Below, in pieces: positions 1 through 64,000 of a stretch of DNA of 64,000 bases (the first letter of the stretch is position 1; each line of letters opens with the position of its first letter). Both the position numbers and the translations under genes were made by a program. The notes below the pieces were generated by a model. That model searched no databases. It had not been told where the DNA came from and saw only the letters and a list, made by a program, of their open reading frames with translations. Where the stretch lies: assembly GCA_024405215.1 (NCBI GenBank), contig JAKSPB010000006.1, forward strand, positions 1 to 64,000, read 5' to 3'. Origin of the DNA: Lentisphaeria bacterium. Lineage in GTDB: Bacteria > Verrucomicrobiota > Lentisphaeria > Oligosphaerales > Oligosphaeraceae.

Positions 1-88
1 CTTGTCGGACTTGTCGGACTTGTCGGACTTGTCGGACTTGTCGGACTTGTCGGACCCGTCGGACCCGTCGGACTTGTCGGACCCGTCC
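1..88. repeat. 9-bp tandem repeat array, unit GTCGGACNN
   Basis: About 9.7 consecutive units of a 9-bp motif with core GTCGGAC and a variable dinucleotide (TT in most units, CC in three). The array runs off the left edge of the window, so its full length is unknown. It abuts dispersed repeat copy A. A second array with the same core but GG or TA as the dinucleotide lies at 29791-29855. No coding function is evident. Confidence 0.9.
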
Positions 89-152
89 TTTTCCCGAGGT
101 GCAAGCCTCGGGAAAATATCGAATCTGAACATGCAGGAAACTTAAACAAATT
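89..152 (+). repeat. Dispersed palindromic repeat, copy A
   Basis: Contains a 9-bp perfect stem TTCCCGAGG / CCTCGGGAA (91-99 and 106-114) with loop TGCAAG. It is followed by a conserved tail GCAGGAAACTTAA (132-144). The same stem and tail occur at about 6163-6250, 25102-25205, 25214-25314 and 31063-31165. It lies between the tandem repeat and the first glycosidase promoter. It resembles a REP or small MITE-like element; the function is unknown. Confidence 0.75.
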
Positions 153-187
153 ATCAAGAAAGGTGGCATCATACCACCAAATAAATC

Positions 188-252
188 TGGCATAAAATAT
201 CCATCACCCCACATGATTCAAACATTGAGAAATTCCGTTTTTTGCCTATAAT
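188..252 (+). promoter_or_regulatory. Promoter and conserved upstream box of first GH42-like gene
   Basis: TTGAGA at 225-230 and a perfect TATAAT at 247-252 are separated by 16 bp. Upstream, TGGCATAAAATATCCAT (188-204) is repeated exactly at 3216-3232 before the paralogous gene, at almost the same distance from its -35 box. This is consistent with a shared activator or repressor site. The -10 position puts the transcript start near 259, downstream of the possible ATG near 242. That supports the ATG at 320 as the real start. Confidence 0.7.
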
Positions 253-319
253 TTATATTGATACCGGGAGGATTGTCTTCCCTTCCGCCGCCCCAGGAAA
301 CCATACCCCGTTAGAAGCC

Positions 320-3109
320 ATGCGTAAACTTTTGCTCCTTCTTTGTTGCCTTGCCTGCACTCTTTTTGCCGGCCCAAAGGCATTCTGGCTCGCCTATCCG
401 GAAAGAGACCAGGACAGCATTCATCAAGAACGTTATCTGCGCTCCGAATTCGATGTGCTTGACAAGGAAATCAAGCAGGCGACCTTCGGATTCATTGTGG
501 ACGACGGCGGCTATGTGCTGCTGAACGGACATGACGTGGCCAAGGAAGGCATCCGCTCCAATGCAGTGCCGCGCGTCAAGCAATATGACGTCACCAATCT
601 GATGGCCGGCGGTCGGAATGTCCTCGCCGTCACCTACATCAACGAAGCCAGCAAGGGCGGCTTCATCCTGCATGTCTCCATCACCTACCAGGACGGCACC
701 GAGCAGGAGTTCTTCAGCAATACGGACGACTGGAAGACTTCCAAGGTGAAGACCGACGGCTGGGAAAAGGTCGGTTTTGCCGCCACCGAGGACTGGACGA
801 CACCGAACACCCATGGCGACCGCACGGTTCACCCCTGGGCGGACAGCATGGACATGGTGGCCATCTATGCCAACGACGACGCTGCGGCGGAACTCGCCCG
901 CAGAGCCGAAGAGGCAGCCAAGGAACCGGAGCGCCGTCGCCAGCGTGAACTGCGCATCAAGGCGATTCACGAACTGCTGGACAGCGAGTCGTTGGAAGAG
1001 GTCAAGATCACCTACAAGAACAACGGCCCCTTCTTCGACATCGGCGGGAAGCTCTATCGTCCCGTCCTCTACAACGGCGGCGTCCGGGAAACGCCGAACA
1101 GCATGGCGAAAATTCAGAATTTCGCGGATTCGGACATCAATCTCTATGCCGTAGGCGTCGGCGATTCCTTCTGGAAAGGCCCTGGCCAATTTGATTTCAC
1201 CGGCGTGGACAGAATGCTCGAAAGCGCCATGGCCATCGCGCCCAATGGGCGTTTCATGATCGGCCTGGGCTTCGCCCACGGTCCGCAGTGGTGGAACAAG
1301 CTCCATCCGGAGGAAACCATCAAATATGGCCGAAAGGACGACACATATTCCGAACGCGATTGCATCGGCCCCTTCCCTGGCCCCTCCTACGCCTCCGAAC
1401 TCTGGCTCAAGGAAGGCTCAGAGGCCGTCCGGAAACTCATCGAGCACATCGAGGCCAGCCCCTACGGAAAGCACGTCTTCGCATACCGCATCGACGCCGG
1501 CGTCTATGCCGAATGGCACTACTTCGGCATGGCGGAATCCATGCCCGACATCAGCGAACCCATGACGCGGCTTCTGCGCACCTACATCCGCGAAAAGTAC
1601 AACGGCGATGTGGAAGCCCTCCGCAAGGCCTGGAACCAGCCCGAAGTCACCTTCGAAAACGCCGTCCCGCCGCCGGAGGCGGAACGCATGAAGTTCCTTG
1701 ACGGCACCCTGCGCGATCCCGTGGAGCACGCCTGGACCATTGACTTCATCCATACCATCCAGCTCTCCCTCAAGAACGCCCTCCTGACCATGAACAAGGC
1801 CGCCAAGGAAGCCTGCAAGGGCCGTGCGCTTGTCGGAAACTACTGCGGATACTTCTTCGGCATGGGATACACTGCCGAAGGCTGGCATATCGTGAACGAC
1901 GATTTCGTCAGTTCGCCCTACGTGGATTTCCAGGTCGCCCCCTGCTGCTATTCCAAGCTCTTCCGCACCATCGGAAGCTCCATGCTCGCCCGCAGCCTGA
2001 ACGCCTCCTATCGCCTTCACAACAAGTTCTGCATCATCGAAGCAGATGGTCGCACGCACCTCACGGCAAAGGACGCCAACACCCACTGCGAGACGGTCGA
2101 GGACAGCATCGCCATGCTGTCCCGCGACCTGGTCCAGGCCATCAGCAATGGTTGCGCCTACTGGAACTACGACTTCGGACGCGACTGGTACAACTGCCCC
2201 GAAATCTTCCAGTTCTACCATCATGTCGCGCCTGTGATCGACGCTGTCAAGGATTTCAGCTCCAGCGCGGATGTCGCCTTCATCGCCGACTGGGATAGCG
2301 TCTACTACCACGGCGTCCAGGCCGCCTACGGCGGACCTGGCGCCTACATGGGCATCAACTACGTGGCGAATGAACTGAAGCGTGCCGGACTCCAGTTCGA
2401 TTCATACTCCTTCGCGGATCTGGACAATCCTGTCCTGCAGGACTACAAACTCTACATCTTCCCGCAGCTTTTCTATGTGACTCCGGAGAAACTCGCCAAG
2501 TTGAACGCCCTTAAGCAAGCGGGCAAGAGTTTCCTCTTCATTGGAGCGGCCGGCTGGCTCACGCCGAACGGACAGGATCTTGAATCCATCTTCAAGACCA
2601 CGGGAATCCACGCGGAGGTCATTCATAAGAAGTCTTCGGTCACTACTACGCTCATTGATGGCTCCGTCATGGACTACTTCCAGATTCCAGCCGAAATCGG
2701 CTGGAAGCATTCCCCCGTTGTCAAAATCACGGATCCCCAGGCCACCCTCATGGGCACCGTCGATGTGGAAGACGGCACCAAGGTTTTCACCTATGCGAAG
2801 AAGGCGAACGCCGACGGCACAGTCACCTATATCAACGGCGCGCCCGTCATGACTGCGGAGGAACTGCGCAAGATCGCGAAGGAGGCAGGTGTTCATGTCT
2901 ACTGCGACAGCAGCAAGGGCACCATCTTCGCCAACAACTCCATGATCGCCTTCCACACGGGAACTCCCGGAGAATACACCCTCCATGCCAAGGCGCCCGT
3001 AAAGTGGACCATGGTCTATCCGGAAAACAAGGCCTACGAAGGCCCCCAGGCTGACATCACCTTCCAGGCTCCCAGCGCGAATACCTACATCTTCATGATC
3101 GAACCGTAG
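320..3109 (+). CDS. Secreted GH42-like glycoside hydrolase (paralogue 1)
   Basis: A 929-residue exported protein. The signal peptide is hydrophobic (LLLLLCCLACTLFAG) and begins at the ATG at 320, chosen because the promoter lies just upstream. Residues about 20-165 form a galactose-binding-like beta domain. A charged helical linker follows, then a TIM barrel (about 230-600) and a Rossmann-like domain (about 640-790) resembling the beta-galactosidase trimerisation domain. Candidate catalytic glutamates are E398 (in VYAEWHYFG) and E574 (in IIEADGRTH), both conserved in the neighbouring paralogue with identical 176-residue spacing. The clan GH-A/GH42-like assignment is from architecture; substrate is unknown. 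The next gene is a close tandem duplicate. A rho-independent terminator follows the stop, so each copy is its own transcription unit. Confidence 0.8.
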   Translation: MRKLLLLLCCLACTLFAGPKAFWLAYPERDQDSIHQERYLRSEFDVLDKEIKQATFGFIVDDGGYVLLNGHDVAKEGIRSNAVPRVKQYDVTNLMAGGRNVLAVTYINEASKGGFILHVSITYQDGTEQEFFSNTDDWKTSKVKTDGWEKVGFAATEDWTTPNTHGDRTVHPWADSMDMVAIYANDDAAAELARRAEEAAKEPERRRQRELRIKAIHELLDSESLEEVKITYKNNGPFFDIGGKLYRPVLYNGGVRETPNSMAKIQNFADSDINLYAVGVGDSFWKGPGQFDFTGVDRMLESAMAIAPNGRFMIGLGFAHGPQWWNKLHPEETIKYGRKDDTYSERDCIGPFPGPSYASELWLKEGSEAVRKLIEHIEASPYGKHVFAYRIDAGVYAEWHYFGMAESMPDISEPMTRLLRTYIREKYNGDVEALRKAWNQPEVTFENAVPPPEAERMKFLDGTLRDPVEHAWTIDFIHTIQLSLKNALLTMNKAAKEACKGRALVGNYCGYFFGMGYTAEGWHIVNDDFVSSPYVDFQVAPCCYSKLFRTIGSSMLARSLNASYRLHNKFCIIEADGRTHLTAKDANTHCETVEDSIAMLSRDLVQAISNGCAYWNYDFGRDWYNCPEIFQFYHHVAPVIDAVKDFSSSADVAFIADWDSVYYHGVQAAYGGPGAYMGINYVANELKRAGLQFDSYSFADLDNPVLQDYKLYIFPQLFYVTPEKLAKLNALKQAGKSFLFIGAAGWLTPNGQDLESIFKTTGIHAEVIHKKSSVTTTLIDGSVMDYFQIPAEIGWKHSPVVKITDPQATLMGTVDVEDGTKVFTYAKKANADGTVTYINGAPVMTAEELRKIAKEAGVHVYCDSSKGTIFANNSMIAFHTGTPGEYTLHAKAPVKWTMVYPENKAYEGPQADITFQAPSANTYIFMIEP

Positions 3110-3127
3110 AAGATTGCAACATCCCTC

Positions 3128-3170
3128 GGGGCTGCAGCAGGAACTTGTCGTTCTGCCGCAGCCCCTTTTT
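3128..3170 (+). terminator. Rho-independent terminator after first GH42-like gene
   Basis: GGGGCTG at 3128-3134 pairs with CAGCCCC at 3159-3165. The inner stem continues through GCAGGAAC/CGTTCTGC. A T5 run follows at 3166-3170. It lies 19 bp after the stop codon. Confidence 0.9.
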
Positions 3171-3215
3171 GTTTCCAGCCCATTGTCCTCCCCATGCAAA
3201 GGATTCCACCAAGGT

Positions 3216-3279
3216 TGGCATAAAATATCCATTATATTCATAATCCGCACATTGTGGATTTCCTTTGCATCCCTATAAT
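3216..3279 (+). promoter_or_regulatory. Promoter and conserved upstream box of second GH42-like gene
   Basis: TGGCATAAAATATCCAT at 3216-3232 is identical to the box at 188-204. TTGTGG at 3252-3257 and TATAAT at 3274-3279 are separated by 16 bp, the same geometry as the first promoter. The preserved arrangement suggests the duplication carried its regulatory region and that both genes respond to the same factor. Confidence 0.7.
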
Positions 3280-3356
3280 AACTTCATGTCGGGATAATTG
3301 CCTCAATCATCCCGTTAACAGAACTTGTGCGCCCTCCCTCACCCATGTCAGTAACC

Positions 3357-6110
3357 ATGCAAAAATTCCTCCTTCTCCTTTGCTGTCTCGCCTTCTCGCT
3401 TTTTGCCGGTCCCAAGGCGAATTGGATCCTCTATCCGGAAAAGAAAGGGACTAACCTGCGCCAGGAACGGTATTTCCGGACGGAATTCGAAATCGCAAAA
3501 AAGCCTGTCAAACAGGCGGCTGTCTTCTACTACATTGATGACGACGGCACCGTGATGCTCAACGGCCAGACGGTCGCCAGCAAATCCACCAGACTGTCTC
3601 TGTTTCCCACAAACACCCTGCAGTACGATGTGACGGAACTGCTCGCCGACGGACGGAATGTCCTCAGCGCAGTCACCATCAACAAAGGCGGAAACGCCGG
3701 ATTCATCCTGCGTCTCGCAGTCACATACCAGGACGGCTCGGTGCAGGAAATCGTCACCGACACCGACGCATGGAAGGTCTCCAAGGCCAAGGCCGACGGA
3801 TGGAACGCACTGGGCTTCGACGACGACGCCTGGACGATTCCCGAATCCGCCGGCGACTACAACGCCGATCCCTGGTGCGAGAAAATGGACACGATTGCCC
3901 TCTACGCCAACGACGACGCCCAGGCGGAACTGGCACGCCGCCAGCAGGCCGTCGTGGACAACAAGCTTTTGCTGGAAAAACTCGCCAAGGAGCCGGATCT
4001 GACGTCCGAAATCACCTACGAGGACGGCGGCGTATTCTTCCGCATCGGCGGAAAGCGCTACCGCCCGGTGCTCTACAACTACAGCTGCGGCGGACGGGAC
4101 ACACCGAATTTCCGCGACAAGCTCCAGAACTTCGCGGACGCGGACATGCACCTGATCTCCTTCGGCATCGAGGCCGTGGACTTCTGGAAAGGCCCCGGTC
4201 AGTATGACTACGCGGCCATGGACAGGCTCTTCGCCAGAGTCTTCAACCAGGCACCCGACGGCCTCTTCATCTTCGCTATCACATTCGCGCACGGCCCGCA
4301 GTGGTGGAACAAACTCCATCCGGAAGAGACCATCAAATACGCCAGCGACGACAGCGAATACGACAGCGGCGACAACATCGGCCCCTACACCGCACCCTCC
4401 TACGCCTCCGAACTCTGGAACAAAGAAGCCTCCGAGGCCATCCGCAAACTGGTCGAATACATTGAAAGCACCCCCTACGCCAAGCGTGTCTTCGGATACC
4501 GCATCGGCTCCGGCGTCTACTCCGAGTGGCACTACTTTGGCATGGCTGGTTCCATGCCCGACGTCAGTGAACCAATGACCAGGCTCCTGCGCACCTATCT
4601 CCGCGACAAATACAACAATGACGTGGAAGCCCTCCGCAAGGCCTGGAACCAGCCTGAAGTCACCTTCGAAAACGCCGTGCCGCCCTCCAAGGCTGAACGC
4701 CTGCAGTATCTCGCCGACAGCCTACGCGATCCTGTGAAGAGCGCCAGCAGCATCGACTTCCTGCACTGCATGCAGCTCTCCCTCAAGAACTCCCTGCAGT
4801 CCATGAACAAGGCCGCCAAGGAAGCCTGCAAGGGCCGCGCCCTCATCGGAAACTACTGCGGATACTTCTTCGGCATGGGCTACACAGCCGAAGGCTGGCA
4901 CGAAATCAACGACGAATTCATGGATTCGGATTACGTGGACTTCCAGATCGCGCCATGCTGCTACTCCAGCATCTTCCGCAAGCTTGGCCGTTCGCAGCTG
5001 GCCCGCGGCCTGACTGCATCCTATCCCCTGCATAACAAGATGTGCATCTTCGAGGCGGACACCCGCACGCACCTCACGGTCAAAACCGATGTCAACAGAA
5101 CCGCCAACACCGTCCAGGAAAGCGTCGCAATGCTCTCCCGCGACCTGGCCCAGGCCATCAGCAAAGGCAGCGCATACTGGTACTACGATTTCGGACGCGA
5201 CTGGTACAACTGCCCCGAGATCTTCAACTTCTTCCACCAGATTGCTCCGATCTATGATTCCATCAAGGACTTCGGTTCCAGCGCGGACGTGGCCTTCATC
5301 GCGGACTGGGAGAGCGTCTACTACCACGCCATCCAGGCCCCCGAAGGCGGCGTCCAACCCTACTTGAGCATCAACTACCAGCCAAACGAGCTGAACAACG
5401 CCGGCATCCAGTTCGATTCATACTCCTTCGCCGATCTGGACAATCCCGCCCTGCAGAACTACAAGCTCTACATCTTCCCGCAGCTCTTCTACATGACTCC
5501 GGAGAAGCAGGCCAAATTGAACGCCATCAAGAAGGCCGGCAAGACCATCCTCTTCCTGAACGCCGCAGGCTGCCTGACTCCCGATGGCATAGACAACGAC
5601 ACCGTCTTCCAGACCACCGGCATCCAGGCGGATGTGCTGCTCCAGGAATACTCCATGGCGGTCACGCTCAATGACGGCAGGCGCATGACCGCCGCCAGAC
5701 CTGGCGTGATGCAGGCACCCGTCCTGAAGATCACGGATCCAAAAGCTACCATCCTCGGCACGGTCAAGATGGAAAACGGCGAGACGATTCCCGCCTACGC
5801 CAAGAAGCAAAACGCCGACGGCTCCGTCACCTATCTCTGCAGTTCTCCTGTCATGACGGCACCGGAACTGCGCAGAATCGCCAAGGAAATCGGCGTGCAC
5901 ACCTACTGTGACAGCGACAAGGGCGTCGTCTTCGCCAACAACTCCGTGATCTCCTTCCATACCGCCACCCCCGGAGAATACACCCTCCACGCCAAGGCGC
6001 CCGTGAAGTGGACCATGGTCTATCCCGAAAAGAAGACCTACGAAGGCACCCAGATCGACCTCACCTTCCAGGCCCCCCTGCCCGAGACCTACATCTTCAC
6101 CATCGAATAG
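3357..6110 (+). CDS. Secreted GH42-like glycoside hydrolase (paralogue 2)
   Basis: A 917-residue tandem paralogue of the preceding gene. Order is the same: signal peptide (FLLLLCCLAFSLFAGP), galactose-binding-like domain, TIM barrel, Rossmann-like domain and a short C-terminal beta region. Long stretches are nearly identical, for example around RKAWNQPEVTFENAVPP and GNYCGYFFGMGYTAEGWH. Candidate catalytic glutamates are E390 (VYSEWHYFG) and E566 (CIFEADTRTH). The ATG at 3357 starts the signal peptide and aligns with paralogue 1. ATGs at 3327 and 3345 would add a non-hydrophobic leader. Divergence is greatest in the N-terminal domain and in the loop after YYHAIQAPEGG, which may reflect different substrates (inference). 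Confidence 0.8.
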   Translation: MQKFLLLLCCLAFSLFAGPKANWILYPEKKGTNLRQERYFRTEFEIAKKPVKQAAVFYYIDDDGTVMLNGQTVASKSTRLSLFPTNTLQYDVTELLADGRNVLSAVTINKGGNAGFILRLAVTYQDGSVQEIVTDTDAWKVSKAKADGWNALGFDDDAWTIPESAGDYNADPWCEKMDTIALYANDDAQAELARRQQAVVDNKLLLEKLAKEPDLTSEITYEDGGVFFRIGGKRYRPVLYNYSCGGRDTPNFRDKLQNFADADMHLISFGIEAVDFWKGPGQYDYAAMDRLFARVFNQAPDGLFIFAITFAHGPQWWNKLHPEETIKYASDDSEYDSGDNIGPYTAPSYASELWNKEASEAIRKLVEYIESTPYAKRVFGYRIGSGVYSEWHYFGMAGSMPDVSEPMTRLLRTYLRDKYNNDVEALRKAWNQPEVTFENAVPPSKAERLQYLADSLRDPVKSASSIDFLHCMQLSLKNSLQSMNKAAKEACKGRALIGNYCGYFFGMGYTAEGWHEINDEFMDSDYVDFQIAPCCYSSIFRKLGRSQLARGLTASYPLHNKMCIFEADTRTHLTVKTDVNRTANTVQESVAMLSRDLAQAISKGSAYWYYDFGRDWYNCPEIFNFFHQIAPIYDSIKDFGSSADVAFIADWESVYYHAIQAPEGGVQPYLSINYQPNELNNAGIQFDSYSFADLDNPALQNYKLYIFPQLFYMTPEKQAKLNAIKKAGKTILFLNAAGCLTPDGIDNDTVFQTTGIQADVLLQEYSMAVTLNDGRRMTAARPGVMQAPVLKITDPKATILGTVKMENGETIPAYAKKQNADGSVTYLCSSPVMTAPELRRIAKEIGVHTYCDSDKGVVFANNSVISFHTATPGEYTLHAKAPVKWTMVYPEKKTYEGTQIDLTFQAPLPETYIFTIE

Positions 6111-6162
6111 TTGTTAGTTGTTAGCTTAGCTTCTAGAGCTTCTAGAAGTCAAGCGAAATACT

Positions 6163-6250
6163 GGCTCGTCCAGTGCCCGAGGCGCAAGCCTCGGGAATAT
6201 GCCGCAGCGAAATACGCAGGAAACTTAAGAAAATAATTCCCCAAAAAAAC
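6163..6250 (+). repeat. Dispersed palindromic repeat, copy B
   Basis: Stem CCCGAGG/CCTCGGG at 6176-6195 with loop CGCAAG. The tail ACGCAGGAAACTTAAG is followed by AATTCCCCAAAAAAAC. This matches the family consensus seen at 25102-25314 and 31063-31165. Just upstream (6110-6151) is a short low-complexity stretch of TTAGTTG and CTTCTAGAG repeats. Confidence 0.75.
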
Positions 6251-6256
6251 TTGCTG

Positions 6257-6303
6257 AAACAAGGGCCTTTGCAATGTCGAAGACAGAGCAAAGGCCCTTG
6301 TTT
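6257..6303. terminator. Perfect 16-bp inverted repeat, probable terminator
   Basis: AAACAAGGGCCTTTGC (6257-6272) is exactly complementary to GCAAAGGCCCTTGTTT (6288-6303), with a 15-nt loop. On the minus strand an A7 tract at 6243-6249 would give a U-run just past the hairpin, so it could terminate the minus-strand DUF362 gene as well as the plus-strand glycosidase. Confidence 0.75.
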
Positions 6304-6440
6304 CATCACTCTTTCCGGTCGTTTTTGAACAAGCGTTTCGCATCGCAAGAGGCTTATGTCCGTCACGGCGGGACAACTACCTCAAAGGTTTTATAAGATG
6401 CCTGCGACGCTTTTCCGCTCTAACTGGCTGCGAGACTACG

Positions 6441-7574
6441 TCAGTTCACAGTGACAAGTTCGTACTGTCTGGTGCCGAGGCCGATCTTCTCACCGTGGAT
6501 AAGCTGCGTCTCCCAATCCGATTCCGGCGTAGTGTTCCGGAAGTGGTCGTGGTGATCCGCAAAACCCTTCTTGCGCATATTGTCGCCTAGGACAGAATCC
6601 CGAAGGGGTTCCGCCTTCAGGCAGGCGTCTGCGCAAGCCTGGTCCAGCGCGACTGGATCAAAAGAGGCGAACATACCGATATTCGGCAGGATGGGAGCGT
6701 CATTCTCACCGTGGCAGTCGCAGTAGGGCGAGACATCCACGACGAAGGAAATGTGGAAATTATCACGCCCATCGACGACCGCCTTCGTATATTCCGCCAT
6801 CTTCGCGTTCATCACAGGAATCGCATTGTAGCCAGAAAATGAAATCGCGTCGAAATTGCACGCCCCCAAACATCTGCCGCAACCTACGCAGGAATTCAGA
6901 TCCACGGACATCTTATGTGAGTCTTCATGATAGACTAGACCATTGTTCGCGCATTCGCGCTGGCAGCAACGGCAGCCACGGCACTCGTCAGCGTTGATCT
7001 TCGGTTTACCGTTTGAGTGCATATCCTTTTTTCCCGCACGAGAACCGCAGCCCATTCCGATGTTCTTGATGGCGCCGCCGAAACCAGCCATCTCGTGTCC
7101 CTTGAAATGCGTCAGACTGATAAAGACATCCGCGTCCATCACGGCGCGACCGATCAGCGCGGCCTTCGTGTATTCGCCGCCCTTGACCGGCACCGCAATG
7201 TCGTCGGTTCCCTTCAGACCATCACCGATGATGACGGGACACCCCACGGAAAGCGGCGTGAAGCCATTCTCCCACGCGCAGTAGAGATGCTCAATGGCGT
7301 TCTTGCGATACCCTGGATACATCGTATTGCAGTCCGTCAGGAAGGGCTTTCCGCCCAGTTCCTTCACGAGATCTACCACGGCCTTCGCGTAATTCGGACG
7401 CAAATAACTGAGATTCCCCAGCTCGCCGAAATGCATCTTGATCGCTACGAACTTGTTGTCCATATTGATCTTGCCAATGCCCGCCGACTTCGCCAGGCGC
7501 TTCAATTTCCCAGGCAAACCTTCACCATAGGCCCGCGTTCTGAAATTCGTGAAGAAAACTTTCGCTTTTTCCAT
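6441..7574 (-). CDS. DUF362 protein with two 4Fe-4S clusters
   Basis: A 377-residue cytoplasmic DUF362 family protein. The N-terminal part carries family motifs (KMHFGE, HFKGHEMAGFGGAIKN, GMGCGSRAGK). Two ferredoxin-like cluster motifs follow, CRGCRCCQREC and CVGCGRCLGAC, each preceding a Pro-less bacterial ferredoxin repeat. The start at 7574 is favoured by an AAAGGAG ribosome-binding site a few bases upstream; a longer frame reaching 7649 lacks one. Family members are predicted electron-transfer or assembly proteins with no settled reaction. It is followed downstream by the perfect inverted repeat at 6257-6303. It is first on the left of a minus-strand run but separated by 62 bp from the helicase gene upstream. 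Confidence 0.8.
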   Translation of the reverse strand: MEKAKVFFTNFRTRAYGEGLPGKLKRLAKSAGIGKINMDNKFVAIKMHFGELGNLSYLRPNYAKAVVDLVKELGGKPFLTDCNTMYPGYRKNAIEHLYCAWENGFTPLSVGCPVIIGDGLKGTDDIAVPVKGGEYTKAALIGRAVMDADVFISLTHFKGHEMAGFGGAIKNIGMGCGSRAGKKDMHSNGKPKINADECRGCRCCQRECANNGLVYHEDSHKMSVDLNSCVGCGRCLGACNFDAISFSGYNAIPVMNAKMAEYTKAVVDGRDNFHISFVVDVSPYCDCHGENDAPILPNIGMFASFDPVALDQACADACLKAEPLRDSVLGDNMRKKGFADHHDHFRNTTPESDWETQLIHGEKIGLGTRQYELVTVN

Positions 7575-7636
7575 TTTCTCTCCTTTGTCCCAAAGAATGG
7601 GAACTAGCTGAAATCTTGAAGGAAACAACTCTCCTT

Positions 7637-9658
7637 TTAGTAATACCAACGCGAGGGATTGCGGGGAGGAATATACGGCGTTTCGTACTCGTCCGTATTC
7701 CGGGAACGTTCAAAGCCGTCCTTGTACTCCACGCGCTTGCGCATTTCCTCAGGAATCTCCTGCATGAAGGGGCTGGTCATGGCGGGCGAGGTCTGGCCGT
7801 TGCGGAAGCGGACCTTCACGTGGCTCAGGCAGACGGCGCGCTTGGCCCGGGTGATGCCCACATAGAAAAGCCGCCGTTCTTCGGCATGGTCGTCATCCTC
7901 GGACATGGAATGCGGCAGCAGCCCGTCCTCCACGCCGGTGATGAAAACATACGGGAACTCCAATCCCTTGGAGGAATGGAGCGTCATAAGGACCACGCTA
8001 TCGGCCTCGGGATCATGGGCGTCCACATCGGCGACCAACGCCACGTCCTCCAGGAACTCCGCCAAGATGGCCTCGGGATTCTCCTTGGCAAAAGACGCAG
8101 CACGCCCCAAGAAGCTCTCCATATTCTCCTTCCGCGTGGCAAGGTTCTCGGTGCCATACTGCAATTCCAGCTGTTCCGTGAAATGGGAGATGCCATCAAT
8201 GGCCAGCACGGCCTCCAGCACAGGCGCGTCAGGCGCATTGCGAATCCGCTCCAGCCATTCGGAGAGACGCCGCAAACGCATGGCCTTCACGGATTTCCCC
8301 TTCAGGTTGTTCCGATATTCTTCGCAGCCGATGTATTCCAGCAACGGGCGCGAGGCATCGGAGGCCTCCTGGATGAGCTGCCGGACAGAAGCCTTCCCCA
8401 GCCCCTTGCACTGCGCGAACGCACCCGTTACGCGCTGGAAGGCCTGTTGGTCGCTGGGATTCACCTTCAGGCGCAGCAATGCCAGAAAATCCCGGATCTC
8501 CTTCCGGTCGTAAAAGCGGACGCCGCCCATAAGCTGGTAGGGGATGCCGTGATGAACGAACTCCTCCTCGAATACCCGCGACTGCGCGTTGGTGCGGTAG
8601 AAGATGGCGAAATTCCGCCAGGCGCCGCCCCGCGCATGGATTCCCGCGATTTTCCGGCGGATCCACTCCGCCTCCTCGCGGTCGTTCTCCATCAGAATAT
8701 CCATGATCTGCAGACCATCGGGGTTCTCCGTGAAGAGCGTCTTGTCGATGCGGTTGGCATTGTTGGCGATCAAGGCGTTTGCCGCGGCCAAAATCGTTGG
8801 CGTGGAACGGTAGTTCTGTTCCAGCTTGACGATCCGAGCCTGCGGGAAGTCGATATTGAAGGACATGATGTTGTGATAGTCCGCGCCGCGCCAGGAATAG
8901 ATGGCCTGGTCGGGATCGCCGGTCACATGCACATTGCCCTGCTCGTTGGTCAGCAGACGCATCAGCGTATACTGCAAGTGGTTCGTATCCTGATACTCGT
9001 CAATCAGCAGATAGCGGAAACGGTTGTGGTAGATGTCCTTCATGCCGGGGACCTCCTCCAGCAACCTGACCGTCAGCAACAGCAAGTCGTCGAAATCCAC
9101 CGCATTGCACTCCTGAAGCCGCTTTTCGTAGGCCTGCGCCAGTTCCTCCAGGGTCTCCGAATCACAGGGACACGCCATCTCCTCCGCAGTCTGCGCATAG
9201 CCCTGGCGCTGGTTCTTCGCCATGGAGATCAGCTGCGCCAACAATCCCGGCGTAACGCTACGCGGAAGGTCGTTCCGGGCGGCGATCAGCTCCTTGAGGA
9301 TGGTCTTCTGCTCACCGTCGTCATAAATGGTGAATTCACGGGTCCTTCCGCAAGGCAGCTTGTCAATATCGCGTCGCAGGAAGCGCGCGCAGCAGCCATG
9401 GAAGGTGCCGATATTCTGTGGTGCCTCGCCAACCAGGGAAGAGATGCGTTCGCGCATCTCCCTGGCGGCCTTGTTAGTGAAAGTCATGGCGAGAATCTGG
9501 CTCGGCCAGACGCCCTGGCTAATCAGCCAGGCAATTCGTCTGGTGACCACACGGGTCTTGCCGCTTCCCGCGCCCGCAATCACAAGCATGGGCCCATCCT
9601 TGTGGGTCACGGCCTCCAATTGGGGCGCAGTCAGATTTTCCAGAATCTCCGAAGGCAT
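7637..9658 (-). CDS. UvrD/PcrA/Rep-family superfamily 1 DNA helicase
   Basis: A 673-residue SF1A 3'-5' DNA helicase. Motifs: Q-motif region (LTAPQLEAV), Walker A AGAGSGKT (28-35), Walker B DEYQDT (220-225), GDPDQAIYSWRGA (247-259), QNYRST (281-286) and the C-terminal TLHSSKGLEF and FYVGITRAKR. Length and motif spacing fit UvrD/PcrA/Rep, which act in repair and replication restart. The C-terminal ~60 residues are short compared with long UvrD proteins. It lies 18 bp downstream of lysS on the same strand, so the two are probably co-transcribed. Confidence 0.9.
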   Translation of the reverse strand: MPSEILENLTAPQLEAVTHKDGPMLVIAGAGSGKTRVVTRRIAWLISQGVWPSQILAMTFTNKAAREMRERISSLVGEAPQNIGTFHGCCARFLRRDIDKLPCGRTREFTIYDDGEQKTILKELIAARNDLPRSVTPGLLAQLISMAKNQRQGYAQTAEEMACPCDSETLEELAQAYEKRLQECNAVDFDDLLLLTVRLLEEVPGMKDIYHNRFRYLLIDEYQDTNHLQYTLMRLLTNEQGNVHVTGDPDQAIYSWRGADYHNIMSFNIDFPQARIVKLEQNYRSTPTILAAANALIANNANRIDKTLFTENPDGLQIMDILMENDREEAEWIRRKIAGIHARGGAWRNFAIFYRTNAQSRVFEEEFVHHGIPYQLMGGVRFYDRKEIRDFLALLRLKVNPSDQQAFQRVTGAFAQCKGLGKASVRQLIQEASDASRPLLEYIGCEEYRNNLKGKSVKAMRLRRLSEWLERIRNAPDAPVLEAVLAIDGISHFTEQLELQYGTENLATRKENMESFLGRAASFAKENPEAILAEFLEDVALVADVDAHDPEADSVVLMTLHSSKGLEFPYVFITGVEDGLLPHSMSEDDDHAEERRLFYVGITRAKRAVCLSHVKVRFRNGQTSPAMTSPFMQEIPEEMRKRVEYKDGFERSRNTDEYETPYIPPRNPSRWYY

Positions 9659-9676
9659 TCGAATCGCTCAACCCGG

Positions 9677-11260
9677 CTATTCTTCGCCACCGGATTCTCC
9701 CTTTTCGTCAACGCCCTGTCTCTTCCGGGGTTTCATGGTGGGGAAGAGAAGCACGTCGCGGATGGACTCCTTGCCGGTCAGCAACAAGACCAGACGGTCG
9801 ATGCCGATGCCGAGACCGCCGGTAGGCGGCATACCGTATTCCAGGGCGGTGAGGAAATCCTCGTCCACGCGTTCCTGCTCTTCTTCCTGATCGGCGTTTT
9901 CATCGATTTCGCCAGCCTGGGAGATAAGCTGTTCGGCGAAGCGGGAACGCTGGTCGATGGGGTCGTTCAGCTCGGTGTATCCAGGACACAGCTCGTGACC
10001 GTTGACCACCAGCTCATAGACATCCACCAGCTCGGGATTGTCGGTGCAGCGCTTGGCCAGAGGCACCAGGAAAAGCGGCAGACGGGTGACGAAAGTAGGC
10101 TGAATCAGCGTGCATTCGATGAAGGCGTCGTAGATTTCATGGGAGACGTGGAAGGAGTCCATGTCGTCCGTGATGTTGTCTTCCAGGCCAAGGTCCTTTG
10201 CCTTCTGGCGCTGGATTTCCACAGGCAACTGCCACCAGTCGGCGCCCATCTTTTCTTCCAGGAGTTCATGGAAGGTGACGCGACGCCAGGGGCTGGTGAA
10301 ATCCACCGTGCTGACCACTTCGCCGGCCTCGTTCGTCTGGTCGATCTTCAAGGTGCCAATGGCATTCTGCGCCACCGTGGTAACCATGGACTCGATGATT
10401 TCCATCATGCCCTCGCAATCGGAGTAGGCTTGATAGAGTTCCAGAACGGTGAACTCGGGGTTGTGGCTATGGTCGCAACCTTCGTTGCGGAAGTCGCGTC
10501 CCAGCTCGAAGACACGCTCGAAGCCCCCCACGATGAGACGCTTCAGGTAAAGTTCGGGAGCGATGCGCAAATACATGGGGATGTTCAGCGCATTGTGATG
10601 GGTCTTGAAGGGGCGCGCCTTGGCACCGCCGGCCAGAGTCTGGAGAATGGGGGTCTCCACTTCCATGAAATCGCGTCCTTCCAAGAACTTACGGCACTCG
10701 CTGATGATCTTCGAGCGCAAAGCCAGGACCCGACGGGAGTCATCGTTGACAATCAGGTCCACATAACGCTGGCGATAGCGCTGCTCCAGATCCTGCAGGC
10801 CATGGAACTTCTCCGGCAGGGGCAGAAGGCTCTTGGAGAGCAGCTCGAACTTCTTCACGTGCAGGGAGAGTTCGCCCGTGCGGGTACGGAAGGCGAAGCC
10901 CTCCACGGAAATGATATCTCCCAGATCCAAGCTCTTGAACTCCGCATAGGGCTCGTCACCCACATCGGTGCGCTGCATGTAGATCTGGATATTCCCGCTG
11001 CCGTCCTTCACATTGGCGAAAAGGGCCTTGCCCATGACACGGCGGGTCATGAGACGTCCGGCCACCTTGTAGGTGGTTTCCGTGCCTTCGGGAATTTCCC
11101 CCGGATGGGCGGCGCGGATGACCTTGACGCTGGTCAGGCCTTTGACGCCGTGGCCGTACAGATTCTTGCCGCTGGCTCGCAAGGCTTCAACCTTGGCGCG
11201 GCGCTGGGCAATGACATTCGCGCTTTCCAAAAGAGTTTCCTGGGTGTGTTCTTCAGACAT
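9677..11260 (-). CDS. lysS: Lysyl-tRNA synthetase, class II
   Basis: A 527-residue class II lysyl-tRNA synthetase that charges tRNA-Lys in the cytoplasm. The N-terminal OB-fold anticodon-binding domain spans roughly residues 65-150 (VAGRLMTRRVMGKALFANV). The catalytic domain contains motif 2 (FRNEGCDHSHNPEFT) and motif 3 (GLGIGIDRLVLLLTG). The C-terminus is a short acidic/basic tail (RKRQGVDEKGESGGEE). Length is typical. It lies in a minus-strand housekeeping run, with plsY 41 bp upstream and uvrD 18 bp downstream. Confidence 0.95.
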   Translation of the reverse strand: MSEEHTQETLLESANVIAQRRAKVEALRASGKNLYGHGVKGLTSVKVIRAAHPGEIPEGTETTYKVAGRLMTRRVMGKALFANVKDGSGNIQIYMQRTDVGDEPYAEFKSLDLGDIISVEGFAFRTRTGELSLHVKKFELLSKSLLPLPEKFHGLQDLEQRYRQRYVDLIVNDDSRRVLALRSKIISECRKFLEGRDFMEVETPILQTLAGGAKARPFKTHHNALNIPMYLRIAPELYLKRLIVGGFERVFELGRDFRNEGCDHSHNPEFTVLELYQAYSDCEGMMEIIESMVTTVAQNAIGTLKIDQTNEAGEVVSTVDFTSPWRRVTFHELLEEKMGADWWQLPVEIQRQKAKDLGLEDNITDDMDSFHVSHEIYDAFIECTLIQPTFVTRLPLFLVPLAKRCTDNPELVDVYELVVNGHELCPGYTELNDPIDQRSRFAEQLISQAGEIDENADQEEEQERVDEDFLTALEYGMPPTGGLGIGIDRLVLLLTGKESIRDVLLFPTMKPRKRQGVDEKGESGGEE

Positions 11261-11301
11261 GATTTGTAAAATGCAATGGGGAGGCTAAACGAACGAAAAT
11301 G

Positions 11302-11949
11302 CTATTTGGCGGCTTTCTTGAAGGAGTTCTCATTTCCCTCCATCAGGCGCTGGATGTTCTCCTTGTGACGATAGATGATGAACGCCACCATGATCCAGAT
11401 GAGGAGCACCACAGGCCAGCCGATATGCTCCCATCCGAAAATCTGGAAGAGCAAGGAGAGAATGGCGACTGCGGCAGCAGCGGAAATGCTGGCGATGGCG
11501 ACCACATGGGTCTTGAACTCCAGGAAAACCCACAGAAGCAGCCCCAGTACGATGGGCCAGAAGGCCAGCGCCATGGCCACGCCGGCGCCGGTGGCGACGC
11601 CTTTGCCGCCCTTGAAGCGAAGCCAGACAGGGAAGATGTGCCCCGCCACCGCGCCCGCGCCACCGCAGATTCGCGCCGTGGAGATGGCGTCGCAGCCCAT
11701 CTTGGATGCCAGCCACACCCCCAGCACGACCGCAAGGAAGCCCTTGCTGAAATCCAGCGCAAAGCAAATCTTGCCCCAGGCGCCACCCAAGATGCGGGTA
11801 ACGTTGGTGGAGCCGATGTTATGGCTTCCCTTGGTCCGGATGTCCACGCCATTGATGAAGCCAATCAGGAGCCCCCAGGGGATGCTTCCCAGGAGATAGC
11901 CCAACAAGACAACGGCGGCGTAAGCGAGCAAAGAGTTTGAATGTTCCAT
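11302..11949 (-). CDS. plsY: Glycerol-3-phosphate acyltransferase PlsY
   Basis: A 215-residue polytopic inner-membrane protein. It matches PlsY, which transfers the acyl group of acyl-phosphate to glycerol-3-phosphate in the first step of phospholipid synthesis. The family signatures GSHNIGSTN (41-49) and RFKGGKGVATGAG (111-123) are intact, with hydrophobic segments between them. Length is typical. It lies downstream of the NAD kinase gene with a 30-bp gap, in the same orientation. Confidence 0.93.
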   Translation of the reverse strand: MEHSNSLLAYAAVVLLGYLLGSIPWGLLIGFINGVDIRTKGSHNIGSTNVTRILGGAWGKICFALDFSKGFLAVVLGVWLASKMGCDAISTARICGGAGAVAGHIFPVWLRFKGGKGVATGAGVAMALAFWPIVLGLLLWVFLEFKTHVVAIASISAAAAVAILSLLFQIFGWEHIGWPVVLLIWIMVAFIIYRHKENIQRLMEGNENSFKKAAK

Positions 11950-11979
11950 TTGCGATGCGAAACTGAGGTGGATGGTTCG

Positions 11980-12756
11980 CTACCGGGTGCCATTGCGGCG
12001 CAACAGGTAGCATTCACGACAACGGAAGGCCTCCATGCCAAAGACCCGTGCGGGCTGCGGCGCGGCCTGGACGATCAATCGTTTGCCCTCCAGGACCTTG
12101 GAGACCTCTGGGGAATTATCGGCCTGCACAAAGGCGGGGCCACGAAGAATCTTGATTTCCAATCGGGAATTCACCGGGAAAATCTGGAAGGCCTCGCCTT
12201 CCATGGGATTGCCGTATGCCAATCCCAGCCCTTCCGCGAAAGTGCCCCGGGTGACACTCTGGAAGTATCCTGTAGAACCAGATGGCGTGGAAAAGACCAG
12301 GCAGTCCGCGATGACTTGCGGACGCAGCAGAATGCCGTCCTTCTCAATGCGGCAACGGATGGCCCCCAGCGGATGGACCTGACGACTGAGAACAATGTCG
12401 TTCAACGCAAGCAGTTCCTGTCCATCTTCCAAACGGGCGCACAACTTCCCCAGCGTCTCGCAAGCATACGCCCCCCCGAAGAAGGCCTCCAGGCATTGCT
12501 CCTCGGAATGGCTTTTGCAACGAGGGTTGTGGCTCTTGTCCCGCAAGGGCAATTTGGGGATGCCGGGAAAATCCCGTTCCGCCCCCAGGAGCGTGCCATC
12601 GCCACCGTAGGCGATCACCAGCTCCGGCGCGGACGGATCCTCCGGCGGAAGAATCCTCACTGGATACTTCTGCAACAACGGCAGGAGCTCCGCAACGTAA
12701 CGGCCAACAACCTTGACGGCTAGGCCATCATGAAGAAATGAAGAGGAATTGTTCAT
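11980..12756 (-). CDS. nadK: NAD kinase
   Basis: A 258-residue NAD kinase that phosphorylates NAD to NADP. The family motifs GGDGTLL (51-57), LNDIVLSR and TPSGSTGY are present. The ATG at 12756 was chosen; an in-frame TTG at 12774 would add six residues. Neither has a strong Shine-Dalgarno sequence. The N-terminus before GGDGT is short, as in compact bacterial NadK. It sits between a TonB-like gene upstream (40-bp gap) and plsY downstream. Confidence 0.9.
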   Translation of the reverse strand: MNNSSSFLHDGLAVKVVGRYVAELLPLLQKYPVRILPPEDPSAPELVIAYGGDGTLLGAERDFPGIPKLPLRDKSHNPRCKSHSEEQCLEAFFGGAYACETLGKLCARLEDGQELLALNDIVLSRQVHPLGAIRCRIEKDGILLRPQVIADCLVFSTPSGSTGYFQSVTRGTFAEGLGLAYGNPMEGEAFQIFPVNSRLEIKILRGPAFVQADNSPEVSKVLEGKRLIVQAAPQPARVFGMEAFRCRECYLLRRNGTR

Positions 12757-12796
12757 TGAAAAACGACTCGGCAACAGACATATCGGCCTGTGCCAA

Positions 12797-13657
12797 TCAA
12801 TGGTTCTGCACCTGATACTTCAAGTTGACAACAAAGCGCAGGGCGGCGCTGGATTGCAGATGCACCTGGGAAAACGGCGGAAGCTTCTCGGCCTTCAGCT
12901 TTTCCAGCAGCACACGGGCGCAATCGTTCATCCGGGCGCTGTCGGATTTACCGGAAACATAGCAGTAGAGGACTCTGCCGTCCGGGGAAATCATCAGCGA
13001 GACTTGGGCATCTTTGGGAATCGTCGCGAGGCGCTCCGGGCCATAGATTTCCCAAAGCTGCGCCATTCGATGTTCCAGGCAGCTGGCCAGGTAGTTCTCA
13101 AAGGCCTTCTGCTGCGTTGCGTTCAGGTTGTTCAAATTCGGCACACAGCTAGGCCGAACCACCGTAGGACGGCTATCGGAAATCCGCTGGTTAATGCGCC
13201 TGGTGATGTCGTCCGGATTGACGGCGGGCCTGGCGGGCTTTTGCGGCGGCGTCACCTTGGCGTTCTTCAGACGCTCCCGGAGGACATCCTCGCGGCTCGG
13301 CTTGGGAGGATCCGCCTTCGGGGGCTTCGGCGTCTCCACCTTGGGGGATTCGACCTTCGGAGCCTCGACCTTCGGCGTCTCCACTTTGGGTGGTTCGACC
13401 TTCGGCGGATCAGGTTCAGGCGGCGTCTCCTCCGATGGCGCAGGCTCGTCCACTTGCGGCGTCTCCACGGGCGAAGGCGGCATGGAATCCACAGGCGTCA
13501 CATCGAAGAACTCCACCTCCTTGAAAGTCGGCGGCTCTTCCGGCTTGCTCATCATGCAGGACAAGCCAAGCAGCCCCAGCACAAGCACATGAAGGGAAAT
13601 GGAACCCACGAACCCTAGCAGGCCGTAAGAACTGGATTTTTCCTCATCGTGTTTCAT
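12797..13657 (-). CDS. TonB-like periplasm-spanning protein
   Basis: A 286-residue protein with one N-terminal transmembrane anchor (about 13-35, GFVGSISLHVLVLGLLGLSC). A long Pro/Lys/Glu-rich linker (about 40-140) is built of PKVE/PKVET-type repeats. The C-terminal domain (about 180-286) resembles the TonB/TolA C-terminus (MAQLWEIYGPERL, DAQVSLMISPDGRV). This architecture is that of TonB, which couples inner-membrane energy to outer-membrane receptors, or TolA. No exbB, exbD or tolQR genes lie beside it, so which of the two it is cannot be decided here. It lies upstream of nadK. Confidence 0.7.
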   Translation of the reverse strand: MKHDEEKSSSYGLLGFVGSISLHVLVLGLLGLSCMMSKPEEPPTFKEVEFFDVTPVDSMPPSPVETPQVDEPAPSEETPPEPDPPKVEPPKVETPKVEAPKVESPKVETPKPPKADPPKPSREDVLRERLKNAKVTPPQKPARPAVNPDDITRRINQRISDSRPTVVRPSCVPNLNNLNATQQKAFENYLASCLEHRMAQLWEIYGPERLATIPKDAQVSLMISPDGRVLYCYVSGKSDSARMNDCARVLLEKLKAEKLPPFSQVHLQSSAALRFVVNLKYQVQNH

Positions 13658-13711
13658 CGTGCTTAATTTAACCTCTGGAAAAGATTCTTTGTCCGATGTC
13701 CGCCTGGAACT

Positions 13712-15112
13712 CTACTGATGCCGACGCGTCATCTTGGCGGTGAACATGGCATCGCAGTCTCCATCCCAAGGCCAGACCTGCGTCATGCCCGACGAGCTCC
13801 TCCCGGAAATAGGAGCGTCATGGGGGGTCAAGACAAATTCGGGATGGGCATCCAGGAAGGCCTCCACCACACCTTGGTTCTCGCGCCGGAACATGGAACA
13901 GGTGGAATAGACCAGTGTGCCGCCGGGACGGACGGCGCCGGAGGCCGCAGCCAGGAGCTGTGTCTGCAAAGCGACGAACTCCGTCAACTGTTCGGGCGTA
14001 GTATTCCAGCGCCCGTCTGGCGTCCTGCGCCAGGTCCCGCCGCAGGAGCAGGCGGTATCCACCAGCACCCCGTCAAAGCGGTCACGATATGCGGAAGGCG
14101 TGCCTTTCCCCTGCCATTCCTTCATGCGGATGTTGCAAAAATGCCCGCGCCTGGCGCGCAGTTTCAGTTCTTCCAGCTTGAAAGCACGAAGGTCCGTGGC
14201 CTCCACGCATCCGCGATTCTTCATCAAATAGGCCAGATGGAGGCTCTTTCCGCCACCGCCGGCGCAAGCGTCCCACCACTGCTGGCCGGGGCGCGGCGCA
14301 CAGACGAATCCCACTGCCTGGGAGGCCAGGTCCTGCACCTCGAAGGCGCCGCCCTGGAAGGCGGAAAGGCCACGCAAGTTGGCCCCGGCATGACGGATGC
14401 AGAAGGCATTGGGCATATGCGGATGCGCCAGCAGCCTCACCGCCCCGCCGCTTTCGTCCTCCATCTGTCTCTTCAGATATTCCAGATCGGAACACTGTGT
14501 GCGGATCCAGACGGGCGGGCGGCGCTGCATCCACTCGACAAGCTGTCCGTAGTCCACCTGGCATTCCGGCGCCAGTTCGGCAGGCACCCACGCGGGAAGG
14601 AGCTCTTCCATTGTCAGGGGAGGCATGACCTTGTTCTGGAAGAAGGGGCGCAGATAACGGCGCCGCCCCGCCACGGGCGTATCCGCGGCGACATTCTGGA
14701 AGAGTTCGGGATAGAGCCCTGCATCGCGCAGCAGGAACATGACGGCCGGCGGCAATTCAAAACGGTTTTCCAGGAGCCATGCCGCGGCGAGCACGCCAGA
14801 CCAGTCCGAAGAATGGACGGGAAGTTCCTTTTCTCCGGCCTTCCAGGCCTCGACGAATTTCTCCGGGGCCAGTTTCTGCAGCCATCCCCACCAGCGCAGC
14901 ACGGAGAAAAGCGTCTCGGAAATGATGCGCCGATCCCGGGAACCCAGCTGGTGGTTCTTGGCACAGTAGTCGTGCAGGCAGCGATCCGCCGGGCGCTTTT
15001 CACCAAGGCACTGCGCCATGACCGTGACCACCGCTTCCGCCGTGGCGCGACCTTGACTGGCGGCGCGATTGCCTGACAGGGGACGATTCGTTTGTTTTTC
15101 AGAAGGAATCAT
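13712..15112 (-). CDS. RsmB/NOL1/NOP2/sun-family RNA m5C methyltransferase
   Basis: A 466-residue SAM-dependent RNA cytosine-5 methyltransferase. The N-terminal ~130 residues resemble the NusB-like RNA-binding domain of RsmB. The catalytic domain carries the SAM loop DACAGGGGKSLHLA and the two catalytic-cysteine motifs: TACSCGGTWRR (usual form PCSGTG) and YSTCSMFRREN. The likely target is 16S rRNA C967, by family membership, but the motif IV variant makes this less certain. It ends 54 bp before the TonB-like gene and begins 7 bp after folD ends, which suggests co-transcription with folD. Confidence 0.85.
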   Translation of the reverse strand: MIPSEKQTNRPLSGNRAASQGRATAEAVVTVMAQCLGEKRPADRCLHDYCAKNHQLGSRDRRIISETLFSVLRWWGWLQKLAPEKFVEAWKAGEKELPVHSSDWSGVLAAAWLLENRFELPPAVMFLLRDAGLYPELFQNVAADTPVAGRRRYLRPFFQNKVMPPLTMEELLPAWVPAELAPECQVDYGQLVEWMQRRPPVWIRTQCSDLEYLKRQMEDESGGAVRLLAHPHMPNAFCIRHAGANLRGLSAFQGGAFEVQDLASQAVGFVCAPRPGQQWWDACAGGGGKSLHLAYLMKNRGCVEATDLRAFKLEELKLRARRGHFCNIRMKEWQGKGTPSAYRDRFDGVLVDTACSCGGTWRRTPDGRWNTTPEQLTEFVALQTQLLAAASGAVRPGGTLVYSTCSMFRRENQGVVEAFLDAHPEFVLTPHDAPISGRSSSGMTQVWPWDGDCDAMFTAKMTRRHQ

Positions 15113-15119
15113 ACCGGGA

Positions 15120-16004
15120 CTACTTGCAGGAGTTCTTCGCAGAAAGGACTGTGTTGAAGAGCAGCATCGTGATGGTCATGGGCCCCACGCCGCCAGGCAC
15201 GGGGGTAATCATGGAAGCCACTTCCTTCACCTCGTCGAAATCCACATCGCCCTTCAGACGATAGCCGCGGGCGGCCGTAGGATCCGCCACGCGGTTCACG
15301 CCCACGTCAATGACCACCGCCCCGGACTTGACCATGTCGCGGGTGATGGTGTGCGGGGCGCCCGCCGCCGCCACCAGGATGTCCGCCTGCCGGGTGAAAT
15401 TGCCCAGATCACGGGTATGGCGATGGCAGATGGTCACAGTGGCATTGCCGCCCAGGGCTTTCTGGAAGAGCAGATTGGCCACGGGCTTGCCCACGATGTT
15501 GCTACGCCCCACCACAACCACATGTGCGCCGTCGGTATTGACGCCGCTGCGCAACAGCAGCTGGATGATTCCATGGGGTGTGCAGGAGATGAAAGTCGGC
15601 TGGCCCAGCATCAGCTTGCCCAGCGAAACGGGGCTGAAGCCATCCACGTCCTTGGCGGGATCGATGGCGGCAATGACGGCATCCGTATCAATGTGCTTCG
15701 GCAACGGAAGCTGCACGAGAATGCCGTGGATACGGGGATCCGCATTCTTCTCGGCAATCAGCGCCAGCAGTTCCTCCTGGGTAGTGGATGCAGGGATGCG
15801 GTTGTCATCGGAATAGATGCCGATTTCCTGGCAGGCGCGTTCCTTGGCCGTCACGTATGACTGGCTGGCGGGGTCCTCCCCCACCAGGATTACCGACAGA
15901 CCGGGAGTCACGCCGAAATCCTTCTGCAGCTGAGCGACATTCGCTTTCAGCTCTTCGCGAATGTCAGCCGCTATCTTTTTTCCATCAATGAGTTGTGCAG
16001 CCAT
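15120..16004 (-). CDS. folD: Methylenetetrahydrofolate dehydrogenase/cyclohydrolase FolD
   Basis: A 294-residue bifunctional enzyme that interconverts methylene-, methenyl- and formyl-tetrahydrofolate with NADP. Signatures seen: [15 protein letters not shown] (catalytic Lys region), [14 protein letters not shown], the Rossmann motif [18 protein letters not shown] and [14 protein letters not shown]. Length is typical. It is the first gene of a probable folD-rsmB pair. The 199 bp upstream (16005-16203) are AT-rich and hold no gene I can support. Confidence 0.95.
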
Positions 16005-16203
16005 ATTTATGATTCCTTGTTATGGTGAAGAAAGTTTTTTCCCGCCTACGGCGAAGAGAACACACGACACACAAAACGCACAACAAGCTTCTCCCTTTTT
16101 GAAACAAGGAAAACTTAGGCAAAAAACAGCCCTTTTGTGTATTTGAGGTGTTATGCGTGGTTTGTGTTTTGCGTCGGAAGGCTCCTTAGACTTTTCGGAA
16201 TTT

Positions 16204-17952
16204 CTATTTCCAGTCCACCCGGACAGGCTCGGCAGCCATGGGCGTATTGGAGTCCATGGCCTCCTGGAGTTCCTCTTCACGGTCGGGATCCAGCCACCAA
16301 AGCGACTCGGGATCGCCGCCGAAGCGCCCCAGCACGCGCGGAGGCGTGCCGAACTTGTTCCAGTAGAGCAATCGCGTGTAATTGATGTTCCAGAGGAGCG
16401 CGTATGGAACCTCCCTGGCCAGAATGCCGTCAATCTCCCGGTTGATCTCATTGCGTTTCTGGATTTCGAAAATGCCCTTCTGCGCCTCGATCAACTCGTC
16501 CACACGGGCATTGGCAAACCCCGTGATATTGGAAGATCCAGGTCGTTTCCCCTCCTGGGAAGACCAGAGTTGCTCCGGGTCCTTGAAGAGCGAACCTCCC
16601 CAGGCAGCCCAAGTCATGTCAAAGGCATACTCATCCATGTCCTTCGCCCAGGCGGACCAGTCCTTTACCACGATGTCCATCTGGATGCCGACCTTCTTCA
16701 ACGCCTCGTTATAGACCGCCAGGAACTTGTCCGACGAACCGCCGCGATTGAGGAAAGTGAATGCGAAGGGCTTTCCGTCCTTCATCAGCACGCCCGTCTT
16801 GGGGTCAGGACGCCAGCCAGCCTCGGCCAGGAGCTTCTGGGCTCCTTCCAGATCGTATGGCACAAGTTCCGCCGTATTGGGATGCTGGCTGTCATAGAGA
16901 TCCTCCATATAGGAACGATGGAGGAAATACTGTCCGAACATCATGGTCCGGTTCATGAAATCCCGGTCAATGAGCATGGCCAGCGCCCGGCGCACCCGCG
17001 CATCCTGGAAAAGCGGCCGGCGTAGATTCATGGCGAATCCCTGCAACCCCACAGGCTCCTGGTTGTGGACTTCCTGCTTCACGATCCAGTGATTCCGAAC
17101 GGCGGCGACTTCGTTCTCAACCTGGTGCCACTGGCTGGCGGAGTAGATTTTCATGACATCGATTTCCCCCTTCTTGAAGGCATCGAAGGCATTCTGCTGG
17201 TCCTCGAAGAAACGCATCTTCAGGAACTGGAAGTTGTTCACTCCCTGGCAGGCAGGATATGCGCGGCGCCAGTAGTCCGCGCGCTTCTCCAGCAGAAGAT
17301 ATTGTCCTTCCTGGAACTCCCGGATCCGGTAGGGGCCGGAAACCACGGGAAACTCGAAGTTAAGCAGATTGAAATCCATTCCCTGGAAGGCGTGCTTCGG
17401 CAGAATCAGGAACTCGCCGACGGCGGAAAGATTCTCCCAATGGAGCGTCTTGGCCCGGAAGCGAATGCCGCCGTCTTCCAGAATCTCCGGACGCTCCATG
17501 CGGGAAAGCTGATACCGGATGGGCCCAGTCAGATTCTTCGGGTCCAGCAAGGTATCATACGTCCAAAGCACATCCGAAGCGGAAACGGGCTTGCCATCGC
17601 TCCACCGGGCCTTCTCGTCCAACCAGAAGGTGAAGACCAGGCCATCCTCGGAAACCGTCCAGCGCTTGGCCAGCCAGGGGACGTATTCCAGGGTCTCGGG
17701 ATCCCGGGAAAGCAGCGTTTCATAGAGCAGCCCGAAGATCTGCGCGCTCATGACGTTGTTGTCCAGGTAATAGTTCAGGCTCTTCGGAGAAGGCCCTAGG
17801 TAAGAGACGAAAGTCCCGTCTGGAATGGCATTCTCCACATCGGCGGCAGTGCTGGGGCGCTCCGTCCAGCCTTCCAACGGATAGGATGTCTCTCCCGCCA
17901 GCAGCCCTACGGCCAGCGACATCGTGAACAGGATTGCCAGAACTCTACGCAT
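16204..17952 (-). CDS. Family 5 ABC-transporter solute-binding protein
   Basis: A 582-residue exported solute-binding protein of the peptide/nickel class (SBP_bac_5). The signal peptide is MRRVLAILFTMSLAVGLLAG. Family features include NYYLDNNVMSAQIFGLLYETL, the W-T-V-S-E-D-G-L-V-F-T-F segment, SDVLWTYDTL and RRALAMLIDRDFMN. It would deliver oligopeptides or similar solutes to an inner-membrane permease. No permease or ATPase genes are adjacent, so the transporter partner is elsewhere or absent. sppA lies 9 bp upstream on the same strand. Confidence 0.85.
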   Translation of the reverse strand: MRRVLAILFTMSLAVGLLAGETSYPLEGWTERPSTAADVENAIPDGTFVSYLGPSPKSLNYYLDNNVMSAQIFGLLYETLLSRDPETLEYVPWLAKRWTVSEDGLVFTFWLDEKARWSDGKPVSASDVLWTYDTLLDPKNLTGPIRYQLSRMERPEILEDGGIRFRAKTLHWENLSAVGEFLILPKHAFQGMDFNLLNFEFPVVSGPYRIREFQEGQYLLLEKRADYWRRAYPACQGVNNFQFLKMRFFEDQQNAFDAFKKGEIDVMKIYSASQWHQVENEVAAVRNHWIVKQEVHNQEPVGLQGFAMNLRRPLFQDARVRRALAMLIDRDFMNRTMMFGQYFLHRSYMEDLYDSQHPNTAELVPYDLEGAQKLLAEAGWRPDPKTGVLMKDGKPFAFTFLNRGGSSDKFLAVYNEALKKVGIQMDIVVKDWSAWAKDMDEYAFDMTWAAWGGSLFKDPEQLWSSQEGKRPGSSNITGFANARVDELIEAQKGIFEIQKRNEINREIDGILAREVPYALLWNINYTRLLYWNKFGTPPRVLGRFGGDPESLWWLDPDREEELQEAMDSNTPMAAEPVRVDWK

Positions 17953-17961
17953 TGTCCTTCC

Positions 17962-19050
17962 CTAGTGCAAGGCTTCCGGCATCAGATAGAAGCGATTGCC
18001 CAGCGGCAGGACCTGCGAAGGAGACAGACCATCAATCTGCACCTTCGGGGCCTGGCGTGGCGCGCACATATCCAAGAAGAACTCCGCAAAGCGGGTGTTT
18101 CCTCCCAAACGCACCACGGGCGCATTCGGGCAATTGCCCAATTCTCGGGCCTTGGCCACGGCGTCTTCGAAATCACCCAGCGCATCCACCAAATTGGCCT
18201 TCAGGGCGTCCTCGCCGGAAAGCGGGCGGCCGTCGCCGAACTCCGCGGCTTTCACGGCGTCGACGGTTGGATACCACGCCTTGCGGCCTTCGGAAACCAC
18301 TTGGCAGAAATGCGTGAAATCCGCCTGGACCATCTGGTTCAGATAGGCGCTTTCGGCTTCGGTGGCCTCACGGGAACCGCTCAGGATGTCCTTGAATGCG
18401 CCGGACTTGTAGACCACGGGCTTGACACCAAGCTTATCCAGCAGTCCATGATATTCCATGCCGTTCATGATGACGCCGATGCTACCGGTCAGCGTCATGG
18501 GATTCGCCACGATCCAATCGCTGCCGCTGGCGATGTAATACCCGCCGGAAGCCGCCATGGAATGCATGCAGGTAACCACGGGAACGGAAAGCTTGTCCAG
18601 TGCAGTGCGGATCTCGTCGCTGGCAACCACCTCGCCGCCCGGCGTATTGACGTCCAAAATCACGGCGCAGACGTCGGGAGTCTCGGCAATCTGGCGAAGT
18701 TCCTTCAGAATACGGTCGGCATCACCGTTTCGCGTTTCCGCAAAGATATTGCTGTTGAAGTGACCGATGATGCCCGCGATGGGAACCACCGCAATCCTGC
18801 GGTCGCCCGTACCGGGTCGAAGGACCTTCTCGTCCAGCGAGCTTTTCCGAGATGCCATGAGGGAAGCGGAATCCTTCGTCAGCAGGGAGCAGGATCCCAC
18901 AGCCATGAAGCAAAGCATCACCGGCAGCAGCAGGGAGAGCAGGCAGCCGCAAAGGCAGCCGCCCAGAAATCCCGTGTGGTTCTTCCGTCCCGCAGGCTGA
19001 ATGATCACGGGGCGTCCCATGGGGGCATTGTTTTCCTGTTCGTCCATCAC
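17962..19050 (-). CDS. sppA: Signal peptide peptidase SppA-type serine protease
   Basis: A 362-residue membrane-anchored S49 peptidase of the short form. One transmembrane segment lies at about 28-55. The catalytic domain carries the nucleophile Ser168 in MAASGGYYIAS and the general base Lys220 in YKSGAFKD. The 52-residue spacing matches the Ser-Lys dyad of short SppA proteins. TGSIGVIM and the downstream REATEAE segment are also family-typical. It degrades residual signal peptides in the membrane. The next gene upstream ends one base before it starts, so the two are probably translationally linked. Confidence 0.9.
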   Translation of the reverse strand: MMDEQENNAPMGRPVIIQPAGRKNHTGFLGGCLCGCLLSLLLPVMLCFMAVGSCSLLTKDSASLMASRKSSLDEKVLRPGTGDRRIAVVPIAGIIGHFNSNIFAETRNGDADRILKELRQIAETPDVCAVILDVNTPGGEVVASDEIRTALDKLSVPVVTCMHSMAASGGYYIASGSDWIVANPMTLTGSIGVIMNGMEYHGLLDKLGVKPVVYKSGAFKDILSGSREATEAESAYLNQMVQADFTHFCQVVSEGRKAWYPTVDAVKAAEFGDGRPLSGEDALKANLVDALGDFEDAVAKARELGNCPNAPVVRLGGNTRFAEFFLDMCAPRQAPKVQIDGLSPSQVLPLGNRFYLMPEALH

Positions 19051-19051
19051 G

Positions 19052-19969
19052 TTATTCCTCCTTGGACTCGATGTCGGCCTTTACAGGCTTTTCTTTCTGC
19101 TTCTCGTCGCCCTTCTGCTCATAGTAGTCAATGCCTTCGCGGGCAATCTGTCCATGCACCACGCGCAGATAGCCGGTCTCACGGCTCAAGGACGGCGGCG
19201 CGCCATCGGCGGAGACATAGAAGCGCTTCTGGCGCAAACGGAGATTGCGTCCCTCGAAACCGAAGATGTAGTAGACATACAGCCGCGGGCGAATCTGCAG
19301 AAGAAGATGAACCAGGCTGTTGTCGTCCAATTCCATCTGCGGCTTTTCGCCGTCGATGTAGGAACCCAGCCGGAAGACGGCATAGACATTCTCCTCGTCC
19401 TCGGCCCGCATGGCATAGATGTCCTCGTCGGTGTCCGCGAAGCGAAGCAGGGAGATCTTGATGGCCTTGATCAGACCGGTCTTGCGTTCCATGGGCAGTC
19501 CGATATTCTTCACCAGAATGGGCAGGCCGTCCTGGACTTCGGCGCGGGCAGGCTGGGAGACGTGGCGGCGCGCCAGGCGTCCGTGGTCCAGCAGCGCCGT
19601 GATGCTGTAGCTGTCCTCGCGCTGCATGTCGTAATACTGGTTCAGGGCGATACTCAGGGTCCGGGCCTCTCCCGGCGCCAGCGTAAGTCCCTTGGCGGGG
19701 TTGCCCATGGCGTTCATCAGCTTTGGCGTGCGTCCGGAAGCAGAGGTGATCTTGAAGGCGATGCGTCCCTGGGTGTCCATGCTGTCGCCGCTGAAATCCA
19801 GCGTATTGCCGGAGAGATTGGTAACCGTCAGCAGGACATTGACCGGCTCGTAGCGCAGATAGCGCTGGCGTTCAGTCTGCAATTCCAGGCCAATCTGGGC
19901 GGAGGCGGCCAGAGAGAACAAAGCCACCGCAAGGGCGGCGAGACGACTGCGCAGATGACTCGTAGGCAT
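19052..19969 (-). CDS. Secreted protein of unknown function, beta-rich
   Basis: A 305-residue protein with a signal peptide (LAALAVALFSLAASA). The mature N-terminus (about 25-130) reads like an Ig-like domain, with NVLLTVTNLSGNTLDFSG and an alternating hydrophobic pattern. The C-terminal half has no motif I recognise and ends in a Lys/Glu-rich tail. The stop codon nearly touches the sppA start, pointing to a shared transcript. I do not recognise the family. Confidence 0.75.
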   Translation of the reverse strand: MPTSHLRSRLAALAVALFSLAASAQIGLELQTERQRYLRYEPVNVLLTVTNLSGNTLDFSGDSMDTQGRIAFKITSASGRTPKLMNAMGNPAKGLTLAPGEARTLSIALNQYYDMQREDSYSITALLDHGRLARRHVSQPARAEVQDGLPILVKNIGLPMERKTGLIKAIKISLLRFADTDEDIYAMRAEDEENVYAVFRLGSYIDGEKPQMELDDNSLVHLLLQIRPRLYVYYIFGFEGRNLRLRQKRFYVSADGAPPSLSRETGYLRVVHGQIAREGIDYYEQKGDEKQKEKPVKADIESKEE

Positions 19970-19993
19970 GTTCAGTTTCTACAAATGGTTGCG

Positions 19994-20776
19994 TTAAAAA
20001 GCATTGCTTCGGCGCAAGGCCTCGAAAAGAAGAAGCGTCGTGGCCTGGGCCACATTCAGGGATTCGGCCTGCCCAGGCATGGGAATGGTGACGGCGGTAC
20101 CGACTTCAGGCATGGTGATGCCATTCCCTTCGTTGCCCATCACAATCGCTCCGCCGACAGGCCGGAAGGCCTCGGAAAACATGGTGACTTCCGCCTTCAT
20201 CATGGCACACCAGACATCCTTCCCGCCAAGGTTGCGGAACTCCTGGACGGCGGCAGGGAGATCGGCAAACACATGTGTATCAATGGCGAACTGGGCACCC
20301 ATGCCGCTGCGGACGACCTTGGGGCTCCAGGGATCCGCGCTGCCGGCCGTGAACCAGACCTGTTTCAGGCCAATGGCCCAGGCTGTCCGGAGGATGGTCC
20401 CCACATTGCCTGGCTCGCGTACCTGGTCCAGAATCAGCGTACAGGGTGCGGGCAGCGTCTTCGGCGTTGCCACGGCAGGCTTGGTCAAGGTCATGATCAC
20501 TCCCTGCGGGCCTTCTGTCAGGGCCAGGGAAGCGAACTCGCCGGAAGAAACCACTTCCGGTTCCAGGTGATGGACACGGAGCAAGGACAGGAGTTCCTGC
20601 CCTTCCGGACCATCCAGAAACTCCGCAGCGCAGACACAGCCTTCCAGCCATTCGGGACGGCGCGTCAGCGCCTCCCGGCAGACACGGAAGCCCTCCACCA
20701 CAAAAAACGGCGATTTCCGCTGGTTGTGACGGCTGGCGGCAAAGTAGCGAATCTGTTTGGTCAGGCGAGAAGGCAT
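19994..20776 (-). CDS. SpoU/TrmH-family RNA 2'-O-methyltransferase
   Basis: A 260-residue SPOUT methyltransferase. The N-terminal substrate-binding domain (about 1-100) resembles RlmB/TrmH relatives (FFVVEGFRVCREAL). The knotted SAM-binding domain has LDQVREPGNVGTILRTA, VMGNEGNGI and IPMPGQAESLNVAQATTLLLFEALR. It methylates a ribose 2'-OH in rRNA or tRNA; the exact site cannot be read from sequence. It begins the minus-strand run that continues with the secreted protein and sppA. Confidence 0.88.
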   Translation of the reverse strand: MPSRLTKQIRYFAASRHNQRKSPFFVVEGFRVCREALTRRPEWLEGCVCAAEFLDGPEGQELLSLLRVHHLEPEVVSSGEFASLALTEGPQGVIMTLTKPAVATPKTLPAPCTLILDQVREPGNVGTILRTAWAIGLKQVWFTAGSADPWSPKVVRSGMGAQFAIDTHVFADLPAAVQEFRNLGGKDVWCAMMKAEVTMFSEAFRPVGGAIVMGNEGNGITMPEVGTAVTIPMPGQAESLNVAQATTLLLFEALRRSNAF

Positions 20777-20901
20777 ATACCATAAGATAATCCGCTTCCC
20801 GCCTATCGGCAGTGAGTTGCCAAAGGAAATCCCCCCATTAAGGAACTTTCCCCGCTGCGAGAAAAGAAATGGAGAAAAGAAATTCTACAGCACACGCATG
20901 A

Positions 20902-21042
20902 GCGCAGGACAGGTGCATTCAGTATTGCAAGGGCGGGATTGCGTACGGCCTCCTGCGCGAGGGGCTGTTCATGGGGCAGTCCGTCCACCACGTGATGGCC
21001 TCCCCGACGGATGCGTCCCCCGTCTCCGAGAAGGCGGCCTAG
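20902..21042 (+). pseudogene. Possible C-terminal gene remnant
   Basis: A 46-codon open stretch after a TGA, with no plausible start. It reads KGGIAYGLLREGLFMGQSVH and ends SPVSEKAA before TAG. It has high GC at third positions like normal genes here, while the DNA on both sides is AT-rich. It may be the tail of a deleted gene. I do not recognise the protein. A chance open frame is also possible. Confidence 0.3.
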
Positions 21043-21065
21043 CACTTCTATATGGTGTCAAACGA

Positions 21066-21980
21066 TCAATTTCGTGATCTACGCTTCAAGATGGCGCAAG
21101 ACAGACACGACACTCCGACCAACAAGAATACGAACCGCCAATAATGTGCCTGGCTCCTTCTTTTGAAAGAAGATTTCGTGCTCGATGTTTCCGCTGAAGC
21201 AAGCACTTCCTGAAACTGTTTCAAAGAATCTACCTGACAATGGATTTTCTTGGGGGAACAAAACTTATCTTCGTATTTTTCCCAACTTTCCGGGAAGGAA
21301 ATACGAGGAAACTGGATATCGGAAATCTTCTTTCCAGAGAAATTATATTTTTGGACTCTCAAAAGACAGCCCGTCTCCTCGTCAAGATAAAAAAGACGGA
21401 CGAAAGGATGCTCCAATCTTTGCTGATTGATGTCCTTGCCAATAAAACCTGTAATTTCATATAGATTGCCGTCGCCTTCTTCACCCGCGTCGTGAGGAAT
21501 TCTCACCATCAGTTTTCTACAACTCCTTCCAGACACCTCGGCCTTGCCCAATGAGAAATTTGCATACGAAAGTTCTTCCCCGCGTGGAAGGAAAAGAATA
21601 CTTTCAAAGTAAAACAACGGCAGGAGGAAATTGACTTTCGCAACCTTTCCACTTTGTGAATGAATCACGAATTGACCATCTTCATTCTTCAAAAAGACCC
21701 ATTGAAGATTATCTTTTTCATCATAGATTTCTTCCCTCAAACAGAGAAAACCATTTTCGTCGCAATACCGAAACAAAGTAAATTTTGACGCTCCAGGAAG
21801 AAAACGGAATGCCTTTGGATCGCCTTCCGCAATATAGGATATGTTACGCGAAATTTCAATAGCCTTCTCCAGACATTCCCTTCCAGCAGAATTTGACAGT
21901 TCTTCCAACTCAGCCGGAAAAAAATCTGGCGCAAGAAAGCAAAACAACACAAAGAAGAAGGATGAAAAGATATATTTCAT
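21066..21980 (-). CDS. Secreted, C-terminally anchored protein of unknown function
   Basis: A 304-residue AT-rich gene. The ATG at 21980 was chosen because it opens a signal peptide (MKYIFSSFFFVLFCFLAPDF) and overlaps the TGA of the upstream gene as ATGA, a typical coupled start. A C-terminal membrane helix (FVFLLVGVSCLSCAIL) is followed by KRRSRN, so the bulk is probably extracytoplasmic with a cytosolic tail. No known domain recognised. Base composition is much lower in GC than the flanking housekeeping genes, suggesting transfer. Confidence 0.65.
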   Translation of the reverse strand: MKYIFSSFFFVLFCFLAPDFFPAELEELSNSAGRECLEKAIEISRNISYIAEGDPKAFRFLPGASKFTLFRYCDENGFLCLREEIYDEKDNLQWVFLKNEDGQFVIHSQSGKVAKVNFLLPLFYFESILFLPRGEELSYANFSLGKAEVSGRSCRKLMVRIPHDAGEEGDGNLYEITGFIGKDINQQRLEHPFVRLFYLDEETGCLLRVQKYNFSGKKISDIQFPRISFPESWEKYEDKFCSPKKIHCQVDSLKQFQEVLASAETSSTKSSFKRRSQAHYWRFVFLLVGVSCLSCAILKRRSRN

Positions 21981-22435
21981 TTCAGCACCGTATGTCTGGA
22001 CGCCAACTTTACAAACCAATTCTGACCGTAGATCAGGGGGATTTCATCTTTTTGATTCCAACATATTTCAGGAATGCTAAAAGTCTCGGAATTGTGTACA
22101 ACCTCAAACTTAAGCTTTATATCAGAAGAATTTTTCGAACAATTCTCACGCCGAAAAAGCGAAACGGCGACTTGATCCTTGGAATTGCTTAATGCCTTAT
22201 ATTCTATCCCGACGTTGGGATCGTCACGATTTGATAGAAAGGCAAAACTGCTCAAGCCTATTACACGCTCCTGGAAGAATTGCGAAGTGGCTGAATCAGA
22301 ATCCCAAATGGAGATGACAACAGATGGTTCAGGATATTTTTCCACAACCACGACTGGACCAGTTGATTTTCGTTGGGAACACCCATAAAACAGAAATGAT
22401 AAAACCAAACAGAATATGCAAAGAACAACTCTCAT
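21977..22435 (-). CDS. Small lipoprotein of unknown function
   Basis: A 152-residue protein with a lipoprotein signal peptide: hydrophobic stretch then LFYGC lipobox, giving a mature N-terminal Cys at about residue 19. The rest is unrecognised and AT-rich. Its stop codon overlaps the start of the following secreted protein (ATGA), so the two are translationally coupled and may act together at the cell envelope (inference). Confidence 0.65.
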   Translation of the reverse strand: MRVVLCIFCLVLSFLFYGCSQRKSTGPVVVVEKYPEPSVVISIWDSDSATSQFFQERVIGLSSFAFLSNRDDPNVGIEYKALSNSKDQVAVSLFRRENCSKNSSDIKLKFEVVHNSETFSIPEICWNQKDEIPLIYGQNWFVKLASRHTVLK

Positions 22436-22675
22436 TTTTTACCATCCGTTTTCTGCTAAAGATTCCGTAAAAAAAACTTCCAATCTTGCATAGTACCAAA
22501 CCCACTCCTATGCTCATTCATTTTCTCAACAAGGATCCAAGAATTTTAGAGCAAAAAGCAAGGAATACTTTCACTCAATTGACGTTCATGTATTGATGGC
22601 TCGTTTTGTTCAATAATGACACTGCCTCTGCTCGAATATTATGATACATTCGCCAGAAAAACACATGCCTCAAAA

Positions 22676-23113
22676 CTACTCTTTTTTATGCTGAAGGCAT
22701 CCGTTCCCTAAATTGTTATTTAGTTCATCTATAATGTAGGCTTGCATATTTCGAAACCCATATTCCAAGAAAAAACAACCGTATGCCTTACCATTTCCTG
22801 AACCATCATGATCACCTCCTGTCAATGAAGTTGGATTTATCGTTGCAGAAATGTAATATCTTATTCCACCTGCAATATCCACAACTCTCACATATTCAGA
22901 ATTGCGAAGGCATTCCGCAACAGAAGATAAAACCATAGTTGATGAAATGTCTATGACCTTTGAAGAAATTTGTTCGCCACAACATCCTTCTTTAGAATGG
23001 TCATGAATAAAAACCAAGCTGCCATTCCCTGAAGCTTCAGCATGAGAACAATCAGTTGCACAAAAAAAATCAACTAGAAAAAACAAAAAAAGAAAAAAGA
23101 AGAAATTTTTCAT
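22676..23113 (-). CDS. Small secreted protein of unknown function
   Basis: A 145-residue AT-rich gene. The ATG at 23113 opens a very hydrophobic signal peptide (FFFFLFLFFLVDFFCA). The mature part has several cysteines (DCSHAE, EGCCGEQ, AECLRN, YGCFF, NGCLQH), suggesting disulfides. Not recognised. It lies in the same AT-rich patch and orientation as the lipoprotein pair, 240 bp upstream of them. The 22436-22675 gap holds nothing I can identify. Confidence 0.55.
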   Translation of the reverse strand: MKNFFFFLFLFFLVDFFCATDCSHAEASGNGSLVFIHDHSKEGCCGEQISSKVIDISSTMVLSSVAECLRNSEYVRVVDIAGGIRYYISATINPTSLTGGDHDGSGNGKAYGCFFLEYGFRNMQAYIIDELNNNLGNGCLQHKKE

Positions 23114-23129
23114 CGTAGAATTTGCCAAA

Positions 23130-23704
23130 TCAAAATTAGGACTGATTAGGACTGCATTTAGATGCAGTAAGAACGATTAGGTAATTGCAAAAGTCCTTTT
23201 GAAAACTCTTTTCAAGGATTTCTGAAACAGTCTGACTTCAAGTGTGCCAAAGGGGTAGTCCACCACGATGCGACATGCCCCGTCGGAGTGTCGCGAAGAC
23301 GGAAGCACTAGGAGAAAAATGACCTAAAAATTGCAATCTACAATCACAGTCGTCCCACCACGACGGCATTGGAAGGCTCTGGAGTCATTGGGAGACAAGC
23401 CGCAGGCCTCGCTTCGCTCGACCTGCGGTTACCCTTCACACGGCCTGCTCCGCAGGCCTATGGAAAGACAGTGTTCAACAGAAAATGGCAGTCCCGCCTT
23501 AACACAGCCTGCACACAAAAAGGGGGGCTTGCAGATTCAAGCTGCCTTGAGTTCAATTTCATCAGCTTTTTTCTCAATTTTCGAAATTATGGGACGGCTG
23601 TGATCTACAATTGCATAATTTAACACAGTTCTTTTTTATGTCAAATTCTTCCACACGCATTCTTTCACCACATGGAATAGCCCCCCCCCCTTTTCCCCGT
23701 CATG
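23130..23704. other. Gene-poor stretch with hairpins and a poly-C tract
   Basis: No supportable gene. It contains a hairpin-forming segment near 23398-23432 (GCCGCAGG and its complement CCTGCGG around CTCGCTTCGCTCGA), a second GC-rich hairpin near 23440-23460, and a run of ten C at 23681-23690. GTCCACCACG at about 23259 also occurs in the remnant near 20982, hinting at related debris. The 3' end lies just beyond the SGNH-hydrolase stop codon. Confidence 0.4.
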
Positions 23705-25009
23705 TTACCGGAACAAATCCAGCAGCGCCTCCACGAAAGGCGTCATTCCCGTGGCATTGGGATGGTTGATGGCGTTGATCATCAGGCTGGAATAGGGAAT
23801 GCCCTGACGCCAGAAGCGTCCCCAGCGCAACGATGCATCCGCCAAGGCGATGTGGTTCTGCGCCGTGAATTTCCGCAGCCCCGTGACATACTGGCGGGGA
23901 TCCTGGTCGATATTCTTTTCGCCTTTCAGCCCCATCATGTCCGGGCGGATGTAGTGCGGCGTCAGGATGATCCACTCCGCGCCAATCTCCTGGAAGTCCT
24001 TCTGGAGCTTTCCGTAGCGTTCAAAGACGAAATCCTCTTTCATGCCGCCGTCATTCACGAACTCCGAGACAATCAGGTCGGGCCTGACCGCCAGGACCTT
24101 CTCCGCATAGTTATGAACGGAACCTGAAGGTTCATTCAGATAACTCGTGGTATTGCGACCGCCCCAGGCCTCCGTCACCAGCTCGATCTCCGCCTGCGGG
24201 AAGCGCTCGCGAAGACCAGCCACAAAGCGCTCCTGCCAGCGGCCTTCCGGATAATCCGGCAGGAAAGTCCCCACGGTCACGCTGTCTCCCCAGGCCAGAA
24301 TCCGCACCTTCTCGCCGGCAGCCAGCTTGGCATACGTGCGCGGAAGAAGTTCCTGCGCCTTTCCCGTAGCCCGGAGTTCCTGCGGGAACTCATTCTCCAG
24401 AATCGGGAAGAGGTTATCCTCCGAAAGCTTCGCAAGAGCGCCATTGTACCAGACGTTGGCCAGACGGACATCGCCATCCTCCAACGCCGCAGGCGCAGGA
24501 TTGCCCGGATGGGGCACGCCCTGGCGCACTGCCAGAAGCCCCGCCTTGTCCAGCACGATGGCATCAATGCGGAGCTTCGCGTAGCGGTAATCCAGATAGA
24601 CCGGCTGTTCCGCGCCGATACGCCCGTCAGGCAGCCGTCCCACGGTCCCCCAGTCTTCCGTCAGCTGGTAGTCCTTCCCGTTTTCGTAGATGACGGCATC
24701 TGCCTGATCGGAAGATTTCACCGCCAGCGTGCCGGGGCAGTATGCGTAACGCGTGGTGCACTCGTCCGCCCGGAAGCCCCGGGGACGCGTCCCCCGGCAC
24801 CATCCGCCGGCCTTGGGATTATAGTCGTCCAGCTTCTCGTGGCGCTCGTTGCTGACCTCGAAAACGCTGGGCGGCGCCATGCGGACAATGCCGCTCTTGT
24901 CTCCGTAAGTCACTTGGATGGTCCAGTCGTCCAGCAGTTTCAAATCCGCAGGCTGCGCCAGAAGAGATGCCGTAAGAAGAGTCATAAGAAGTCCAGCAGA
25001 GAATTTCAT
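23705..25009 (-). CDS. Secreted SGNH/GDSL-family hydrolase
   Basis: A 434-residue exported protein. The ATG at 25009 starts the signal peptide (MKFSAGLLMTLLTASLLAQ); a longer reading to 25060 adds a non-signal leader. An N-terminal beta domain (about 20-190) precedes the SGNH domain. Block I is ILAWGDSVTVGTF (nucleophile Ser in GDS), a later block has SEFVNDGGM, and the catalytic His region is INAINHPNATG. Members are esterases or lipases, often deacetylating glycans. Substrate is unknown. It is transcribed alone, with dispersed repeats C and D upstream. Confidence 0.8.
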   Translation of the reverse strand: MKFSAGLLMTLLTASLLAQPADLKLLDDWTIQVTYGDKSGIVRMAPPSVFEVSNERHEKLDDYNPKAGGWCRGTRPRGFRADECTTRYAYCPGTLAVKSSDQADAVIYENGKDYQLTEDWGTVGRLPDGRIGAEQPVYLDYRYAKLRIDAIVLDKAGLLAVRQGVPHPGNPAPAALEDGDVRLANVWYNGALAKLSEDNLFPILENEFPQELRATGKAQELLPRTYAKLAAGEKVRILAWGDSVTVGTFLPDYPEGRWQERFVAGLRERFPQAEIELVTEAWGGRNTTSYLNEPSGSVHNYAEKVLAVRPDLIVSEFVNDGGMKEDFVFERYGKLQKDFQEIGAEWIILTPHYIRPDMMGLKGEKNIDQDPRQYVTGLRKFTAQNHIALADASLRWGRFWRQGIPYSSLMINAINHPNATGMTPFVEALLDLFR

Positions 25010-25101
25010 GGTTTGCTCCGAAGGAAATGAGTACACACAGAAACCAAACGATCGCCCCATAAGATATCCTTCAAAACGTCATCGTCCGGCACCAATGAAT
25101 C

Positions 25102-25205
25102 TTTTTTGGGGAAATTGCATCCTGAAATTACCTGCGCACTCAGACTTGGCATTTCCCCGAGGCTTGCGCCTCGGGCACAGGACAAGGCCGTGTCGCCAAG
25201 CCATA
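25102..25205 (-). repeat. Dispersed palindromic repeat, copy C
   Basis: Read on the minus strand: GGCTTGGCGACACGG, then the hairpin CCCGAGG/CCTCGGG with loop CGCAAG, then CCAAGTCTGAGTGCGCAGG and an end ATTTCCCCAAAAAA. It lies head-to-tail with copy D about 112 bp away; the pair fills the gap between two divergent genes. Confidence 0.8.
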
Positions 25206-25213
25206 AAGGTTAC

Positions 25214-25314
25214 TTTTTGGGGATTACATACTTGAGTTGCCTGCATGTTCAGACTTGGCTTTTTTCCGAGGCTTGCGTCCCGGGCACGGGACAAGCCCGT
25301 GTCGCCAAGCCATA
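25214..25314 (-). repeat. Dispersed palindromic repeat, copy D
   Basis: Direct repeat of copy C, sharing CTTGGCGACACGG, GCAAGCCTCGG, CCAAGTCTGAACATGCAGG and a TCCCCAAAA end. Its hairpin left arm is degenerate (CCCGGGA instead of CCCGAGG). It lies immediately upstream of the NCS2 permease promoter. Confidence 0.8.
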
Positions 25315-25345
25315 GCAGCGACTTAGACGTTTTTTTTCTCCGAAC

Positions 25346-25375
25346 TTGTCACAATCACCAAAAACCTTATATAGT
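25346..25375 (+). promoter_or_regulatory. Putative promoter of the NCS2 permease gene
   Basis: TTGTCA at 25346-25351 is followed by overlapping -10 candidates TATATA (25368-25373, 16-bp spacer) and TATAGT (25370-25375, 18-bp spacer). The leader to the ATG at 25430 is only about 50 nt, too short for a purine riboswitch. Confidence 0.5.
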
Positions 25376-25429
25376 AACGTGTTTTTTCCTGTTTTTTCTC
25401 TTTCCATTTTTCTCAACACCAAAACGCTC

Positions 25430-26833
25430 ATGAAAAATCTTTTCAAACTTGACGAAAACAACACCACCTTGGGACGCGAACTTCTAGCCGGCCTGACCAC
25501 CTTCCTGGCCATGGCCTACATCCTGGCGGTCAACCCAAACATCCTTTCCGTCTCCGGAATGCCCGCCGACGGCGTCTTCATCGCCACCGCCATCGCCTCC
25601 TTCATCGGCACGGCCCTCATGGCCTTCTTCGCCAACTATCCCTTCGCATTGGCTCCCGGCATGGGCCTGAACGCCTACTTCGCCTTCACCGTCGTCGGCG
25701 CCATGGGCTACTCCTGGCAATTCGCGCTGCTGGCGGTCTTCGTGGAAGGCCTGATCTTCCTGGCACTCTCCGTCACCAAGGTCCGTGAGAGCCTCTTCAA
25801 CTGCATCCCCTTGACTCTCAAGACTGCCGTCAGCGTCGGCATCGGCCTCTTCATCGCTTTCATCGCCATGCAGGGCGCACACATCATCGTGAACAACGAC
25901 GCCACCCTGGTAGGCCTGCAGGCTTTCGGTCAGGACAACATCCACAACCACGGCATCTGCGCCGTCCTCGCCATCGTCGGCACCCTGATCACCGGCTGGC
26001 TTTTGGTCAAGAAGGTCCGCGGCGGAATCCTCTTCGGAATCCTGATCACCTGGCTCCTGGGCATCGCCGCACAGCTATCCGGACTCTACGAAGTCACCCC
26101 TGAAGTCGGATGCTATTCCCTCATCCCCAAGCTGAGCTTCGACACCTTCGCAAACTCCTTCAAGCATTTCAGCGAAATCTTCGGCGCCCTCTTCTCCTCC
26201 TCCAACTGGACCCTCCGGGGCTCTGAATCCGTCGGTTTCGCCCTGGTGAAGTCCACCAACTTCATCATCATCATCTTCGCATTCATGTTCGTTGACATCT
26301 TCGACACCATGGGCACCCTCATCGGCGTCTCCACCAAGGCGAACATGCTGGACAAGGACGGCAAGCTGCCCCGCATCAAGGGCGCCCTGCTCTCCGACTC
26401 CCTGGCCACCTCCTTCGGCGCCGTCCTGGGCACCTCCACCGTCACCACTTTCGTGGAATCCGCCTCTGGCGTGGCCGAAGGCGGTCGCACGGGCCTGACA
26501 GCGCTGTTCACCTCCTTCCTCTTCCTTCTCTCCATCCTCTTCGCCCCCATCTTCCTGGCCATCCCCTCCTTCGCCACCGCACCTGCCCTGATCATCGTGG
26601 GATTCTACATGATGTCCGGCGTCACCAAGATCGACTTCAACGACTACCTCAACTCCATCCCCGCCTACCTGACCATCCTCTTCATGCCCTTCGCCTACAG
26701 CATCTCCGAGGGAATCTGCGCGGGAATCATCTCCTGGACCCTGCTGAATTTCTGCTCTCCCCGCCGCAAGGACATCAATCCCCTGATGTATGTCCTCACC
26801 ATCCTCTTCCTCGCCAAATACGTGGTGCTGTAA
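25430..26833 (+). CDS. NCS2-family purine/xanthine permease (AzgA type)
   Basis: A 467-residue inner-membrane transporter with about 12-14 hydrophobic segments. It matches the AzgA/GhxP-like branch of nucleobase:cation symporters: FLAMAYILAVNPNIL near the N-terminus, YPFALAPGMGLNAYFAF, DIFDTMGTLIGVS and GTSTVTTFVESASGVAEGGRTGL. These are the conserved substrate-binding loops of adenine, guanine or hypoxanthine permeases. The ATG at 25430 begins the family-typical N-terminus (FKLDENNTTLGRELLAGLTT). It is a single-gene unit with its own promoter and terminator. Confidence 0.92.
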   Translation: MKNLFKLDENNTTLGRELLAGLTTFLAMAYILAVNPNILSVSGMPADGVFIATAIASFIGTALMAFFANYPFALAPGMGLNAYFAFTVVGAMGYSWQFALLAVFVEGLIFLALSVTKVRESLFNCIPLTLKTAVSVGIGLFIAFIAMQGAHIIVNNDATLVGLQAFGQDNIHNHGICAVLAIVGTLITGWLLVKKVRGGILFGILITWLLGIAAQLSGLYEVTPEVGCYSLIPKLSFDTFANSFKHFSEIFGALFSSSNWTLRGSESVGFALVKSTNFIIIIFAFMFVDIFDTMGTLIGVSTKANMLDKDGKLPRIKGALLSDSLATSFGAVLGTSTVTTFVESASGVAEGGRTGLTALFTSFLFLLSILFAPIFLAIPSFATAPALIIVGFYMMSGVTKIDFNDYLNSIPAYLTILFMPFAYSISEGICAGIISWTLLNFCSPRRKDINPLMYVLTILFLAKYVVL

Positions 26834-26861
26834 ATTGACCCGACGTCCATCCTAAACGCGC

Positions 26862-26908
26862 AAAGGGACTGCCGTAAAACCTCATCTTGAGATCGCGGCA
26901 GTCCCTTT
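26862..26908 (+). terminator. Rho-independent terminator after NCS2 permease
   Basis: AAAGGGACTGCCG (26862-26874) pairs perfectly with CGGCAGTCCCTTT (26896-26908), ending in a short T run. It starts 28 bp after the stop codon. Confidence 0.88.
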
Positions 26909-27105
26909 CCTGTTTCCCTCCTTCGACGGAAACTTTTTGCAAATGCGTTTTCACTTGACTATGCCGTGAAACTTTGCGAAAAGATAGATGTTTTCCTAAC
27001 CCATTTGCCTATTGTGTCTTCCATTCCGCAATACATTATCAAAAAGTCCCAAAGAGGCAGTTGAAAATTACCTCCAAGAACAACATCTATTGTTTTCCTC
27101 TCCCC

Positions 27106-29067
27106 ATGCCTTGTCTGAAAAAACTCTCGGCGGCACTGCGGCCTCTGGTGGCCACGCGCTTTGGTGGACTGACATTCGCCTTTCTGGTCTGGATTGTCCT
27201 TTCCTTCCTGCTCCGCGTCTTCCTGACGCTCTGGAGCTGGAATAGCTGCGACCACTCCCCGCTGGCGCTGCTGACCGCATTCGCCGTGGGATTCCTGTTG
27301 GACTGCGCCGGCGCCGCATACGCAGCCGTCCTCCCGGCACTTTACCTGGCGGTGATTCCCCAATCCCTATTCGCCAGACGCTGGCACCAGCAGATGCTTT
27401 CCGCCCTCCTCGTGGTGGCGATGTGCTGCATGGTCTTCTCCATTCCGGCGGAAATCTTCTTCTGGGAGGAATTCACCTGCCGCTTCAATTTCATCGCCGT
27501 GGACTATCTCGTCTATACCACGGAAGTCCTGGACAACATCTGGCAATCCTATCCCGTGGTCTGGCTGGTCCTGGGCGTCGTGGCCATCGCAGGCGCATTC
27601 TACGCCTTCTTCAAGGCATGCGGCGCATTGAAGCTCTGGTTCTCCTCCAACCAGCCATGGAAGACGCGCATGGCCACCCTCGGCAGTATTTTGGCGGCGG
27701 CATTGCTCTGCCTATTCTTCCTGCCGGACAACATCCGCAACCGCATCAGTCCGGAGAACTGCGTGAACCAGGAGCTGGCCGGAAGCGGACCGCATGACTT
27801 CTGCGCCGCATACTTCAACAACCAGCTCACCTACGAGCGCTTCTACGCCACCCTGCCCACGGAAAAGGCCGCAGCCCTCACCCGCGCACAGCTCCCTGAC
27901 TGCCTGCCACCGAAGGACGACCTGGACATCACCCACCAGGTGACCGCCACCGGCCCCGAACACAACTGGAACGTGATTCTCGTAGTCTGCGAAAGCCTCT
28001 CCGCCGAGTTCACCAGCCTCTCCACGGAAAAATCCCGCACGCCGAATTTTGACAAAATGATGGACGGCGGCATCGTCCTGGAACGGCTTTTCGCCACCGG
28101 GACCCGGACAGTCCGAGGCCTGGAAGCCGTCACGCTCTCCCTGCCGCCCACGCCCGGACAGTCCATCCTGCGCCGTCCCGGCAGCGAAAACATGTTCTCC
28201 CTCTCCACGCTTTTCCGCGCCCACGGCTATGACTGCACCTTCCTCTATGGCGGATACGGTGTCTTCGACAACATGAACGACTTCTTCCAATCCAATGGCT
28301 ACGAGATCCTGGACCGCGCCTCCGACCTGGCGACGCCCCAGACCTTCAGCAACGCCTGGGGCGTCTGCGACGAAGACATCTACCAGTGGGCACTGGCTGA
28401 CGCAGACCGCAGTTTCCAGCATGGAAAGCCCTTCCATCAGTTGATTCTCCTGACCTCCAACCATCGTCCCTACACCTTCCCCGAAGGCGCCATCGACGCC
28501 CCACAGAAACGCCGTTCCTCCGCCGTGAAATACACCGACCACGCCATCGGAAAGTTCATCCGCGATGCAGAAGGGCATCCCTGGTTCGACAACACCCTCT
28601 TCGTCTTCGTCGCCGATCACTGCCACAGCACTTCCGGACGCAAATCCCTGCCCTTGGGGAAATACCACATCCCCGCACTCTTCTACAACCCCAAACTGGT
28701 CGCACCAAGGCGAGTCAACAAGGTCTGCAGCCAGATGGACATCGCGCCTACCATTTTCGGACTGCTGAACTGGTCATACGAAAGCCAATTCATGGGGCGG
28801 GATGTCCTGAAGGAAGACGGACTCCCCGAACGCGCCTTCCTGGGGACCTTCCAGAAGCTGGGACGGCTTGACGCCGCAACCGGAATCATGACCATCCTCT
28901 CTCCCAACAGCCAAGTGGAGTTCTGCCAATGGGAACTGACACCGCCCTTCAATGCCATTGAGAATGCGCCGGTCCAGGACGACGCGTCCCTCTGCACCGC
29001 ATTCTACCAGGTCTCCAGCCAGCGCTTCCAGAAACGCGCGGAAAACGCCACTTCCCCATGCAAATGA
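27106..29067 (+). CDS. LTA-synthase-like membrane sulfatase (phosphoglycerol/phosphoethanolamine transferase family)
   Basis: A 653-residue protein. About five transmembrane helices in the first ~230 residues precede a periplasmic alkaline-phosphatase-superfamily domain. This begins NVILVVCESLSAEF and has the nucleophile region GTRTVRGLEA (Thr335 likely). The metal-binding region is VADHCHSTSGRKSL, followed by KYHIPALFYNP. Proteins of this class move phosphoglycerol or phosphoethanolamine onto envelope glycans or lipids. In a Gram-negative, an OpgB- or EptA-like role is more likely than lipoteichoic acid synthesis (inference). The ATG at 27106 starts just before the first helix. The PAP2 gene overlaps its last 10 bp. 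Confidence 0.8.
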   Translation: MPCLKKLSAALRPLVATRFGGLTFAFLVWIVLSFLLRVFLTLWSWNSCDHSPLALLTAFAVGFLLDCAGAAYAAVLPALYLAVIPQSLFARRWHQQMLSALLVVAMCCMVFSIPAEIFFWEEFTCRFNFIAVDYLVYTTEVLDNIWQSYPVVWLVLGVVAIAGAFYAFFKACGALKLWFSSNQPWKTRMATLGSILAAALLCLFFLPDNIRNRISPENCVNQELAGSGPHDFCAAYFNNQLTYERFYATLPTEKAAALTRAQLPDCLPPKDDLDITHQVTATGPEHNWNVILVVCESLSAEFTSLSTEKSRTPNFDKMMDGGIVLERLFATGTRTVRGLEAVTLSLPPTPGQSILRRPGSENMFSLSTLFRAHGYDCTFLYGGYGVFDNMNDFFQSNGYEILDRASDLATPQTFSNAWGVCDEDIYQWALADADRSFQHGKPFHQLILLTSNHRPYTFPEGAIDAPQKRRSSAVKYTDHAIGKFIRDAEGHPWFDNTLFVFVADHCHSTSGRKSLPLGKYHIPALFYNPKLVAPRRVNKVCSQMDIAPTIFGLLNWSYESQFMGRDVLKEDGLPERAFLGTFQKLGRLDAATGIMTILSPNSQVEFCQWELTPPFNAIENAPVQDDASLCTAFYQVSSQRFQKRAENATSPCK

Positions 29068-29789
29068 CCAACGAAAAAGACCTACTCTTCCGTTCCTGGA
29101 GCAGCGTCGCCATCCCCGCGCTGCTTCTTCTGGCGACGATTCTCGCCTTCGAGTTCACGGAGTGGGACATCGCCATCCAGGACCGCTTCTACTCCCTTGA
29201 ACAAGGATGGCTCATACACTTTGACAACCACGACACCTATAAAGGACTGGCTCTCTTCTATTACACCCTGCCGAAATTCCTGCTGGGAATCTTCGGCGGA
29301 TGCCTGTTGCTCCTGACGCTCTTCCCCCAAAAACTGCGCACGAAGGCCTCCCGTGCGCAGCTCGTCTTCGTCATCGTCTGCCTTGTCGCCATCCCTTGCA
29401 CGGTGTCGTTCCTGAAAAGCCACACCAATATGCCGTATCCCTGCAAGATTGAACGCTACGGCGGCAAAGCCCCGCACAGGAAACTCCACCAGGCCATCGC
29501 CGCCTATTTTGACAAATCCCTGAAACTCTACAAAGGCTGGCCCGGCGGACATGCCAGCGGCGGCTTCGCCCTCATGGGGCTGGCATTCGCCCCAAAATCA
29601 CGCAGACGGCGCAAAATCGGATTCGCCATCGCCACCGTTGCGGGATTCTTCATGGGACTGGGACATACTTTGGACGGATGCCACTTCTTCAGCCACAACC
29701 TGGTCTCCTGGACCATCGCCTGGCTCATCGCCGCACTGCTCTACCAATTGTGGATTTACGCAGAACGCAAGCGGCCCCGCCTTGCCTGA
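29058..29789 (+). CDS. PAP2-family membrane phosphatase
   Basis: A 243-residue protein with about five or six membrane helices. PAP2 motifs are present: a Lys/Arg region (FLKSHTNMPYPCKIERYGG), GGHASGG and GHTLDGCHFFSHNL with the catalytic His. Family members remove phosphate from undecaprenyl diphosphate, phosphatidates or lipid A, usually at the periplasmic face. It overlaps the preceding sulfatase-like gene by 10 bp, so the two are probably translationally coupled. They may recycle or modify the same envelope lipid (inference). Confidence 0.85.
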   Translation: MQMTNEKDLLFRSWSSVAIPALLLLATILAFEFTEWDIAIQDRFYSLEQGWLIHFDNHDTYKGLALFYYTLPKFLLGIFGGCLLLLTLFPQKLRTKASRAQLVFVIVCLVAIPCTVSFLKSHTNMPYPCKIERYGGKAPHRKLHQAIAAYFDKSLKLYKGWPGGHASGGFALMGLAFAPKSRRRRKIGFAIATVAGFFMGLGHTLDGCHFFSHNLVSWTIAWLIAALLYQLWIYAERKRPRLA

Positions 29790-29790
29790 C

Positions 29791-29855
29791 CAGTCGGACG
29801 GGTCGACGGGTCGGACGGGTCGGACGGGTCGGACTAGTCGGACGGGTCGGACTAG
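29791..29855. repeat. 9-bp tandem repeat array, unit GTCGGACNN
   Basis: Seven units with core GTCGGAC and dinucleotide GG or TA; the second unit has lost one base. It exactly fills the 66-bp gap between the convergent PAP2 and tyrosine phosphatase genes. The core matches the array at 1-88, but the dinucleotides differ. Confidence 0.88.
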
Positions 29856-31019
29856 TTATTTCAGCACGGGGGAAACGGGGAAGGCATCCGTTCCCAGGAT
29901 ATTCCGCTGAATGGCCAGGATTTCCTCCTTGGCCAGGCCGCAGGCCAGCAGAAAGCGCTCCGCCTTGTATTGCAGGGGTTCTTCGGCTTCGCCATACTTC
30001 TCCAGGCCGGCCAGCAATTCATCGACCCTGTTGAAGCGCCGAATGTCATGGAAGGAAGTCAAGACGTAATCCAGACGAATGTCATCGCGGGAGCATCCCA
30101 CCAGCGCCTCCAGCAGAAAAGCCGTGGTCCCCGTACGGTCGGCGCCGGCGATGCAGTGGAAGATGAGAGGATAGTTCTCCGGATCGGCGAAATTGCGCAG
30201 CATGTCCCGATAGGCAACCATGCCTTTTTCACTGTAAAGGTAGTTGGCGTACGCGCCAACCGCCGCATGGATGTATTTCACCGCAGGTCCGGCGGGGGAC
30301 TCCGCCATTTTGGCGGTCTCGACGTCGCTGCGCAGATCCACCTCGCAGCGAAGCTTCATCACGTTGCGGACAATCTTCTGGCCCTCCTCGGTAAGAACGC
30401 ACTTGCCGGGGGTCTTGCCGCCATCGTTGGAGTTGTTGTTCAGGCCGCCGGAACGGTAGACGCGACCGTAGGGAATGCGCAGGCCGTTCATGACTTGCTT
30501 GCCGCCCAGGTCCCGCACATTCCACATGTCCGGCACATACATCACCCGCCAGCCGCAATCCTCCACCGTGAAGGAATGGACGGCGCTCTCTGCCGTGAGG
30601 GAATTATCCGCGCGGGACAGACTCTGAATCTTCCAATAGTACGTCTTGCCGGGCTCCAGATTCTGCAAATTGAAATTCCGGCTCGCATTGGCCAGAATCC
30701 GCGCATCCGTCAATTCCGGATTGTCCCCCAGGCAAACCTGGAACTTGACCTTATCCCGGTCGCCATCGAAACTGAACCGGAAGGCAACGCCGGTCGGCAT
30801 CGAACCGTTCTTATCCATCGGAAGCTGGTCCAGCAGACGGGAATCCTGCCAGAAGGCCTCCACCTGTTCCATGGGCAGCCGCAGGACGACCTGCTGAATC
30901 GCCCGCAACGGCGACACCACCGCCTTGTCCAGCGGCCGCACAAGCGTGATTTTGTCCTCCGCAAACAGTGCGAAGGCACAGGTCAGGAACAACGCGGCAA
31001 CAAAGGAAAACCGTTTCAT
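29856..31019 (-). CDS. Secreted tyrosine-phosphatase-like protein
   Basis: A 387-residue exported protein with signal peptide MKRFSFVAALFLTCAFALFA. Residues about 60-160 look like a fibronectin III-type beta domain (LEPGKTYYWKIQSLS). The C-terminal half is a protein-tyrosine/dual-specificity phosphatase of the Y_phosphatase3 type. Its P-loop is HCIAGADRTG, with nucleophile Cys289 and Arg295, and WNVRDLGGK is the family's usual entry motif. It is expected to act outside the cytoplasm. It is transcribed alone, convergent with the PAP2 gene. Confidence 0.85.
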   Translation of the reverse strand: MKRFSFVAALFLTCAFALFAEDKITLVRPLDKAVVSPLRAIQQVVLRLPMEQVEAFWQDSRLLDQLPMDKNGSMPTGVAFRFSFDGDRDKVKFQVCLGDNPELTDARILANASRNFNLQNLEPGKTYYWKIQSLSRADNSLTAESAVHSFTVEDCGWRVMYVPDMWNVRDLGGKQVMNGLRIPYGRVYRSGGLNNNSNDGGKTPGKCVLTEEGQKIVRNVMKLRCEVDLRSDVETAKMAESPAGPAVKYIHAAVGAYANYLYSEKGMVAYRDMLRNFADPENYPLIFHCIAGADRTGTTAFLLEALVGCSRDDIRLDYVLTSFHDIRRFNRVDELLAGLEKYGEAEEPLQYKAERFLLACGLAKEEILAIQRNILGTDAFPVSPVLK

Positions 31020-31062
31020 AAAGACTCCTTTTCATTTGGAAACCACATACTTATGTCGCCGT

Positions 31063-31165
31063 TTATGGATTGACTACACGGACTTGTCCTGTGCCCAAGG
31101 CGCAAGCCTCGGGAAATTGTCAAGTTCAAATACGCAGGCAACTTAAGTATGCAATTCCTTTTCTA
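31063..31165 (+). repeat. Dispersed palindromic repeat, copy E
   Basis: Contains ACACGGACTTGTCCTGTGCC, then a hairpin CCAAGG(CGCAAG)CCTCGG with one changed base in the left arm, then CAAGTTCAAATACGCAGG and CAACTTAAGTATGCAATTCC. Its first part contains GGACTTGTC, the same string that forms the 1-88 tandem array. Confidence 0.75.
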
Positions 31166-31206
31166 TTTGGGTTCAAGAGGAAACGGCGGATAATTTATCA
31201 CATCAT

Positions 31207-32286
31207 TTACTCGCCGTCCCATTCTTCCACCCGGAAAGGCACGATGGCATATTGCGCCATGCGCTTCGCGGGTGTCAGCGAGTTGAAGAGATCCTGCAAC
31301 TTAATGGTGGCCAGACAGGTATTGGCGTCACCTGCACCGTAGTAGATCATGAGGCTCTCGGGATCTCTGGGATCCAGCAACGCGCCTTCCGGGAAGATGG
31401 TATTTTCCACGAAAAGCCCTTTGCAACCCGTTTCGTAAGGCGCTTCCGCCACGATAAGGGGCTTCTTGGTAATGGCGATGAGCTTCGTGGGGTCGTCCTT
31501 GTCAAAGAGAGCGGCGCCGCAGGCATAGCGGCGGTCCCAGCCCTTCCGGGCAGGCACATCGACGGCACGCGCAGGATCCGCATCCACGGCATGGAAAATC
31601 AGCAGCCATCCCCGGTCGGTCTTGACAGGCGGCGCCCCTGCGCCGATCTTCTTGTTGGCCCAGGGAACATCCTCGCAGCCCAGGAAGAGCTCCTGACGCC
31701 CCCAGAACTCCAGATCAGGAGAAACCGCATACCAGATATGGAAGGGATCGCCATACTGGTTGGAGGGACGCTCCAGGCGCATATACATCCCGTTGACTTT
31801 CTCCGGAAAGAGCACCATGTTCCGCTGCTGGGGAATCCCCAGGCACACCACATCGAAATCCACTCCCGTGCCACGCCATTTGGCAATGCCGGGGCGTTCG
31901 GAATGCTGGTTCTCGAAACAGAAAGACAGATAGAGACCGTCCTCCAGGACCGTGAGGCGGGAGTCCACGACCCAGGGAAGCAGCTTTCCTTTATAGTGCA
32001 CACGCATCAGCTCGGGTTCCATCTCCCAATGGATGCCGTCGTCGCTCCAGCCCATTCCCGTCCCCATCTTCAGGGCGGGACGGTCCAGGTTCTCGTTGAA
32101 AAGATCCACGCGCGGAGCGATGACAAAACGACCGTGATAGAAGTTTACGCCGGCATTGAAGACGTATGATGCGGGATAGGGAACGTCGTGCTTGGTCAGA
32201 ACGGGATTACCCTCGTAGCGATGCAGGCAGGGATTGCTGTGCAGTTCGCTCTTGTCGGCGGGAAGATCAAAAAAAGGATTTCTCAT
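31207..32286 (-). CDS. GH130-family glycoside phosphorylase
   Basis: A 359-residue cytoplasmic protein (no signal peptide) with a five-bladed beta-propeller pattern. It matches GH130, which phosphorolyses beta-mannosides, for example beta-1,4-mannooligosaccharides. Family features include the N-terminal NPCLHRYEGNPVLTKHDVP and VFNAGVNFYHGRFVIAPRV. GAGAPPVKTDRGWLLIFHAVD and MIYYGAGDANTCLA follow. The start overlaps the end of the CE15-like gene by 20 bp, indicating one transcript. GH43 has a similar fold but lacks these N-terminal signatures. Confidence 0.85.
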   Translation of the reverse strand: MRNPFFDLPADKSELHSNPCLHRYEGNPVLTKHDVPYPASYVFNAGVNFYHGRFVIAPRVDLFNENLDRPALKMGTGMGWSDDGIHWEMEPELMRVHYKGKLLPWVVDSRLTVLEDGLYLSFCFENQHSERPGIAKWRGTGVDFDVVCLGIPQQRNMVLFPEKVNGMYMRLERPSNQYGDPFHIWYAVSPDLEFWGRQELFLGCEDVPWANKKIGAGAPPVKTDRGWLLIFHAVDADPARAVDVPARKGWDRRYACGAALFDKDDPTKLIAITKKPLIVAEAPYETGCKGLFVENTIFPEGALLDPRDPESLMIYYGAGDANTCLATIKLQDLFNSLTPAKRMAQYAIVPFRVEEWDGE

Positions 32287-33610
32287 GGTTGTACGCCATT
32301 TTTGTTATTTCCGGAATTCTCTTGTCAACAAAATCAAGCGCCCAGGTCCAGTCGTATGCGGAAATGCCCTGGTAGCCTGCCCGCTGGACATACCCTAGGC
32401 AAGGACCAATGGCGGCAGTGCTGAAGACCTCCGGGAAGGAAGTCCCGGGCAAGCCAGGAAGGCCCAGGAACTCCCAGGCGGGAGATGCCGCCCGGCAAGC
32501 CAGGTATTCGCTCTTGGTCTCCATCCAGTCATAGGAATTGAATCCCTGGACCAGGACCCGGCGGGGGGCCAAAGAGGCCAGCAGCAGATGCTGGTCAAAG
32601 GTGAGCAGCCGGACGGGATTCCGGTCGTATTTGGCGTATGCCTTGCAATACCAATGGGTGAAGGTGCGCACCTCAGTGGCGATGTTCTCCCCGAAATCAC
32701 GCTTGGCCAGGCGAACGCCGCCGCCGCCGCACTGGTTCAGGATCGCAGTGCCGAACCGGGTGTCCCGTGCCGCGGCCAGGAAAGCCGCCTTGCCAAGACG
32801 GGCGTGTCCCAGGACAATCGCCTGGGAGGCATCCAGTTCGGGAATCCGTTCCACCAGGTCCATTCCCCGGGAAAGGGCCCAGGCCCAGGCGCCCAACGAG
32901 GTCGGGTTGTCCTGCCGCTTTGCGTCCCGTTTCCCCCAAAGGTCGAAAACGCCGGTATAGGCAAAGGGATTCTGCCTGTGAAGCGGATTGGGTTCCATCC
33001 AGTCGGGATCCGGATCAGGCGAAACCTGGCAATAGCAGGCGGTCAGCAGCGCATAGCCCCGGGCAAGGAGCATCCCAAGGGGCATTACCGTCTTGGAGTT
33101 CGGATTGCACATATACCCCCGGGAAGAGGCGGAAGGGCGGTTGTTCCCGTGGGGAACGAAGATATCGTTCCGGCAGAAGGCATTGGGGACCTCGATATCC
33201 TCGTCGGGAACCAGTTCGTGGTTGCCGCGGTAGTTCAGCATGACGAAGACAGGCACACGGGCGGTGGCATATTGCGGACGGAAAAGGAGCCAGTCGATGC
33301 ATGGCCCCGTCCTGTCCGCCTTGAACCACATCCGATAACGGCACCTGACTCCGAAGCCGCCCAGGGCCTCCCGCTGTTCGTCCACCTGTTCCACCACCAG
33401 TTCCTCAGGCGGCGGCGGTTCCTGGCCATACATCTCCCGGGCGAAAATGCCCAGGATCTCCTGCCGCCGTCCTTCCCAGTCCGTCACTGTCGCGACTTTC
33501 GTGCCGTCGACGAAGGTCAGCGGATCTTCCAGAGTATAAGGCGTGATCCGAGATTCGTCAAAGTTGGGCTCGTCGTAGTCGGAGCGGATGGGAGGAACAG
33601 ACTTGGTCAT
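32267..33610 (-). CDS. CE15-like alpha/beta-hydrolase lacking catalytic Ser and His
   Basis: A 447-residue alpha/beta-hydrolase-fold protein related to carbohydrate esterase family 15 (glucuronoyl esterases). No signal peptide is visible. The nucleophile elbow, usually GHSR(L/G)GK, reads GHARLGK with Ala270 (codon 32801-32803). The usual C-terminal GGHG/GGHD catalytic His region reads AGYQGISAYDW with Gln414 (codon 32369-32371). The rest of the family pattern is kept, including QCGGGG, KRDFGEN, TFDQHLLLASLAPRRV and ALDFVDK. This points to a non-catalytic or altered protein rather than decay, since the frame is intact. It is co-transcribed with the GH130 phosphorylase. Confidence 0.72.
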   Translation of the reverse strand: MTKSVPPIRSDYDEPNFDESRITPYTLEDPLTFVDGTKVATVTDWEGRRQEILGIFAREMYGQEPPPPEELVVEQVDEQREALGGFGVRCRYRMWFKADRTGPCIDWLLFRPQYATARVPVFVMLNYRGNHELVPDEDIEVPNAFCRNDIFVPHGNNRPSASSRGYMCNPNSKTVMPLGMLLARGYALLTACYCQVSPDPDPDWMEPNPLHRQNPFAYTGVFDLWGKRDAKRQDNPTSLGAWAWALSRGMDLVERIPELDASQAIVLGHARLGKAAFLAAARDTRFGTAILNQCGGGGVRLAKRDFGENIATEVRTFTHWYCKAYAKYDRNPVRLLTFDQHLLLASLAPRRVLVQGFNSYDWMETKSEYLACRAASPAWEFLGLPGLPGTSFPEVFSTAAIGPCLGYVQRAGYQGISAYDWTWALDFVDKRIPEITKMAYNHEKSFF

Positions 33611-33791
33611 GAAAACGAGGTGAATTTGTGGTTGGGCAGAACTTTCAGACGCCGATTGCGCCTTCCGGCGCTACCCCCAATAAACACAGAATACGCAAGA
33701 CACACGAAAAGACGAGGTTTGAGGCTTTGGCAAAAGCCTTATTCTTTCTGCTCTTTTCAATTTTACAACGCGTCATCGAATTGACAATTGC

Positions 33792-33841
33792 CAAAAACAT
33801 ACCCCCGCAAAAACCGTATGAAGGCACTCTGCGGGGGTATG
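33792..33841 (-). terminator. Rho-independent terminator of the pseudopilin gene
   Basis: CATACCCCCGCA (33798-33809) pairs perfectly with TGCGGGGGTATG (33830-33841). On the minus strand the hairpin is followed by TTTTTG. It lies 16 bp after the pseudopilin stop codon. Confidence 0.88.
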
Positions 33842-33856
33842 ACGAAGAACAGGAGA

Positions 33857-34714
33857 CTAGCGCTTGTCTCCGCCGGCGATGTTCACGCCGGGGAACCAGT
33901 AGTAGTCAGCCTCCAGCGCATAGTCGCCGTTGCTGTTCTTCACCTTGCCCTTGCTCAGAGAAACAGTCTCGACATGACCGTCGCTCATGGACATGTTCAT
34001 CTGGTTGCCATGGCGGAAATACCGAAGGGCATTGGCGTCGGTGGAGTTCGAGAGAGCATAGATGGAAGTGCCCGTCGCCACGACGCAGGTCTTGTTCACG
34101 CCCATCCAGAAGGCATTCTGCGTGCCGTCAAAGAGATTGACGTGGAGCGAGGGATACTGGATGCTGGCGACGCGGTGCCAGGAAGTCGCGGCAGTGAGAT
34201 CCACGCCTGCCTTGGCCATGGACGTACTGGCGCCCATCCCTGAACCGAAACTCATTCCCATGCTTGCCTGATAGCCGTTGTTGCCGCCCGTGCGGTCAGT
34301 GGCAACGCAGGAGGGGCAGATTGTGATCTTATGCCAGGCGCTGGTCTCGGCATTGCCCTCTTCGACGTATGCCGCCTTGTCCTTGTTGTACCATTGCTGG
34401 CAGTTCATGGGAGTGCCGGGAATAAGGGGATTCAGCGTGAACCATGTGATGACGTAGGCTCTGTTCATGTAGTCCTGCGCCCAAACACGGGAGGTCGTGT
34501 TGCCGTCGTTGCGGCAGGCGGTGGGAGGCAGGAAATCATCGTAGTCGTTGGTGTAGAGAAGATTTCCCAGCGTCAGCTGCTTCAGGTTGTTGACGCAGCT
34601 GATGGCACGGGCCTTCTCGCGAGCCTTGGAAAGCGCAGGCAGGAGCATGGAAGCCAAAATGGCGATGATCGCGATCACGACCAGAAGTTCAATCAGGGTG
34701 AAGTTCTTTTTCAT
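33857..34714 (-). CDS. Type II secretion pseudopilin-like protein (H-x9-DG)
   Basis: A 285-residue protein with a type IV pilin-like N-terminus: a short basic leader, then [20 protein letters not shown]. The conserved Glu5 is present, but the residue before the cleaved bond is Asn rather than the usual Gly. [13 protein letters not shown] follows. The C-terminal H-x9-DG motif is exact ([12 protein letters not shown]). Such proteins are expanded in Lentisphaerota and Planctomycetota; their cellular role is not established. A strong AAGGAG site precedes the ATG. No other secretion-system genes are nearby. It is divergent from an AraC-type regulator. Confidence 0.88.
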
Positions 34715-34779
34715 GGAACAGGAATCTCCTTGCGAATTTGGGATGAATTAGGGAAACAAACAAAAAGGTCTTTGCATAT

Positions 34780-34807
34780 ATTGTAAGAAAAAATGCGTTA
34801 AACTCAA
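34780..34807 (-). promoter_or_regulatory. Promoter of the pseudopilin gene
   Basis: On the minus strand, TTGAGT (34807-34802) and TACAAT (34785-34780) are separated by 16 bp, upstream of the pseudopilin start. The same 16-bp spacing and TTGAG box occur at the first glycosidase promoter. Confidence 0.6.
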
Positions 34808-34868
34808 TAGACACATACTGCCATTTATGGTAACATATTGCTCTTTTTCCATGAAGTTTTCGTAAAAA

Positions 34869-34898
34869 TTGTCTTTTGAAGGAAATGTATTGTATAAA
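34869..34898 (+). promoter_or_regulatory. Promoter of the AraC-type regulator
   Basis: TTGTCT (34869-34874) and TATAAA (34893-34898) with an 18-bp spacer, 56 bp before the ATG. The AT-rich 34715-34954 region between the divergent genes is a likely binding zone for the regulator itself (inference). Confidence 0.5.
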
Positions 34899-34954
34899 AG
34901 TGCTATGTTATTTTTCCCATCTCCTTCTACATTTCCGATTCATCTCTCCTTTTC

Positions 34955-35887
34955 ATGCCTGTTGTTTCACGCGCCAATTTTGCGAACTTCCTGCTTGATT
35001 TCACCGTAGCGAAGCCGATGTCGCGCCTTCCCGTGGAGCCTTGCCTCCTGGGAATCAGCCAGGAACCGGCAAATCCGATGCAATACATGCCTGAGGGGAA
35101 AAACGGCGGGGAGCACTTCTTTTTCTATTATGTTCTCTCGGGAGAAGTTGACTTTGCCTCCGCAGACGAACGACTTCGCCTAAAAAAAGGCGAGGCCTTG
35201 CTGAGCTGCTCTTCCGTTGACTGGAAGTGCCTTCCTGGCTCCTCCTCTGAATCCTTCCGTTCTCTTTTCTTTGTCATGAAGGGCGAAACCGCACTTTCGC
35301 TGGGAAGGCAGCTCCTGGAGCAACATGGCTCCAAGATGGCACTAGTCCCGCATTGCCCCTCCCTGGAACTGCTATTGGAACATCTTCAGGAATTGCGTGG
35401 AGACGCATCCTGGAATACGCCTGACGAATCCGTTTTCGCCTATCGCTTTCTAGTTTCACTGTTTTGGGAACAAACGAACTCCCCCCAGCCCGACGAGACA
35501 ATTGTTCCCGCAGCCGAAGAGCCATCCGATGATGAACAGATTCCCGAAAACCTGCGCCGGGCCACCCAGTATGTGGAGAAACATTTTGCGGATACCCTTC
35601 TGAACGTGGAGACCATCGCCAAAGTGGCCGGCTTCTCCAAATACTATTTCATCCGGCTTTTCGAAAAGACATACGGCATTTCTCCCTGGAAATACCTGCT
35701 TGCCCAACGGCTCTACCATGCCGCGCAACTCCTGGCCCAAGACAAGACCCTGCCCCTGAAAGCCATCATCCAGCAGTGCGGTTTCACCAGCGAGACCTAT
35801 TTCTGCAAGGCCTTCCGGAAGACCTTCCAGCGTTCTCCGGGAAGCCATAGGCGCCTGATGAGCAACACAATCCCCACCACTTTGTAG
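34955..35887 (+). CDS. AraC-family transcriptional regulator
   Basis: A 310-residue regulator. The N-terminal ~150 residues form a cupin-like sensor domain (FFYYVLSGEVDFASADERLRL). The C-terminal ~100 residues are an AraC/XylS double helix-turn-helix, with NVETIAKVAGFSKYYFIRLF and LKAIIQQCGFTSETYFCKAF. Such proteins usually respond to a sugar. It is divergent from the pseudopilin gene and directly upstream of an SGNH protein and a GH123-like enzyme on the same strand, so these are plausible targets. Confidence 0.9.
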   Translation: MPVVSRANFANFLLDFTVAKPMSRLPVEPCLLGISQEPANPMQYMPEGKNGGEHFFFYYVLSGEVDFASADERLRLKKGEALLSCSSVDWKCLPGSSSESFRSLFFVMKGETALSLGRQLLEQHGSKMALVPHCPSLELLLEHLQELRGDASWNTPDESVFAYRFLVSLFWEQTNSPQPDETIVPAAEEPSDDEQIPENLRRATQYVEKHFADTLLNVETIAKVAGFSKYYFIRLFEKTYGISPWKYLLAQRLYHAAQLLAQDKTLPLKAIIQQCGFTSETYFCKAFRKTFQRSPGSHRRLMSNTIPTTL

Positions 35888-35930
35888 TCCATAATAAAAA
35901 CTTCCCGCGTTTTCCGAAAAGGAGCTGAAA

Positions 35931-36740
35931 ATGAATCTGAACGAGTTCTTCCTGGACGATCCCTTTGAAAAGCCATTGGACCATCTTGTCCCCGACGGCG
36001 GCTACTGCGGGATTCTGAAAAGCGTGGCTTGTATCGGGGCCAGCCTGGATTCCGGTGAAATCGAGATCTTCGACCAAACAGGCAAGCGCTTCTGCATTGA
36101 CAAATATGAATATTCCTGGCTGAGTTACTTCGGGCATGTGACCGGCAACCTGGTCCGCCATTTCACGCGCGGCGGCATGAGCACAAAGGAATACGTGGAA
36201 GAGTATGCGGACTGGCATGGTCTCTGGGACCGGAAGCTGGCCTGCAACGCCTACGTAATCACCCTGAGCGGAAATGACATCTCCCTGATGCTTCGCGGAG
36301 ACCTGGAGTTCGGCTCCTGGGAAGACATCGACCTCCAGGACTACCACAACAACAAGAAGTCCTTCATGGGATACTACGCGACCATCGTCCAGCGATGCCG
36401 CGAAATCAGCCCCCGCTGCCGCATCTTCCCGACGCTCTGCTTCCAGAAAGCCACTGGACAACGTCTGCCCTACCTCAAGAAGATGCAGGCATTCTTCCAG
36501 GAACTCTCCGAAAGGCTGCCCTTCGTCTATTTCATGGACCTCTTCCAGAACGGCCCCGTCGTCGACGAGGCCTTCGAGAAGAAATTCTTCATGAACGGGC
36601 ACATGACTCCCGCCGGATATCTCCTGAAAGGACGACTCTTCACATCCTACCTGGACTACATCATCCGGCACAACCTGGATGATTTCACCCAGATCGCCAC
36701 CATTGGAGAAGATTTGTACGACCCGAAATACACATGGTAG
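35931..36740 (+). CDS. SGNH-hydrolase-like protein
   Basis: A 269-residue cytoplasmic protein with a clear AAGGAG ribosome-binding site. SGNH-type blocks can be placed: IGASLDSG (Ser in block I), LSGNDIS (Asn in block III) and NGHMTPAGY (His in block V). This suggests an esterase, though no close family comes to mind. It lies 43 bp after the AraC regulator and 93 bp before the GH123-like gene, consistent with a carbohydrate operon. Confidence 0.6.
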   Translation: MNLNEFFLDDPFEKPLDHLVPDGGYCGILKSVACIGASLDSGEIEIFDQTGKRFCIDKYEYSWLSYFGHVTGNLVRHFTRGGMSTKEYVEEYADWHGLWDRKLACNAYVITLSGNDISLMLRGDLEFGSWEDIDLQDYHNNKKSFMGYYATIVQRCREISPRCRIFPTLCFQKATGQRLPYLKKMQAFFQELSERLPFVYFMDLFQNGPVVDEAFEKKFFMNGHMTPAGYLLKGRLFTSYLDYIIRHNLDDFTQIATIGEDLYDPKYTW

Positions 36741-36833
36741 AAAACTCCCAGCCCCTTTGTCTTGGATTTCTGGGAAAAGAGCAATAGTTTCCCCTGCGCT
36801 TGCCCCTCCCTTGTCCACACATTCATCCCCGCC

Positions 36834-39521
36834 ATGAAACCCCTCCTCCTCACTCTGCTGTTCGCCGCCGCAGCGCTTAATGCGGAATTGCAACTGATTC
36901 CAAAACCAACTGACATCCCGGCGCCGATTTCCTTCTTCACCCAGACCGAACCCATCCCCGAAGGCGCCACCGCGGATGAGTTCCTGGAGACTTCGCCCAT
37001 GACGGAACCGCTTCCCCAGGAAGCGTCCCTGCAAATGATGCTTTTCCAAAGGCCGTTGACGGATCCCATCTGGCCCTCCAGCCATCCCCAGGCCTACGAA
37101 CGAGTGGAGGAACTCTCCGGCTGGGGCGCACAGGGGCAGTATGTCACCCTGAACTTCGCGGTCTACCCCCTGGCTGACCTGAAGAACCTGACAGTCCAGG
37201 TAGAGGATTCCAGCATCCGTCCGGAAGTGCGCCTGGTCCGCTACTGGAATGTGATCTACCCTTTCTACAATTCCTATCGGGATCCCACGGGCCCGAAACG
37301 CTATCGCCGAATGCCGGAGTTCCTCATGCCGGCGCCCCGCTGCGATGCCCCCCAAAACGAGCCCCAGCGCTTTTATCTCACTTTCCATCTGCCCGAAAAA
37401 GGCGCCAGGGAGATTTCCGGCAACGTGCTGATCTATCATGACGGCACGGACGAGGCGGTGAAAATGCCGTTCCACATCCAGGTGCTGCCCTTCCAGCTGA
37501 AGCAGGATCCCGCAAAGCACTTCTCCGCATACTACTACCACGTGCGACACAAGGACAAGACCGAATTCTACGAAAAAAACCAGGCGGACAAGGAGCTGGT
37601 CCGAAAGGCCCAAGTCGCGGAATTCCGCCGCATGAAGGAATACGGATTCACCCGCACCCCGACCTTCTACATGTCCTTCGGACAACTCCCCGACGGCACC
37701 AAGGACGCCTTCTACATCCCTGGCTTCGACGAGGCCCTGGAGGATCTGAAGAGCGCAGGATTCGACCTGACACAGCCTATACCCGTCGTGGGATCCTCCT
37801 ACATGATGCTCTACCAGAAGTTCACGGGCCTGAAACTGGCAAGCTTCCACATGCAGAACATCGACTGCAGCAAGATTCCCCAGGAACTCTACGACTGCAT
37901 GGACAGCGCATTGGAGAAATTCCTCGCCTACGCAAAGGAACACAACTATCCACCCATGATCTTCAACCCCATCGACGAGCCCTCTCCCGAAGCCCTGCCC
38001 TACGTCCTGGGAATCTACCGGATCTTCAAGAAGCACGGACTGAAGACCTTCATGACCTCTCCCCCCGACGAGCTGATTCGACAGGGCGATGAACTCTTCG
38101 ACATCTACAGCTACGGAAAATTCCTGGTCCCCTACGAAAAGGCCGTCTCCGGAGACAAGATGGAATACTGGTGCTACCCCAACGACATCGCCTTCCAAAA
38201 GAAAGACCCCGTGGCCATGTGCCATGGAGGACGCCTCACCTACGGCCTCGGATACTGGCGCAGGGGATTCCATTGCGTCATGCCCTGGATCTGGAGCGTC
38301 AGAACTTCCGACAGACTCTGCAACGCCGGCGGAAATCTCATGAACCCCGACACCGGTGAACTCTACATGACGACCTACTGGGAGTGTTTCCGCCTGGGCG
38401 TGGACGACCTGCGGTACATCTACACCCTGGAAGATGCGGTGGTCCGCCGCGAGAACTCCACGGATCCGGCGCTCCAGGCAAACATCCAGTCCGCACGGGA
38501 ATTGCTGCAGAAAATCTGGGACCATACCTGTCCCCAGGTCATCCACATGCGAGACAACTTGATGCCCCAGGCGGAAATCGACGCCATCCGTGCCCAGACG
38601 GCCGCCATGATCCTGAAGCTGAAGTCCTATCCCGAAACCCAGGACGTGACGGCGCCGTCGGTCATCATTGAACCGCGCGGCGACTATGCCTGGCCCAAGG
38701 ACCTCCCGGACAGCCCCAATGTCCTCTTTCATCCTCTCCACCGATGGGAGCCTGTAGCCAAGGAACTGACCATGAAGGAACTACCGGACCATCTGAATGT
38801 GCAAATCGCCATCGACCACACTCTGGCAGGCGAAGGGAACTACCTTTGCGGATGGCCGCGCGTCCGCCATGCTTTCAATGCCGAAGAGAAGGACCTGACC
38901 CGCTTCTCCGCCATTGAGTTCGATCTGACGGTTTCCTCCGACCGTGATGCCCAGACGGACTACGACTGGCCCATCAACATCTCCTTCAAGACCGCCAACG
39001 GACAGGAGATGGAGTTCCGGATCGCCAACACATTGGAACCACAGGTCAAGCACCATTTCAACATCCCCATCGCCAAGCTCACCGCCTTTAGCCAGGATGA
39101 CTTGAAGAAGATGGGCTTCATGCAGATCTTCATCAACGAAATCAATTACCCCCACGGATGCCATCTGGATATCCAGATCGGCAATCCCAGAATGGTGGGA
39201 TTCCGCAGTCCAACCATCCTGAAGACGGACGCCCCGGAATGCGTCTCCCTGCCGCTAGCCAATTTCTCCCTGTCGGTCCTTGCGGGAGGCGTCACCGAGG
39301 GAACTCCATGCCTCGCAAAAGCCGAACTGGTAAATCCGCAAGGCGAAGTTCTCCAGGTGTCGGAAATCCCGGTCCGCCAGGGATGCGCCACCTGCGGCTT
39401 CCAGGCCACGGAACTCGCCCCCGGCAAATACACCATCCGAATCCGACTGCTCGGACAGGACGGAGAAGTGCAGGACGAGATGAGCAGACCGCTGACAATC
39501 CTGCCCGCACTCGCCGAATAG
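36834..39521 (+). CDS. Secreted GH123/DUF4091-like glycoside hydrolase
   Basis: An 895-residue exported protein. The ATG at 36834 starts a signal peptide (MKPLLLTLLFAAAALNAE). N-terminal beta domains (about 60-220) precede a TIM-barrel region. This contains NPIDEP, an Asp-Glu pair like the substrate-assisted catalytic pair of GH123/GH20-type enzymes. YWECFRLGVDDLRYIYTLED is the typical DUF4091 end of the barrel. A C-terminal beta region (about 620-895) looks like a carbohydrate-binding module. The substrate is probably an N-acetyl-hexosaminide if it follows GH123 (inference). A terminator follows at 39544. Confidence 0.7.
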   Translation: MKPLLLTLLFAAAALNAELQLIPKPTDIPAPISFFTQTEPIPEGATADEFLETSPMTEPLPQEASLQMMLFQRPLTDPIWPSSHPQAYERVEELSGWGAQGQYVTLNFAVYPLADLKNLTVQVEDSSIRPEVRLVRYWNVIYPFYNSYRDPTGPKRYRRMPEFLMPAPRCDAPQNEPQRFYLTFHLPEKGAREISGNVLIYHDGTDEAVKMPFHIQVLPFQLKQDPAKHFSAYYYHVRHKDKTEFYEKNQADKELVRKAQVAEFRRMKEYGFTRTPTFYMSFGQLPDGTKDAFYIPGFDEALEDLKSAGFDLTQPIPVVGSSYMMLYQKFTGLKLASFHMQNIDCSKIPQELYDCMDSALEKFLAYAKEHNYPPMIFNPIDEPSPEALPYVLGIYRIFKKHGLKTFMTSPPDELIRQGDELFDIYSYGKFLVPYEKAVSGDKMEYWCYPNDIAFQKKDPVAMCHGGRLTYGLGYWRRGFHCVMPWIWSVRTSDRLCNAGGNLMNPDTGELYMTTYWECFRLGVDDLRYIYTLEDAVVRRENSTDPALQANIQSARELLQKIWDHTCPQVIHMRDNLMPQAEIDAIRAQTAAMILKLKSYPETQDVTAPSVIIEPRGDYAWPKDLPDSPNVLFHPLHRWEPVAKELTMKELPDHLNVQIAIDHTLAGEGNYLCGWPRVRHAFNAEEKDLTRFSAIEFDLTVSSDRDAQTDYDWPINISFKTANGQEMEFRIANTLEPQVKHHFNIPIAKLTAFSQDDLKKMGFMQIFINEINYPHGCHLDIQIGNPRMVGFRSPTILKTDAPECVSLPLANFSLSVLAGGVTEGTPCLAKAELVNPQGEVLQVSEIPVRQGCATCGFQATELAPGKYTIRIRLLGQDGEVQDEMSRPLTILPALAE

Positions 39522-39543
39522 CCTTCCCGCATAACGGAAAGTA

Positions 39544-39587
39544 AAATGGGCTGTTGCAAAACCTCAACGTTCTGCGACAGCCCATTT
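39544..39587 (+). terminator. Rho-independent terminator after GH123-like gene
   Basis: AAATGGGCTGT (39544-39554) pairs with ACAGCCCATTT (39577-39587); TGCA/TGCG extends the stem with a mismatch. It ends in TTTCCTGTTT. Confidence 0.85.
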
Positions 39588-40148
39588 CCTGTTTCTCCGG
39601 AATGAAAATACGGATGGCCAAACATACCAACATAGCAAATTAGGCAAAAACCTACGGCGATTGTTGCTTTGTCCCGAAGACAATCAGGGCTGTATAAGGA
39701 TATGCTCGACAAAGAAGTATGGCCAGAAGACAGCAAGGGGGGGGAACTGGGAAGGGCACTTCTCAACTGACTGGGGAAGCGCCCCCTTGCACAAATATTC
39801 AATTGCTTCGACTGTCGGAAAGAAACGACCGTCAAAAGCGATACCGATGTCAGACGCGGAACGACGGAATCGGCAACAAGGGACCGACTCTTCCTGAAAC
39901 TGCCGGGCGTTGCCAAATCGTGAAGCAATTAGCCGACTTTTAGGATGGAGTACGGAAACAAACCATTGTGCCATTGGCACGACTTCAGGGAACTCGTCGG
40001 TGCAGTTTTCTTCGCCTCCGGTTGCGCAAAACCTTTTGCTTCCTGATCAATGGTTTTCCTGTTTTTTACAAATCGTCAATGGGCCGTTTATATTATCTAA
40101 ATCGCATGATTATCGGAAACGCGCCTGCCTTCGCCCCGCACCCCCTTT
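39588..40148. other. Long intergenic stretch without a recognisable gene
   Basis: 560 bp with a G8 run near 39738-39745 and no open frame with codon usage or a start like the neighbouring genes. A minus-strand open frame of about 98 codons (39684-39980) has no recognisable domain. The region may be decayed gene debris or the leader of waaA. Confidence 0.4.
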
Positions 40149-41453
40149 GTGAATCTGACCATGATTCTCCTGTACAACATCCTTTTCCCCATCCTGTTCC
40201 TGTGCTACCTGCCCTTCTACGCCGTGCATTTCATCCGGCGCGGCGGCCTGACCAAAGACTTCTGGGAGCGCTTCGGCATCTTCCCCAAGGCGACGAAGGA
40301 GCGCCTGGCGGCGCTGAAGGCGCCCGTGTGGATCCATGCAGTCTCCGTGGGCGAGACCGTCGCCGCGATCTCCTTCATCCAGACATGGCTTCAGCGCCAT
40401 CCTGACGAGGAGTTCGTCTTCTCCTGCGGCACCTCCACAGGCTTCGCCACCGCGAAGCAGAAACTTCCACAGCAGGTAGTCGCCATCTACTGCCCCATTG
40501 ACTGCTGGTGGATGGTCCGCCATGCCTTCAAGCTGGTGCACCCCAGACTGCTGGGCATCCTGGAAGTGGAGATCTGGCCCAACCTGATCCTCCAGGCGAA
40601 GAAATTCGGCGCCAAGCTGGTCCTGGTCAACGGGCGTCTCTCCGACAACTCCAGCCGCGGCTACGCCAAATGGGGATTCTTCTTCCGGAAGCTCTTCCGC
40701 TCCTACGACGCGCTGTGCATCCAGACCCCGGAAGACCAGGCCCGCCTGGAGCGCGTCATTGGTTCCGACGACCGCATCCACACCGTAGGGACCGTAAAAT
40801 TCGACCAGGTGCCCGACCGTACGGGCGCCTCCGTGGGAATTCCCCTGGCCAAGGCCTTCGGCACCCAGCCCGTCAAACTCTTCTGCGTCGGCAGCACACA
40901 TCCAGGAGAAGAGGAACTTATCTGCCAGGCGTTCGCCAAGCTCCTGCCCACCCACGCCGACTGGCGGATGGTGCTGGTGCCGCGACATGCCGAACGCGCC
41001 GCCGAGGTCATCCGCATTCTGGACACTTTCCGACTGCCCTGGCAATCCATCCAGCCCGTCCCCAACACCACTCCCGCCAATGACGGCGACTGCCAGGTGC
41101 TCCTGGTAAACACCACCGGGCAGCTGATGAACTACTACCAGGTCGCAGACCTCTGCTACGTGGGAAAGAGCCTGGCCGGACAGACCGGCGGACACAACAT
41201 CATCGAGCCCGCCATCTTCGGCAAAGCCATCCTCTACGGCTCCCACATGGAAAACTTCCGCCAGGTGGACGAGCTCTTCCAACAGGCGGAGGCCGCCATG
41301 GTCGTCAAGTCCGACGAGGCCTTCCAGGGTGCCCTGCATACCCTCATGGGCAGCGAATCCCTGCGTAACGATCTGGGCAAGAAGGCCAGGGCGCTAGTTG
41401 ACAAGCACCGCGGCGCCATCCTGCGCACCCTGGACATCATCGACGCCTTGTAA
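40149..41453 (+). CDS. waaA: 3-deoxy-D-manno-octulosonic acid (Kdo) transferase
   Basis: A 434-residue inner-membrane-anchored GT-B transferase that adds Kdo to lipid A precursor. N-terminal membrane segment (LLYNILFPILFLCYLPFYA). Family motifs: RFGIFP, WIHAVSVGETVAA, the E-x-E-I-W-P-N motif in ILEVEIWPNLI, VNGRLSD, FCVGSTHPGEEEL and NIIEPAIFGKAILYG. It is strong evidence for a lipopolysaccharide outer membrane. The stop codon overlaps the next start (TAATG). Confidence 0.94.
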   Translation: MNLTMILLYNILFPILFLCYLPFYAVHFIRRGGLTKDFWERFGIFPKATKERLAALKAPVWIHAVSVGETVAAISFIQTWLQRHPDEEFVFSCGTSTGFATAKQKLPQQVVAIYCPIDCWWMVRHAFKLVHPRLLGILEVEIWPNLILQAKKFGAKLVLVNGRLSDNSSRGYAKWGFFFRKLFRSYDALCIQTPEDQARLERVIGSDDRIHTVGTVKFDQVPDRTGASVGIPLAKAFGTQPVKLFCVGSTHPGEEELICQAFAKLLPTHADWRMVLVPRHAERAAEVIRILDTFRLPWQSIQPVPNTTPANDGDCQVLLVNTTGQLMNYYQVADLCYVGKSLAGQTGGHNIIEPAIFGKAILYGSHMENFRQVDELFQQAEAAMVVKSDEAFQGALHTLMGSESLRNDLGKKARALVDKHRGAILRTLDIIDAL

Positions 41454-43996
41454 TGCCCACAGCCCTCCCGATCCAGGAAATCCGCCAGGAACTCCTCTCG
41501 CTTGTCGTTCCCGGCGGACAATGCGTGGTCACCGCCCCTACGGGAAGCGGCAAGTCCACCCAGATTCCCAAATGGCTTCTGGAGGCCCTGCCGGAAACGC
41601 AGAAGATATTGATTCTGCAACCCAGGCGACTGGCCGCCAGGATGCTGGCGGAACGCGTCGCCTGGGAACTGGGCGAAAAACCCGGCCAGCGCGTAGGATT
41701 TGTCACGCGGTACGAACGGGCAATCTCCGCGCAGACACGGATTCTCTTCGTCACCGAAGGCATCCTGACCCGGATGTTGCTGACCCCCAAGGAGCTGGCC
41801 GACTTCGGGGCCATCGTCTTCGACGAATTCCATGAGCGCACCCTCAATGCCGACCTGGGGCTGGCCATGGCCCACGCACTGCGCAGGAACCTGCGCCCAG
41901 ACCTGCGGCTCATCGTCATGAGCGCCACCCTGGCAGCCGACAACGTGTCAGAATATCTGGACAAATGCCCCATCCTGCGGGCGGAAGGGCGGCGATTCCC
42001 CGTGGAACTCTCCTATACCCAGCGCAGTTCCTTCCACAACCTCTACCAGGCCACCGCAGACGCACTGCGTGACATGCTTGACTCCGACACGCCGGGCGAC
42101 ATCCTTGTCTTCCTGCCTGGCGCGGGCGAAATCCGGCACGCCCAGGAGGCCATCGAAGCCACCCGCTACGCAGAACCGCTGGTCATTCTCCCGCTCTACG
42201 GAGAAATGCCGCCGGAAGCACAGCACGCCGTCATGGCGCCCTCTCCGCGCCGGAAAGTCATCCTGGCCACGAATATTGCCGAAACCAGCCTCACCATCCC
42301 GGGCGTACGCATGGTCATCGACTCCGGCCTGGTCAAGCTCAGCCGCTATGACGCCGCACGCGGCGTGGACATCCTGGAAACCGTCCCCATCTCCGACGAC
42401 TCCGCACAGCAGCGCGCTGGCCGGGCCGGCCGGGAAGCGCCGGGAAAATGCCGCCGTCTCTGGAGCGCACTGGAACAAGACCACAAGACGCAGCACACGC
42501 CGCCGGAAATCCAGCGGATGGACTTGGCGGACGCCATTCTTAACGTCCATTGCTACGGCTATGCCGACGACACCGTTTTCCCCTGGTACGAGGCCCCGCC
42601 GGAAAAAGGCGCCCTCTCCGCCAGGATTCTCCTGAAGAATCTGGGATTGCTGGATGAATCGGGCAAAGTCACACAGGACGGCCTGGCGGTTCGCGCCTTC
42701 CCCACCCATCCGCGGCTGGCCCTGATGCTCCTCCTGGGAGCGCGACGCGGCGTCTACGAAGAAGCCAGCGGCGCGGCGGCCCTGCTGGGCGGGCGACCGT
42801 TGATGATGCGCCATGGAGCCGCAGGCATCCTCACACAGCAGCGGAATGCCCTCCGCCGTGAAAACCGCAATTCACATGCCCCGCAATCCGATTTCACGGC
42901 ACAGCTATCGTTGCTGAAAGAAGCGCAGGAACTTCATTTTGACACAGACGCCTGCGCACGCCTGGGCATTCAAAGCGGCCCCGCCAGGGACATCACCCGG
43001 GAATGGAAAGACTTCCTGCGGATGCAGCCACACGATGCCGCCCAACGCCCCGAATCCCCTGCCACGGTCCTGGCGCAGGTACTGCTGGAATGCTTCCCCG
43101 ACCGCCTGGCACGCAGAATAGACACCGCCACGCTGAACTGCGAACTCCAGGGAGGACGACGCGCCGTCCTTTCCCCGCAATCACTGGCACGGGACGAAAA
43201 ACTCTTCATCGCCGCGGAAATGCGGGAGGTCTCCGGCGGGCAACAGCCCGGGACCACCACGGAACTCTCCCTGGCCTCCGGCATCCGGGAGGAATGGCTA
43301 TGGGAACGGTATGCCGACGAGTTGCTGGACGAGGATGTGCCTTGCTGGGACGGCGTCCGCCAGCAGGTCCTGCGACGCCGCACCCTCTCCTGCCTGGGAC
43401 TCGTCCTGGAGGAGTCCACCCGCAACGACCCGGACCCGGAAAAGGCAGCCCAGCTTCTCTTCCAGGAAATCCAATCCACCAACAACCTGCCGCTTCTGGG
43501 ATGGGACGAATCCTGCGACGCCTGGTGCGACCGTGTGCGCTTCCTGCGAGAGCGCTTCCCCAACCTGACCCTCCCGGAATACACGCCGGAAGAATGCGAC
43601 CAGATCCGCCGGCAGCTCTGCGAAGGCGAAACCAAATACAGCGTTGTCCGCAACAAACCCGCCCTGCCCTTCCTGCAAGCCTTCCTGACTCCGGAACAGC
43701 GTACCGCCGTGGAACGACTCGCTCCGGCAACGCTGCCCCTGCCGCGAAACCGAAAGCTCCGCCTGGAATACCATCCGGGCCTGCCCCCGAAGGGCCGCGC
43801 GAAGCTCCAGGAACTCTACGACGTCAACGGCCCCATCACCGTGGGCGGCGGAAAGATCCCTGTCCTGCTGGACATCCTGGCGCCCAATTTCCGCACCGTG
43901 CAGATCACCGACGACTTGCCACGCTTCTGGCAGGTGCACTATCCCGCCATCAAATCCCAGCTTCAGCGACGCTACCCCAGGCATGAATGGCGGTGA
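41453..43996 (+). CDS. hrpB: HrpB-type ATP-dependent DEAH helicase
   Basis: An 847-residue DEAH/RHA RNA-helicase-like ATPase. Motifs in order: APTGSGKST, DEFHERT, SATL, TNIAETSLTIPGV and QRAGRAGR, then the HA2-like region and the HrpB C-terminal domain ending near GGGKIPVLLDILAPN. Length is typical of HrpB. Its RNA substrate in bacteria is not well defined. It is translationally coupled to waaA through a shared A in TAATG. Confidence 0.92.
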   Translation: MPTALPIQEIRQELLSLVVPGGQCVVTAPTGSGKSTQIPKWLLEALPETQKILILQPRRLAARMLAERVAWELGEKPGQRVGFVTRYERAISAQTRILFVTEGILTRMLLTPKELADFGAIVFDEFHERTLNADLGLAMAHALRRNLRPDLRLIVMSATLAADNVSEYLDKCPILRAEGRRFPVELSYTQRSSFHNLYQATADALRDMLDSDTPGDILVFLPGAGEIRHAQEAIEATRYAEPLVILPLYGEMPPEAQHAVMAPSPRRKVILATNIAETSLTIPGVRMVIDSGLVKLSRYDAARGVDILETVPISDDSAQQRAGRAGREAPGKCRRLWSALEQDHKTQHTPPEIQRMDLADAILNVHCYGYADDTVFPWYEAPPEKGALSARILLKNLGLLDESGKVTQDGLAVRAFPTHPRLALMLLLGARRGVYEEASGAAALLGGRPLMMRHGAAGILTQQRNALRRENRNSHAPQSDFTAQLSLLKEAQELHFDTDACARLGIQSGPARDITREWKDFLRMQPHDAAQRPESPATVLAQVLLECFPDRLARRIDTATLNCELQGGRRAVLSPQSLARDEKLFIAAEMREVSGGQQPGTTTELSLASGIREEWLWERYADELLDEDVPCWDGVRQQVLRRRTLSCLGLVLEESTRNDPDPEKAAQLLFQEIQSTNNLPLLGWDESCDAWCDRVRFLRERFPNLTLPEYTPEECDQIRRQLCEGETKYSVVRNKPALPFLQAFLTPEQRTAVERLAPATLPLPRNRKLRLEYHPGLPPKGRAKLQELYDVNGPITVGGGKIPVLLDILAPNFRTVQITDDLPRFWQVHYPAIKSQLQRRYPRHEWR

Positions 43997-44119
43997 AAAT
44001 GACTGCCATTCCTCCGAAAACCGTTGCCTTCTCCGAACTTCTTCACTTGAAATCAGCCTTCCAGCCATTATTCTAAAGAATCTTCTTTCCTCCTAAAACA
44101 ACCATAACTGAGTTCCTTC

Positions 44120-46294
44120 ATGATCATTTTTGACGAATCCCGAAAAATCTTCCGCCTGGATGCCGGCAACGCCAGCTACGCATTCCAAATTGACACAGCC
44201 AACCGCCTGCGGCACCTCTATTGGGGACCGGCGCTGGACACAACGGACCTGGAAAGCCAGAATCTTCAGCGAGACTTCTCCGTCAATCCAGACTTCGACC
44301 CCAATCTGTGCGCCAGCCCCCGCATGACCTTCCTCTGGGAGTTCGCCCCCAATGACATCGGCACCTACAGTCCCGCCACCGCCATCGTCCGAAACGCCGA
44401 TGGAAACACCGTGACGGATCCCCTGTACACCTCCCATCGAATCTTCGCCGGCAAGCCCCGCCTGGCTGGACTCCCCGCCACCTACGTGGACTCCGACGAC
44501 CAGGCGGAAACTCTGGAAATCACCCTCGTCGACGCCGTGACCAAAGTGGAATTCCTCCTCCGGTACACAGCCTTCCGCGACCTGCCCGTCATCGCCCGAT
44601 CCATCCAGGTCACCAACAAGGGCGACAAGCCGGTTGACCTGCTGAAACTCGCCTCCATGACCACGGACCTCATGTACCAGAAGCTGGATGTCTGCTACCT
44701 GGACGGCTATTGGGCGAAGGAGCGCACCTTCCATCGCGAGGCGGTCCAGGGCGGACTCAAGGTGCTGGGAAGCACCCGGGGCTTCTCCGGCTCCACCATG
44801 AACCCCAACGTGATGCTCTGCGACCGCAATGCCACGGAAGACTACGGCAGAGTCTATGGCGTGCTTTTCGTCTACAGCGGAAACTTCGCCGTGGAAGTGG
44901 ACCAGAACGCCCTTTACCGCACCCGACTGAACCTGGGCATCCACCCCGAAGGCTTCACCTGGCACCTGGAGCCCGGCGAATCCTTCCAGAGCCCCGAGGC
45001 CCTGCAGAATGTCTCCGACCAGGGCTTCGGCCCCCTCTCCCGCGCCTGGCACGACCTGATCCGCCAGCACCTCATCAATCCCCAGTGGCGCACTGCACAG
45101 CGTCCCCTCCTCTGCAACAACTGGGAAGCCATGCACTTCGACTTCAACAGGGAGAAGCTTCTGACCCTGGCCAAGACCGCCAAGGCGAACGGCATCGAGA
45201 TGCTGGTCCTGGACGACGGATGGTTCGGCAAACGCGACAACGAGCGCTGCGCACTAGGCGACTGGACGCCGAACACGGAAAAGCTGGGCTGCTCCATCGG
45301 CGACCTGTCGGACGCCATCCACGCCATCGGCCTCAAGTTCGGCCTGTGGTTCGAGCCTGAAATGATCTCCGAGGACAGCGACCTCTTCCGCGCACATCCG
45401 GACTGGGCCATCCAGACTCCGGGACGCCCTCTGAGCTACCACCGCTACCAGTATATGCTGGACTTCTCCCGCAAGGAAATCGTGGACTACATCTTCGAAA
45501 AGATCAGTTCCGTCATCGAAGAGGCCAAGCTGGACTACATGAAGTGGGACGCCAACCGCCAGATGACCGAAGTGGGCTCCTTCGCCTGGCCCGCAGAACG
45601 CCAGGGCGAAATCGCCCACCGCTATATGCTGGGCGTCTACGACCTCTACGAACGCATCACCAGGCGCTTCCCCACCATGCTCATCGAAGGCTGCTCCGCC
45701 GGCGGCGGGCGCTTTGACGCCGGAATCCTCCACTACTCCCCCCAGATCTGGACTTCCGACAACTCCGACGCCTTCGACCGGCTGGCCATCCAATACGGAA
45801 CCTCCTTCGCCTATCCCTGCTCCACCATGGGTGCACACGTGGCAAGAAACTGGTTCGCACAACGCTACTCGCCCATCCAGACCCGTGCCGCCGTGGCCTT
45901 CGCGGGAACCTTCGGCTACGAGCTGGACCTGAACGCCATGCCGCCCGAAGAACTGGCGGAGGTGAAAGGACAATGCGACTTCTACCATGAATGCCACCAC
46001 CTGGTGGATCAAGGCGACTACTACCGGCTGGGAAATCCCTTCGAGGACCGGGTGGTCGCATGGATGCATGTAGCCAAGGACAAGTCTGAGTTCCTCCTCA
46101 CCGTCGTCTTCCCGCGCCTTGACCACGCATATACGGGACAGCTGCTCCGCCTGCCTGGCCTGGACCTGGACGCCTCCTACACCGACGGCACCCACACCTG
46201 GAATGCAAAGATGCTCGCCTACGGCGGAATGGACATCCATGATCCGGGCTACGGCGACCAGCAGTCCATCGTCATCCACGCAAAACGCGTGTAA
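44120..46294 (+). CDS. Alpha-galactosidase, GH36
   Basis: A 724-residue enzyme releasing alpha-linked galactose from raffinose-type sugars or galactomannans. It has an N-terminal beta-supersandwich domain (about 1-330), the TIM barrel and a C-terminal beta domain. The nucleophile is Asp477 in YMKWDANR and the acid/base is Asp547 in WTSDNSDAFDR. WFEPEMISEDS and EGCSAGGGRFD are further GH36 signatures. No signal peptide, so cytoplasmic. It is a stand-alone unit with a terminator at 46311-46342. Confidence 0.93.
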   Translation: MIIFDESRKIFRLDAGNASYAFQIDTANRLRHLYWGPALDTTDLESQNLQRDFSVNPDFDPNLCASPRMTFLWEFAPNDIGTYSPATAIVRNADGNTVTDPLYTSHRIFAGKPRLAGLPATYVDSDDQAETLEITLVDAVTKVEFLLRYTAFRDLPVIARSIQVTNKGDKPVDLLKLASMTTDLMYQKLDVCYLDGYWAKERTFHREAVQGGLKVLGSTRGFSGSTMNPNVMLCDRNATEDYGRVYGVLFVYSGNFAVEVDQNALYRTRLNLGIHPEGFTWHLEPGESFQSPEALQNVSDQGFGPLSRAWHDLIRQHLINPQWRTAQRPLLCNNWEAMHFDFNREKLLTLAKTAKANGIEMLVLDDGWFGKRDNERCALGDWTPNTEKLGCSIGDLSDAIHAIGLKFGLWFEPEMISEDSDLFRAHPDWAIQTPGRPLSYHRYQYMLDFSRKEIVDYIFEKISSVIEEAKLDYMKWDANRQMTEVGSFAWPAERQGEIAHRYMLGVYDLYERITRRFPTMLIEGCSAGGGRFDAGILHYSPQIWTSDNSDAFDRLAIQYGTSFAYPCSTMGAHVARNWFAQRYSPIQTRAAVAFAGTFGYELDLNAMPPEELAEVKGQCDFYHECHHLVDQGDYYRLGNPFEDRVVAWMHVAKDKSEFLLTVVFPRLDHAYTGQLLRLPGLDLDASYTDGTHTWNAKMLAYGGMDIHDPGYGDQQSIVIHAKRV

Positions 46295-46310
46295 CTCCTC
46301 TATCTCCTCC

Positions 46311-46342
46311 GGGGAAGATGCTCTGTGTCTTCCCCCCTTTTT
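46311..46342 (+). terminator. Rho-independent terminator after GH36 gene
   Basis: GGGGAAGA (46311-46318) pairs with TCTTCCCC (46328-46335), followed by CCTTTTTG. It lies 16 bp after the stop and 10 bp before the next ATG. Confidence 0.85.
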
Positions 46343-46352
46343 GTTTTTCCCC

Positions 46353-47114
46353 ATGCTCCTCCGTTCCCTCAGCTGCCTTCTTGCCATTGGCGCACTCGCA
46401 TGCTGCCTCGCCGGCTGCAAAGAAAACCGGCAGTTCCCCGAAGAACGCCCAAAACTCACCGTCCTCACTATCCTGGATTTCCCTCCGTTCGAGTCCGTGG
46501 GCGAAGACGGCTACTGCCAGGGCATTGACATCGACATCGTCGGGCTCATCGCCAACAAACTCAACATGAACCTGGAGTTGTCCAGCGTCCCCTCCCAGGA
46601 ACTCCTTGAACGACTCGAAGAACAAGAGGCGGACATGGCCATCGCCGGCATCACCATCACCGACCAGCGCAAGGAGAACCTGGACTTCTCCGAACCGTAC
46701 TACACGGCCAGCCAGGTCATTGTCGTCCTCAAGGATTCTCCAGTCAAAGAGCTTTCCGACCTGCAAGGTAAAACAGTCGGCGTCAAAGGCAAGACCACAG
46801 GAGAAGCCCTGCTCCGCTCTCTCTATCCCGACGGCAAACGGGAGACCTTCCCAAAAGTTTCCGAGGCCATCCTGGCATTGATGCAGAATCGCGTTGACGC
46901 CGTGGTCATTGACAACGAGCCTGCGCGACGCTTCGCCAGTCAGAACCGGGCGGACCTCAAGGTCCTGGAAACGCCGCTTTCCAACGAAAAGTACGCTATC
47001 GTCTTCCCCAAAGAAAAAAAGGAACTCGTGGGAAAAGTCAACCAATGCCTGGCTGAAATGACCGAGAACGGCACCCTGCAGACCATCTTCGCCAAGTGGA
47101 GGCTGGAAGAATAG
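46353..47114 (+). CDS. Family 3 amino-acid-binding lipoprotein
   Basis: A 253-residue periplasmic binding protein with a lipoprotein signal peptide (lipobox LAGC). SBP_bac_3 features: FPPFESVGEDG, GIDIDIVGLIA, ADMAIAGITITDQRKENLDFSEPY and LQGKTVGVKGKTTGEALL. It should bind a polar amino acid for an ABC transporter. No permease or ATPase genes are nearby. The ATG at 46353 opens the signal peptide; an open frame further upstream overlaps GH36 and is not coding. Confidence 0.88.
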   Translation: MLLRSLSCLLAIGALACCLAGCKENRQFPEERPKLTVLTILDFPPFESVGEDGYCQGIDIDIVGLIANKLNMNLELSSVPSQELLERLEEQEADMAIAGITITDQRKENLDFSEPYYTASQVIVVLKDSPVKELSDLQGKTVGVKGKTTGEALLRSLYPDGKRETFPKVSEAILALMQNRVDAVVIDNEPARRFASQNRADLKVLETPLSNEKYAIVFPKEKKELVGKVNQCLAEMTENGTLQTIFAKWRLEE

Positions 47115-47135
47115 AAGCACGACATGAACCAACAT

Positions 47136-47158
47136 CGTTAAATAAAAAGCATTTAACG
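47136..47158. promoter_or_regulatory. Palindromic operator before the HigA-like gene
   Basis: CGTTAAAT (47136-47143) and ATTTAACG (47151-47158) form a perfect 8-bp inverted repeat with a 7-nt spacer, ending 2 bp before the ATG. HigA antitoxins bind such palindromes to repress their own gene, so this is a likely autoregulatory site. Confidence 0.65.
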
Positions 47159-47160
47159 TC

Positions 47161-47415
47161 ATGGAGGAATTTCTCAAGCCCATGAACATCACCCGGAACA
47201 AACTGGCGATGGACCTCCATGTTCCGACTCCCCCCGTCACCGATATCGTCAAAGGTGTACGGGGCATTCCCGCCGATACCGCCCTGCGTCTCGAAAAGTA
47301 TTTCAGCACGGGGCCGGAGTTCCGGTGCAGTCTTCAGATAAACTACGGCCTGGGCGTGTCCGCGAAGGCCATCACCCAGGAAATGGACCGTATTCCCCAG
47401 ATGACCACGGCATAG
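47161..47415 (+). CDS. HigA-family helix-turn-helix antitoxin, solitary
   Basis: An 84-residue HTH protein of the HigA/VapI type. It has FLKPMNITRNKLAMDLHV, then the recognition helix PPVTDIVKGVRGIPADTALRLEKYF and PEFRCSLQINYGL. The usual leading HPGE segment (about ten residues) is missing; an in-frame TAA stands just upstream. No HigB toxin gene precedes it; the upstream neighbour is a binding protein. It may be a solitary regulator, perhaps of the methyltransferase 18 bp downstream. Confidence 0.75.
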   Translation: MEEFLKPMNITRNKLAMDLHVPTPPVTDIVKGVRGIPADTALRLEKYFSTGPEFRCSLQINYGLGVSAKAITQEMDRIPQMTTA

Positions 47416-47433
47416 CCGTCATTCCTTCTTCCC

Positions 47434-48396
47434 ATGCCCGGCCGAGCCCCCAGAAACAGAACCCTCACCCTGACCGATGAAAACCGGAATCGACTCTTGA
47501 AGGAGTTGTTGTCCCTGAACGCTCCCGTCCCGGCCGAATCTCTGTCAGACCGGATAGTGAACGGAGACCTGATGGAGCTTCTGGATTTTCTCCCCAATGC
47601 CTTCGTGGATCTGCTTATCCTGGATCCTCCCTACAATCTGGACAAGGATTTCCACGGCACGAAATTCGGACACTGCTCCCACGAGGAATACATCCGCTAT
47701 CTGGAATCCTGGTTCCCAAAATTGCTCCGTCTCCTCAAGCCGCACGCATCGGTCTATCTTTGCGGAGACTGGAAATGCTCCGCCGCCGAATATGAAGTGA
47801 TGGCAAAATATCTGATTGTGCAGAACCGCATCACCTGGCAGCGCGAAAAGGGGCGAGGCGCCATCGCCAACTGGAAAAACTGTTGCGAGGACATCTGGTT
47901 CGGAACGGTGGACCGAGAATACACCTTCAATGTCGATGCCGTGAAGCAAAAACGGAGGGTCTTGGCGCCCTATCGGGAAAAAGGCGTTCCCAAAGACTGG
48001 CAGGAAACAGAGGACGGGAAATACCGCCTTACCTGCCCCTCCAACTTCTGGGACGACATCTCCATCCCCTACTGGTCCATGCCGGAAAACACCGACCATC
48101 CCACCCAGAAACCCGAAAAACTCCTGGCAAAACTGGTTCTGGCCAGTTCCCGGCCGGAGGATTTCGTCTTCGACCCCTTCCTAGGCAGCGGCACCACCGC
48201 CGTCGTCGCCAAGAAGTTAGGCAGACATTTCTGCGGCATTGAAATCAATCAAGAATATTGCTGTTGGGCCCAGGAACGCCTCCACCGCGCCGATGTAAAT
48301 CCGGATATCCAAGGCTACTGCGACGGCGTCTTCTGGGAACGGAACACCCTGAACCTCCAGCGCCAGGCACAACAAAAGTCAACGGCCAACAAATAG
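47434..48396 (+). CDS. Site-specific DNA methyltransferase, beta-class N4/N6
   Basis: A 320-residue amino-methyltransferase. Motif IV DPPYNLD (64-70) comes before motif I FDPFLGSGTT (246-255), which is the beta-class order. NTDHPTQKPEKLLAKL precedes motif I as usual. No restriction endonuclease of its own is adjacent, so it could be an orphan methyltransferase or part of the neighbouring island. The recognition sequence cannot be inferred. It converges on the large minus-strand restriction operon. Confidence 0.88.
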   Translation: MPGRAPRNRTLTLTDENRNRLLKELLSLNAPVPAESLSDRIVNGDLMELLDFLPNAFVDLLILDPPYNLDKDFHGTKFGHCSHEEYIRYLESWFPKLLRLLKPHASVYLCGDWKCSAAEYEVMAKYLIVQNRITWQREKGRGAIANWKNCCEDIWFGTVDREYTFNVDAVKQKRRVLAPYREKGVPKDWQETEDGKYRLTCPSNFWDDISIPYWSMPENTDHPTQKPEKLLAKLVLASSRPEDFVFDPFLGSGTTAVVAKKLGRHFCGIEINQEYCCWAQERLHRADVNPDIQGYCDGVFWERNTLNLQRQAQQKSTANK

Positions 48397-48492
48397 ACCA
48401 GCAGGTTGCTCCCGCCGTCATCCCACGCACCTGACGCCGCCTGTAGCGTGACGTGTTCTGCACACGGACATTTATGGCGATAGATTTCTGTC

Positions 48493-49050
48493 TTATTCAT
48501 GATTCTTCATCGCCTCCAGATATGCCCGACCTTTTTCTGTCAGCCGATATTTTTGCGTAGGACTCCTGGGAGAATCTGGTTGGGTAGGTTCAACAAGTTC
48601 CAAGGCTATAGCCCTTTGCAGATAATTCGTCCTTATTGTTTCTGCTTTTTTAATTTTTAGGGCAATACATAATTCTGCCGTACTATGTTCTATAAAAATC
48701 AAGACCTTTAACAATTTTTTGACATTCAGACTTACTTCCCCCTGTTTGTCGGTTACTTCCCCCTGTTTGTCGGTTACTTCCCCCTGTTTGTCCTGATTCT
48801 GTTGCCTACTGAATGCAAATAGCGGTAGTTCATCATCCTCCGAACTCGTATTCAACGTGTAAGTCGTCCAGCGTCCCTTGTAATTCTTCTTCAAGAGTCT
48901 CTTTTTATCAGCCATTTCTCCCAGCATTTCTCCAATGTCGGCAGGATGCATCTCCAATATCGCCTGGAGTCGGCGGTTAGATGGTAAATGATGAATATGC
49001 AGGAACGGTATAAACCACCTCCGCTGGATGACATCCGAAATATCATTCAT
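48493..49050 (-). CDS. Winged-helix protein, possible C-terminal remnant
   Basis: A 185-residue AT-rich open frame. It looks like the C-terminal part of AlbA_2/Schlafen-type ATP-binding proteins: a Q-A-I-L-E-M-H-P-A-D-I-G region, then a DKQGEV linker present in three tandem copies, then a winged helix ending LTEKGRAYLEAM. In-frame TAG stands directly before the ATG, so a larger N-terminus would have to be lost. It may instead be a short regulator. It lies last in the defence operon, 58 bp after the SMC-like gene. Not firmly recognised. Confidence 0.5.
   Translation of the reverse strand: MNDISDVIQRRWFIPFLHIHHLPSNRRLQAILEMHPADIGEMLGEMADKKRLLKKNYKGRWTTYTLNTSSEDDELPLFAFSRQQNQDKQGEVTDKQGEVTDKQGEVSLNVKKLLKVLIFIEHSTAELCIALKIKKAETIRTNYLQRAIALELVEPTQPDSPRSPTQKYRLTEKGRAYLEAMKNHE
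48734..48792. repeat. 21-bp in-frame tandem repeat, 2.8 copies
   Basis: Unit ACTTCCCCCTGTTTGTCGGTT at 48734, 48755 and 48776 (the last truncated) encodes DKQGEVT-type heptads on the minus strand. Copy-number change by whole units would keep the frame while varying linker length. Confidence 0.9.
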
Positions 49051-49108
49051 CCGCTAATGTAAATCTGATAGGCAAAGAAGTTTCATTTGGAACTGATGGT
49101 TGCTATTA

Positions 49109-51166
49109 TCATTCAAGATTGCATCTCAAAAGGCGCTGCTCTGAATCGGTTGCATCAAGTTTACAAATGATCCATGGCTCTGATTGAAGTTCTTCTGGAG
49201 GCGGTTCTGTTGTCGTAATGATATATTGGAAATTGGGATTGCCATATGAGGCAGTCTCCAATTCATGCATTAGGTTGAAATAACCAAGATAGATTGACCT
49301 TGTGACATCAGAGACACGCGGCCCATCGTGAATTAAAAATCGTGGATGCGTTCCCCTGCCCATGACAGAATAGACCATCGTGGCAATATCAAAACAAATG
49401 TTTTTGACAGCATCAAGCGCAGCACTCTGCAAATCGGCAGAATGATAGAAGGATTCCAATTTGATGTTGCCGTCGTTAAGCCTAACTCGGCCTGTGACTT
49501 TGCTTCCCATAACTAAGCGAATAACTTTATCATAAAGCAAAGAAAAATCACTGGCTACCAAGGTGGCTTCCTTTCTGTATGCAGCAATTTCGGCATTGCA
49601 TTTCTTTAGGTCCTCTTTGTATTGATTCAATTGCGTTGTGATATCCCCGAATCGTTGTTCATCTAAGTCATATCTTTGAATAGCTTCAAGTTTATTGCCT
49701 TCTTCGGCTGCGCGTTGATTTCGTGCAGAATTGACTTTGGCGCAAAATTCATTCAAATCACGCTCTTTGGTATCACATTTATTTTTTAGTATAAGAAGAG
49801 CATTTTTCTCATGCTGTAAAAAAGTGTAGTAGTTTTTCAGTTCAACCGCACGATCGCCAAGTTTATCCAGACTTTCAGATTTTGCTCCCAAAAGATTTTC
49901 TTTTGAAGCAATGTCTTCTTTCATAGTATATTTTTCTGCCCATGGGCAGTGATGTTCTCTCGCAACTGTCATTGGAACACAACAATATTTGCGGGTGGGA
50001 AGTTCCAAAGCGGCTTCCTGAATTTCATTCAATTCTTCTTCATCGTGAATTATCACAGAGGATGCTGCAAGTTTTTGCAATTCAGAAAATTCGCGTCTTT
50101 CCTGCTTATATTTTCTTAATGCCGCATTGTATTGACCTACAGCTTGTTGATATTCAAACCATGCGCAGTCACGTTCTTGTTTCAAACGCCGAAAATTCTC
50201 TTCATCGTCTTGATCAATACAGAAAGATGCCAAACGACGATTGCAGTTGTCCCTGATTCCCTGAATATATATTTTCTCCAATTCAGCGTCTTCCGGCTGG
50301 TCATGGCAAATGGTCCTTAATCTTTCTCGGTCATAGTACAAAACATTTTTTAGTATTTCATGCTGAACTTTTGTTTCCTTGACTTTCTCCTCAAGGCTTT
50401 CCTGTTTGGAAAGTAACTCCCCTTCTTTGACAACAATACCTGATATTAGTGAACGCATTACCAACATTGCAGACTTTTGCTGTAATACGGGAGAAGCAGA
50501 ACCGCTTAAAGAATTATCACGCCATTCCGCCAATTTGGTATATTGGTTATCCTGGTCACGTGTAAATAAAGGGAGAAGATGATAGAAAGTCAGTTTCTGC
50601 TGCCCTGGAAGTAGTTTTAAATTGGATATTTGCGGCAAAAGAGCCTCAAGTGCCTCCTTAAACATCTGGTATTTTTCTCTTGAAGTATTTTCACAAAGAA
50701 AATCATCTAGTGACGATAGTTTACACGCATATTCACGGTGTCCAGCGAAGGCTCTGGCCGCACACCAATCTTCACCATTAATCCGAATATGTCCTACTAC
50801 ACATCCCTCTGGAAATCGATGGAATATTGAATCACGCAACTGCTCGTTGGCAAAAGTACTTTCTCCAAATAAGTACCTCAGCATACGACAAAGTGTCGTT
50901 TTGCCAGTGGCATGTCCTGCTATTCTCTGTTCATCATCTGAATGGAAGTCAGATGATGGCTCAGCCCAAACAATATTTAATCCTTTGCGAAATGATATTC
51001 GCCGAATTTCCTCTCTTTTTTCAGGTGAAAATTTAGAAAGAATACGAACCTCGCAAATCCAGAAGAGCGGTTCAGTCCGTATATCACTAATTTTCAAGTC
51101 AGCAAATGTGGCTTTTTCAGGTGGAAAGAGAAAATCATCATGCGGCATGAGCATACTCTCCTGCAT
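49109..51166 (-). CDS. SMC-like ATPase with DUF2326-type C-terminus
   Basis: A 685-residue ABC/SMC-like ATPase. Walker A is GHATGKTT (84-91). Long coiled coils occupy about 245-385 and 415-520. The C-terminal FLIHDGPRVSD (610-620) matches the DUF2326 pattern FLIHDxxxFDG and should complete the ATPase head. Between the coiled coils, Cys395, Cys396, His405, His406 and Cys407 could bind zinc, like the hook of Rad50. DUF2326 proteins occur in ABC three-component conflict systems, but no middle component is seen here. The start overlaps res by 29 bp; ATGs at 51154 and 51148 would overlap less. Markedly AT-rich. Confidence 0.7.
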   Translation of the reverse strand: MQESMLMPHDDFLFPPEKATFADLKISDIRTEPLFWICEVRILSKFSPEKREEIRRISFRKGLNIVWAEPSSDFHSDDEQRIAGHATGKTTLCRMLRYLFGESTFANEQLRDSIFHRFPEGCVVGHIRINGEDWCAARAFAGHREYACKLSSLDDFLCENTSREKYQMFKEALEALLPQISNLKLLPGQQKLTFYHLLPLFTRDQDNQYTKLAEWRDNSLSGSASPVLQQKSAMLVMRSLISGIVVKEGELLSKQESLEEKVKETKVQHEILKNVLYYDRERLRTICHDQPEDAELEKIYIQGIRDNCNRRLASFCIDQDDEENFRRLKQERDCAWFEYQQAVGQYNAALRKYKQERREFSELQKLAASSVIIHDEEELNEIQEAALELPTRKYCCVPMTVAREHHCPWAEKYTMKEDIASKENLLGAKSESLDKLGDRAVELKNYYTFLQHEKNALLILKNKCDTKERDLNEFCAKVNSARNQRAAEEGNKLEAIQRYDLDEQRFGDITTQLNQYKEDLKKCNAEIAAYRKEATLVASDFSLLYDKVIRLVMGSKVTGRVRLNDGNIKLESFYHSADLQSAALDAVKNICFDIATMVYSVMGRGTHPRFLIHDGPRVSDVTRSIYLGYFNLMHELETASYGNPNFQYIITTTEPPPEELQSEPWIICKLDATDSEQRLLRCNLE

Positions 51167-54100
51167 GAGCAGCCTTTATAAAATCCGGGTGAGTCGTTTT
51201 GAAGGTCTCAAATGCCTGTACAAAGCGAATAATGGGAGATTCCGGTATTTGAGGAGCATTTGCCCGTATGGATTGGATCGCCAGCCAGGCAAATTCGGCA
51301 TCCATACGAATATCCTGAGATGGTTCCGGATCGTTCAGCAAATGCACGTGCAAGTCTTTGCTGACACTGATTTCATGACGGTCAATCATGTGAAGCAAAG
51401 CAATCATAAGATCATCTTTATCTTCTAGCGCATCTGGATATCGTCTTACCCAATCCTGAACAGTTTCATTATCTTGCAATGCATCGCCAATGGCATTGGG
51501 TTCTTTAAGGATACTCCAGGTGGACACTAAATCCTCCAGAGAAAGCGTTTGATTCGGATTTTGCTCTAACAGCGCAGCTATAAGCTTATGCTGGTATGTA
51601 TTTCTGTCTTTCTTCCGATGTTCTGACCGTTTGGCTTTTTCTTGAAGCAATGTAAACATCGTGGATACATAGTCTTCCGTGTCTTTCATAAACAAGACAT
51701 GACGATGTTCCAGTTCCTCTTTTTTTTGGTGTGAGCGCCAGGGGAGTTCCGAGTATTTTGTCCAGGAAAGAATGAAGCTGTTGAGAATGACATTGGCATC
51801 TCCGAGGCGGTTCTGAATTTCCTTGACGCGTTCCGCGAAACGGATTTTATCGCTGTCTTCCTGTTCATGCAGGAGTCCATGGGGCTCGATAAAGGTGATA
51901 TACTGTTTTCCTCCTATCAAATTCCACAGGATGAAATCAGGATGGAAACCCGAGGCCTCGATGAAACCGATCCCCTTGGCGCTACTTAAGTTTCGTAGCA
52001 GGAAGACTTCGCCATTTGCGCCTTGGGATTTCTTGCAATATTCTGTCAAGTCCTGGACAAACTGGAATTCGCTGTCGTTCAGGCTGACAGGCATGACGGT
52101 AATCTGGCCTGACGCCTTGACATGGAACAGCGGCTGGAAGAGGTGGATATGCGGATTGATGCCGTCTATTCCGCCAATGGAAACCAGCTGATCGCGTTTG
52201 GTGCTCAGTTCTTGCTGGAGTTTTCGGATGGATTCAATGAGCGTGGTGTCATCTGCATCCACCGTAAACTGATAATCCTTCATATCTGGGAAATTGGTGT
52301 CTTCTTTGGTTAATTCCCGATATTCCAGCCGCGGTTCAATGAACTTTCTGTTTTCAAAACCGTACAGTTTTTCTGCGTAGCGTTTCAGCAGTTCCGTGGC
52401 AATGCGCTGCAGAACCTCAACATCCGCATAGCAGGAAGGCGTCATCCGTTCTTTGGGAATAAACAGCTCATACCAGCTGTCATTGGCAAGGATTTTCCTG
52501 ATTCCTTCGATGGTGATGTTCAGATTGTACCAGCTCTGCTGTCGTTTAAAACGTTCCAGGGCAAAGAACATCCGCTGGTAATCAAGCAAATCCAGAAGCG
52601 GTTTCGAGAAACTCTCTTTGTTGGGCTTGAGTTCCCCCGCATTGATCTGACGGGATAGTTCAGACTGAATCCGCGGATACCAGTCCAGGACAATCTTGTT
52701 TTCAATGAGATAATTCGGCAACTCGCCGATTTGTGGAACGGGACCGTCTTTCTTAAAGCTGTATTCCGAACCGTTGCCATTCTTGCGCTTGGGACGCAGA
52801 ACCTTCAGTTTCTTGCCGAAATCGTAGGTGACGTTCAACGGTATCTTTTCGATATGCTTCCTCTCGTTGCCCGGCAACCCTTCTTCCTTCAGGTAGTCAT
52901 GGAATTTCTGCATGAAATCGGCTTCAATGCCGAATACATTCAGTTGTTCCAGCTCTTCAATGAAGCGCGGATGCACAGACGCCTTGGAATAGCCGCTGCG
53001 CTTCAGGCTGTGCCCGTATCCCTTGAGGCGGACGCCACGCCCGAAAAGCTGGATAATCTGCGCCCCTTCGCTTTTGCCGACGTGCATCAGCCCGAAGGTG
53101 CTGACGCGCCAGCAATCCCAGCCTTCCACAAACTTCTTGGCGCCGATAAGCAGATTGATGGGCGAAGAGGAGTTTTTCACCGTCTCGAACATCGCCTGGG
53201 TATAGTCATTGCTGTCTGCAAAATCCACCGCCTTCCCGATGGAGGAGGCTGCCAGCAGGTCGCAGAGTTTCTTGGCGTCGCTGATGTTGATAAGCCCGCA
53301 GGGCGTGGTGGAAAGTCCCACCCGCAGGATGATTTCCCCTGAGTTGCCCTTGACGCGTTCCAGGACGAGCTTGCCGCCAGCCCCCGTATGGAAGACCTCT
53401 TTCAGGATATCCGCATAGAGGGCTGTCTTTCCGTTTTCCCCTGAATAACTTTGGGCAAGATAGGCGAAAGCGCCATGGAAGAAGTCCCGATTGTCCGTAT
53501 CCAGCAATCCTGTGTCCTGCCCTGTCCTGAAAATCAATGCCTCCATGGTTTCCTCGGCCTGTTCCCGATTGGCGAGGAAGCCCGCAAAGAAGCTGATGAT
53601 GCGGATGATGTCCGTGGTGACTTCCTTGTCATCGGCGGAGGCCCCGCCTGAAACCGTGCTGCCCACAAAGACCCACAGGGGTTTCTCGATGTTGAAGTCG
53701 TGGAACTCCGCGTACTTGTCCTGGTAGAGAAGCAGCTGCTGATAGAATTTCAGCAATGCGCCCGTGAGATAGGTGAACTGGATTTTCTCATCCGTATTCA
53801 GCAGGCTGAAGGTCTCTTTGCCGCCTTTCTGTGTCTTGGGCGCGGGGATATTGAAAATCTGATAGTCCTTGCCATAGCCGTCCGCATAGAACCAGCCGTA
53901 GGAATAGTCGAAAAGGATGCTTTTGGCATAGTCGTCTTCGTGGTCGGTGCCAGAGACGGCCTGGCTGAACGTGGCGGAGTACTCGAAGGAAAATCCCTTC
54001 TCGCACAGCATGCTGCGGTATTTGTACCAGGCGTTCTGCTCCTTCTTGGCGTCCTTGCCCGAAAGGCCCGCATGGCCTTCGTCCACCAGAAGCAGATTGT

Positions 54101-54935
54101 TGCTGCCCAGGGAACGGGCGGCGACCGTGTTGGGGCCTTCGGTCTCCTGAAGTTTCTGGATTTCCAGCAGAACGACACTGTCCTTGCCTGGCAGGTTATT
54201 TTTCTGATACGGCATTCCCCAGAGGCTGCTTTCGGCCAGCTCGTTGATATGCTGGTTGCTGAGGCGCTCGTTGGGCGTCAGCAGATAGGTGAAATTCAGG
54301 TCGGAATCCTGTCCGTACTGGAGGACATAGTGTTTGAACTGCTGGACATTCACGTGCATCAGCAGCGTCTTTCCGCTGCCCGTGGCATTCTGGAGGCAGA
54401 CTTTGTTCAGGGATTCCAGCGTGTAGGGCGAAACAGGCGTGTATTCGCTGTATTTTGCATTGAAGCGCTCCACAAAATCATTCAGGTCCGCCAACAGCTG
54501 TTCACGGTTGCGGAAATAGCGGTCCAGGTAGATTTCCGTAAACAGCAGCGCCATCCACTGGAAGTATTTCCACTGGATGGGCGTTTTCCGCTTCTGGTTG
54601 ATGAACTCCGTATGGGCGATGATGTTCTCCTCGTAGTTCTTCAGTTCGTCCAGCGTGAGGACGCAGCTGTCCCAGCGGAAGAAGTCCTCCGTCCGCAGTA
54701 TGTTGTAAAATTTGTGGTGCTGGTCGGCATCCAGTCCCTCGGGCGCATTGCGGAGATTTTCCGCCAGCCGATGAAAGGGGCGGACGACTTTGCCGTTCAC
54801 CCGCTGTTCCACCAATGGATCAATGCCAAAGAGTGAGATGAGCCACTGGTTCAGCAGCAGCTTGTTGGCGAACTTATGCGGCGTCCCCGTTTTGGCAGTG
54901 GACTTTTTCCCGCGTTCTGCTGTAGCCTTAGGCAT
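51138..54935 (-). CDS. Type III restriction enzyme, Res subunit
   Basis: A 1265-residue SF2 helicase-nuclease. Walker A is NATGSGKT (183-190), Walker B is DEGH (285-288), and motif VI is QLFGRGVRLKG. A C-terminal nuclease-like segment contains PDFILW and YITFIEPHGL, where a PD-(D/E)xK core is expected; the usual lysine position reads His. With Mod it should cleave unmodified DNA after ATP-driven communication between two sites. The start overlaps the Mod stop by 8 bp and the end overlaps the SMC-like gene by 29 bp. The 3' half is more AT-rich than the 5' half. Confidence 0.88.
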   Translation of the reverse strand: MPKATAERGKKSTAKTGTPHKFANKLLLNQWLISLFGIDPLVEQRVNGKVVRPFHRLAENLRNAPEGLDADQHHKFYNILRTEDFFRWDSCVLTLDELKNYEENIIAHTEFINQKRKTPIQWKYFQWMALLFTEIYLDRYFRNREQLLADLNDFVERFNAKYSEYTPVSPYTLESLNKVCLQNATGSGKTLLMHVNVQQFKHYVLQYGQDSDLNFTYLLTPNERLSNQHINELAESSLWGMPYQKNNLPGKDSVVLLEIQKLQETEGPNTVAARSLGSNNLLLVDEGHAGLSGKDAKKEQNAWYKYRSMLCEKGFSFEYSATFSQAVSGTDHEDDYAKSILFDYSYGWFYADGYGKDYQIFNIPAPKTQKGGKETFSLLNTDEKIQFTYLTGALLKFYQQLLLYQDKYAEFHDFNIEKPLWVFVGSTVSGGASADDKEVTTDIIRIISFFAGFLANREQAEETMEALIFRTGQDTGLLDTDNRDFFHGAFAYLAQSYSGENGKTALYADILKEVFHTGAGGKLVLERVKGNSGEIILRVGLSTTPCGLINISDAKKLCDLLAASSIGKAVDFADSNDYTQAMFETVKNSSSPINLLIGAKKFVEGWDCWRVSTFGLMHVGKSEGAQIIQLFGRGVRLKGYGHSLKRSGYSKASVHPRFIEELEQLNVFGIEADFMQKFHDYLKEEGLPGNERKHIEKIPLNVTYDFGKKLKVLRPKRKNGNGSEYSFKKDGPVPQIGELPNYLIENKIVLDWYPRIQSELSRQINAGELKPNKESFSKPLLDLLDYQRMFFALERFKRQQSWYNLNITIEGIRKILANDSWYELFIPKERMTPSCYADVEVLQRIATELLKRYAEKLYGFENRKFIEPRLEYRELTKEDTNFPDMKDYQFTVDADDTTLIESIRKLQQELSTKRDQLVSIGGIDGINPHIHLFQPLFHVKASGQITVMPVSLNDSEFQFVQDLTEYCKKSQGANGEVFLLRNLSSAKGIGFIEASGFHPDFILWNLIGGKQYITFIEPHGLLHEQEDSDKIRFAERVKEIQNRLGDANVILNSFILSWTKYSELPWRSHQKKEELEHRHVLFMKDTEDYVSTMFTLLQEKAKRSEHRKKDRNTYQHKLIAALLEQNPNQTLSLEDLVSTWSILKEPNAIGDALQDNETVQDWVRRYPDALEDKDDLMIALLHMIDRHEISVSKDLHVHLLNDPEPSQDIRMDAEFAWLAIQSIRANAPQIPESPIIRFVQAFETFKTTHPDFIKAAHAGEYAHAA

Positions 54936-57750
54936 GGTCGTCCTCCTCCCACATGCGCGCCAGGAAGTCCTCTTCCGTCAAACGGACTTTCCAGGTGTCC
55001 TGGGGCTGCTTCAGGTTGGGCAGGTTGTTGCTGCCGTTGACGTAGATGACGTCCACCTCGTTGTCCTGGGTGGAAAGTCCCTCCCGCAGGAAATACTCGT
55101 CCAGCACGGCATTGTCCTCTTCCAGATTGCCCGTCAGATTGCGCCAAATCACCAGCACCCGTTCCGTAGCGCCGTCATTGGGCGTCTGGCGGTTCTTCGG
55201 GACAACGCCCCGCACGCAGCGGAAACGCCACTTGCCATCGGCGCTGTGGCGCAGGCGGCCTTTGATGGTCAGGCGCGTATGCTGGTCTTCGGGAAGCTCT
55301 GAATCTGGCAGTCGTTCGAACTCCGCGTTGTAGGATTGGACGGCCTGTATGCTGCTGACGCGCAGGCCGATGAGGTAGTTGAAGGTCTCCAGCAAATCCA
55401 CAGCGGTGTTTTCTGATTCGTCACGGCCTGCTTTCCTGACCTTGAGCGTGTAGGCGAAGGGATTGGCGAAGGCCTCCAGATTCAGCAGGCTCTGGCTGCC
55501 GCGGCTCTCCACATCCAGCATGTATTTCAGCCGATAGTCCGAAATGCCCTCAAAGGCACTGCCGCCCTGGAAGTCGATGTTGTTCAAGGTGTCCTCGTAG
55601 CTCTCCAGACGCAGATACTTGAAGCAATGGCTGATGCCGCTGTAGTTGCCAGACGTCGCTTCAGGCTTTCCGTCCTTCCAGTCTTTGGAGAAGACCACCT
55701 TCTCCAGGCGGGGCTTCAGCATGGTGTTGAAATGTTCCCCCATTTCAACCAGGATGTACTTGCGCTTTCCACCATCCTCACGGTTCAGGTTGATGACCGC
55801 ATGACCTGTCGTGCCACTCCCAGCGAAATAATCAAGAATGTAATCATTTTCTGCATATGAAACAAAATCTATTATTCTCTCAACTAAATCACAAGATTTA
55901 GGTGTTTCAAACCCACTTTTTGGTATTAATCGCGCTAATTGCTTTGAACCATTTGGTTTTATATCTGACCAAATGTCACTTGCTAATTTTAAATTTGTTG
56001 GAGGAATATAATGTTCTGGTTTACCTGTATCAGAAAGACGCAGTAAATCTACTTTTTCAGATGATTCTTGTTTTGAAAACCATTCATCAATTTGTTCTTG
56101 TGTAGGAGTGCCATTGCCAATTTGTTTGCAACAATGTTCATAATTATCTATTGCCTTGAGACTTCTTTCTTGACTCCATCGCCACTGTCCTGTTGAGGGG
56201 GTTATTCCAAATAACTCATAACGCATTGTTGGTCTGTCAGTACCACGCCAGTGATTGTTCCAAGAACCTATCAATTCTGTAGAACTTTCTTCATCTTCTT
56301 GATTATCAACAGAAGATGGAATCATTAACTTTTCAAAACGCGTTGTTGGAGTTTTCACATGATGCAGGACAAATTCGTATCCTCTATTCAAGGCTGCTAT
56401 TGTTTCAAATTGAGCTTGAACGCTTTTAATTCCACGTCGGATGATAATAGTTGATTTGTAACAATTTGGCCATAATGATTTATATAATTCTCTTAAATTA
56501 TCAACTTCTTCATCTCCAATACTTGAAAATTGTGAACCATCATTTTGTAAAAGTGAACGTCCTGCATTAATACGTTCTGCAAGACAACTCATCCAGCTTG
56601 AGTGCTGGTAGTTGTCCTTGTAGATGAAGCCGTCGTTGCCCGTATTATAGGGTGGGTCGATGTAGATGCACTTGACCTGTTCGCGGTAGCGTTCCTGGAG
56701 AAGCCGCAGCGCCTGGAAATTTTCAGAATGGACGAGAAGTCCGTCGGTCTGTTCGTCCAGATTGGGAATTTCCGCCAGAAGCCGCTGCTTGAAATCCTCG
56801 GAGAAGAATTTCGTATCTACCATAAGATAGGCGGAAGGCGACCAATGGGTTGAGGTATCCACCAAATCATCGGGATGATTGGCGATTTGCTCTGGATTCT
56901 TCAGCAGCTCTTCGGGGATGCCCAGCCGAAGCCATTCGGCCTTCTGTTTTTCGTTGGCAAAAATTTCGGGATAGAACTCTGCGGGGACGCGGTCCAGGGT
57001 GATGCAGTAGTCGCATTGCACGACGAACTTCTTCTTGAGCCAGAGCTTCTTCTGGAAATTCTCCAGCTGGGCCAGGAAATCAATGACCTGGCGGGCAATT
57101 CGGCGGAAGACCTTGATTTTGGCCAGATAGGATTCCACGCGTGGCGCATCGGCATCCTCGATGTTGTCCAGCTGCATGATTTCATTCTTGATATAGAAAT
57201 CCAGCTCGCGGCACAGGAAAGCGCCCAGATCCTTGTGGATGAAATAATCCGAGGTGTTTCTGGCGGTGTACTTGTTCAGGTATTTCGCAATCAGGGGACG
57301 TTTTGGGATGGTCTCCGTCGGCGCAGGCCATTTCAGGAGAGTCGCCAACTCCTCCAGCAACGCGACATCCTTATTTTCGGCACGCCCTTGGGCAATCATC
57401 GCATCCACGGCATCCAGAATGGCGGCCGCCATCTGCAAAGTCCGCATATCGCCCTTGTTCTTCACACCGAAGCGGGCTTTCAGCTCCGCCTCCTGGTCGG
57501 CAGACAACTTGTCGTCTTCGTTCTCCACGCGGTATTCAAAATGGACTTCCAGAATGCCGTCCGCGACACTGACGGGATTCTCCGCAGCCAGGAAGAAAGC
57601 CCGCTTCTTGTCATCGGCTGCCTTGACATTATCGTGCTCGCCTTCCGCAGCGTCAACCAGTTTGAAATGTACTCTGACAGGATGGTCGGGAATCTGATTT
57701 AATGTTCTGCTGGCAGCATCCATTTTCTGGAAATCAGGCGCCTGAACCAA
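54928..57750 (-). CDS. Type III Mod methyltransferase, main C-terminal part (frameshifted)
   Basis: 940 residues as read from a TTG at 57750 with no ribosome-binding site; the true 5' part lies in another frame (57764-58273). Beta-class adenine methyltransferase: motif IV IDPPYNTG near 56640-56659 and motif I DYFAGSGTTGH near 55801-55840. The DNA between these motifs, the target-recognition region, is strikingly AT-rich. Removing one base from the GGGG run at 57841-57844 joins both parts into 1114 residues and restores PYSGEEVKLHWANADQYY. As written the enzyme is probably inactive. It overlaps res by 8 bp. Confidence 0.85.
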   Translation of the reverse strand: MVQAPDFQKMDAASRTLNQIPDHPVRVHFKLVDAAEGEHDNVKAADDKKRAFFLAAENPVSVADGILEVHFEYRVENEDDKLSADQEAELKARFGVKNKGDMRTLQMAAAILDAVDAMIAQGRAENKDVALLEELATLLKWPAPTETIPKRPLIAKYLNKYTARNTSDYFIHKDLGAFLCRELDFYIKNEIMQLDNIEDADAPRVESYLAKIKVFRRIARQVIDFLAQLENFQKKLWLKKKFVVQCDYCITLDRVPAEFYPEIFANEKQKAEWLRLGIPEELLKNPEQIANHPDDLVDTSTHWSPSAYLMVDTKFFSEDFKQRLLAEIPNLDEQTDGLLVHSENFQALRLLQERYREQVKCIYIDPPYNTGNDGFIYKDNYQHSSWMSCLAERINAGRSLLQNDGSQFSSIGDEEVDNLRELYKSLWPNCYKSTIIIRRGIKSVQAQFETIAALNRGYEFVLHHVKTPTTRFEKLMIPSSVDNQEDEESSTELIGSWNNHWRGTDRPTMRYELFGITPSTGQWRWSQERSLKAIDNYEHCCKQIGNGTPTQEQIDEWFSKQESSEKVDLLRLSDTGKPEHYIPPTNLKLASDIWSDIKPNGSKQLARLIPKSGFETPKSCDLVERIIDFVSYAENDYILDYFAGSGTTGHAVINLNREDGGKRKYILVEMGEHFNTMLKPRLEKVVFSKDWKDGKPEATSGNYSGISHCFKYLRLESYEDTLNNIDFQGGSAFEGISDYRLKYMLDVESRGSQSLLNLEAFANPFAYTLKVRKAGRDESENTAVDLLETFNYLIGLRVSSIQAVQSYNAEFERLPDSELPEDQHTRLTIKGRLRHSADGKWRFRCVRGVVPKNRQTPNDGATERVLVIWRNLTGNLEEDNAVLDEYFLREGLSTQDNEVDVIYVNGSNNLPNLKQPQDTWKVRLTEEDFLARMWEEDDHA

Positions 57751-57763
57751 GTCAAAGGAGAAA

Positions 57764-58273
57764 TCATTGAAATTTTCGGAAGTCTTGACGTAATATTGGT
57801 CTGCATTGGCCCAATGAAGCTTGACCTCCTCGCCCGAATAGGGGATTGTTGGCCGTCTCGCGGGTCATATACCGCGTGGAGACGAAATCCCCGCGGTCAT
57901 AATAGCGCTCAAAGAATCTGTACAGGTGGTCATAAATGGCACCTTGCTCTTCCCCGCTGCCCATTGCCGCCGCCAGCGCTGCCCTGGCCTTCTTGACAGG
58001 CTCCGTTTCTTCTGGATTGGGGGCGCCGAATTCCTTCGCGGTGGCAATCGCCTTGTCGACAGCCGCCTGCAATTCTGCTTTCTGGCTTTCCGAGACTGTC
58101 CCGAAGGCAGCGTCAATGGTTTGAGGAAGGGTATGAGTCAGGAAATCATTGACTTCCGCCGCTTTGGCGTGCATCAGGCGATAGAAGCCGAAGTCCAGTT
58201 CGGGCTGGTTCAGCTGAAAGAGCTCCTGGAGTTTGGCAATCAGCCTGTCGCGAAGCTGTTCTGAAGTAGGCAT
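57764..58273 (-). CDS. Type III Mod methyltransferase, N-terminal fragment (frameshifted)
   Basis: 169 residues, of which the first 144 match the usual N-terminus of large Mod proteins: LRDRLIAKLQELFQLNQPEL, then YDHLYRFFERYYDRGDF. After Pro144 the frame is wrong; the next 25 residues (LFGRGG onward) are out-of-frame read-through. The correct continuation is found in the +1 frame from 57840. The minus-strand site reads AAT CCC CTA, where CCC-C is also a known +1 slippage-prone context. It starts 43 bp after the DUF4276 gene ends. Confidence 0.82.
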   Translation of the reverse strand: MPTSEQLRDRLIAKLQELFQLNQPELDFGFYRLMHAKAAEVNDFLTHTLPQTIDAAFGTVSESQKAELQAAVDKAIATAKEFGAPNPEETEPVKKARAALAAAMGSGEEQGAIYDHLYRFFERYYDRGDFVSTRYMTRETANNPLFGRGGQASLGQCRPILRQDFRKFQ

Positions 58274-58315
58274 GGTCTATGGTTCCTTGTTTCTTCTTAA
58301 TCAAAATGGTGGCGC

Positions 58316-58996
58316 TTATGCCTCTTCCTGAAGTCGCTCAATTGACGTGAGCCAATCATTGAACAGCGGACAGGCTTCTCGCATCTTGTCAATGCCGATG
58401 GCTTGGGCTATGGCAAAACCATCGCTGACTTTGTCATAGTTGTATTTCAGACCCTCTATTCGCTTTGAAGGTGCGGTTTCTCGGCTGTTATTGATTCTTT
58501 CTGGTTCGCCATATGCTTCCGACAGAATATCATCCACCCTCTGTTTCCCAATGCCAAGGCCATCTGCCAAGATAGCACTGTCACTGAAAAGGAGTGTCTC
58601 AAACTCATGAACAACCATAAATGGGAGATACCTATGTGTTGGATTTAGATTGTCATATTGCTGGCAAATGAGTTCTTTCGCCGCATTATTAAGCAAGTCT
58701 GCGATTTGCTTTGGCGACGCATTCATTGGCACTTCATCCTTTTTAGGCCATTCCTTCAATCCATAATAGTCTATTAGGCTTGTCACTGCAGCGACATTAC
58801 TTTGGCAAAGATACAGATGAACATCCGTTTTGAGGCGTTCAAATTTAACATCCCCGCCTTTTTGTCCCTTCTTGGACAAAAGTATGGGTTGCATGAAGAT
58901 TTGCCTTACCTGCAAATAGGGCGCAAGAACTCTATTGACAAAAGCCTCTTCAGTCTGCCCCTCTACAATGACCTTTACATGGACTGGCTTACTCAT
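58316..58996 (-). CDS. DUF4276 Toprim-like protein
   Basis: 226 residues. The ATG at 58996 was chosen over one at 59038 because GGGAGGG lies just upstream and the overlap with the AAA gene falls to 8 bp. The Toprim-type N-terminus is VKVIVEGQTEEAFV (Glu12). A later acidic motif is SLIDYYGL (Asp76), and HEFETLLFSD (130-139) is a DUF4276 signature. Toprim domains beside AAA ATPases form the nuclease half of OLD-like and AbiL-like pairs. Together with the neighbouring ATPase it probably acts as such a pair. Confidence 0.8.
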   Translation of the reverse strand: MSKPVHVKVIVEGQTEEAFVNRVLAPYLQVRQIFMQPILLSKKGQKGGDVKFERLKTDVHLYLCQSNVAAVTSLIDYYGLKEWPKKDEVPMNASPKQIADLLNNAAKELICQQYDNLNPTHRYLPFMVVHEFETLLFSDSAILADGLGIGKQRVDDILSEAYGEPERINNSRETAPSKRIEGLKYNYDKVSDGFAIAQAIGIDKMREACPLFNDWLTSIERLQEEA

Positions 58997-60119
58997 GGAC
59001 AGTCCCTCCCAGGATGACATTCTTGGTCCAGAGTTCACCTATGGTATATTCATCAAGCCAATGTAGATAATCCTTCTCCTGCAATCTCTCAAACGACGTC
59101 GCACCATCTTTTCTTTTTGCTACGATGATATCTTCAATGGCAAACTGGTCCAGCAGGAGCGGGGAATGGGTTGCAATGATGACTTGCGTCTGCTTGGACG
59201 CAGCCTTGATCAGTTCAGCTAATATCCTGATTGCTTCAGGATGCAATCCCAATTCCGGCTCGTCAATCACAATCGTTGTCGAAGGAACAGGCTGCATTAG
59301 GGCTGTAACCAGGCAAATAAAACGTATGGAACCGTCCGAAAGATGATAAGGCTGCATGGGATAATCTGTTCCCTTCTGTTTCCAGGTCAATTTGACTTTC
59401 TGAGCCTCTCCCATCTGGACAACATCTAGGGTAAAATCATCGAAGAAGGGTATAACCAACTGCACTGCATTGCGAATGGCCTCGTATGATTTTTGAAACC
59501 ACGGAGTTGTTTTCAGCATACGAAGATAGGGAGCAATGTTAGCACCGTCTTCACGAAGTCGTTTGCAGTCCTCTACTATTTCCGAGCGACGCATGTTGGC
59601 AGTGGCACTCGTATCATGAAAGTGATAGACCATCCATTGGGAAATGGCATCATAGACAAAATAGCCGACTCCATTCCATTGATCATCCCAGGAACGTTCA
59701 TCTTTTTGTTCTGCCAGTCGGCTTTCAAATGAAGGATTTCCGTAGGATTTCCAATTGTAATCCTTATATTTCCGTTCTTCAGTTAGCATCATTGATTCTG
59801 ACGCTGTAGGATTCATACTAAAACGATAAAAATTGGATCCCTCTGAATATGTACTATTAGAAATAAATTCAAAACCGATGTTTATTTGGGAGGTTTCCTT
59901 TGATCCATTAAAGAGAAATCCTTCAGCCCCTCCATTTTTCAGTATAAACTTCTGAAAACCACCTGGTATCATGGCAAGAAGCATCTTGAAAATCTGGATG
60001 AAATTACTCTTGCCAGCGCCATTGGCACCGACAATGACGTTCAGATTTTTCAGTTCAAAATCCTTCAGCTCCTTGATGGACTTGAAGCCCTGAATTGATA
60101 TGCGCTTTATGCTTCCCAT
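58989..60119 (-). CDS. OLD-like AAA/ABC-type ATPase
   Basis: 376 residues. Walker A GANGAGKSN (31-39), signature-like YHLSDGSIRF, Walker B TIVIDEPELGLHP (about 284-292) and switch ATHSP (about 318) are all intact. This is the AAA_15/AAA_21 type found in OLD-family and abortive infection systems. It lacks its own nuclease domain; the overlapping DUF4276 gene supplies a Toprim-like protein. It lies 10 bp after the SNF2 helicase gene. Base composition is AT-rich. Confidence 0.85.
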   Translation of the reverse strand: MGSIKRISIQGFKSIKELKDFELKNLNVIVGANGAGKSNFIQIFKMLLAMIPGGFQKFILKNGGAEGFLFNGSKETSQINIGFEFISNSTYSEGSNFYRFSMNPTASESMMLTEERKYKDYNWKSYGNPSFESRLAEQKDERSWDDQWNGVGYFVYDAISQWMVYHFHDTSATANMRRSEIVEDCKRLREDGANIAPYLRMLKTTPWFQKSYEAIRNAVQLVIPFFDDFTLDVVQMGEAQKVKLTWKQKGTDYPMQPYHLSDGSIRFICLVTALMQPVPSTTIVIDEPELGLHPEAIRILAELIKAASKQTQVIIATHSPLLLDQFAIEDIIVAKRKDGATSFERLQEKDYLHWLDEYTIGELWTKNVILGGTVHE

Positions 60120-60129
60120 GAAAAACTCC

Positions 60130-63033
60130 TTATTTCAACGTCCAATGAAGCGTGAACAGCGGTTGTTCCTGAACTTTCTGGACAAGTTTCTTCTTCAAGG
60201 CGGCTAGGATTTCCGAGCGTTTTGCTTCGGCGGCATCTTCCACAGCGTCGATATTGCGCCGTGCCTTGGCCAGTTTGCGTTCCAGCGGAGCGACCTTTTC
60301 AGCGGCTTCGGCCTGCTCCGTCAGGTTGGCTGCGTTTTCCACGGTACGGCGCGCCGCTTTCAGTTCCTGGCGGATGGTATCTACGGTATGCTGCGCCGCC
60401 TTGATTTGGTCGTCCTGCCAGCGTTCCAACTGCGCCTGCCGTTCCTTGAAAAGCCTGTTCGATGTCTCAAGTTCCTTCTGTGCCGTGGCATTGGAAAGCA
60501 ACGACGACTCTTTCTGGAGGCGCAACTCCACATCGGGTGTAAGGCTGCGCTCATCGCCCATTTCGGCCTCAAGACTGAAAAACAACTTCAAAATGTCAGT
60601 AGGAATGCTTTTGCCATCTTCCGTATAGCCGGAAAAAAGCAACGAATCTTCTGCTTCTATTCCCTCTGAAATGCGTTTGTTCAGGAACATCCAGCCCGAT
60701 TTCCCCTTCAACTGCTCCAGGACGGAAATCTTGCCATGGTATCCTGAAATGTCAAATGTCACATCGCGGACGGATGGATGCAGATTGCCAGCTTCCGTCA
60801 GACACCAGCTTCCAAGTTCGCAGGTCGTACGGTAGATATTGCCATACTCTGCCAGGTCTTCTGCCACTTCGTTTCGGCGGACATCGGATTTGTTCTTCAG
60901 AAAATATGTTCCCGTTGGAATTTCGTCTGCCGGAGAGTGTTGCAGATTGAACGACAATGCCTCCTCATTGAATTGGGCATAATCCGCCAGCATGAACTCG
61001 GTCAAGCGCCAGAATTGTCGCCCGTATTCTCCAAGTCTGTCCAGTGCTTCGTCATAGTCGATTTTGAGGATTTGCCGCACAGAATCGTCAAAGTTTTCCA
61101 GAATCTGCTGCCGTGTCTGGCGCATCTTGTCCGCAATTTCCTCTTCCAGTTCGGCCTGCAACTGGTCAAAACGCGCCTGGATTTCCTCTTCGGTTCGGCA
61201 CTGCTGGTAGAGTTCCAGAATCTTTCGCTCCAGGCTGACACCGCTTTCCAGTTGTCCAAGCACTTCATCGGAGGCGCCGAATACGCCATTGAAAAGCTGG
61301 AACTTGCTGGTCAGCAATTCATATACGCGTTTGTCTGCCGCATTCCTTTCATTCAGGAAGTTGATGACGACGACATCATGCTTCTGCCCATAGCGATGGC
61401 AACGCCCGATACGCTGTTCAATGCGCTGCGGGTTCCAGGGCAAGTCGTAGTTGATGACCAGGGAGCAGAACTGGAGGTTGATGCCTTCAGATCCCGCCTC
61501 AGTGGAAATCAGAATCCTTGACTTTGTCCGAAAGTTTTCAATGAGTGCATGACGCAGCATGATGGCCTTGCTGCCTTCGGTATTCTTCTCTGTATTCTGC
61601 CGATTGCTCTCCAAGTACTCTGCGTAGATCTTTTCCGCAACCGGATCTTTCTTTCCGCCACCGGAGTAACAGACAACCTGCCCCTGGTACCCATGGGCTT
61701 CCAAGTAGTCACGAAGGTAATACATGGATCGGCGGGATTCAGTAAAAATAACGGCTTTCTCTTCCGCGCCAAGTTCCCGCATTTTCATCCAGCCTTTGTC
61801 CAGTGCGGTCAGAAGGCTTTCCGTCTTCGTATCGACCGTGACGTCATACGTCAAATGGATAAAATGGTCAAGCTCGTCAATTTCTTTCTGAAGTTTCTTC
61901 AGGTCAATTGTCTTGGACTGCTCGTCAAAGGTATCTTCGCCTGCCATTTCGTCATCCAGCAGTTCAGTCTCGTCAAGATATTCATCCAAGGCATCCACGT
62001 CCAGCAAGACATCTTCTGGGATATCTTCATCCTTGTTGTCATCGCGCAAGGCTATGAGCCTTGCCTTGATGGCTTCCAACGTACTACGCAAAGCAGGCGT
62101 ACTGGACGCCAGGAGTTTCCTTACGACCAGCGTTATCAATTGGCGCTGCTGCTGGGGAAATGCGTATGAATCGTGCTGCTGAAGGAAACGTGACACCGCA
62201 TCATAGAGCTTCTGTTCGGCCTCCTGCGGAGTAAAGCGCATCGTCAGCAAACGGCGTTCCGTGTAGCGGATATACTCGGTCACATTCTTGCGCAGAGTTC
62301 GACGGCAGAACGTCGCCAGCCGTTTCCGCAATCCTTCCATGTCGCCGCCTGCATTGGCATACAGGCTACGGAACGTCGGCAGATCGGAAAACATCTCCTC
62401 GTCAATCAGCGTGGCGATGCCATAGAGTTCCGAGAGGGAGTTCTGCAAGGGAGTCGCCGTCAGAAGAATCTTTCTGCGGTCGTTCAGAGCCCAGCGCAGA
62501 CGCTGGCCGATTTTACTGCTCTGCCGGTAGGAATTGCGCAGTTTATGAGCTTCATCAATGACAACCAGCGACCATTGGATGCTCTTTATCTCTTCCGCCA
62601 TCTTGCTGGCGAAATGATAGGAGGTTATGACAACATCCTTGGTATCAAATGGCTTGACATGCCCAGAGCGTTTCTCCTGGTTATACGCCTTTGCATCCAG
62701 AATAACAGAAGACAAATTGAATTTCTCTTCCAGTTCCACCTGCCACTGTTTCCGCAAAGAGGCAGGACAGACGACAAGTAGATGCTTTTTACGTTCCGCC
62801 TTGAACTGACACAACACCAGCGCAGCCTCGATGGTTTTTCCAAGACCGACCTCATCGGCCAGCAATACACCTTTGGAAATTGGCGATTGAAGCGCAAACA
62901 ACGATGCTTCAACCTGATGTGGATTCAAGTCAACCGAAGCATTGAAGAGCGACTGGCTAATTCTGTCCAGACCCTCCCCCCCGCGACGAGTCAACTCGTT
63001 CGCAAAAAAAAGAGCGTGAAAGGGAGTAATCAT
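60130..63033 (-). CDS. SNF2/RapA-like helicase of the defence operon
   Basis: 967 residues. Motifs in order: ADEVGLGKT (59-67), SYHFASK, DEAH (160-163), TATPLQN (192-198), then the second RecA lobe with STEAGSEGINLQF and QRIEQRIGRCHRYGQ (about 505-550). A long coiled-coil C-terminus (about 840-960) follows. It resembles RapA/HepA-type translocases that often lie beside type III-like mod and res genes. It is the first gene of the operon; the Shine-Dalgarno sequence is weak. It may move along DNA to assist restriction (inference). Confidence 0.85.
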   Translation of the reverse strand: MITPFHALFFANELTRRGGEGLDRISQSLFNASVDLNPHQVEASLFALQSPISKGVLLADEVGLGKTIEAALVLCQFKAERKKHLLVVCPASLRKQWQVELEEKFNLSSVILDAKAYNQEKRSGHVKPFDTKDVVITSYHFASKMAEEIKSIQWSLVVIDEAHKLRNSYRQSSKIGQRLRWALNDRRKILLTATPLQNSLSELYGIATLIDEEMFSDLPTFRSLYANAGGDMEGLRKRLATFCRRTLRKNVTEYIRYTERRLLTMRFTPQEAEQKLYDAVSRFLQQHDSYAFPQQQRQLITLVVRKLLASSTPALRSTLEAIKARLIALRDDNKDEDIPEDVLLDVDALDEYLDETELLDDEMAGEDTFDEQSKTIDLKKLQKEIDELDHFIHLTYDVTVDTKTESLLTALDKGWMKMRELGAEEKAVIFTESRRSMYYLRDYLEAHGYQGQVVCYSGGGKKDPVAEKIYAEYLESNRQNTEKNTEGSKAIMLRHALIENFRTKSRILISTEAGSEGINLQFCSLVINYDLPWNPQRIEQRIGRCHRYGQKHDVVVINFLNERNAADKRVYELLTSKFQLFNGVFGASDEVLGQLESGVSLERKILELYQQCRTEEEIQARFDQLQAELEEEIADKMRQTRQQILENFDDSVRQILKIDYDEALDRLGEYGRQFWRLTEFMLADYAQFNEEALSFNLQHSPADEIPTGTYFLKNKSDVRRNEVAEDLAEYGNIYRTTCELGSWCLTEAGNLHPSVRDVTFDISGYHGKISVLEQLKGKSGWMFLNKRISEGIEAEDSLLFSGYTEDGKSIPTDILKLFFSLEAEMGDERSLTPDVELRLQKESSLLSNATAQKELETSNRLFKERQAQLERWQDDQIKAAQHTVDTIRQELKAARRTVENAANLTEQAEAAEKVAPLERKLAKARRNIDAVEDAAEAKRSEILAALKKKLVQKVQEQPLFTLHWTLK

Positions 63034-63151
63034 GGGCGTTTCTCTACATTTTTATCGTTTCCAAACTGGACCTTAACCATCAAGGAAGTGCATTTTGAAC
63101 TTTTTCGATAATGCTCAAAGGCACTAAAGAACTTCATAATATAATGGTTTA

Positions 63152-63167
63152 ACGGTCATTTCACCGT
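63152..63167. promoter_or_regulatory. Short palindrome in the defence-operon leader
   Basis: ACGGT (63152-63156) and ACCGT (63163-63167) with a 6-nt spacer, about 120 bp upstream of the SNF2 ATG, in AT-rich DNA. A possible operator. Confidence 0.35.
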
Positions 63168-63206
63168 AAATAAAAAAAGAACTCTACAAGTTGAAAAGGA
63201 AAATAC

Positions 63207-63274
63207 ACAGTTTTGTGACTACACACAAGTATCATTAATTAACGCCTATGCACAAAACTGTCATGATTTGTCAA
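63207..63274 (-). promoter_or_regulatory. Inverted repeat overlapping a putative defence-operon promoter
   Basis: ACAGTTTTGTG (63207-63217) and CACAAAACTGT (63251-63261) are perfect 11-bp complements separated by 33 bp. On the minus strand a consensus TTGACA (63274-63269) precedes one arm, and a weak -10 (CATAGG) would overlap or adjoin it. This fits a repressor bridging two half-sites, but a hairpin or short element ends are possible too. The 63034-63296 stretch holds no gene. Confidence 0.45.
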
Positions 63275-63296
63275 AAGGTGAGAATTTCTTATGCCG

Positions 63297-63536
63297 TTAA
63301 AAGAAAAGTAAATCCTTACACTCCAGTATGTAATCACTCTCCAATATAAGCCTTTCAGCCCAATCCCCCACTTCGCAAATGGCATTGGTCGGCACGGGAA
63401 AGGCAGCCAACAGCAGGTTGCCAAGGGCTTTCTCGGCGTTACCGATGGTTGGTTTCCCGTCGTCGGGATCGGGATCGTTGTTCGGGCAGGGGATGACAGT
63501 GGCTAGGATGCGTGAGTATTTTTTGCCGATCGTCAC
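63297..63536 (-). pseudogene. Possible 79-residue gene remnant
   Basis: An open stretch from a GTG at 63536 reading TIGKKYSRILATVIPCPN, then PTIGNAEKALGNLLLAAFPV and ending CKDLLFF. The middle is GC-rich and protein-like, but no ribosome-binding site or known family is seen. The 63537-63722 stretch upstream is the hcp leader. Confidence 0.25.
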
Positions 63537-63554
63537 ATTTTTTCGTGAAGCGGC

Positions 63555-63582
63555 TTGCAAGAATTTCCTCGCGGTGTATGTT
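63555..63582 (+). promoter_or_regulatory. Putative hcp promoter
   Basis: TTGCAA (63555-63560) and TATGTT (63577-63582) with a 16-bp spacer, about 140 bp before the hcp ATG. Confidence 0.4.
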
Positions 63583-63722
63583 AGTAATCGTTTACACACA
63601 GATGAAGGACAGAGAGGAACACAGAAGAAGGATACTCTTATGGAACAAAAGTAAGTTGTCGATTCCGCACTCAGGTTGAGCGCGGGCGCATCCCAATCCA
63701 CAGCATAACCAGGAGGTGCCTC

Positions 63723-64000
63723 ATGAACAAAATGTTCTGCTTCCAATGCCAGGAGACCTTCCGCAACACCGGCTGTAATCTGGCCGGAATGTGCGGGAAA
63801 AATTCCGAGACAGCAAATCTGATGGATGAACTTGTCCGTCAACTGAAGTTACTGGCGCTTTCCAGGGAAGTGTCGAAGGAGCGTGGTCTTTTTCTTGTCC
63901 AATCGCTTTTCATGACAATAACCAATGCGAATTTCGATTCGGAGCGGATCAAAGCCCAGCTTGCCCGTGCGAAGGAATTGACGGGACCGACCAATGCGAC
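63723..64000 (+). CDS. hcp: Hybrid-cluster protein / hydroxylamine reductase, 5' part
   Basis: The first 92 residues of Hcp; the gene runs off the right edge. The N-terminal CFQCQET, NTGC and GMCGK motifs give the four cysteines that bind the cubane cluster, and the following helical segment (MDELVRQLKLLALSREV) fits the family. Hcp reduces NO or hydroxylamine under anaerobic nitrosative stress, in line with an anaerobic lifestyle. A strong AGGAGG site precedes the ATG at 63723. Confidence 0.93.
   Translation, partial: MNKMFCFQCQETFRNTGCNLAGMCGKNSETANLMDELVRQLKLLALSREVSKERGLFLVQSLFMTITNANFDSERIKAQLARAKELTGPTNA

Follow-up and report, generated by a model that had tools for sequence, protein, structure and literature searches.

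The gene at 32267–33610 on the minus strand of the window (the 64,000-nucleotide stretch of Lentisphaeria DNA analysed here) encodes a 447-amino-acid relative of a plant-cell-wall esterase, with the fold of carbohydrate esterase family 15 (CE15). The protein, from a gut-type bacterium, carries neither the catalytic Ser, the catalytic His nor a catalytic acid, and no signal peptide is seen in it. Taken together, our analyses suggest that this is probably a lineage-specific, cytosolic CE15 pseudoenzyme, kept to bind a uronic-acid sugar.

A CE15 protein with four replaced catalytic positions

The gene is a single uninterrupted frame, and its product is a full-length CE15 relative by descent and alpha/beta-hydrolase fold. 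It matched the Pfam family GCE_fung (E 2e-22), and its best solved match was OtCE15A, the glucuronoyl esterase of Opitutus terrae (PDB 6syr, and 6syv for the S267A variant; E 1.7e-65, residues 23–431), to which it is about 35% identical and which it resembles in fold over its whole length. An AlphaFold2 model of the protein (pLDDT 81, pTM 0.87) displayed the CE15 fold: about 385 residues superposed on OtCE15A with a Z of about 45 and an rmsd of 2.4–2.5. The OtCE15A structures matched by the model included the H408A variant and the glucuronate-bound S267A variant. In residues 290–340, which form the pocket cap, the confidence of the model was lower than in the model of a Ser/His-bearing sister protein. 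MZ0003, the Solibacter usitatus CE15 and PvCE15 belong to the same bacterial CE15 branch (Z 41–43); in contrast to the 447-aa protein, their descriptions are of active esterases that possess Ser, His and an acid. The frame and the remainder of the fold pattern are thus intact, as the initial annotation had stated.

Ser267, His408, Glu290 and Asp356 are all present in OtCE15A, and all four are replaced here. The nucleophile Ser of the motif GxSRxGK is absent: the elbow reads GHARLGK, with Ala270 (codon 32801–32803, minus) aligned to Ser267. The general-base His is likewise absent, the His loop reading G-Y-Q-G with Gln414 (32369–32371, minus) aligned to His408. Both substitutions had been read correctly from the DNA in the initial annotation, which overlooked that both known acid positions are lost as well. 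Neither of these holds Glu or Asp: the catalytic acid position, Glu290 in OtCE15A, is occupied by Gln293 (32732–32734, minus), a Gln throughout the subfamily, and the second, Asp356 in OtCE15A, by Tyr360 (32531–32533, minus).

The natural GHARLGK elbow is identical to that of the laboratory mutant S267A of OtCE15A. In that enzyme, kcat was reduced about 17,000-fold by S267A, about 1,700-fold by H408A and about 85-fold in a double acid mutant (PMC6937553, PMC8933493), and the Ser-His pair is described as invariant in CE15 (PMC11345330, PMC11096219). Because the S267A and H408A mutants of OtCE15A lose kcat, we infer that the esterase activity of the 447-aa protein has been lost. The S267A mutant was not fully dead, since soaked substrate was still turned over (PMC6937553).

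In OtCE15A, Arg268, Lys271, Glu305 and Trp358 are reported to hold the glucuronate or the oxyanion (PMC6937553, PMC8933493). The 447-aa protein shares all of these and the nearby Asp207 (OtCE15A numbering), and they are kept in all four genes that carry the Ala and Gln replacements (see below). The oxyanion Arg and the glucuronate-contacting Lys lie in Arg271–Lys274 (32789–32800, minus), the contact to glucuronate O2/O3 is Glu308 (32687–32689, minus) and the glucuronate/xylan contact is Trp362 (32525–32527, minus). The S267A variant of OtCE15A bound glucuronate as the wild type does (PMC6937553). Since the contacts are kept and the serine-less mutant still binds, the 447-aa protein would probably bind a uronate sugar, and this ligand need not be a glucuronate.

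Origin and maintenance of the Ala and Gln replacements

The Ala+Gln pair was found in four genes from three species of one genus: the window gene, its orthologue in genome G001 (86%), a copy in a third species, G002 (75%), and a paralogue on contig C38 of the same genome as the window (75%). The window gene is therefore not the sole exception among its homologues at positions 270 and 414, and the identical changes in four separate genes rule out chance and errors of sequencing or assembly. The four genes form one clade (SH-aLRT 100), which splits into two pairs; the loss of Ser and His therefore predates the split of the pairs, including at least one duplication.

The closest outside relatives are a sister CE15 subfamily of 55 sequences from Lentisphaeria, Kiritimatiellae and Bacteroidales, 40–65% identical and with the same pocket residues. 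Unlike the Ala+Gln clade, the sisters kept Ser267 in every case (55/55) and His408 in all 53 sequences that reach this position, the other two ending before it. Like the clade, they carry Gln at the canonical acid position 290 (55/55), and only 10 of the 55 have an acid at either 290 or 356. Thus, there is a CE15 subfamily with Ser and His in which Gln stands for the canonical acid and from which Asp356 is mostly missing (e.g. L190, L122, L125 and L135). Within CE15-like frames, a degenerate DNA pattern for GHARLGK was found in these four genes only among 387 genomes of the phylum, its other 14 matches being in unrelated frames. No Ala/Gln members beyond the four were found among 59 relatives, 29 genomes of the family and the 387 genomes of the phylum, nor with exact peptide patterns in contigs from 84,980 species. 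Plasmid records held only CE15 relatives with identities below 60%, mostly annotated as acetylxylan esterase.

The Ala+Gln genes are under purifying selection. All four copies are open and have diverged past a dS of about 1, and the pairwise dN/dS within the clade is 0.06–0.17, similar to that of the Ser/His sisters, the large dS making these ratios rough. Near-invariant columns were defined as those at least 97% conserved in the sisters, with His408 left uncounted since two of the sisters end before reaching it; 64 of the 67 were unchanged in all four genes, and the changed ones were Ser267, Gly295 and Asp360 (OtCE15A numbering). The replacements common to all four include OtCE15A positions 159, 266, 267, 284, 288, 403 and 408, several of the clade-wide replacements adjoin catalytic positions in the sequence, and their pattern reads as a rebuilt pocket floor rather than as decay. 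A gene decaying towards loss would account for the missing catalytic residues and for the locally lower model confidence at the pocket cap; with four open, diverged copies, low dN/dS, identical replacements in every copy and nearly all conserved columns kept, we regard decay as extremely improbable. The suggestion of the initial annotation that the loss of both residues is not random decay was thus upheld. The clade shows what is expected of a pseudoenzyme, namely catalytic residues lost and the loss conserved in orthologues under purifying selection, here in four genes of one clade.

No clear signal-peptide-like hydrophobic stretch was found in any of the four Ala+Gln proteins, which are consequently predicted to be cytosolic. 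An N-terminal hydrophobic stretch is missing, with some exceptions, from most members in the source family and class, and is present in more distant Kiritimatiellae-type members. The lack of a signal peptide in most family and class members of the subfamily, unlike in secreted CE15 enzymes, suggests that intracellular CE15 proteins exist. Because the sisters are already mostly without the acid and most family and class members without the hydrophobic stretch, the acid and the signal peptide seem to have been lost first, and Ser and His last. The activity of the ancestor itself is uncertain, since the usual acid was already missing from it.

Gene neighbourhood

Downstream of the CE15-like gene lies a GH130 mannoside-phosphorylase-like gene (31207–32286, minus) with an ordinary family match, the start of which shares 20 nt with the end of the CE15-like gene. 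The initial annotation took this coupling as a clue to function. The adjoining gene is real, but the arrangement is unique to the source genome and was rejected as functional evidence: no GH130 gene was found beside the other CE15 loci fetched. At the G001 orthologue its place directly beside the CE15 gene is taken by an AP_endonuc_2 TIM-barrel gene, and the GH130 orthologue of that genome (77%) is on another contig, away from the CE15 gene. At the C38 paralogue the downstream gene is convergent and there is no partner gene; across the Ala+Gln genes, no conserved operon protein partner was found. The CE15-like protein has a C-terminal tail (32267–32310, minus) that runs into the GH130 start and exceeds that of most homologues in length, which would fit a recent placement of GH130 there. 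Further downstream, the gene at 29856–31019 (minus) probably encodes a secreted protein resembling tyrosine phosphatases (Y_phosphatase3), whose N-terminal part is fibronectin-like.

Upstream on the same strand is a DUF1559 pseudopilin-like gene (33857–34714, minus), with a 69% counterpart beside the orthologue, followed by a divergent AraC-family regulator (34955–35887, plus). The AraC-type regulator is a better conserved neighbour than GH130: counterparts were present beside the orthologue (57–59%) and about 4 kb from the paralogue (42–45%), and of the roughly 25 AraC-type genes of this genome the latter is the closest to the window AraC. No AraC counterpart was matched near the remaining CE15 loci. 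Comparison of the AraC gene at the paralogue locus (L137, 3444–4364) with that of the window looks as if regulator and CE15-like gene had been duplicated together. Pairs of AraC and DUF1559 pseudopilin genes recur at several places in the genome (L230, L231 and 33857–35887 of the window), and for this reason we consider the evidence for a link between AraC and the CE15-like gene to be moderate only. Beyond the regulator, a 919-aa protein with no significant Pfam match (36762–39521, plus) is 78% conserved beside the orthologue (L120), where it is also accompanied by a GDSL-like gene (35931–36740 in the window).

Candidate functions and their rivals

Herein, we describe the course of events that would have formed the putative uronate-binding pseudoenzyme. 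The ancestor would have been an active-type CE15 alpha/beta-hydrolase that had already lost its signal peptide and catalytic acids. In this genus, Ser would then have changed to Ala and His to Gln before the gene was duplicated, leaving a uronic-acid pocket with its Arg, Lys, Glu and Trp contacts and without hydrolytic chemistry. The protein would now most probably bind a uronate-bearing oligosaccharide or uronate ester imported into the cell, and may serve as a holding, sensing or regulatory component of a glycan-use locus under the local AraC regulator; this cellular role is a guess. Between the binding role and the new catalytic role that had been proposed initially, binding is favoured, since the glucuronate contacts are all kept; GH130, the clue offered for either, is set aside.

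The pocket could instead have been retained for other chemistry that needs no Ser nucleophile, such as water-mediated hydrolysis or another reaction on uronates. A galacturonate pose in PvCE15, with water near the uronate carbon, recurs in OtCE15A S267A and suggested a water-mediated route (PMC10807430), Arg268 and Lys271 are kept, and the clade has gained a conserved His269 and Ser359 while keeping other polar residues. However, with His408 and the acids gone there is no obvious base to activate water, His269 corresponds to the non-catalytic His266 of OtCE15A, and no new set of residues resembles a known active site; we therefore hold such a redesigned enzyme to be rather improbable. The same two gained residues, which all four genes conserve and few of the sisters have, might be taken for a shifted Ser/His pair in a still-active esterase. 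This is very unlikely: CE15 members described in the literature hold the pair at the Ser267 and His408 positions, the His in question adjoins the nucleophile position, and in the alignment of clade and sisters no new conserved Ser or Cys nucleophile with a partner His was evident.

Another account would have the protein assist the enzymes encoded next to it (GH130, or AP_endonuc_2 in the orthologue) as a structural or allosteric partner, its pocket being kept for stability only. The 20-nt overlap with GH130 is consistent with this, as is the next gene at the orthologue, which likewise overlaps the stop codon; yet the orthologues have different partners and the paralogue has none, and stability alone would not require invariant sugar contacts lining an open cleft. 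A partner role thus appears to us an improbable one. We give somewhat more credit, while still thinking it unlikely, to the bolder proposal of a cytosolic CE15-derived protein that acts as a uronate-oligosaccharide sensor for the co-duplicated AraC or as a serine-free catalyst on uronates. If true, either function would be without a described precedent in the CE15 fold.

No earlier report of a CE15 pseudoenzyme was found in the open literature searched, so a triad-less one is apparently unreported; pseudoenzymes as a kind are already known. The GH28 pseudoenzymes of Phytophaga beetles (PMC6549527) are similar in being non-catalytic relatives of carbohydrate enzymes that remain important to the same pathway. 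They differ from the 447-aa protein in that their fold is unrelated, they are from animals and their role was shown by gene silencing.

A natural set of triad-less proteins with a kept uronate pocket offers a ready test of the role of this pocket without catalysis. The apparent stepwise order, in which the signal peptide, the acid and then Ser and His before the duplication were lost, allows the path from an enzyme to a binding protein to be traced. Caution is advised where such genes are annotated automatically as glucuronoyl or acetylxylan esterases.

Follow-up and report, generated by a model that had tools for sequence, protein, structure and literature searches.

A composite, modular type III restriction operon in a Lentisphaeria bacterium, with an apparently exchangeable HEC-01 pair and an SMC-like gene linked to a putative adaptor domain on Res

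Introduction

Do closely packed genes of several defence-related families form one composite system, or have separate systems merely been stacked by chance? The question is raised by positions 49109-63033 of the window, that is, the 64,000-nucleotide stretch of contig JAKSPB010000006.1 (assembly GCA_024405215.1) of a Lentisphaeria bacterium analyzed here, where the minus strand encodes an SNF2 helicase, an AAA_21 (OLD-type) ATPase, a DUF4276 protein, a type III Mod, a type III Res, and a DUF2326-type SMC-like ATPase. The initial annotation read this string as a composite operon without a name, in which modification, translocation, nuclease, and two ATPases come together, and held that a rarity of the ATPase/DUF4276 pair or of the SMC-like gene in homologous operons would make it a chance stacking. 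SMC-like ATPases are known in defence from Wadjet and Lamassu; to our knowledge, they have not been recognized as partners that a common adaptor attaches to ordinary restriction enzymes. Embedded genes have a literature of their own: HEC and PDC candidates were named through guilt-by-embedding (PMC12988326), OLD-ABC/TOPRIM pairs, GmrSD, and Schlafen proteins have been described as backup effectors that sit inside BREX and BREX-related loci (PMC12839542), and HEC-01, as PMC12988326 describes it, is a Hma-embedded candidate from the preprint of Payne et al. (2024). Here, we find a composite, modular operon made from known kinds of parts—which supports the earlier interpretation in part—together with a putative adaptor domain that ties the SMC-like gene to restriction proteins of several types.

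Results and discussion

Layout of the operon

The features of the operon are as follows.

60130-63033, minus strand: SNF2/RapA-type helicase, DrmD/BrxHII-like, first gene (967 aa)
58989-60119, minus strand: OLD-type ABC ATPase (AAA_21), HEC-01A (376 aa)
58316-58996, minus strand: DUF4276 partner, HEC-01B, presumed TOPRIM-like nuclease (226 aa)
54928-58273, minus strand: type III Mod methylase, frameshifted (ORFs 57764-58273 and 54928-57750)
51138-54935, minus strand: type III Res helicase-nuclease (1265 aa)
51138-51620, minus strand: C-terminal putative adaptor domain of Res, linked to the SMC gene (last 160 residues)
51138-51148, minus strand: Res/SMC overlap of 11 bp, with AGGAG at 51158-51162 inside res
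49109-51148, minus strand: SMC/Rad50-like ATPase, DUF2326-type (679 aa from the conserved start)
48493-49050, minus strand: ORF with Fic-like_C (PF21247, 3.6e-19), probable remnant of an accessory gene (185 aa)

All genes of the composite string were recovered where the initial annotation had placed them, on a single strand and in the families it had named, as were the 10-bp gap between the SNF2 and AAA genes, the 8-bp AAA/DUF4276 overlap (the DUF4276 gene starting with the ATG at 58996), and the 8-bp Mod/Res overlap. Three of its details needed correction. Mod is not intact, as detailed below; the 29-bp Res/SMC overlap holds for the open reading frames, whereas the genes overlap by 11 bp when counted from the conserved SMC start; and of the "six or seven" genes, the six-gene set stands, with the membership of the seventh, the ORF at 48493-49050, being doubtful: it has the look of a 3' remnant, and no counterpart was seen in the related operons L010, L011, and L024 described below. 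The GC content of the operon is low compared to its flanks. Apart from Mod and the Fic-like_C ORF, the open reading frames of the operon are full length with intact motifs.

The SNF2 protein matches Pfam SNF2-rel_dom (1.3e-41) and Helicase_C, its helicase motifs are intact, and it scores 667 bits against NCBIfam DrmD_b, short of the curated cut-off of 950. Its neighbor in the operon is a PADLOC HEC-01A ATPase (2.6e-130) in which the Walker A motif GANGAGKS, LSDG, DEPE, and THS are visible, and which adjoins the DUF4276 protein (Pfam DUF4276, 9.4e-50; PADLOC HEC-01B, 3.5e-69). A TOPRIM fold of the latter was not confirmed, as its AlphaFold2 model reached a pLDDT of 43.5 (from an alignment of six sequences) and was set aside, and the protein has no PDB match. 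A single PADLOC model, MTase_III, matches both pieces of Mod, the second of which bears the DPPY and FAGSG motifs. The pieces lie in different frames, split by a one-base frameshift in a CCCC run near 57841-57844, a point across which 11 relatives are uninterrupted. The frameshift is possibly an assembly error; taken as assembled, it means that this copy of the operon may be inactive. A phase-variable mod was rejected, since there is only the CCCC run and a repeat tract is absent. Res matches PADLOC REase_III (1.1e-158) and carries the motifs NATGSGKT and DEGH, as well as a nuclease motif that, compared to an active PD-(D/E)XK, reads PDF...FIEPHG, with H in place of the K found in most relatives (DPKG). 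This exchange is common to L024 and L109 and thus a subfamily trait, and it makes it uncertain that Res, and this Res subfamily by itself, cuts DNA. Finally, the SMC protein scores 26.1 bits against Pfam DUF2326 (7.8e-06; cut-off, 28.7), and its motifs GHATGKTT, RDQ, HDGPR, and FQYIITTT are kept across 16 relatives.

A widespread scaffold with variable cargo

When 388 genomes from the phylum were surveyed, the SNF2 protein had 29 full-length relatives, and most neighborhoods of sufficient length consist of SNF2, Mod, and Res. SNF2-Mod-Res is thus a widespread scaffold, in line with its initial description as a known neighborhood. The contents of the slots in these operons vary: they hold nothing, SLFN_AlbA_2, GmrSD, DUF3800/PDC-M04, AAA_14/DUF4143, DUF2130, AAA_13, DUF6119, or HEC-01. 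In two other genera of the window's family, the full set recurs in the order SNF2-Mod-AAA-DUF4276-Res-SMC (L010 and L011); in another family of the class, the order is that of the window (SNF2-ATPase-246 aa-Mod-Res-SMC), with PADLOC PDC-M25A/B as the pair (L024). The SMC-bearing operons therefore number four, each with a pair in the slot, namely HEC-01 in three and PDC-M25 in one. In the SNF2 tree, they form a single Lentisphaeria clade (100/98), so that the presence of a pair in all four of them, compared to none of the six complete SMC-less operons of the same SNF2 group in the survey, counts as one event and not as statistical proof.

The HEC-01 pair itself occurs in other settings as well. 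Both Lentisphaeria gene orders are also found in Gammaproteobacteria, on Aeromonas plasmids (L107 and L115) where the pair is embedded at both positions and the SMC gene is absent: pE31A has SNF2-Mod-AAA-DUF4276-Res, and pMC64A has SNF2-AAA-DUF4276-Mod(interrupted)-Res. Elsewhere, the pair lies behind other methylase genes and ahead of a Res-like or Mrr gene, or stands alone, as in Acinetobacter, Nostoc, and Piscirickettsia, and within the SNF2 tree it is scattered over several branches. Judged by this distribution, the HEC-01 pair is an exchangeable embedded cassette.

These comparisons bear on the initial annotation in different ways. Its combination of modification, translocation, nuclease, and two ATPases is borne out by recurrence in three other Lentisphaeria genomes, from two families and in two gene orders. 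The arrangement is less nameless than it seemed, as the embedded pair does have a name, the PADLOC candidate HEC-01. Most SNF2-Mod-Res operons do lack the SMC gene, and most lack the pair, a rarity that the annotation had named as a sign of chance stacking; chance stacking was nonetheless rejected, because three further genomes carry the six-gene set (one of them with a different pair). One fixed six-gene system was likewise rejected, given that pair and SMC gene are missing from most SNF2-Mod-Res operons.

Probable exchange of Mod and Res under a constant frame

Identities between the window and L011 are uneven along the operon, amounting to 83% for SNF2, 76% for the ATPase, and 64% for SMC, compared to 40% for Mod and 39% for Res. 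With L024, by contrast, Res identity is 48%, although SNF2 identity is only 61%. The trees conflict in the same manner: in the Res tree, the window groups with L024 (100/100) and L010 with L011 (100/100), whereas in the SNF2 tree, the window groups with L010 and L011. This conflict, together with the uneven identities, points to replacement of Mod-Res while SNF2 and SMC were kept, and the simplest reading of these sequence comparisons is that the Mod-Res specificity module has been exchanged under a constant SNF2/SMC frame.

The SMC-like gene and the C-terminal domain of Res

The conserved start of the SMC gene is the ATG at 51148, preceded by an AGGAG site within the end of res, and this arrangement, including the 11-bp overlap, is identical in the window, L010, L011, and L024; the SMC gene is translationally coupled to Res. 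Moreover, Res differs in length, with 1247-1268 residues in SMC-bearing operons and 1056-1133 residues in SMC-less ones. The added length is a single C-terminal domain of about 150 to 160 residues, which all four Res proteins from SMC-bearing operons share and which SMC-less Res proteins lack. Owing to this coupling and to a Res C-terminal domain that occurs only where the SMC gene comes next, we regard the SMC-like gene as the most integrated part of the operon.

The same link extends beyond type III systems. Distant SMC relatives (20-30% identity) also lie directly behind a restriction-modification gene, in ARMADA-like helicase-helicase-methylase operons or in a type I locus, with a PglX/MmeI-like methylase or an HsdS as the protein encoded directly before them. 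We compared C-terminus profiles for 22 SMC-preceding proteins, leaving out one group per round, with 26 SMC-less restriction proteins serving as controls. Profiles free of type III sequence found the domain on type III Res with E values of 1e-10 to 1e-12, and under the same scheme it was found in most PglX/MmeI-like proteins at 1e-10 to 1e-20, in L043 at 1e-7, and in HsdS at 2e-4. Altogether, it was significant in 14 of the 22 proteins with their own group left out and in none of the 26 controls (best score, 1.3 bits); the profiles gave no significant detection in two divergent groups, the rhizobial one and L045/L047. The domain thus sits on restriction-modification proteins directly before an SMC gene and is missing where there is no SMC gene. 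Across 376 genomes, it occurs at 14 places, each directly before an SMC-family gene, and the sole SMC match without it is a contig-edge fragment, a result that shows absence elsewhere rather than independent discovery because these very loci supplied the sequences for the adaptor and SMC models. A single-sequence search of genome contigs and viral contigs with the SMC protein, plus a phage search, gave no match. This putative SMC-linked adaptor, shared across restriction types according to the profile comparisons, is the new element of the operon and surfaced while we were testing the membership of the SMC gene.

The adaptor is predicted by AlphaFold2 (from genome rows of the alignment, with plasmid-record rows left out) to be a confidently folded, winged-helix-like domain, mostly helical with a beta hairpin (pLDDT, 93.1; pTM, 0.88). 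It has no significant sequence match in Pfam, NCBIfam, PADLOC, or the PDB, and nothing was significant among its 93 Foldseek matches. The first seven of these 93 comprise MarR-type winged helices, MukE (3rpu), and Lamassu LmuC (9ny5), the latter two with E values of 1.3-2.3 and LmuC with the highest TM-score of the seven (0.43). MukE and LmuC are SMC-bound subunits, in keeping with the link of the adaptor to SMC. Furthermore, in Priestia (L009), a stand-alone 160-aa protein with a weak match to ABC-3C MC5 precedes a DUF2326 ATPase, much as the adaptor directly precedes the ATPase here. The hhalign score between this protein and the adaptor is 16.3, which was reached by 2 of 79 natural ORF controls and by none of 200 shuffles; being within the range of natural controls, the similarity to ABC-3C middle components is suggestive only.

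This raises an alternative in which the operon is in essence a Lamassu/ABC-3C-like system, with the SMC-like ATPase as core sensor and a restriction-modification enzyme, carrying a fused middle-component-like domain, in place of the usual effector. The DUF2326-type ATPase, the matches of SMC relatives to LmuB models, and a winged-helix-like module of about 160 residues in front of the ATPase, as in LmuB/LmuC and ABC-3C, all fit. Here, however, the module is fused to a restriction-modification enzyme, every similarity stays below significance, and the SMC protein of the window has no LmuB match in PADLOC, for which reason membership in Lamassu was rejected. We consider this alternative somewhat unlikely and treat the relation of the adaptor to Lamassu/ABC-3C as a lead only.

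Relation to known systems

With type III restriction-modification systems, the operon shares adjoining and overlapping mod and res genes, the PADLOC type III matches, the DPPY and FAGSG motifs, and the DEGH helicase; it differs in its long Mod and Res, the SNF2 helicase in front, the embedded cassette, the C-terminal adaptor on Res, the SMC-like tail gene, and the frameshift in Mod. DISARM class 1 and BREX-related (Hma) loci likewise combine a DrmD/BrxHII-like SNF2 helicase and a methylase with embedded accessory pairs, as exemplified by the ATPase + DUF4435 pair in the DISARM locus L126. Yet, scans against Pfam, PADLOC, and NCBIfam gave no DrmB match in the operon, and among the matches listed for DrmA there was only the SNF2 helicase itself, more weakly than its match to DrmD; with DrmD below cut-off and both DrmA and DrmB unsupported, DISARM membership was rejected. 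Membership in Hma or BREX-related systems was rejected as well, the DUF499 ATPase being absent from the Pfam scan. HEC-01 is represented by the identical two genes, embedded in a restriction-modification-like operon, except that the host operon is SNF2-type III and not Hma. PARIS (AriA/AriB) and other OLD-ABC/TOPRIM pairs resemble it in pairing an OLD-type ATPase with a nuclease-like partner and in being recruited into restriction operons, whereas the partner here is DUF4276 and not the AriB-type DUF4435, so that PARIS membership was rejected. ARMADA type I, defined by a YprA helicase and a PglX/MmeI-like methylase (PMC12458937), can also end in a related SMC-like ATPase directly behind a restriction/modification protein (L007 and L044), which in most cases bears the same C-terminal domain as Res in the window. 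It has YprA helicase and PglX/MmeI-like methylase in place of Mod-Res, and with the YprA-like helicase and PglX-like methylase absent from the window operon, ARMADA membership was rejected. A literature search for DUF4276 and DUF2326 together with restriction turned up nothing useful among the papers available.

Proposed mechanism and significance

We propose that this is probably a modular restriction operon, in which a type III machine has a backup cassette resembling PARIS and carries an SMC-like motor that docks via the adaptor. In a first layer, Mod would mark self DNA, and Res would translocate along and cut unmodified DNA, aided by the RapA/SNF2-type translocase. In a second layer, the OLD-ATPase/DUF4276 pair would, as in PARIS, detect that the restriction machine is blocked or pick up another phage signal and then release a nuclease, a backup and probably suicidal response for cases where the first layer fails. 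In a third layer, the SMC/Rad50-like ATPase would be recruited to Res by contact with the fused C-terminal winged-helix-like adaptor, and its ATP-driven clamping or bridging of DNA would hold the target for Res or license Res to act. Phage defence would then be the presumable purpose of the whole.

Alternatively, the parts may be independent, the SNF2-type III system, HEC-01, and the SMC-like ATPase sharing a transcript for co-regulation and co-transfer, as expected of packing in a defence island, and having no physical coupling. The stand-alone HEC-01 pairs and their differing positions, the many SNF2-Mod-Res operons with neither pair nor SMC gene, and a pair-SMC link that rests on one clade speak for this reading, which may well hold for the HEC-01 pair by itself. 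As an account of the entire operon, we consider it unlikely, for it leaves unexplained both why Res, PglX/MmeI-like, and HsdS proteins carry a C-terminal domain linked to SMC and why the 11-bp SMC-Res coupling was kept while the rest of Res was exchanged. That the locus is decaying and dead in this strain—as the Mod frameshift, the Fic_C remnant at 48493-49050, the H-for-K exchange in Res, and the low GC compared to the flanks might indicate—is quite improbable in view of the remaining full-length ORFs with intact motifs, the EPHG motif being a trait of the subfamily, and a frameshift that may be an assembly error.

Beyond the modular restriction operon proposed here, we tentatively suggest a broader possibility: that a single, previously undescribed winged-helix-like adaptor, fused to restriction proteins as unrelated as type III Res, PglX/MmeI-like methylases, and type I HsdS, recruits one family of SMC/Rad50-like ATPases, forming a pan-restriction class related to Lamassu/ABC-3C of which this operon would be the type III branch. 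If so, a small portable domain would explain how restriction systems of different types gained the same motor, and the role of DNA clamping or loop handling in restriction would become directly testable. The operon itself illustrates how, as far as the comparisons among its relatives indicate, Mod-Res specificity can be exchanged under a constant SNF2/SMC frame while backup cassettes are swapped at fixed slots.

Beyond the operon's core genes, two neighboring features lie next to its 3′ end, and SMC-like genes also close three ARMADA-type operons, L006 to L008:

47161-48396, plus strand: HigA-like antitoxin and solitary type II-like N6/N4 methylase, both facing the operon
48493-49050, minus strand: 185-aa ORF with a Fic-like_C domain and DKQGEVT tandem repeats
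L006:12004-13986, L007:12010-13980, L008:12007-13977: SMC-like tail genes of ARMADA-type operons

The 185-aa ORF may be what is left of the 3′ part of an accessory gene of the Schlafen/AlbA_2 type; L078 carries an intact SLFN_AlbA_2 gene between Mod and Res. The ARMADA-type tail genes each overlap the methylase by 17 bp, and the main text of the ARMADA paper (PMC12458937) mentions no SMC or ABC ATPase. Near a contig end in G040 (L013:722-2724), an SMC gene, represented by its 3′ end, comes immediately after the HEC-01 pair, an arrangement that is probably a deletion derivative of the operon.

The Res nuclease motif (51876-51947) reads EPHG in the window, in the SMC-bearing Lentisphaeria operon L024 and in Priestia (L109), and DPKG in most other Res proteins, so that cleavage may be altered or lost in this subfamily.

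In the DISARM operon of a Trichormus plasmid (L126:4468-10476), a PARIS-like pair, an ATP-binding protein and a DUF4435 protein, lies between the methylase and DrmA, a case of embedding parallel to that of the window operon.
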